A stretch of 21,082 nt of DNA from IMG/VR virus record IMGVR_UViG_3300010938_000147, positions 1 to 21,082 of that record. One strand, 5' to 3'. The position numbers and the translations under genes were made by a program. This DNA comes from a virus. Shown here piece by piece: positions 1 through 21,082 of the stretch (positions are counted from its first letter, which is position 1; each line of letters starts with the position of its first letter). The notes beneath the pieces are model-generated. The model saw nothing but the letters and a program-made list of their open reading frames with translations. It made no database searches and was not told the DNA's origin.

Positions 1-63
1 GGAACTAATATCATCTCGACAAGTTCACCAAACTACACGGTTGAAGCAGAGGTACTGATCTAA
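1..63 (+). CDS. C-terminal end of an upstream virion gene (partial)
   Basis: Frame 1 is open from the window edge and ends at TAA (61-63), giving the last 20 residues of a protein that finishes in ...VEAEVLI. The stop overlaps the ATG of the next gene (TAATG), which implies one operon with coupled translation. In P22-like phages the gene before gp4 encodes the coat protein or another head protein, so this is probably a head gene. Twenty residues are too few to name it. Confidence 0.6.
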   Translation, partial: GTNIISTSSPNYTVEAEVLI

Positions 64-794
64 TGCCTACTTCTAATTCTTATGACTGGACATCATCAAG
101 AGATTCAATAATTTCTGCTGCCTTTAGAAAAATAGGGGCACTAGGAGATTATGAAACCATTGATAACACCAGATTGAATATAGGAATTGCAGCATTGAAT
201 CCCATGATAAAGGCATTAGCAGCACAGGGAATGCCTCTTTGGGCAATTTCTGAAAAATACATTGCAATGTCTAACTGGGCTTCAAATCCAGCAATAACTA
301 TTGGTCCTGGAGCTACAGTAAATCAGTCAGATAAACCTCTAAAAATTTTACAAGCAGTCCGTAGGGATAATTCTGTTATTAACCAACCATTGGATGTTCC
401 GCTTGAAATTACTACTTATGAGGATTATCAGGCACTATCATCAAAGAAAACTTCAGGAGCACCGATAAAACTATTCTATCTTCCTGGTGCTTATACTGGG
501 ACAATTTCTCTATGGCCTATGCCAGATTCTTTCTGGCAAACGAATGGGCAATTGTACATTAGGTATCATCGCCAATTTCAGGACTTCGATTCCAGTAATG
601 ACGAGCCGGATTTTCCTGTTGAATGGCATGAGGCACTTATTTATCAACTTGCATCTAGGCTTGCTCCAGAATATGGATTATCGTTGAATGAACGAATAGT
701 TCTAAAAAAAGAAGCAGATTCTATTCTGGAGGCTGCGCTATCCTTTGGAACTGAAGAGGGATCACTTTTTATTATTCCAGCACGACGTAGGTAA
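63..794 (+). CDS. P22 gp4-like head-completion / tail accessory factor
   Basis: The 243-aa product looks like the P22 gp4 tail accessory family, which binds the portal after packaging, closes the DNA exit channel and forms the platform for the gp10 hub. The resemblance rests on the opening (SSRDSIISAAFRKIGALGDYE), a helical N-terminal half with ALNPMIKALAAQGMPLWA, and a C-terminal half containing WHEALIYQLASRLAPEYGLS near residues 189-208. The length is somewhat above that of P22 gp4. The ATG overlaps the stop of the preceding gene, and the gene ends two bases before a gp10-like gene, the order seen in P22. I recognise it by pattern and gene order; no search was run. Confidence 0.8.
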   Translation: MPTSNSYDWTSSRDSIISAAFRKIGALGDYETIDNTRLNIGIAALNPMIKALAAQGMPLWAISEKYIAMSNWASNPAITIGPGATVNQSDKPLKILQAVRRDNSVINQPLDVPLEITTYEDYQALSSKKTSGAPIKLFYLPGAYTGTISLWPMPDSFWQTNGQLYIRYHRQFQDFDSSNDEPDFPVEWHEALIYQLASRLAPEYGLSLNERIVLKKEADSILEAALSFGTEEGSLFIIPARRR

Positions 795-796
795 GC

Positions 797-2431
797 ATGG
801 CTTTTACTAATACTCCAGAAATTTCTACACATCACGTCAAAGCTTTGCCAATTATTGGCGGGCAAACTATTGCTGGAGATGTTGGACCAGGAACAGCAGA
901 AACATATACTTCTGTTTATCAAGGACAACGATTTATCAATTGTTATCCTAAAAGAATTGTATTACAAAACACAGATGATAAATGGGTATTAACCAAATGT
1001 CCTGCAATTATTTCACAATCCAAATTATTTCCGTCATCTGGCTCTGATGAAATTACTGCTATTTCCTCTGATGGACAGTATGTATGTAAGGGCAGAAGGA
1101 TATATCTTAATGATGAAGTTCCTATCCTAGATTTTACAGGATCAGATAACTATACTTTCAGATCAATGTTTCAGGTTACAAATCCATCTGGAACTGATCG
1201 GCTGTATGCAGGGATTCTGAAAAATAATACAACGAATACATTACATTCTTATCAGTATAATGCTACTACAAAAACAATAACAGTCTCCAGTTCTATTCCA
1301 TTTGGAAATACTAGTACCACTGCACCACATCAATCATTGTTTTACAATGGAAGGTTATTTCTAATAGGGAATAATTTAAGAATCTATAATACTCCTCCGG
1401 GACAGTATACTACATGGAATAGCACTGACTTTATTGTACCAGAAGCAAAAGCAGATGAACTTATTGCTATTTTGCTTTATAAAAACTATCTTGTTGCTTT
1501 TTCTACACAAAGCATAGAGTTCTTTCAGGATGGTGCTATCGAGCTTGGTTCTCCTCTTGTTCGACAGGAAGCATATCAACAACTCTATGGTGTAAAAGTA
1601 GCGAATAATATTACACAGTCTGGTGATAACATTTATTTCCTGTCTTATGAAGACAGGTTTGGATATGGTATTTATAAGATAGATAACTTTGTTGTAAAGC
1701 GGATTTCGAATTTTTATGTAGATTCTCTGCTTAATAATGAAAGTATTACTGGTGCTCAACCATTTTCGACAACACTATATATGGCCGATTTTGGTGGGGA
1801 TCCTATTTTATTGTTTAACTGTGGATTCGGTGCTGCTTTATATGTTGACCAAGGATATGTACAATCAGGTTATGTTGGAGAAACTCAGACAGTAAGAGGA
1901 TTTCCTTACATAAGTTACAGCACAAAGCAAAATCAATGGTTTGACTTTGTTCCATCAGACTCATCTGGTTACTTGTGGGGAATCGAAGTAAAATCACCTG
2001 GGTTTATACAACTAGCCCCGACTGCTGATAATGCACAATGGAAAACCTATTTTGTGTCATCTTATTTGAATGACGGCACTGTCAATTTTTATTATATAGA
2101 CAAGTTCTACAGTGGAAGTGCAAACACTACTGCTGAAATTGTATTCGACATCACTGATTTTGGAGTTGGTTGGCAAAAGCACATAAAATATGTAGATGTA
2201 TATGGCGATTTTGGAAACAATGCTATTAACTTGGCTTGGACAGGAAAAACAGATTATTCTGGCTGGACAGTGTATTATTCGAAAACCCAACCACAATCCC
2301 TAAAGCATCAAGCACTTCGTTGGTATAACATAGGAAGATATCGCTATTTTGCAGTAAGACTCAAATTCATGGGTACTTCCAATATCATGCTTGATAAGGT
2401 TGAAGTAGCTTATAATTTAGGAATGAGATGA
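797..2431 (+). CDS. P22 gp10-like packaged-DNA stabilisation / tail hub protein
   Basis: The 544-aa protein fits the P22 gp10 family, which forms the hub below gp4 and carries tailspikes and needle. The N-terminus has the family-like pattern GGQTIAGDVGPGTAETY, then QGQRFINCYPKRI near residues 43-55. Most of the rest is predicted beta structure rich in Tyr, Gly, Asn and Ser, including AFSTQSIEFFQDGA around residue 235-248. It ends with TSNIMLDKVEVAYNLGMR, like the C-terminal end of gp10 proteins. The start is two bases after the gp4-like stop, and the last four bases (ATGA) overlap the start of the following gene. No transmembrane segment is evident. Confidence 0.82.
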   Translation: MAFTNTPEISTHHVKALPIIGGQTIAGDVGPGTAETYTSVYQGQRFINCYPKRIVLQNTDDKWVLTKCPAIISQSKLFPSSGSDEITAISSDGQYVCKGRRIYLNDEVPILDFTGSDNYTFRSMFQVTNPSGTDRLYAGILKNNTTNTLHSYQYNATTKTITVSSSIPFGNTSTTAPHQSLFYNGRLFLIGNNLRIYNTPPGQYTTWNSTDFIVPEAKADELIAILLYKNYLVAFSTQSIEFFQDGAIELGSPLVRQEAYQQLYGVKVANNITQSGDNIYFLSYEDRFGYGIYKIDNFVVKRISNFYVDSLLNNESITGAQPFSTTLYMADFGGDPILLFNCGFGAALYVDQGYVQSGYVGETQTVRGFPYISYSTKQNQWFDFVPSDSSGYLWGIEVKSPGFIQLAPTADNAQWKTYFVSSYLNDGTVNFYYIDKFYSGSANTTAEIVFDITDFGVGWQKHIKYVDVYGDFGNNAINLAWTGKTDYSGWTVYYSKTQPQSLKHQALRWYNIGRYRYFAVRLKFMGTSNIMLDKVEVAYNLGMR

Positions 2432-2907
2432 GAAAGCTTGTTTTGTGGAAAGGGGATGACCCAGTTAATGCTGCAAATTTCAACTCGATAATGACTTCTT
2501 TCAAGTCAGGGACATTTGATCCTAATCATCTTGCAGCAAGATTCAGTAATACATCTGTAGCAGATCAACGTGGATATTATCAGCGTCTGAATGGTATTGT
2601 TTTCGTACACATAGAAATTTGCCCTGATATTAATAATCCACTTGGTGGCGGAGCTACTGTATCATTCAACTCTGGTGATGTATTAACGGCCCCATTGCCT
2701 TGTATTGCTCCTCAAGCGTATGTTGCTGGTAACTGGCTTGGACAAGATTCATTGACCATGACAAAACTGTCAGATGGAACTAAATATACCAATATTAAAG
2801 TTATAACCAATAATACGACTGGAAATCCAGAAATATTGATCTCACACACCATAGCAGCAACAGCTTCTACTTTTATCATTGAAGGTTTCTACATAACAAA
2901 GGTTTGA
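2428..2907 (+). CDS. Small beta-rich virion protein at the tail-needle position
   Basis: This 159-aa protein starts inside the gp10-like stop (ATGA). Residues 1-60 include WKGDDPVNAANFNSIM and a QRGYYQRLNGIVFVHIEI stretch. The C-terminal half (GGGATVSFNSGDVL onward, ending TFIIEGFYITKV) alternates hydrophobic and polar residues, as in the beta-barrel or jelly-roll tips of phage fibres. In P22 the next gene is gp26, the tail needle, so position suggests a needle tip or a small fibre or head-decoration protein. It lacks the long coiled coil of gp26, so it is not a full-length needle homologue. The virion role is an inference; I cannot assign a family. Confidence 0.55.
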   Translation: MRKLVLWKGDDPVNAANFNSIMTSFKSGTFDPNHLAARFSNTSVADQRGYYQRLNGIVFVHIEICPDINNPLGGGATVSFNSGDVLTAPLPCIAPQAYVAGNWLGQDSLTMTKLSDGTKYTNIKVITNNTTGNPEILISHTIAATASTFIIEGFYITKV

Positions 2908-2908
2908 T

Positions 2909-4633
2909 ATGGCAATCAGTAATTATCTTAATCGTAGGATTATAGAGGATGGGTCAAATTTATATGAGTCAAACCCCTATTCGATAAATAATATGATAGG
3001 GAACGTTAGTAATTATACACAAACATCTCCTTATTCATCTACGTCAAGCACAGTAACTGCTGCTCCAGTTCAAACTTCTGGACCTACTAATGAGCAGCCC
3101 TTGACACCTCAATTTCTGGATCTAAGTCAATATAATTTAGGTATTGGATCGGTTCCTTATTTTCGTGCTTCAGATATTAATTGGGGACCATATGAAAACA
3201 ATCCTGCTGAGGCTATAAAAGCATGGCAAGGTTATCTGGATTCTTTATCGGATGATCTTGGTAGACTTCCAAGAGATTGGGAATCAGTCTTAAAAACAGA
3301 AACACTTCCAGGAAGATATGAAAGTGATGTATGGACTGCACCAACACAATTTATAAAGCCAGAATTAACCTTTAGAGGCAACCCATCAGATTATGGTGAT
3401 TGGGGAACTTCTGTATTTGGTAACCCTGCTAATTGGACCGTTCTTTATGATAAAAATAATCCCAATGCTATGGAATTTATGGTTAAAACTGGAAATAAAG
3501 AAGGTACTATTATACCATATATAAGACAAGGAGATACGTGGGTTCCGCAGACACAGGGAATTAGAAAACAATATTGGGATACAAATAACAGTGCGGGTAA
3601 CTTGGCGTTAGCTACCGTAATTGGATTACCTTTCTTGTTTGGAGGACTGGCTTCTGCTGGATTAATAGGAGGAGGAGAAGCTACTGCCGGTATTGGTGCA
3701 GGAGAAGCTCTAGGATCCGGTGGATTATATTCTGCCGAGGCGTTTCCAATAGCTGCACCAGGTGCCTCAGTAACATCTGAATTACCTCCACTTGCTGAAA
3801 TAGGGGCTGGAGGATCAGGGGCGGCGGCTGGATCAGAAATGGTAGGATTCGAACCATGGATAGGATTAGAACAAAGCCCTGCAATACCAGATCCTTGGTT
3901 TACAGAACCTGGGTTTGCTCCACCTATTAGTGCTACTCCTCCTCCGGTAACTGATCCTTGGTTCACTGAACCCGGGTTCGAACCACCAATTACAGGTAAT
4001 CCAACTACACCGGGTATAGAGGATCTAATTCGTAGAATTGGGCAGGTTGACAATGTTGCTAGAAGATTAATTGGAGGAACTGGAGGAGGAAATCAAATGG
4101 GTAACGCAGGAGGAAATGCTAATGGACTGCTCGGATTGCTATCGGCCCTTTATGGTGCAAGACAATCAAGAGAATATGCCGACATTTTGAGGCAGATTGC
4201 AGGACAAATGCAAGAGCAGGCCAGCCCATACATCAATAAACTGCGTGAATCCTATGAGAATCCAAATGCTTATCTTGAATCTCCTGAAATGCAAGCCGTA
4301 TTAAACCTAGAAGCCAACCGCTTGGCCGGAATCGATGCATCACAGGGAAGGTTGTCAAATGATATCAATCGTACTGCAAAACTGCAACAGCTTGCACAAA
4401 GCCATTTAGGAGAGTATCGTAGAGGTTTGCAACAATCTATTGAAAAAATGTATCAACCTATGGCAACTGCATCGTTGTTTAGAGAAGCGGCGGGAAGACA
4501 AGCAAATGCCTGGCAAGGCATCCCTCAATTCTTCGGTGCAGGGGGCTCTATTAGCAATGTATGGAATGATATCAGTAATATCATTAAAACTGGAAAAGAT
4601 ATATGGGATGTTATTTCTGGATGGTGGGACTAA
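2909..4633 (+). CDS. Ejection-type internal virion protein (574 aa)
   Basis: The gene starts one base after the preceding stop and fills the place of the P22 ejection-protein genes (14/7/20/16). The N-terminal third is rich in Asn, Ser, Thr, Pro and Trp. Residues about 230-290 form a hydrophobic, Gly/Ala-rich stretch (ALATVIGLPFLFGGLASAG and on) able to insert in a membrane. A Pro-rich linker with two copies of a 21-aa unit follows, then a helical C-terminus (LLSALYGARQSREYADILRQ onward). Such Gly-rich plus helical layouts are common in podovirus DNA-injection proteins, which leave the head with the DNA and build a channel through the cell envelope. Function is inferred from layout and position, not from a recognised family. 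Confidence 0.6.
   Translation: MAISNYLNRRIIEDGSNLYESNPYSINNMIGNVSNYTQTSPYSSTSSTVTAAPVQTSGPTNEQPLTPQFLDLSQYNLGIGSVPYFRASDINWGPYENNPAEAIKAWQGYLDSLSDDLGRLPRDWESVLKTETLPGRYESDVWTAPTQFIKPELTFRGNPSDYGDWGTSVFGNPANWTVLYDKNNPNAMEFMVKTGNKEGTIIPYIRQGDTWVPQTQGIRKQYWDTNNSAGNLALATVIGLPFLFGGLASAGLIGGGEATAGIGAGEALGSGGLYSAEAFPIAAPGASVTSELPPLAEIGAGGSGAAAGSEMVGFEPWIGLEQSPAIPDPWFTEPGFAPPISATPPPVTDPWFTEPGFEPPITGNPTTPGIEDLIRRIGQVDNVARRLIGGTGGGNQMGNAGGNANGLLGLLSALYGARQSREYADILRQIAGQMQEQASPYINKLRESYENPNAYLESPEMQAVLNLEANRLAGIDASQGRLSNDINRTAKLQQLAQSHLGEYRRGLQQSIEKMYQPMATASLFREAAGRQANAWQGIPQFFGAGGSISNVWNDISNIIKTGKDIWDVISGWWD
3890..4015 (+). repeat. Tandem duplication of a 63-bp (21-aa) unit
   Basis: Two adjacent 63-bp units (3890-3952 and 3953-4015) encode DPWFTEPGFAPPI plus a Thr/Pro tail, then DPWFTEPGFEPPI plus a Thr/Pro tail. 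The first 13 residues differ at one position. The copies differ at several synonymous bases (for example ggtttacagaacct against ggttcactgaaccc), so the duplication is not recent or the codons were free to drift. It forms the Pro-rich linker of the ejection-type protein. Confidence 0.85.
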
Positions 4634-4636
4634 TAT

Positions 4637-5611
4637 ATGGCTGACTTTACTTGGGAAGATCCGGGAATCGGTGCCTTTTTCAAAGGACAAGAGCGGGCAG
4701 AGGGACGAGCAAAGACCCTATCAGACCTTCAAACGGCAGATATAAATCGTGCTAAGTCTTTACAGGAAATGTACAGAAACGAGCAAATGCTGCCTCTTGA
4801 CCTTGAGCTAAAGAAACAAGAGGCGGCTCTTCGAGGACTTATTGCCAAAAAGACAGAGGGAGAGATTACAGAAGCGGAGCAAAAACGTAGAAGGGAAGCT
4901 ACTGATAACTTCTTTAATTACATGCTTAAGTACAATGACCCACAGGGTGCTGTTGAATATTCTGGAGTTCCTCCTCAGTTTGCACAGAAATTCATGTCAT
5001 TGTCTCCTGAGCAACGTGACGTTTTGATGAAGGAATGGATCAAGCGCGCTGCCGAGCCAGAACGAGTTAAAGAGGAAATCAAAACTCAAGGCAAAATTAG
5101 TGAAATACAAGAGCAAGCAAAAGAAAGATTTAAACTAGAAACAATGAGGCAACAAGAAATGACCAAGCGTGCTCTTGCTCTACAGGGACTAAAAAACCAG
5201 GCAGCAATGGAGCTTCAAAAACTGAAACTCTCTGTTTCAAGTATGATGTCCAAAACATATCAGCAAGAAGTCATTCATTTGGTGGAACAAGCAGAGGCAC
5301 TCAAGAATGCTCCAAATAGTGGAGATCCTGATGTTGAAGCCAAACGCCTTGAAATGATTAACAACCTGACACAACGAGCAAACACTATCTATATGCTTGA
5401 TATTCAATTGAAACAAGCCGCTGCCCAACAACAACAGGCTGGAAAACCAGATATTAGTGCGGCAACTGGTGGGCGCATTCCAACAAACCCACAACCAACT
5501 CCAATGACACCATATGGAGGTCAAGGCGGGCTTGGGCCTATTCCTCAAATCGGTAATGTTCCTGCTTTACCAGAAGGTCCTCCTCCTGGTGCTGTTCGCC
5601 CTCGTCGATAA
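4637..5611 (+). CDS. Coiled-coil internal virion / ejection-type protein (324 aa)
   Basis: The 324-aa protein is mostly helical and charged. Residues about 20-90 and 140-270 are rich in Glu, Lys, Gln, Arg and Ala with heptad-like spacing, as in a coiled coil (IKTQGKISEIQEQAKERFKL). The C-terminal 50 residues are Pro, Gly and Gln-rich and look disordered. It starts three bases after the previous stop and lies between two ejection-type genes, the position of P22 gp20 or a T7 gp14/gp15-like protein. The role in the injected protein complex is inferred from position and composition. No enzymatic motif is visible. Confidence 0.55.
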   Translation: MADFTWEDPGIGAFFKGQERAEGRAKTLSDLQTADINRAKSLQEMYRNEQMLPLDLELKKQEAALRGLIAKKTEGEITEAEQKRRREATDNFFNYMLKYNDPQGAVEYSGVPPQFAQKFMSLSPEQRDVLMKEWIKRAAEPERVKEEIKTQGKISEIQEQAKERFKLETMRQQEMTKRALALQGLKNQAAMELQKLKLSVSSMMSKTYQQEVIHLVEQAEALKNAPNSGDPDVEAKRLEMINNLTQRANTIYMLDIQLKQAAAQQQQAGKPDISAATGGRIPTNPQPTPMTPYGGQGGLGPIPQIGNVPALPEGPPPGAVRPRR

Positions 5612-5614
5612 TTT

Positions 5615-8600
5615 ATGAAGCCTTGGGTAGTCACAGTTGAAGGTGTTGAATATGATGTAGATGCCCCAGATGAAATTACTGCATGGAAGTGGGCTAATCA
5701 ATATCATAATTCACTGAAACAACAACAACCTTCTCAGCTACAGCCACAATCGGAGCAAGCACAGCTTTCTCCGATGGATCAATTCAAGCAGCAACTTCAT
5801 CAACAACCAGAAGAAATGCAAGGATTGCTTGAGGCTGGTAGCACTCTTTTGAGGCAAATGCCTGGCTATATTGCTGGTGGATTGGTTGGTGCCGGGGCTG
5901 CTGTCAGCGGGCAAGGCATTGATGCTGCCGCACAACAACAAAAATATGTTCAGGAAGGATTGAATAAATTCTTTGGTGCCGAACCAAAGACAGAGCGGGG
6001 TGCTGCATATACACGAGCTCTTGGCGATGTATTCCAATATCCAATTGAAAAAGCAAAAGAAATTGGAAGTGCAATTGGTGGATCAGAAGGAGAACTTGCT
6101 GCTGGTATTGCAGTGGAAACTCTTCTTAATTTTATGCCCCTTGGCGCAGGTAAAAAAGCATTAGAGAAGCAACTTAAAACAAAACCAGAATCTCTGGAAC
6201 CCAAAGTAAAACTGGATGAAAACGCCAAGATTCTTGAAAATCTTGACAGTATTACTCCAGAAAAATTAAACCTTGAACTTCTTGATAAAGATAAATACCC
6301 TGTTAATAATGGCGGTGTACGTAATCTAGATCCATATACTGGAACACTTGAACTCCTTGATAAAGATAAATATCCTGTTTATGATAGAGGTGTGCGTCAT
6401 CTAGATCCAGATACTGGAAAAGTTGTGCAAGGAATGGCAGAAGATGTTCCAACTATAGACTTTCCATTAAGGCTAGAAGTACTAAATACTCCAGAGGTTG
6501 TTGAAAAAGTCAATAACTATATAGAAAAAGCAGAAAAATATAAAGAAAAAGGAAAAATCAAAGAGCTTTCTGAATTACAAGAAGAGTTTGCTCAATTTAT
6601 GAGACTATATGGTATATACCCTCCAGTATATTCCACAAAATTTAGTGGTCTTTATGGTGCAGTGTCTAAAGGAGATATTCCATTTCTAGCTTACCCAGGT
6701 GGTATTAGAAAATCTGGAGAGATAAACCCAGCAAAAACTGATACAGAAATTCCTAAAGTAGAGTGGAAACCAAATAAAATTGATGCCTTCAAAAAGCAGA
6801 TGGGAGCTATTGATCCCAAGGTTTTTGAAGAGGGGTTGAAAAAACTTTCAGATCTTGTTGGTAAAACAAAAGATCTATTCACTTTTACTGGACAAAAGGA
6901 TATTATACAGCTTGAATCGTATAAGAAAATTCTCCCTCATTCCAGTGTAAAAGATGCCCTTATTCCAAAGGATATCCCAGTTGAAACTGTAATAAACGAG
7001 GCTTTGAAATCAAATCCAGTTTCAGATAAAGTTGCCTTAATTGGCGGCGGAGCCATGATGGCAGAAATAAAAAAGAATCCCATTATTTCTGCTGTGGTTC
7101 AATGGTCAGACAACGCTGAAAAGCGGGCTCAATATAATATCACAAAGTATGTGGATCCAGTTGTAGAAAGCATCAAAGCAATTGGAAGATCTGAAAAGGA
7201 CTTGAAGCTTCTGGTTGATATTCTTTTGAAGGAATTCAAAGAAGGCAAACAATATGGACCAGAGACACTTCAAAAAGCCGGAGCTAACCAAAAAGTAGTA
7301 GCTGCTTACAGAAAGCTTCGGGAAGCATTTGACAAGGCATACGAAGCAGAAAACAATGCCTTGATAGCGATTGGCAAAAAACCATTGACACGTCTTGAAG
7401 CATACTTTGCTTCACGGTGGAATGGCGATTGGAGGATTCCTGTTTACACGAAAGATGGAAAGCTCGTTTGGTGGATTGCCGCCCAAACACGATGGGGGGC
7501 AGAAAAGGCTTTCGAATATGTAAAGAAAAACTTTGATGACATTGATCTCAAAAAGTCAAAACTTATTTATTCAAGATCAAAGAATCCACTAACCTCAAGC
7601 AAAGCAGAAGCTGGATATTATGAACTTCTACAAGTGCTAGATAAAAATGATCCTCGTGTAGAAACCCTTAAATCCATTTTCGAGGATTATGTTGCTGCCA
7701 CTGGTTTTAAGGAATTGGCTCAGTCAAAACACTTTGAACATAAAGCTGGCATTCGAGGATTCATTGGAGATCGTCCTTGGAACAGGAAGGATGCTATCGA
7801 ATTTCTTAAACAGCAAGTAAGCTACATAGAAAATGCCTTTAGGTGGGCAGAAGATCAGGCAGCCGTACAGAAAGCTAAACAAATCTTCTCTGACGAAAAC
7901 CTACAAGAACTTCATCAGAATGCAATTAAAGTTGCACAGGAGTACATGAAGAACAGGCTTGGATTTGGAGAAAAGCCGATCTTTTCCGCTATTGAAGGGG
8001 AGATAGCAAAAGCTCTTGGTGTAAGTAGATCCTCTCTATCAAAGGTTGTCGATATTCCACGACGCCTTTTCTATCTATTTACTCTTGGCTTCTTCGAGCC
8101 AGGATTTACTATGATATCTCTCACTCAGCCTGTCAACACAATGCCGTGGCATTTAAAATTATTGAAAGAGGGATATGATTTCAATCCTATTTCCATGATC
8201 TCCAAATCAACGATGGATTCTGTAGGACTGTTTCTCGATAACTATCATAAAAGGGGAACATTCTCATCAGAAATAGGATACCTTGCAAGTAAATATGCGG
8301 TTGACAATGGTGTAATCAACATCACTCCACTATCAGATATTGCAGAGCTTTCTCTACCTGCCGGGATCGCTGCGGCTGAAAAATTGGCAGCACTTAACAT
8401 GACATCTGTTGAGCAACTTACTCGTGCATACACCTTCATGTCATTCGTGCATCATCTACATGAATCAGGTAAGTTCAAAGGCATGGAAATGGAAATGTTC
8501 CAGAAAGCAGAAGAACTTACCAAGTTGTCAATGGCTGACTATAGGAAAACAGAAAGAGCACCATTATTCAACAGAATGGGAGCATTAGGAACAGCATTAG

Positions 8601-9529
8601 CTACTCTGCAAACATATAAAGTAAATATCTATAACCAACTTTATGCCCTTGGAAAACATGGAGTACAGACCGGTGACTATCTTCCATTAACAACAGCGTT
8701 GTTGATTAATCTGACTCTGGCTGGAGCAAGGGGCGCTTTTGGAATTGCCACTGTAGATGCTGCCTGGGAATTCATCAAGAGAATGCTGCCAACCGATTTA
8801 TGGATAAAGGTAAAAGACTATTCCATCAGAAACACATTGGCAAAGCTTGCATTTGAAAATCCTGAATTGTCGTGGATAACTCATGGCGCTATCTCCAAAT
8901 TAACTGGTATTAACCTATCAGGGAGATTTGATAGTGGATCTATAATTGATCCTACCTTTGAAGGGTTGTTACCGTTTATGGGAGATGTCATAAATCGTTC
9001 ACAAGATATTGCCGGAATGGTAATTAACCCTAATGATCCAGTTAATGTTGCTCTAGGAAAACGAGCAATGTTGCCGAAAACAGCCCAGGGATTATATGAA
9101 GCAACTTCTGATGTATTATCCCCAAAATTACCAGAAGGCGGAGCAATGGGTACTCGCACAAGAGATCCATTACAGGGCGTATATCCACGCACTGAAAAAG
9201 AAAATCTCTTACGAAAACTTAATCTTTATAGTCTACCAGAAGGTATTGTAAGAGAACTTGATTATTATAGTTCAGCACAAGAAAAAGAAACCAGCAAACG
9301 ATTGGCAGAGCTTTCTGATAAAATCAAGCGTACTGCTTTGCTTGGATCCGCTGATAAACTTCCAGACTTAATACAACAATACTACGAAATTAATGGAGAT
9401 TTTCCACAACTTGAAAGGATGATTGGGGAAGCTGCCATTAATAGAATGACAACCAAACTAGAACGCCTTCAAATGGGTGCTAAAACGCCGATTGGAGTTC
9501 GTAAATTCCTTGATTATGTAGGTAAATAA
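5615..9529 (+). CDS. Large ejection / internal virion protein (1304 aa)
   Basis: This is the longest gene of the window and the last of the ejection set, where P22 has gp16 and T7 has gp16. The N-terminus (MKPWVVTVEGVEYDVDAPDE) is a short compact motif often found at the start of phage virion proteins, followed by a Gln-rich spacer. Residues about 80-110 are Gly/Ala-rich. A tandem 25-aa duplication lies at residues 220-269. Long helical regions follow (about 480-800), then hydrophobic stretches near FYLFTLGFFEPGFTMISLT (about 823-841) and TTALLINLTLAGARGAFGIA that could contact membrane. I see no clear lytic transglycosylase motif (no convincing ES...A...GLMQ pattern). The DNA-injection role is inferred from size and position. 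Confidence 0.6.
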   Translation: MKPWVVTVEGVEYDVDAPDEITAWKWANQYHNSLKQQQPSQLQPQSEQAQLSPMDQFKQQLHQQPEEMQGLLEAGSTLLRQMPGYIAGGLVGAGAAVSGQGIDAAAQQQKYVQEGLNKFFGAEPKTERGAAYTRALGDVFQYPIEKAKEIGSAIGGSEGELAAGIAVETLLNFMPLGAGKKALEKQLKTKPESLEPKVKLDENAKILENLDSITPEKLNLELLDKDKYPVNNGGVRNLDPYTGTLELLDKDKYPVYDRGVRHLDPDTGKVVQGMAEDVPTIDFPLRLEVLNTPEVVEKVNNYIEKAEKYKEKGKIKELSELQEEFAQFMRLYGIYPPVYSTKFSGLYGAVSKGDIPFLAYPGGIRKSGEINPAKTDTEIPKVEWKPNKIDAFKKQMGAIDPKVFEEGLKKLSDLVGKTKDLFTFTGQKDIIQLESYKKILPHSSVKDALIPKDIPVETVINEALKSNPVSDKVALIGGGAMMAEIKKNPIISAVVQWSDNAEKRAQYNITKYVDPVVESIKAIGRSEKDLKLLVDILLKEFKEGKQYGPETLQKAGANQKVVAAYRKLREAFDKAYEAENNALIAIGKKPLTRLEAYFASRWNGDWRIPVYTKDGKLVWWIAAQTRWGAEKAFEYVKKNFDDIDLKKSKLIYSRSKNPLTSSKAEAGYYELLQVLDKNDPRVETLKSIFEDYVAATGFKELAQSKHFEHKAGIRGFIGDRPWNRKDAIEFLKQQVSYIENAFRWAEDQAAVQKAKQIFSDENLQELHQNAIKVAQEYMKNRLGFGEKPIFSAIEGEIAKALGVSRSSLSKVVDIPRRLFYLFTLGFFEPGFTMISLTQPVNTMPWHLKLLKEGYDFNPISMISKSTMDSVGLFLDNYHKRGTFSSEIGYLASKYAVDNGVINITPLSDIAELSLPAGIAAAEKLAALNMTSVEQLTRAYTFMSFVHHLHESGKFKGMEMEMFQKAEELTKLSMADYRKTERAPLFNRMGALGTALATLQTYKVNIYNQLYALGKHGVQTGDYLPLTTALLINLTLAGARGAFGIATVDAAWEFIKRMLPTDLWIKVKDYSIRNTLAKLAFENPELSWITHGAISKLTGINLSGRFDSGSIIDPTFEGLLPFMGDVINRSQDIAGMVINPNDPVNVALGKRAMLPKTAQGLYEATSDVLSPKLPEGGAMGTRTRDPLQGVYPRTEKENLLRKLNLYSLPEGIVRELDYYSSAQEKETSKRLAELSDKIKRTALLGSADKLPDLIQQYYEINGDFPQLERMIGEAAINRMTTKLERLQMGAKTPIGVRKFLDYVGK
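6272..6421 (+). repeat. Tandem duplication of a 75-bp (25-aa) unit
   Basis: Two adjacent in-frame 75-bp units (6272-6346 and 6347-6421) encode LELLDKDKYPV....GVRNLDPYTG and LELLDKDKYPV....GVRHLDPDTG. The first 11 residues are identical. The copies differ at scattered bases, including synonymous ones (cttcttgataaag against ctccttgataaag). The unit resembles a short surface repeat within the 1304-aa ejection-type protein. Confidence 0.88.
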
Positions 9530-9531
9530 AG

Positions 9532-9999
9532 ATGTTCACAAGAATCCTTAAATTTGTGCTAGATCATGAGGGTGGTTACGTCAACCATCCCGCAGATCCA
9601 GGCGGTGCTACTAATTATGGTATCACCCAAAGGACTCTGGATGCTTACAATCAGGAAAACAATCTTCCAAAAGAAAATGTAAAAGATCTTAAGCTAGCCA
9701 AGGCAGTTAATATTTACTACGACAAGTACTGGAATCCTGAATGGGAAAAACTTGGGTTTCCTTTGGCCGCCTGCATGTTCGATACAGCAGTCAATATGGG
9801 GACTAATCGAGCTTACTCTTTTTTAAACCAATGTGACAATAATTACGTGAAATACTTACAACTCAGGATTGCAGACTATAATGCTATAGTTGAGCGTCGT
9901 CCTGCCAGCAAAGTTTTCCTGAAAGGGTGGATGAACCGTGTAACTGATCTACGCAGGTTTATTGATTCGGAGATGGAAATTGAAAAACAAAGAAAATAA
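9532..9999 (+). CDS. Endolysin, GH108-type N-acetylmuramidase
   Basis: The 155-aa protein has the signature of glycoside hydrolase family 108 lysozymes. DHEGGYVNHPADPGG at residues 11-25 contains the presumed catalytic Glu13, followed by ATNYGITQRTL (26-36). Members cut the glycan backbone of peptidoglycan at the end of infection. The C-terminal half (YYDKYWNPEWEKLGFPLAACMFDTAVNMG region) fits the peptidoglycan-binding part seen in this family. The length is slightly short for the family but both parts are present. There is no signal peptide, so a holin is needed for export; the only holin candidate in the window lies on the other strand. The start is two bases after the large ejection gene. 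Confidence 0.88.
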   Translation: MFTRILKFVLDHEGGYVNHPADPGGATNYGITQRTLDAYNQENNLPKENVKDLKLAKAVNIYYDKYWNPEWEKLGFPLAACMFDTAVNMGTNRAYSFLNQCDNNYVKYLQLRIADYNAIVERRPASKVFLKGWMNRVTDLRRFIDSEMEIEKQRK

Positions 10000-10009
10000 A
10001 ATATGGAAG

Positions 10010-10369
10010 ATGTCAAAGAAAAACGAAGACAAGTTCATGCAATACATTTACTTTTGGCAGGAAAAACTTGGACTAAAAGAATGGAGCATAGTAAAAACAA
10101 ATAAAAAAATAAATGCCTTGGCTTTATGCACATTCCCAAGAGACAGATCGAGTAAGCTTTGCATGGTGTCTTTGGGGCAATACTGGACCATTCCCATTAA
10201 CGATAAAAATCTCAATTCAGTGGCTTGCCACGAAATGCTTCATGTTCTTTTATACGATGCGATGGAATATGCTAGAGAAAGACCCTTGGATGTAAAGGGA
10301 ATCATGGAAAAGGAGCATGAAGTAGTAAACACATTGGAGAATGTATTAACTGGACATACAGAGCAATAA
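10010..10369 (+). CDS. Small HExxH metallopeptidase-like protein
   Basis: The preferred start is the ATG at 10010 (119 aa); an in-frame TTG at 9962 would add 16 residues inside the endolysin gene. The motif CHEMLHVLL (residues 73-81) gives the HExxH zinc site (His74, Glu75, His78), with a possible third ligand in EKEHEVV (100-106). The fold signature, WQEKLGLKEWSI near residues 16-27 followed by a late HExxH and a C-terminal E...V..LENVL helix, matches a small putative metallopeptidase family common in phages. The substrate is unknown. It is the last gene before the terminator and sits where many phages keep Rz-type spanins, but it has no membrane segment or lipobox. Confidence 0.65.
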   Translation: MSKKNEDKFMQYIYFWQEKLGLKEWSIVKTNKKINALALCTFPRDRSSKLCMVSLGQYWTIPINDKNLNSVACHEMLHVLLYDAMEYARERPLDVKGIMEKEHEVVNTLENVLTGHTEQ

Positions 10370-10371
10370 AG

Positions 10372-10396
10372 AAAGGGGGCTTTCGCCCCCTTTTTT
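10372..10396. terminator. Bidirectional intrinsic terminator between convergent operons
   Basis: The stem GGGGGC (10375-10380), loop TTTC (10381-10384) and stem GCCCCC (10385-10390) are flanked by AAA and TTTTTT, so a hairpin followed by a U-tract forms on both strands. It lies just after the plus-strand metallopeptidase-like gene. The last T's overlap the stop codon of the minus-strand reductase (10395-10397). It therefore serves both converging operons. Confidence 0.9.
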
Positions 10397-12956
10397 ATGA
10401 CCCGCAAACTCCTCCTTTACCTGTTATATCGCATATATCGTTTTCCTCAAAGATTACTCCGTGATGTTTTATTGCCTCATTGTAATCTACTCTGGTGATT
10501 GGCTGACCTCCTCTACTTCCATCCGGATAACAAGTAAATCCTCGTAGGCGTGTAGCGTACTTGGCAAGCGTTCTAGCAAATCTTTTGACGTAATCTTCAG
10601 TGTCTTCTCTGGAACCCCAGGAAGGAAGATTGATGGTACTGGATATTGACATGTCAATATAATCTTGAACATCTGCCTGGAATTTGATTCTTCGCTCATA
10701 ATCTTCTGCCAAATCTGAAGCCGTTTCTATCTTATCTGGATCAATCCCATAGTGTTTTATCAAATGATCGGCAGTTGCATCAACAACGAACTGATACTTC
10801 CACCTAATGCCATCAGACAAATACCTACGTTTGTAAGCTACTGCATAAAGAGGCTCGATTCCAGTAGTAGTTGAAGCAAGGATACCAATAGTTCCCGTAG
10901 GAGCAATTGCCCTACAAGCAACTGGTCTGCTTACGAATAGACGATCTGCATGTTCATCTGCTGCCTTACGAGAATAGTCTCGGTAGACGGCAAGCCATTT
11001 ATGCAGTTCATTGGTTACTTCATATCTTTGATTCCTTTTGAGTAGCCATTCATGAATACCCATAAGTCCCAATCCAAGTCTACGATTCTTCTCTCGAACT
11101 TTATACACCTTTTCATAAGGAAGATGTGCTCGAAGTGTACCGCAGACAAGGAATTTCGTTGCAAGTATGACAATATCCTTGAACTCTTCCAGTGTTTCTA
11201 TAGAGCCAATGTTGATAGATCCAAGATTACAGACATCACTGTCGTCTTCTGAAGTTACCTCAGTGCACGCATTCCGAAGGGTTTCTTTTTGTTTGTCTCC
11301 AAAATTAAAGCTGAATCCTGGTTCTCCTGTTGACAATGCCTGATAACAATTCTTCAGGAATACCTTGTTGTTTTCCAGACCACCAACAAGAGCAGCATCA
11401 TCATAGTTTACTGAAATATTGGTCATATCCAATGGAGCAGGATAATTGAAATCAGCAAATTTTGCATCTGCCACTGTGTAATAACTATTGGTACCCTCTC
11501 TCCCTGAATACACCAAACCAAGTTCCTGAGTGTGCCAGTTCTTCGCTTCAAGAAAGGCATCAATATCTTCATGCTTCCAGTTAAGAGAAGCATAAATAGC
11601 TGACCTTCTCGAACCTCCTTGCATCACATTTCTGCCAATCTCATTGATACAATGCATCAATGGAATTGGCCCTGATGCAATTCCTCCTGTTCTTTGTAAA
11701 GGTTTTCCTGACGGCCTAATAACGCTATAATCAATTCCAATGCCGCCTCCAGTCATTAGACTGGACATTGCCCTCCATACGACATTGCTCCATTCCTCTC
11801 TTGTATCATCAGTAACACGAAGAAGGTAACACTGATATGTATCAATGCCATGTGTAATAATAATGCGATTATGCACAGGCTCGTACGGACAGTATACCTC
11901 TTCAATTGTGTCTGGTTCAATACTAATTACTTTATATCCAGAAAACTCATTACCATATTGATAATTCTGGATAAAAATTTCATGATTTTTATACTCATAC
12001 TTGTTAATCTTACCGTTTCTAATTTGCGAGCGAAGTTCTCCTGTAATAACAATACCGGCAAAAGCAGCATACTCTCGGAACCATTCTATGGCCTCTTTAT
12101 TTACAGAACAAAGTTTGTTTCCTGCTGTCTCTGATCCATCTGCTGCTAACCAACCAGCAATGAAAGATGCAATGTATTCCGGATCATCTGTGTTTTTTGG
12201 TAGAGATTTCCAATCAATATCTTGATTAAAATAAAGTACAGGATCACCATTTGCTGATGGCGGATAGGTAACTGTTCCTACGAGCGCTAATTCATCAAGA
12301 TATTTTTTGTCTTTATCTGAGCACAATCGTAATTGACCGTTTGCATTACCATCACCATAAACAAAACCATGAGCAAAAGCAACACGATTAGGTTTTGAGC
12401 TAAACTGAACAGCATATTTATTAGCCGGGACTACATCACCGACACGAAGGTCATAAGTATCTGTCCCGTCAATAAGTGCCCAATGATGATGTCTTGTAGC
12501 TCTGACAGTCCACGTGTGACGTTGATGCCCACTTACAGCAACAAATGTGATTTTATATAATTGCTGCTTACCGTGTGATTTAAACTCCGCCGGATAAAGT
12601 TTCCCATCAACAGGACTTACTATATTAGCAACACCTAGTTCGCTAACAAGACGCCAACCCCGGTCTGTTAAAACTTTGGTTTCAGCACCAAAACAGTTAT
12701 TAAAATATTTCAACGGCCTTCCGGCATAATAAAGATACCTTCCTCCTGGAATGAATTTGAATTCCTTGATGGCCTGAACAAGAGCCTCTCTGTCGGAATC
12801 CGACATCAGCTTGTGTTCAGTTCCCCACCTCGTACCACAAACATCTTCCACAACCCTTTCAGCAAGAGCATCCCAGGTGTCATTTGGCCCTTGTGCATAT
12901 TTCCTTCTAAATACATCTTCAGCAAGTGGTGTCTTAAACCTGCTCTTGTTCGTCAT
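10395..12956 (-). CDS. nrdJ: Class II (adenosylcobalamin-dependent) ribonucleotide reductase with intein
   Basis: The 853-aa precursor holds an intein at residues 88-375; removing it leaves a 565-aa reductase that converts ribonucleotides to deoxyribonucleotides. Host features are FRRKYAQGPNDTW (16-28), GGRYLYYAGRP, MTGGGIGIDYS (401-411), NVMQGGSRRSAIYASLNW (443-460), RNACTEV with the presumed radical Cys564 and Glu566, the redox pair Cys376/Cys576, and C-terminal Cys842 and Cys851. The short N-terminus and C-terminal CxnGGVCG fit monomeric class II enzymes of phages, which need vitamin B12 cofactor and no oxygen. The start has GGAAAG upstream and overlaps the preceding gene. The stop lies in the shared terminator. 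Alternative class I or III calls lack support: there is no small subunit or glycyl-radical motif nearby. Confidence 0.9.
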   Translation of the reverse strand: MTNKSRFKTPLAEDVFRRKYAQGPNDTWDALAERVVEDVCGTRWGTEHKLMSDSDREALVQAIKEFKFIPGGRYLYYAGRPLKYFNNCFGAETKVLTDRGWRLVSELGVANIVSPVDGKLYPAEFKSHGKQQLYKITFVAVSGHQRHTWTVRATRHHHWALIDGTDTYDLRVGDVVPANKYAVQFSSKPNRVAFAHGFVYGDGNANGQLRLCSDKDKKYLDELALVGTVTYPPSANGDPVLYFNQDIDWKSLPKNTDDPEYIASFIAGWLAADGSETAGNKLCSVNKEAIEWFREYAAFAGIVITGELRSQIRNGKINKYEYKNHEIFIQNYQYGNEFSGYKVISIEPDTIEEVYCPYEPVHNRIIITHGIDTYQCYLLRVTDDTREEWSNVVWRAMSSLMTGGGIGIDYSVIRPSGKPLQRTGGIASGPIPLMHCINEIGRNVMQGGSRRSAIYASLNWKHEDIDAFLEAKNWHTQELGLVYSGREGTNSYYTVADAKFADFNYPAPLDMTNISVNYDDAALVGGLENNKVFLKNCYQALSTGEPGFSFNFGDKQKETLRNACTEVTSEDDSDVCNLGSINIGSIETLEEFKDIVILATKFLVCGTLRAHLPYEKVYKVREKNRRLGLGLMGIHEWLLKRNQRYEVTNELHKWLAVYRDYSRKAADEHADRLFVSRPVACRAIAPTGTIGILASTTTGIEPLYAVAYKRRYLSDGIRWKYQFVVDATADHLIKHYGIDPDKIETASDLAEDYERRIKFQADVQDYIDMSISSTINLPSWGSREDTEDYVKRFARTLAKYATRLRGFTCYPDGSRGGQPITRVDYNEAIKHHGVIFEENDICDITGKGGVCGS
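11832..12695 (-). mobile_element. Intein with LAGLIDADG homing endonuclease, inside the reductase
   Basis: The 288-aa insertion begins at Cys88 (block A: CFGAETKVLTDRG) and ends at Gln375, just before Cys376. Block B is the T154-x-x-H157 pattern in VRATRHHHWA. Two LAGLIDADG-like motifs, FAHGFVYGDGN (194-204, Asp202) and FIAGWLAADGS (265-275, Asp273), each keep an acidic residue. Block F is near EVYCPYEPVHNRII. Block G reads ITHGIDTYQ|C, so the usual penultimate His and last Asn are Tyr and Gln. Joining the flanks gives KYFNN|CYLLRV, the normal reductase sequence at this place. The insertion point is directly before a redox Cys that also acts as the +1 splicing nucleophile. Confidence 0.9.
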
Positions 12957-13116
12957 CAGTCTTTCCTGTGGTCATCTCCTCTTCTACAAGAGGCTCAAGA
13001 TTACGTAGAGCATACACTCCCGCCTCAACCTCCGACATTGGTCGATTCAACAGATAGCCAATGATGGCTCGTAATGTCTCAGTAGGGATCTTGTAATACT
13101 TCGGTTCTGATTTCAT
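12934..13116 (-). CDS. Small conserved-type phage protein (60 aa)
   Basis: The start is supported by a strong AAGGAGG six bases before ATG. The first 47 residues look folded and helical (IPTETLRAIIGYLLNRPMSE, then VEAGVYALRNLEPLVEEE); the last 13 are polar and acidic. It overlaps the previous gene by 38 bp and the reductase start by 23 bp, as expected for coupled genes. Function unknown. The pattern of two short helices around a conserved-looking RPMSEVEA resembles small phage hypotheticals next to nucleotide-metabolism genes, but I cannot name a family. Confidence 0.65.
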   Translation of the reverse strand: MKSEPKYYKIPTETLRAIIGYLLNRPMSEVEAGVYALRNLEPLVEEEMTTGKTDDEQEQV

Positions 13117-13216
13117 CCATTGCCTCCTTATCTCTCACAAAATTAAGAAAATGTTTTTTGGTACGATGTCCCTTTTTGAATTCATGTTTAGGATCTCGTC
13201 TGTCTTTAGAACTCAA
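13079..13216 (-). CDS. Small basic hypothetical protein, start uncertain
   Basis: The reading frame can start at TTG 13264, ATG 13249, ATG 13243 or TTG 13216. I prefer TTG 13216 because GGAGAAGG lies just upstream, the other starts lack a Shine-Dalgarno site, and it reduces the overlap with the preceding gene to 11 bp. The 45-aa product would be basic and polar (SSKDRRDPKHEFKKGHRTKK) with an acidic helical end. Its stop lies inside the next gene. Function unknown; it could be a nucleic-acid-binding peptide, which is only a composition-based guess. Confidence 0.45.
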   Translation of the reverse strand: MSSKDRRDPKHEFKKGHRTKKHFLNFVRDKEAMDEIRTEVLQDPY

Positions 13217-13403
13217 CAGATCCTTCTCCGTATTCCTCTTCATCGACATCGTCAAACATCCCAATCAATACATCATACTTCGCTTCGATAAAATCACCGA
13301 AGCGATCTACCAGTTCTTCTGAAGAAATATCCAGAAGTTCCATGACAGTAATCTCGTCCATTACCCTCAGCCGTTCGGCCAGGTCATTTACTGTAAGAGC
13401 CAT
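13206..13403 (-). CDS. Acidic small hypothetical protein (65 aa)
   Basis: The 65-aa protein is helical and strongly acidic, with a DDVDEEEYGEG tail. The N-terminal half (LTVNDLAERLRVMDEITVME) looks like a compact three-helix fold. It lies directly after the holin gene with GAGTGA just before its ATG. Its acidic nature and small size would fit an adaptor or inhibitor protein, but nothing in the sequence identifies a partner. Confidence 0.65.
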   Translation of the reverse strand: MALTVNDLAERLRVMDEITVMELLDISSEELVDRFGDFIEAKYDVLIGMFDDVDEEEYGEGSVEF

Positions 13404-13406
13404 ACA

Positions 13407-13832
13407 TCACTCTTTTCTTTTTGTAAATGCTTCCGCAAGAGAAGGAACAACTTTCTCAACACTACGGCCAATCACATATCCACCAAGACCAAGCTCGATG
13501 ATTTCAAACAGCTTGTTGATTACTTCTGGAGGAGCATTCGGAGGTACGATGCCAAACCAGTACATTCCAACAATGACACAGAAGAAAATCATTACCAATG
13601 GCCTCCAATTTTTGGTTAGCCATGAGTCCGATTTTGCTTCTGCCTGAATGATACTGGCTTTTGCCTCCATCGCAGCTTTCTCGTATTCGAGTGCCTGAAG
13701 ATAGATACCTGCCTGTAACTTGAATTGTTCCTGTTGTAGCTTTGCCTTCTCCTCTGGAGAGAGAGTAAGGTTGTCTATCAGTTTTGAAATAGGATCGAAT
13801 AAAGTAACTAATGCACTAAGTATAGGTGACAT
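13407..13832 (-). CDS. Holin of the 3-TM (gene-transfer-agent type) family
   Basis: The 141-aa protein has an N-terminal amphipathic segment, a long charged helix rich in Lys, Glu and Ala (residues about 25-70), then SWLTKNWRPLVMIFFCVIVG near 70-89 with a clear membrane helix extending through YWFGIVPP, and a second weakly hydrophobic segment ending GLGGYVIGRSVEK (about 117-129). The W.TKNWRP motif before the main membrane helix and GYVIGRS near the end are typical of 3-TM holins. Holins form inner-membrane lesions that release the endolysin. It lies within the minus-strand replication operon, away from the plus-strand endolysin. A non-lytic membrane role cannot be excluded. Confidence 0.75.
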   Translation of the reverse strand: MSPILSALVTLFDPISKLIDNLTLSPEEKAKLQQEQFKLQAGIYLQALEYEKAAMEAKASIIQAEAKSDSWLTKNWRPLVMIFFCVIVGMYWFGIVPPNAPPEVINKLFEIIELGLGGYVIGRSVEKVVPSLAEAFTKRKE

Positions 13833-13833
13833 A

Positions 13834-14397
13834 TCAATGTACTCCCAATTCTTTTGCTCTTTTCATGAATAGTTCAATGGATTCCTCTGGTGTAAGTATC
13901 TTTGGTTTTATTCCATCAACACAATTATCTGGAAAATGCCAGTTTTTTCCTTGATCTGGTAATAGATAAAATGCTTCTATTTTCAATTGAGAAGTATCTG
14001 CAAGTTTTACATCCTTGTCTTCCCAAAAGAAGATAGGCAAATTAAATCTATTTGCTATTCGGTTCATGGTAGCCTGCTCAAGAAGCTTATATGATGGGTT
14101 CAAAAGTTTAAGTGGAGAAGACATATCTCCCAAGTAAGCTTCCGCAGCGTCATGTAACAATCCCCATACAGCTTTTTCTTTTGGAACAAGATAAGAAACA
14201 TGTACTGAATGTTGAGCAACACTATAAAAATAGTTGCAATGTCCTGTGTACCTACATAGGTTGCCAAGAGAGTGACCAATATCTTCTATATTTATCTCAC
14301 TTATATCATGTATGTGAGTAAAATTGAATTTATCTCCAGTATATGTTTCTATCCACGGTTCCATCACTCCGTCTTTAGTGTTTGCAAATTCAGCCAT
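13834..14397 (-). CDS. HD-domain phosphohydrolase (YfbR-like nucleotidase candidate)
   Basis: The 187-aa protein has the metal-binding pattern of HD hydrolases: R49 and H53 in LCRYTGHC, AQHSVHVS with His63/His66, LLHDAAEAYLGD with His82-Asp83 and Asp91, and SSPLKLL. This is the layout of YfbR-like 5'-deoxynucleotidases and related phage proteins, which remove phosphate from dNMPs. The neighbours (reductase, metallophosphoesterase, polymerase) fit a role in nucleotide-pool control. The substrate is not proven by sequence. The ATG lies within the upstream 53-aa gene, overlapping by 34 bp. Confidence 0.78.
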   Translation of the reverse strand: MAEFANTKDGVMEPWIETYTGDKFNFTHIHDISEINIEDIGHSLGNLCRYTGHCNYFYSVAQHSVHVSYLVPKEKAVWGLLHDAAEAYLGDMSSPLKLLNPSYKLLEQATMNRIANRFNLPIFFWEDKDVKLADTSQLKIEAFYLLPDQGKNWHFPDNCVDGIKPKILTPEESIELFMKRAKELGVH

Positions 14398-14525
14398 ATA
14401 AATCCAAGATTCGACAGTCCGTAACAGAAAAATACCAAAGCCAACGGATAGTTTCTATCCCTGATGTAGGATATTCCTACCAGGGTATAGATCAAAGAAA
14501 CTGTCAACAAAAGTATGTTACCCAT
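14364..14525 (-). CDS. Small two-TM membrane protein (53 aa)
   Basis: The frame starts at ATG 14525, one base after the stop of the 49-aa gene (TAA-A-ATG), and ends inside the HD gene. The 53-aa product has two hydrophobic helices, residues about 3-21 (ILLLTVSLIYTLVGISYI) and 28-47 (LALVFFCYGLSNLGFIWLNL), separated by a charged turn RDRNY. The pattern LALVFF.Y.L.N.GF is familiar from small hydrophobic phage proteins of unknown role. It has no strong Shine-Dalgarno site and probably depends on translational coupling. A role beside the holin, for example in lysis control, is possible but not shown. Confidence 0.6.
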   Translation of the reverse strand: MGNILLLTVSLIYTLVGISYIRDRNYPLALVFFCYGLSNLGFIWLNLQTLKTE

Positions 14526-14526
14526 T

Positions 14527-14676
14527 TTATTCAAATGGCAAGCTTAGTTGAACTCCGGGCTCAGGATATTTATTGTCTTCTGGGTATCCTTCATCAAGAC
14601 CAAAGTCTTTCTTTTTCGGCTCTTCAAGTTTAGCAGATCCACCTTTCTTGTCGAAAAACATTGATTTGCCAATCAT
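14527..14676 (-). CDS. Small acidic/basic hypothetical protein (49 aa)
   Basis: The ATG at 14676 overlaps the stop of the metallophosphoesterase gene (ATGA) and the frame runs 49 codons to TAA at 14527. The product starts MIGKSMFFDKKGGSAKLEEP, continues with a Lys-rich then acidic, Pro-rich part, and ends VQLSLPFE. Codon use matches the neighbours, and the frame fills otherwise empty space exactly between two genes. The short hydrophobic-acidic end resembles a peptide docking motif, which is only a guess. Function unknown. Confidence 0.6.
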   Translation of the reverse strand: MIGKSMFFDKKGGSAKLEEPKKKDFGLDEGYPEDNKYPEPGVQLSLPFE

Positions 14677-15434
14677 CCGAATTTCATTTCGAGATACGAC
14701 ATGCTAACAGGCATGATATCGAAGTCCCCGTCCTTAACATTATGTAACATCCAAATACCTCTCCAGTGCTGGTTACCCTGTGGCCCAAGATAGTCCTCAT
14801 CATGCAAGTAGAAAGCGCCGGCAAATATACCTGTAATCCTCTTACCATCAACTCGATATTCCGTATGGATGCCCTCTTTTTGTACGTGCCCCATGACGCA
14901 GGACATGTGTGTCTTTCTGCATAAAGCAGCAGGGGTCGTTACAGGCCTGCCCATTATGCCTGTAGTAAAGTAATGGCTGAATGCAACTCCTTCGATGATT
15001 ACTACCTGAAGGAATGGATATACTTCCCATCCATGTTCCTCGTAAGGAAGATCACTCAAATCAATGATACCTTCATATTCCGGGCTGCTTTCTACAGCAC
15101 GGACTATACGGTTTTCATGATTGCCTAATGTAACGATCTTCCGTGGGTTGTATCGTTTTTTGTGTTGTTTAGCCAGTTCATCATTCAAATCATTGATAGG
15201 CTTCTCGAACATTGTTACCGCTTTTTTTATGGAATCAATGTCTTTTTTATATCTACGTCCCTCAAAGGATTTCTTTCCTTTGTCGTATGAAGACAATGAT
15301 TCCATATCAGCCCAATCGCCGAGATTTACAATGATATCTGGCCTTTTTAAGGCTGCATATTTACCTGCCCATGTCCAGTGAGACATTGGAACACCGGACT
15401 TTACTTGTCCGTCAGGTATGACCATTATTTTCAT
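14673..15434 (-). CDS. Calcineurin-like metallophosphoesterase
   Basis: The 253-aa protein has the calcineurin-like motifs in order: D8-G-Q10 (variant of DxH), GDWADM (Asp40, Asp43), GNHENR (Asn105, His106), a His154 in AFSHYF, and GHVQKEG (His183). These residues bind two metal ions and the family cuts phosphomono- or phosphodiesters. The first motif has Gln where many members have His, a common variant in phage homologues. Its start overlaps the previous gene (ATGA) and its stop overlaps the next. Substrate unknown; location among replication genes suggests nucleic acid or nucleotide processing. Confidence 0.85.
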   Translation of the reverse strand: MKIMVIPDGQVKSGVPMSHWTWAGKYAALKRPDIIVNLGDWADMESLSSYDKGKKSFEGRRYKKDIDSIKKAVTMFEKPINDLNDELAKQHKKRYNPRKIVTLGNHENRIVRAVESSPEYEGIIDLSDLPYEEHGWEVYPFLQVVIIEGVAFSHYFTTGIMGRPVTTPAALCRKTHMSCVMGHVQKEGIHTEYRVDGKRITGIFAGAFYLHDEDYLGPQGNQHWRGIWMLHNVKDGDFDIMPVSMSYLEMKFG

Positions 15435-15625
15435 TGTTTTTTATCCGGAGAATTAAGTATCACTGCTTTACTTTCCTGACGCTGTTCTGTCAAGAATGGG
15501 AGAGCACCGGCTCTTAGCAGAGTGTTTAGGCCAACTGTGATGACAACTTCCAGTTCCTCCCCACTAAGTTCTGCTGAAAATTCAACAGCACCCTGCTCTG
15601 TTTCAATTAGTTTTTTTATGTGCAT
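15431..15625 (-). CDS. Small hypothetical protein (64 aa)
   Basis: The 64-aa protein starts directly after the nuclease stop (TAAATG) and its stop overlaps the metallophosphoesterase ATG. The middle is predicted beta then helix (GAVEFSAELSGEELEVVITV, then GLNTLLRAGALPF) with a polar tail. Tight packing on both sides and normal codon use support it as a gene. No family recognised. Confidence 0.65.
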   Translation of the reverse strand: MHIKKLIETEQGAVEFSAELSGEELEVVITVGLNTLLRAGALPFLTEQRQESKAVILNSPDKKQ

Positions 15626-15964
15626 TTATTGTTTTAACAACTCGAAAAAATTATCCAAGCTCATGACGATAAGAGGCTCTGATCTGTTCTGCTTGATAAC
15701 AAGCAGCGGTATCTCTCCATCATTCACGTGTGTAGTTGCTTGTTCATAGTCATTATAGATAGCAATACTGGCTTTGTTCTTACATTCCACGGCATAGTTG
15801 AAATAATCCAACGCCCTTTGTGATAACTGTATATCACGTCCCTTCGTTCCAGATGAAGTACTTCTTACATCATTCTCCGTTAGATCCGGGAACGTCTCCA
15901 GTATTTTCTTCACTACCAGATTTTGCAGCAGCCTCCCTTTGTTTTTCGCGCTTTTCGGTTTCAT
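15626..15964 (-). CDS. PD-(D/E)XK-type nuclease
   Basis: The 112-aa protein has the PD-(D/E)XK core: a helix with Gln14 (GRLLQNLVVKKIL), SSGTKGRDI with Asp44, AVECKN with Glu60-x-Lys62, and a later YEQA (Tyr73-Gln75). This arrangement is seen in small phage endonucleases related to Holliday-junction resolvases and RecB-type nucleases. The opening KPKSAKNKGRLLQ is basic and family-like, so the start at 15964 is kept although it overlaps the exonuclease gene by 95 bp in another frame. Likely role: processing of branched or recombining phage DNA. The exact substrate is not visible. Confidence 0.75.
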   Translation of the reverse strand: MKPKSAKNKGRLLQNLVVKKILETFPDLTENDVRSTSSGTKGRDIQLSQRALDYFNYAVECKNKASIAIYNDYEQATTHVNDGEIPLLVIKQNRSEPLIVMSLDNFFELLKQ

Positions 15965-16637
15965 CCAATACCTCTTTTAGTTCTTCTTCAGATCTGATTA
16001 CACGGTATAGACGATAAAACAAAGAGAAATCGAGCCCGGCTTCTCCATAGCGGCTGCGAACAAAGGCTTCCATTTCTTTGGGATCAAGGCCATTAAGGGC
16101 TTTTCTTGCTCTTGCTGGTCCGATGGACGGAATTCCTCGCAGGTTATCCGCAGAGTCCCCAATGAGCATCGAGGACCAAAAAGCCAGCGCAGAATCACGC
16201 TCGTCCATTTCAAAAAACTCGCCTTTGATAAAATTGTAATGTTGTCCGGGGATTTGTAAAAGATCTTTGTCGATGGTGCAGATGATAAAATCGCCTTTAG
16301 CCTCGATTCCAATTCCGTCGTCAGCTTCAATTCCGGAAGTGACTTCACTTTTCCATTCTTCAACCAAAAATTTACGAAGTTCGTCAAGCCATACTGGTCG
16401 TGGTAAATGTTCACGATTAGCTTTGTACAGCGGATAGAGCTTTTTTCTAAAATTTCCAGTGCCTGATATAAAGAGCCGATATTCAGTAGATTGAGTGTCA
16501 CTAACGATGCGGTATAAGAGGGAATCTGCTCTGGCAATTGCGATGTCAAGGGGGTCTCGTTCATGTTTTTCTTTTGTTGGTTCACAGGAAGCTGCACATC
16601 TATAAGCAACAATGTCGCCATCAATAAGGCATAACAT
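15870..16637 (-). CDS. 5'-3' exonuclease (FEN / PolI-N type)
   Basis: The 255-aa protein has the flap-nuclease acidic residues in order: LIDGDIVAYR (Asp6, Asp8), a basic arch segment FRKKLYPLYKANR (63-75), IEADDG (Glu104, Asp106, Asp107), TIDKDLLQIPG (Asp123, Asp125), and GDSADNLRGIPSIG (Asp161, Asp164) with a helix-hairpin-helix at 168-181. Such enzymes remove RNA primers and 5' flaps in replication. The separate gene complements the polymerase, which has only a 3'-5' domain. AAGGA lies seven bases before the ATG. The C-terminal 30 residues are charged and look disordered, and are coded in the overlap with the next gene. Confidence 0.85.
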   Translation of the reverse strand: MLCLIDGDIVAYRCAASCEPTKEKHERDPLDIAIARADSLLYRIVSDTQSTEYRLFISGTGNFRKKLYPLYKANREHLPRPVWLDELRKFLVEEWKSEVTSGIEADDGIGIEAKGDFIICTIDKDLLQIPGQHYNFIKGEFFEMDERDSALAFWSSMLIGDSADNLRGIPSIGPARARKALNGLDPKEMEAFVRSRYGEAGLDFSLFYRLYRVIRSEEELKEVLDETEKREKQREAAAKSGSEENTGDVPGSNGE

Positions 16638-16655
16638 CTGTAATTCCTTGTCAGT

Positions 16656-16681
16656 AAAAGCCTCCCCTTGCGGGGAGGCCT
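16656..16681 (-). terminator. Intrinsic terminator or attenuator
   Basis: On the minus strand GCCTCCCC-GCAA-GGGGAGGC (16679-16660) forms a perfect 8-bp GC stem with a GNRA-type loop, followed by TTTTAC. It lies after the 59-aa gene and only about 20 bases before the exonuclease ATG, with no promoter-like sequence between. It probably ends most transcripts from the promoter at 17428-17456 and lets part read through. Confidence 0.8.
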
Positions 16682-16690
16682 TGTAATTAA

Positions 16691-16870
16691 TTATTTGTCA
16701 ACTCTGACAATCTCGTAACCGAAAAGAAAAACGGAGAGAGGATCTGGTTGACGGTTCACACGAACCGGATACTTCTTACGTAGAAGTTTACGCATGAATT
16801 GACGTGCTTTCTCATAGTTAGAAAATCCTTTTGCTACGGTTACTCCATTACGAATTACTTTATAGTACAT
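16691..16870 (-). CDS. Small basic hypothetical protein (59 aa)
   Basis: I choose the ATG at 16870 because AAGGAGG lies five bases upstream; a longer frame to 16906 has no such site and would overlap the preceding gene. The 59-aa product opens MYYKVIRNGVTVAKGFSNYE, continues with a basic helix (KARQFMRKLLRKKYPVRVN) and ends in a beta-like FLFGYEIVRVDK. The layout (strand, turn, Lys/Arg-rich helix, strand) could bind nucleic acid. It is the last gene before a terminator and is co-transcribed with the ssDNA-binding candidate. Function unknown. Confidence 0.7.
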   Translation of the reverse strand: MYYKVIRNGVTVAKGFSNYEKARQFMRKLLRKKYPVRVNRQPDPLSVFLFGYEIVRVDK

Positions 16871-16880
16871 GTAAGCCTCC

Positions 16881-17408
16881 TTACTTGATCTCTGCTTCGT
16901 CGGCAACTTCCCAAGTATCCTTGGGAGTTACCTCATTAGTGTTGTCTTCCGACATCACATAATTCTCGAATACCTTGGCAAGAGCCAGAACTTCTTCTAC
17001 TTTAGGACGCTTGCCTTGGTCCTTATAATACTCGATTGCAGATGCAATAGAGCTTTGACGAATAATGTAAACCTGCCTACGAGCACGCTCATCAGCCGTC
17101 TCATAGTTTGGCCGTGTCGATACAGGAATAGGCTTTCCTTGAACCATCTGATTAGCTTCCTCCTTAACTGCTTCTACCCAATCCCAAAAACCTTTATCGT
17201 TCTTCTGTGCTTTTACTCTATACACTTCACCCTGTTTTGCATTTGAAAGTGCATTCCATGTAGCCTGCTCAGTAGTAAATGACATCAAGGATTTCTTGCC
17301 TTCTTCCCGGTTCTTGTCCAGGTTATGGTAACTTATATCCATTTGTGTGTATTTGTTTCTGCCCTTGACTACATTCTTCGTAGATATTTGTTTGATCTCG
17401 ATTAACAT
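16881..17408 (-). CDS. Probable ssDNA-binding (OB-fold-like) replication protein
   Basis: The 175-aa protein has a beta-rich N-terminal half (residues 1-80) with KQISTKNVVKGRNKYTQMDI, MSFTTEQATWNALSNAKQGE and a VYRVKAQKNDKGFWDWVEA strand. The aromatic and basic residues are of the kind that bind ssDNA. A helical segment follows (ADERARRQVYIIRQSSIASA, then IEYYKDQGKRPKVEEVLALA) and an acidic tail. Similar proteins stand next to the polymerase in other podoviruses and act as ssDNA-binding proteins. The strong promoter just upstream, AGAGGA five bases before ATG, and the terminator downstream suggest abundant expression, as such a protein needs. I recognise the pattern but not a certain family. 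Confidence 0.55.
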   Translation of the reverse strand: MLIEIKQISTKNVVKGRNKYTQMDISYHNLDKNREEGKKSLMSFTTEQATWNALSNAKQGEVYRVKAQKNDKGFWDWVEAVKEEANQMVQGKPIPVSTRPNYETADERARRQVYIIRQSSIASAIEYYKDQGKRPKVEEVLALAKVFENYVMSEDNTNEVTPKDTWEVADEAEIK

Positions 17409-17427
17409 CTCTGTCCTCTTTGTTTAT

Positions 17428-17456
17428 ATTATATCTAATTCAGTTCTGTTTGTCAA
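17428..17456 (-). promoter_or_regulatory. Perfect sigma70 consensus promoter
   Basis: On the minus strand TTGACA (17456-17451), a 17-base spacer (17450-17434) and TATAAT (17433-17428) match the sigma70 consensus exactly. The -35 box lies inside the last codons of the polymerase C-terminal gene. The expected start, near 17420, leaves a leader of only about 12 bases carrying AGAGGA (17419-17414) before the ATG of the ssDNA-binding candidate. Confidence 0.92.
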
Positions 17457-18168
17457 TACCCTGTTTTTGGTATTTATCCATTTCCCTGAGGTTAGGACCA
17501 ATTTTAACCTCGCATGGAAACTTGCATGGTAAATCTATATTCCATATAGCCTTTACATTCTTTGGAAGGTAAGTGTCAAATACATCATACATGAGGTTGG
17601 CTACATCTTTTGCTTCCTCCTCTGGGCAATCAGCGACAATCGAATCGTGGACAGTAGACACCAGCAGGGACCGCATCCTTTTTTCATTCATGTTCTTTCT
17701 TAGGCTTATTCTTGTTATCGCAAGAAGATCGTTTCCGGTACCCTGTACCGGGTAATTGGTCAAAATTGTCCAAGGAATCATTCCATTTTCTTTTAGTCCT
17801 ACTAACCATTCGCGACCAAGCGGTGAGCAAATGGGCTTATTTCTTATGACCAGATCGGCAAGATTTCTATGATACCTGTCTATCCCTTTGTACTTATCAT
17901 AGAACTTCCTGTTTATTTCATCCCAAAAATCAGGATCATCAGAAACGCCCATAAAATCAGGGTCATTAGCGAAACTCCAGCCAGAACCACGGTAAATAGT
18001 ACGAAATAGGTACTTTTTGGAGATAAGTCTCGTTGGTAGATTAAATGCCTTTTGATTCGTCGAATGAACATCTATTTCCTCATTAAGCTCATGAAGACCT
18101 ACTGGATCGTTAGCTAGCCAGTTAAGAACTCGCCATTCAAGTTGAGATGCGTCACATTGCACATACAT
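17440..18168 (-). CDS. Family A DNA polymerase, C-terminal half (palm/fingers)
   Basis: The 242-aa protein starts five residues before motif A (Asp6-A-S-Q-x-E-W-R) and carries motif B (Arg47, Lys51, Phe55, Tyr59, spaced four residues apart as in E. coli Pol I R754/K758/F762/Y766), NYPVQGTGND (138-147), and motif C VHDSIV (His174, Asp175, Ser176). These form the polymerase active site. Phe at position 55 corresponds to the residue that in Pol I favours rejection of dideoxynucleotides. Motif C has Ser where most members have Glu. The protein lacks the thumb and first palm residues, which are in the upstream gene. It must pair with that product to be active. Confidence 0.85.
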   Translation of the reverse strand: MYVQCDASQLEWRVLNWLANDPVGLHELNEEIDVHSTNQKAFNLPTRLISKKYLFRTIYRGSGWSFANDPDFMGVSDDPDFWDEINRKFYDKYKGIDRYHRNLADLVIRNKPICSPLGREWLVGLKENGMIPWTILTNYPVQGTGNDLLAITRISLRKNMNEKRMRSLLVSTVHDSIVADCPEEEAKDVANLMYDVFDTYLPKNVKAIWNIDLPCKFPCEVKIGPNLREMDKYQKQGIDKQN

Positions 18169-18169
18169 C

Positions 18170-18358
18170 TTATTGCTTTTTCAAAAGTGCTGGAATCTGT
18201 CTTGACATCTGCTTGAACGTGACTTTCTTTCTTAGCTCTTCGAATAGATCAGGGTAAACTAATTCCATTTCCGAGATAAGATGAGAAAGTTCATCGTTAT
18301 CCATGTGATCTTTCAGTCTCAGAATGGTGTAGTATATCGAATCAGGTTGTTTTACCAT
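18170..18358 (-). CDS. 62-aa ORF lying inside the split polymerase
   Basis: The ATG overlaps the polymerase N-half stop (ATGGTAA) and the stop TAA is one base before the C-half ATG, so all three frames are tightly coupled. The 62-aa product is helical and charged (YTILRLKDHMDNDELSHLIS, then EMELVYPDLFEELRKKV, ending QIPALLKKQ) with normal codon use for the region. I see no homing-endonuclease motif (no LAGLIDADG, GIY-YIG or HNH) and do not recognise a family. It could be an accessory polypeptide of the polymerase, or an inserted small gene that caused the split. Confidence 0.65.
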   Translation of the reverse strand: MVKQPDSIYYTILRLKDHMDNDELSHLISEMELVYPDLFEELRKKVTFKQMSRQIPALLKKQ

Positions 18359-19473
18359 CGTGTCGTAATAAGCTGTTGAGCTTCATCTGAAAGATTTTGT
18401 ATGTTCGGGGATTTACTTGAAAGCCTACCTGTCCTTGCTACTACCTGAGTAAAGGTAGTATGCAAAAGGTTGTCTTTCCAATTCATCTCTTCATACAGCT
18501 TTCGAAATCCCTCATAGTAGGTTGTCTTTAGCTTATTCAATTCCTTTATTTTAAGGATACTATCAATGAGTTCTCTATCCCCTCCTTTGAGTTTCAAAAG
18601 ATAAGTTTCATCCACTGACCAGAAACCTGGCTTTTTGAGTTCAGATCCTTTGACTGGAGTAAATTTTCTTGGAAGTGTATAAGTTACCTCCTCGTTCTTT
18701 AGCTTAAGTTGTCCTTTTTTCTGTCCTGATTTATACACCCCATCAGGAACTTTAACGGTGAAAGTAAGATCGCCACCGTAAAGCAAAGCAGAAAGGTGCT
18801 CGTTAGAATTCCAATTAAAGTTGGGAATGCTGTGATGAATAGCAAGCTTGTCTTGTATCTCCTTAATCTTGTCATCGATTTCTTTTTCTTTTTCTTTTGC
18901 TTTTTCTATGTCAAAGTGAATTCCATTCCATTCCATTTCAGCAAGAACTTTAAGATCTAACATAGAAATCATCATCAACTTTGCCTGATGTGGGCGCATC
19001 GCACTTATTTGTTTTTTGTAAAGCTCATAAGTGAGCCTCACATCCTGCAAGGCATACTCTGCCAATACCTCCCTAGGAATCTTGTCCGTATTTATCCCAT
19101 TGTTCCAGTACTCTTTTTCAATTACATCTATCTTAGAACCGAGTCCATATTTTTCGCATACACCATCAAGTGATGGATAAGGATTCTGCATCCTGTCATG
19201 AATAAATTCGAACAATTGGCAGCACCAGACAGGCTTGTTCTTGATGTCTATATTCAGTTTCCTAAGCCAATGAAGGTCGTATTTTGCATTGAAGAATACA
19301 AGAAGATCTGCTTTGTTTATTTTTTCTTCCAAAGACTTTTTATCATGAAACAGTACACCCTCATCGTCGTCGGATTTGAATGAGATGCATACATTGATAT
19401 TTCTGGTATCGAATGGATTCCCTTTGTTGTAGATGGTATTTTCAGTATCTATAGCAAGAATTCTTTTAGTCAT
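18352..19473 (-). CDS. Family A DNA polymerase, N-terminal half (3'-5' exonuclease + thumb)
   Basis: The 373-aa protein has the three proofreading motifs: Exo I LAIDTENT (Asp9, Glu11), Exo II FFNAKYD (Asn62, Asp66) and Exo III YALQDVRLTY (Tyr140, Asp144). A thumb region of charged helices follows (KAKEKEKEIDDKIKEIQDKL), and the end has RTGRLSSKSPNIQNLS (347-362), the polymerase motif before motif A. It stops at TTRW, where a complete enzyme would continue towards motif A. The C-terminal half is encoded 183 bp further on. Together the two total 615 aa, within the usual range of T7-like enzymes. The replicative role is clear; how the halves combine is not. Confidence 0.87.
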   Translation of the reverse strand: MTKRILAIDTENTIYNKGNPFDTRNINVCISFKSDDDEGVLFHDKKSLEEKINKADLLVFFNAKYDLHWLRKLNIDIKNKPVWCCQLFEFIHDRMQNPYPSLDGVCEKYGLGSKIDVIEKEYWNNGINTDKIPREVLAEYALQDVRLTYELYKKQISAMRPHQAKLMMISMLDLKVLAEMEWNGIHFDIEKAKEKEKEIDDKIKEIQDKLAIHHSIPNFNWNSNEHLSALLYGGDLTFTVKVPDGVYKSGQKKGQLKLKNEEVTYTLPRKFTPVKGSELKKPGFWSVDETYLLKLKGGDRELIDSILKIKELNKLKTTYYEGFRKLYEEMNWKDNLLHTTFTQVVARTGRLSSKSPNIQNLSDEAQQLITTRW

Positions 19474-19684
19474 CTACAGTCTCAAGCTCAGGTCTTGGTC
19501 TCTGATACTGAGGTTGAAGTTTGAGTATAAATATGTTATATCTCAATATCTCCAATTGATCTTTTTTTAATTGTGATGCAATTTTGTCTACAAGCTTCTC
19601 GAAGTTATGAACTGCATTCGTATAATGATTCATTATTATTTCATTTTTGTCGAGCTTGAAACCTTGGGTTTCGATGACTAGCAT
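19466..19684 (-). CDS. Small hypothetical protein (72 aa)
   Basis: The start is supported by GGAGAG six bases before ATG. The 72-aa protein begins with a short beta part (MLVIETQGFKLDKNE), then a helix (NHYTNAVHNFEKLVDKIASQ, then LKKDQLEILRYNIFI) and a Pro/Arg-rich acidic tail that overlaps the polymerase start by 8 bp. No motif recognised. Position just before the polymerase suggests a replication-linked role, but this is only context. Confidence 0.65.
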   Translation of the reverse strand: MLVIETQGFKLDKNEIIMNHYTNAVHNFEKLVDKIASQLKKDQLEILRYNIFILKLQPQYQRPRPELETVDD

Positions 19685-19687
19685 GGC

Positions 19688-19765
19688 TTACTCTCCAGCC
19701 TTGGTGCGTAGCCGCTCAATCTCGTCACGCGCGATGCGAACGATCCAGCGATTCTCGTCATCCAT
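19688..19765 (-). CDS. Possible 25-aa microprotein
   Basis: A 25-codon frame (MDDENRWIVRIARDEIERLR, ending TKAGE) fits exactly between the flanking genes. It starts six bases after the upstream stop, has GGAG nine bases before the ATG, and ends three bases before the next ATG. The product would be one amphipathic helix. Support is only from packing and the ribosome-binding site. Confidence 0.4.
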   Translation of the reverse strand: MDDENRWIVRIARDEIERLRTKAGE

Positions 19766-19771
19766 GTGACT

Positions 19772-20017
19772 CTACTCCACGGAAACAGGTCCATCAATAT
19801 GCGCAAGTACTGACGACAGGCCATCATTTGATAGCGCACGCAACACCATTACTGCTTTGTTGTGCTCGTTATACTGGCGCAATGTTTCCTCCGACTCTGC
19901 GCCAGTTACGGTATGGAACATGAGCTTTCTGCTCTGAGACGCCACTACGCGTCTCATCAGCCTAATGGCTTCAGGCAGTGTAAACAGATTGTTTACAGTG
20001 GTGTCATTGAATGCCAC
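19772..20017 (-). CDS. Hypothetical protein with GTG start (81 aa)
   Basis: The start is GTG at 20017, supported by AGGAAGG five bases upstream. The 81-aa product is helical (LPEAIRLMRRVVASQSRKLM, then ESEETLRQYNEHNKAVMVLR) and ends with a small Gly/Ser-rich part. Coding continues in frame upstream of the GTG (ADLCCEELRKAT) to a TAG at about 20073-20071, but no ATG, GTG or TTG is present there. The gene lies in a GC-rich block unlike its neighbours. Function unknown. Confidence 0.6.
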   Translation of the reverse strand: MAFNDTTVNNLFTLPEAIRLMRRVVASQSRKLMFHTVTGAESEETLRQYNEHNKAVMVLRALSNDGLSSVLAHIDGPVSVE

Positions 20018-20054
20018 TGTTGCCTTCCTGAGTTCCTCGCAACACAGATCAGCC

Positions 20055-20117
20055 TTAACCTTTGTTCTCCTTATTTGCTATGTTCACGTTTGATGAACAA
20101 CTATAAGATTTGAACAT
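20055..20117 (-). CDS. Possible 20-aa leader or microprotein
   Basis: An ATG one base after the stop of the 151-aa gene (TAA-G-ATG) opens 20 codons (MFKSYSCSSNVNIANKENKG). It may be a coupled microprotein or chance, since the segment is very AT-rich and also holds an inverted repeat. Low confidence. Confidence 0.2.
   Translation of the reverse strand: MFKSYSCSSNVNIANKENKG
20081..20116. promoter_or_regulatory. Possible operator: three TGTTCA half-sites
   Basis: TGTTCA (20081-20086) and TGAACA (20094-20099) form a perfect inverted repeat with a 7-base spacer. A third half-site, TGAACA (20111-20116), lies 17 bases after the second. They lie in a roughly 100-bp stretch with no sizeable gene, on an AT-rich background. 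The arrangement resembles a repressor site, but no nearby promoter is convincing. Confidence 0.35.
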
Positions 20118-20118
20118 C

Positions 20119-20574
20119 TTATTTTTCATCATATTGATAGTGACATTTATTTAATTCTTCTCTTTCAATTCGTTCTTTTTCTTTACGCAGCCAATCGGGC
20201 ACCTCTACTGAAGTAGGAGTCAGTTTACTGACATCATCTTTATCTGGTAGATCTGCTTCGCCAGTTTCCACGGCAAAGAACACTTTCAACCCAATTCGCT
20301 GAAAGATGTCAAGGCGTGGGTTCCTAACTGGTCGTTCTTCATCATAGGCTGATGAAAAATAAGCTTCCAACACTGGATCGGCATCTTCCTCACAGTACAA
20401 TCGGTATACCGCCACTCCGTATTTTCCGCCGCGGTTATTGGCCTCTTCTCTTGCCATCCTAACTGCTTCTCTGCGGCGTGTGCATCCTCCGACAAAGTAC
20501 CAATCGTTGTTGGTCCATCCCCACCGGTGGGCAACCACAACGAATAACCCATTTTCAGACAGTTGAGTCGTCAT
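20119..20574 (-). CDS. Hypothetical protein (151 aa)
   Basis: The 151-aa protein has an N-terminal alpha/beta part (LFVVVAHRWGWTNNDWYFVG, then GCTRRREAVRMAREEANNRG and KYGVAVYRLY), an acidic middle with two Pro-rich turns, and a highly charged C-terminal helix (DWLRKEKERIEREELNK). The first 65 residues look like a small folded domain that handles a ligand or partner; the helix may aid binding. It ends one base before a possible 20-aa ORF and starts about ten bases after the 121-aa gene. No family recognised. Confidence 0.65.
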   Translation of the reverse strand: MTTQLSENGLFVVVAHRWGWTNNDWYFVGGCTRRREAVRMAREEANNRGGKYGVAVYRLYCEEDADPVLEAYFSSAYDEERPVRNPRLDIFQRIGLKVFFAVETGEADLPDKDDVSKLTPTSVEVPDWLRKEKERIEREELNKCHYQYDEK

Positions 20575-20584
20575 CTTTGTTTCA

Positions 20585-20950
20585 CTACGCTGCTTTGGAT
20601 GGAACTATTTTATGACATTTATCATGTATGGCCTGAGCTGCCCGTTCAAACGTCTCATCATCTATACGGTAAACCTCAGCAGGCTCTGTACGCACAACTG
20701 GAAGAAACACATCGTAGTAACGCTCATCTTCAGGGTGCTTAATTTCCTCAATAAATGTGTGGCCGAACTTATAGCGGCGATAAAAAAAGCACTGTGTCTG
20801 TGCATGCCAGCGCGCCACGCTAGTGTTTCGGCAATGTCCTTCATAGTATGCACCATGCTGTAGCTCTTCCTTACGTAGCAAGCCTGAACTGTAGGCGCGC
20901 TCAAGGTCACCATCAGTGGGATTTACTGGTAAGTTAATATCAACTATCAT
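20585..20950 (-). CDS. Conserved-type phage hypothetical protein (121 aa)
   Basis: The 121-aa protein has a central pattern YYEGHCRNTSVARWHAQTQC (36-55) followed by FFYRRYKFGHTFIEEIKHPED and a YYDVFLPV strand. I have seen this type in phage hypotheticals of unknown role (Cys-Arg-Asn...Ala...Trp, Lys-Phe-Gly, His-Pro-Glu-Asp). The two Cys and two His residues could bind a metal, but spacing does not match a standard zinc finger. The gene follows the partial gene with five bases between stop and start. Confidence 0.68.
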   Translation of the reverse strand: MIVDINLPVNPTDGDLERAYSSGLLRKEELQHGAYYEGHCRNTSVARWHAQTQCFFYRRYKFGHTFIEEIKHPEDERYYDVFLPVVRTEPAEVYRIDDETFERAAQAIHDKCHKIVPSKAA

Positions 20951-20954
20951 CTTA

Positions 20955-21082
20955 TTACTCTTGTTGTTTTATATCTTCATATCTTGCTATTTCAGGAACG
21001 ATTCTGACCTGAAAAGTTCCATGTCTTAATGCAGGATCGCTGTCATCATCACCAAACCCTTTGTTTTTAAGCACGGAAATGA
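20955..21082 (-). CDS. C-terminal end of an unidentified gene (partial)
   Basis: The minus strand is open from the window edge to TAA at 20955, giving about 41 residues that include SVLKNKGFGDDDSDPALRHG, then TFQVRIVPEIARYEDIKQQE. A second in-frame TAA follows at once. The gene continues outside the window, so its function cannot be judged. Confidence 0.6.
   Translation of the reverse strand, partial: ISVLKNKGFGDDDSDPALRHGTFQVRIVPEIARYEDIKQQE

Follow-up and report, generated by a model that had tools for sequence, protein, structure and literature searches.

Can a family A DNA polymerase work when its gene is cut in two inside the palm domain, and how would such a cut have arisen? This question is raised by a locus on a stretch of viral DNA of 21,082 nucleotides (positions 1 to 21,082 of IMG/VR record IMGVR_UViG_3300010938_000147; hereafter the window). 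The split is neither unique to the window nor unreported. In 2023, a split of this polymerase accompanied by a small unknown ORF was described in the OM43 phages MEP401 and MEP402, whose authors considered an intron and left the idea untested (PMC10580990). These phages are members of the clade analyzed here, and they have the same cut, with separate exonuclease/N-palm and C-palm ORFs and the small ORF14 between them (PMC10580990). What is new here is the clade-wide analysis, the evidence against an intron and the recognition of a family of small proteins encoded in the gap.

Layout of the locus and the predicted fold

The first-pass annotation had described a two-piece family A polymerase that is cut before motif A, with a 62-aa ORF (ORF62) between the pieces, and coordinates and Pfam matches confirm this description. 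The N-half, ORF62 and the C-half follow each other in tandem on the minus strand, and the two halves add up to 615 aa (373+242). The features are as follows:

18352..19473, minus strand: N-half, 373 aa, with the 3′-5′ exonuclease domain, the thumb and the first part of the palm (TGRLSS..TTRW); Pfam DNA_pol_A_exo1 5.6e-09, DNA_pol_A 5.2e-20
18352..18358, minus strand: ATGGTAA, the ORF62 start and the N-half stop in a 7-nt overlap (from the sequence)
18170..18358, minus strand: ORF62, small conserved protein, 62 aa (family profile, dN/dS, AF2)
18166..18172, minus strand: TAAGATG, the ORF62 stop, a 1-nt gap and the ATG of the C-half (from the sequence)
17440..18168, minus strand: C-half, 242 aa, with motif A, the fingers (motif B) and motif C; Pfam DNA_pol_A 1.2e-20
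15870..16637, minus strand: separate downstream gene for a 5′-3′ exonuclease, the third PolI-type activity; PF02739 1.1e-12, phrog_107 3e-48

The overlapping or near-adjacent stop and start codons noticed earlier across the three frames are thus a 7-nt overlap and a 1-nt gap. The N-half and the C-half share one reading frame in the window. The Pfam profile DNA_pol_A is divided between the two chains, the N-half matching profile positions 53-134; positions 154-378 are matched by the C-half, which starts 5 residues ahead of the motif A Asp. Across relatives, the exonuclease residues D9/E11, N62/D66 and Y140/D144 and the N-half motifs TGRLSS and QN show no or almost no variation, and the same holds in the C-half for D6/E11 of motif A, R47/K51/F55 of motif B and H174/D175 of motif C. 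Motifs A, B and C and the 3′-5′ exonuclease motifs of a family A (PolI-type) enzyme are all present. The claim that the motifs are complete in a sum of 615 aa holds, since unsplit relatives join the same two ends with only 3 residues and no motif is lost at the cut. A match of the N-half to DpoZ, the 2-aminoadenine polymerase, scored far under its cut-off.

Also nearby on this strand are genes for a RusA-like resolvase, a metallophosphoesterase and a B12-type ribonucleotide reductase. The immediate flanking genes at 16881-17408 (minus strand, 175 aa) and 19466-19684 (minus strand, 72 aa) have no PHROG or Pfam family match. A gene with similar size and ending (ARRQV.IIRQSSI.. motif) sits after the C-half in several relatives (L036, L042, L057).

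It had been argued from the position of the cut that two chains would have to come together to form the active site, and structure prediction agrees with this. The window was read through as one chain with a linker, with stops set as Gly and ORF62 in its own frame absent, and was modeled by AlphaFold2 on an alignment of 18 relatives that were likewise read through or are unsplit. The model of this read-through chain has a mean pLDDT of 85 and a pTM of 0.81. The out-of-frame linker (375-433) is disordered, and both halves are well ordered and packed as one enzyme. In Foldseek, the model matches a Bacillus DNA polymerase I fragment over ~695 columns with TM scores of 0.70/0.81. The predicted structure supports a complete PolI/Klenow enzyme with the Klenow fold, and it supports non-covalent assembly from two chains. 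Split-intein joining was considered and rejected: the N-half ends at TTRW without an extension, the C-half begins at the palm strand, and there are no intein segments.

The cut in related viruses

With the C-half as query, viral contigs, GTDB genome contigs and phage records were searched. Both halves could be placed in 118 loci, namely 102 split loci (near-copies included; 57 rows after thinning) and 16 unsplit loci, all of which are distant relatives. The search for relatives with the same cut, proposed as a check of the locus, thus returned 102 split loci, nearly all cut at the same place. Typically, the N-half ends in SRY/TRW-like residues and the C-half has its initial Met (or GTG/TTG) 5 residues ahead of the Asp of motif A. 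The exceptions are Vibrio phage ICP2, cut ~14 residues further upstream, and L033, L076 and L099-L101, in which the true end of the N-half is hidden by an intron-like insert. In the unsplit outgroup polymerases, the cut site is a 3-residue turn (DGG/KGG-like).

In a tree built by a quick method from 57 split rows and 9 unsplit ones, a single change of state between split and unsplit is enough. The 56 split rows without ICP2 group together (SH-aLRT 99), and support drops to a weak 58 once ICP2, which sits on a long branch, is included. Judged from these sequences, the cut is old and common to the whole clade of phage polymerases.

The distance from the N-half stop to the C-half start ranges from -17 (an overlap) to 3598 nt, and nearly all loci have a start codon for the C-half of their own. 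Three contigs from two other metagenomes (L001, L002 and L003, ~95% identical) have exactly the arrangement of the window, and the same layout is present in phages that have been cultured or are complete. In five relatives, the halves abut or overlap (L034, L036, L042, L057, L084). At the other extreme, a cytosine methyltransferase gene and several other genes lie between the halves of the complete phage MW202796, which are 3.6 kb apart (L059:3402-7001), and this distance calls for assembly in trans.

Since the layout recurs in 102 loci and is identical in L001-L003, it is not a product of chance, and about 100 related viral sequences with the same cut point to an inherited working arrangement and not to a broken gene. 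The window is one metagenome contig, and a pseudogene or an assembly or sequencing artefact could be suspected for this reason. The chance of this is close to nil, given the three ~95% identical contigs, the cultured or complete phages and the 102 loci that share the layout. Purifying selection stands against it as well. In comparison with L001/L003, dN/dS is 0.03-0.04 for the N-half, 0.05-0.06 for ORF62 and 0.05-0.06 for the C-half, and the changes are mostly at third positions (10 of 13 and 15 of 20 in ORF62, a sign of codon-level selection). With values of 0.03-0.06 in all three ORFs and 102 split loci, the earlier statement that random decay hardly explains the locus is upheld. A decayed copy beside an intact polymerase gene, which would have spoken for decay, was not seen: in 22 related viral records, no second intact polymerase was found (no other PF00476 match and no family B PF00136 match). 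In one of these records (G002), a third PF00476 match is its own C-half repeated at the other end of the contig.

If the two pieces are both in use, they may still be joined into one chain at the level of RNA or of translation. A self-splicing intron in the gap, as suggested for MEP401/402, would give a mature mRNA for one chain. Introns do seem to invade these genes. Group-I-intron-like inserts disrupt the frame at three further conserved polymerase sites, and they serve as a positive control for introns:

After LFR: L040 (3257-4000), L043, L044, L047; HNH ORF confirmed in L040
After NYPVQ: L048, L049, L121
After GRLSSSRP: L033, L076, L099-L101; HNH ORF confirmed in L033

The L040 insert has the elements AATTCAGGGGAA and GATATAGTCTGA, and its RNA folds better than shuffles (z=-2.2), whereas the gap RNA of the window folds no better than shuffles (z=+0.24). 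Rfam at its gathering cut-off gave no intron match on the window and 36 loci, and this silence is weak evidence on the window because the clear L040 insert was missed too. In the window, a selected ORF fills the gap entirely and leaves no room for an intron; no ribozyme structure was found there, and the C-half starts independently. Across the relatives, the start codon of the C-half is often stop-start coupled to ORF62, five loci have no gap at all or an overlap, and one has a gap of 3.6 kb holding many genes. An intron is thus highly improbable for the window, and it is an unlikely cause of the MEP401/402-type split for which it was first considered.

Alternatively, a frameshift or readthrough during translation would join the halves. 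This would be easiest to imagine in L084 (3998-4003), where the halves lie in one frame and a single TAA is directly followed by ATG, so that this is either a minimal split or a case of readthrough, and in L034, L042 and L057, which have short overlaps. In the window, however, the halves are separated by ORF62, which is read in another frame, and many genes intervene in MW202796. No common slippery site was seen, and a separate C-half start is kept in nearly all loci. Translational joining is, for these reasons, very improbable.

The small protein between the halves

ORF62 is predicted to fold into three helices followed by a less ordered, conserved C-terminal PALLKK tail (AF2 pLDDT 80). No convincing match was found for it in Pfam, PHROG, NCBIfam, PDB sequences or PDB folds. 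No nuclease match was obtained either, and the gap of the window holds no endonuclease gene. A profile made from the small ORFs of relatives alone, with the window left out, found the ORF62 of the window at E=2e-5, and the best unrelated protein among 3,769 proteins scored 0.5. Of the 102 split loci, 52 have a member of the family, between the halves in all 52, and it keeps this place where HNH, glutaredoxin or other genes share the gap. Among 38 loci with a clean motif A, 28 have the stop of the family member no more than 25 nt from the start of the C-half, often as TAATG. When viral contigs were searched with a single member, only close kin were found, each beside a split polymerase.

Short ORFs of other appearance (MEP type, L105 type and L086 type) lie between the halves in many other split loci. 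In profile comparisons, ORF62 and these three types gave P-values of 0.0015-0.036 with low probabilities and short alignments, and because of the latter two no homology is claimed; at the level of sequence, the similarity is only suggestive. For example, ORF14 of the MEP phages has the same position and differs from ORF62 in its length of 77 aa and in its weak profile similarity (hhalign E=0.036, low probability). In another relative, the gap gene is annotated as 'R67 dihydrofolate reductase' (L058:3767-3973, MW202697).

Taken together, the sequence data make it plausible that the ORF62 product is an accessory or assembly subunit of the polymerase. It is also quite possible, if somewhat doubtful, that the polymerase has two chains as proposed and that ORF62 is an unrelated small gene which settled in the gap and is kept there by translational coupling. 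Other small ORFs have settled in gaps as well, such as a zinc-ribbon-like ORF (L069), a glutaredoxin (L023/L030) and a 180-aa ORF (L013), and there are relatives with zero gap that lack ORF62. Against this, the family stays between the halves in every locus where it occurs while other genes come and go, and ORF62 is under strong purifying selection. An ORF62-like gene is absent from the fetched flanks of the five zero-gap or overlapping relatives (L034, L036, L042, L057, L084), so that the protein is not strictly obligatory across the clade.

Motif A inserts and the origin of the cut

The motif A of the window is clean. Of 113 C-half loci, 20 have a frame that is broken directly after motif A. 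The inserts responsible are 1, 2, 6, 7, 8 or 10 nt long and lie between the codons of DASQ(L) and those of (L)EWR, and most of them create a stop directly:

CTT/TGA: L027, L030
CTT/TAG: L025, L037, L038, L049, L080-L082
CTT TAG CCC: L006, L090, L121
CTT TAG CTT: L093
CAG TAG CGG: L023
GAA TAG CTA CG.: L033, L035
No immediate stop: L020 (7 nt), L031/L032 (8 nt)
1-nt change in an A-run: L058
Positions, first set: L006:4001-4040, L023:867-910, L025:3978, L027:315, L030:3976, L031:3969, L033:3958, L035:3961
Positions, second set: L037:1956, L038:3972, L049:3984, L082:3981, L090:3995, L093:3995, L121:5001

The insert loci differ from the clean loci in their surroundings. Before the leader start, 15 of 17 insert loci have a strong Shine-Dalgarno sequence, against 6 of 93 clean loci. 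None of 14 insert loci has its C-half within 25 nt of ORF62, which is the case for 28 of 38 clean ones. Both sides of the insert look translated, since changes in the conserved 10-codon leader are mostly synonymous and the part downstream has dN/dS of 0.04-0.13 where computable. Most insert loci have no start codon that would serve the downstream part. From the sequences we infer that a full-length product would need recoding, by ribosomal frameshift or hop. A review of 2016 knew of no natural hopping over an in-frame stop (PMC5009743).

Four insert loci carry a partial upstream copy of the start of the C-half, including motif A codons (L020:1539-1565, L031:3502-3521, L006:3531-3550, L037:1336-1356). 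These copies precede an HNH ORF or its remnant, and the start is re-made downstream. Such copies look as if an endonuclease gene had inserted into motif A and the 5′ coding end had been duplicated in the process, and the motif A inserts are apparently linked to an HNH homing cassette. They resemble the bypass cassette of T4 mobA/gene 60 (PMC5009743), and the insert loci may hold such an HNH cassette with a recoding scar.

Precedents for this kind of fragmentation are known from other phages. In T4-type phages, homing endonucleases split essential genes that keep their function (PMC2988022). The family B polymerase of Aeromonas phages 25 and 44RR is split into gp43A and gp43B, and the pieces of phage 25 were reported to co-purify and to be active (PMC2988022). 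This system resembles the locus described here in that a replicative phage polymerase is made in two pieces and a homing endonuclease gene lies in or near the gap of gp43. It differs in the polymerase family and in the cut site, and no conserved family of small ORFs has been reported for it, while the window lacks an endonuclease. The split NrdA of Aeh1 (mobE) and T4 gene 39/mobA/gene 60 are further cases in which an essential gene is split by a homing endonuclease at a functionally critical site and the product assembles from its pieces (PMC2988022; PMC5009743). The bypassed insert of T4 gene 60 resembles the inserts that some relatives seem to carry (PMC5009743). The enzymes are different ones, however, and the window has neither an endonuclease nor a motif A insert. 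Closer to the present case, the family A polymerase of Vibrio phage ICP2 is annotated as a join and is split near this site by a 169-aa HNH-type ORF (L063:5152-5661). Its cut lies ~14 residues upstream, it branches outside the clade (weakly placed), and it has no ORF62 homolog.

ICP2, L020, L031, L037 and L041 have HNH genes at the cut or close to it. Because endonuclease genes of the HNH type have landed in this region repeatedly, the split probably goes back to the insertion of a homing-endonuclease gene that was later lost, and by analogy the cut of the clade is most simply read as an old scar of such an insertion.

The proposed explanation is therefore as follows. The product of the locus would be a functional DNA polymerase of family A (PolI/Klenow-type) that consists of two polypeptides, with the cut in the turn just before the motif A strand. 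They would be made from one operon by coupled translation, with the N-half stop overlapping the ORF62 start and the ORF62 stop 1 base from the C-half start. The two chains would assemble non-covalently into a normal exonuclease-thumb-palm-fingers enzyme, and ORF62, a small helical protein made between them, would most likely act as an assembly or accessory subunit. As a whole, including a lost homing endonuclease as the source of the cut, we consider this explanation quite probable; the reading of the locus as a split polymerase is well supported, and from it and its relatives we infer co-assembly, catalytic activity, the role of ORF62 and the origin of the cut. A bolder version, which we think rather unlikely, has three chains, with ORF62 as an obligatory bridge or assembly subunit. 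There, the cut is the relic of an HNH cassette that re-entered motif A in about one sixth of the relatives and left an insert of 1-10 nt, usually stop-first, that ribosomes shift or hop across.

A PolI-type enzyme of two chains, cut in the palm beside the catalytic aspartate, would, if true, be a natural split polymerase. It would serve to study how an active site survives fragmentation and how essential genes are reshaped by homing elements, and technology might gain a split polymerase that can be controlled. ORF62 represents a new family of small proteins tied to a replisome. If the motif A inserts of the relatives are truly recoded, they would provide natural examples of ribosomes that shift or hop over very short distances at stop codons within the gene of an essential enzyme.
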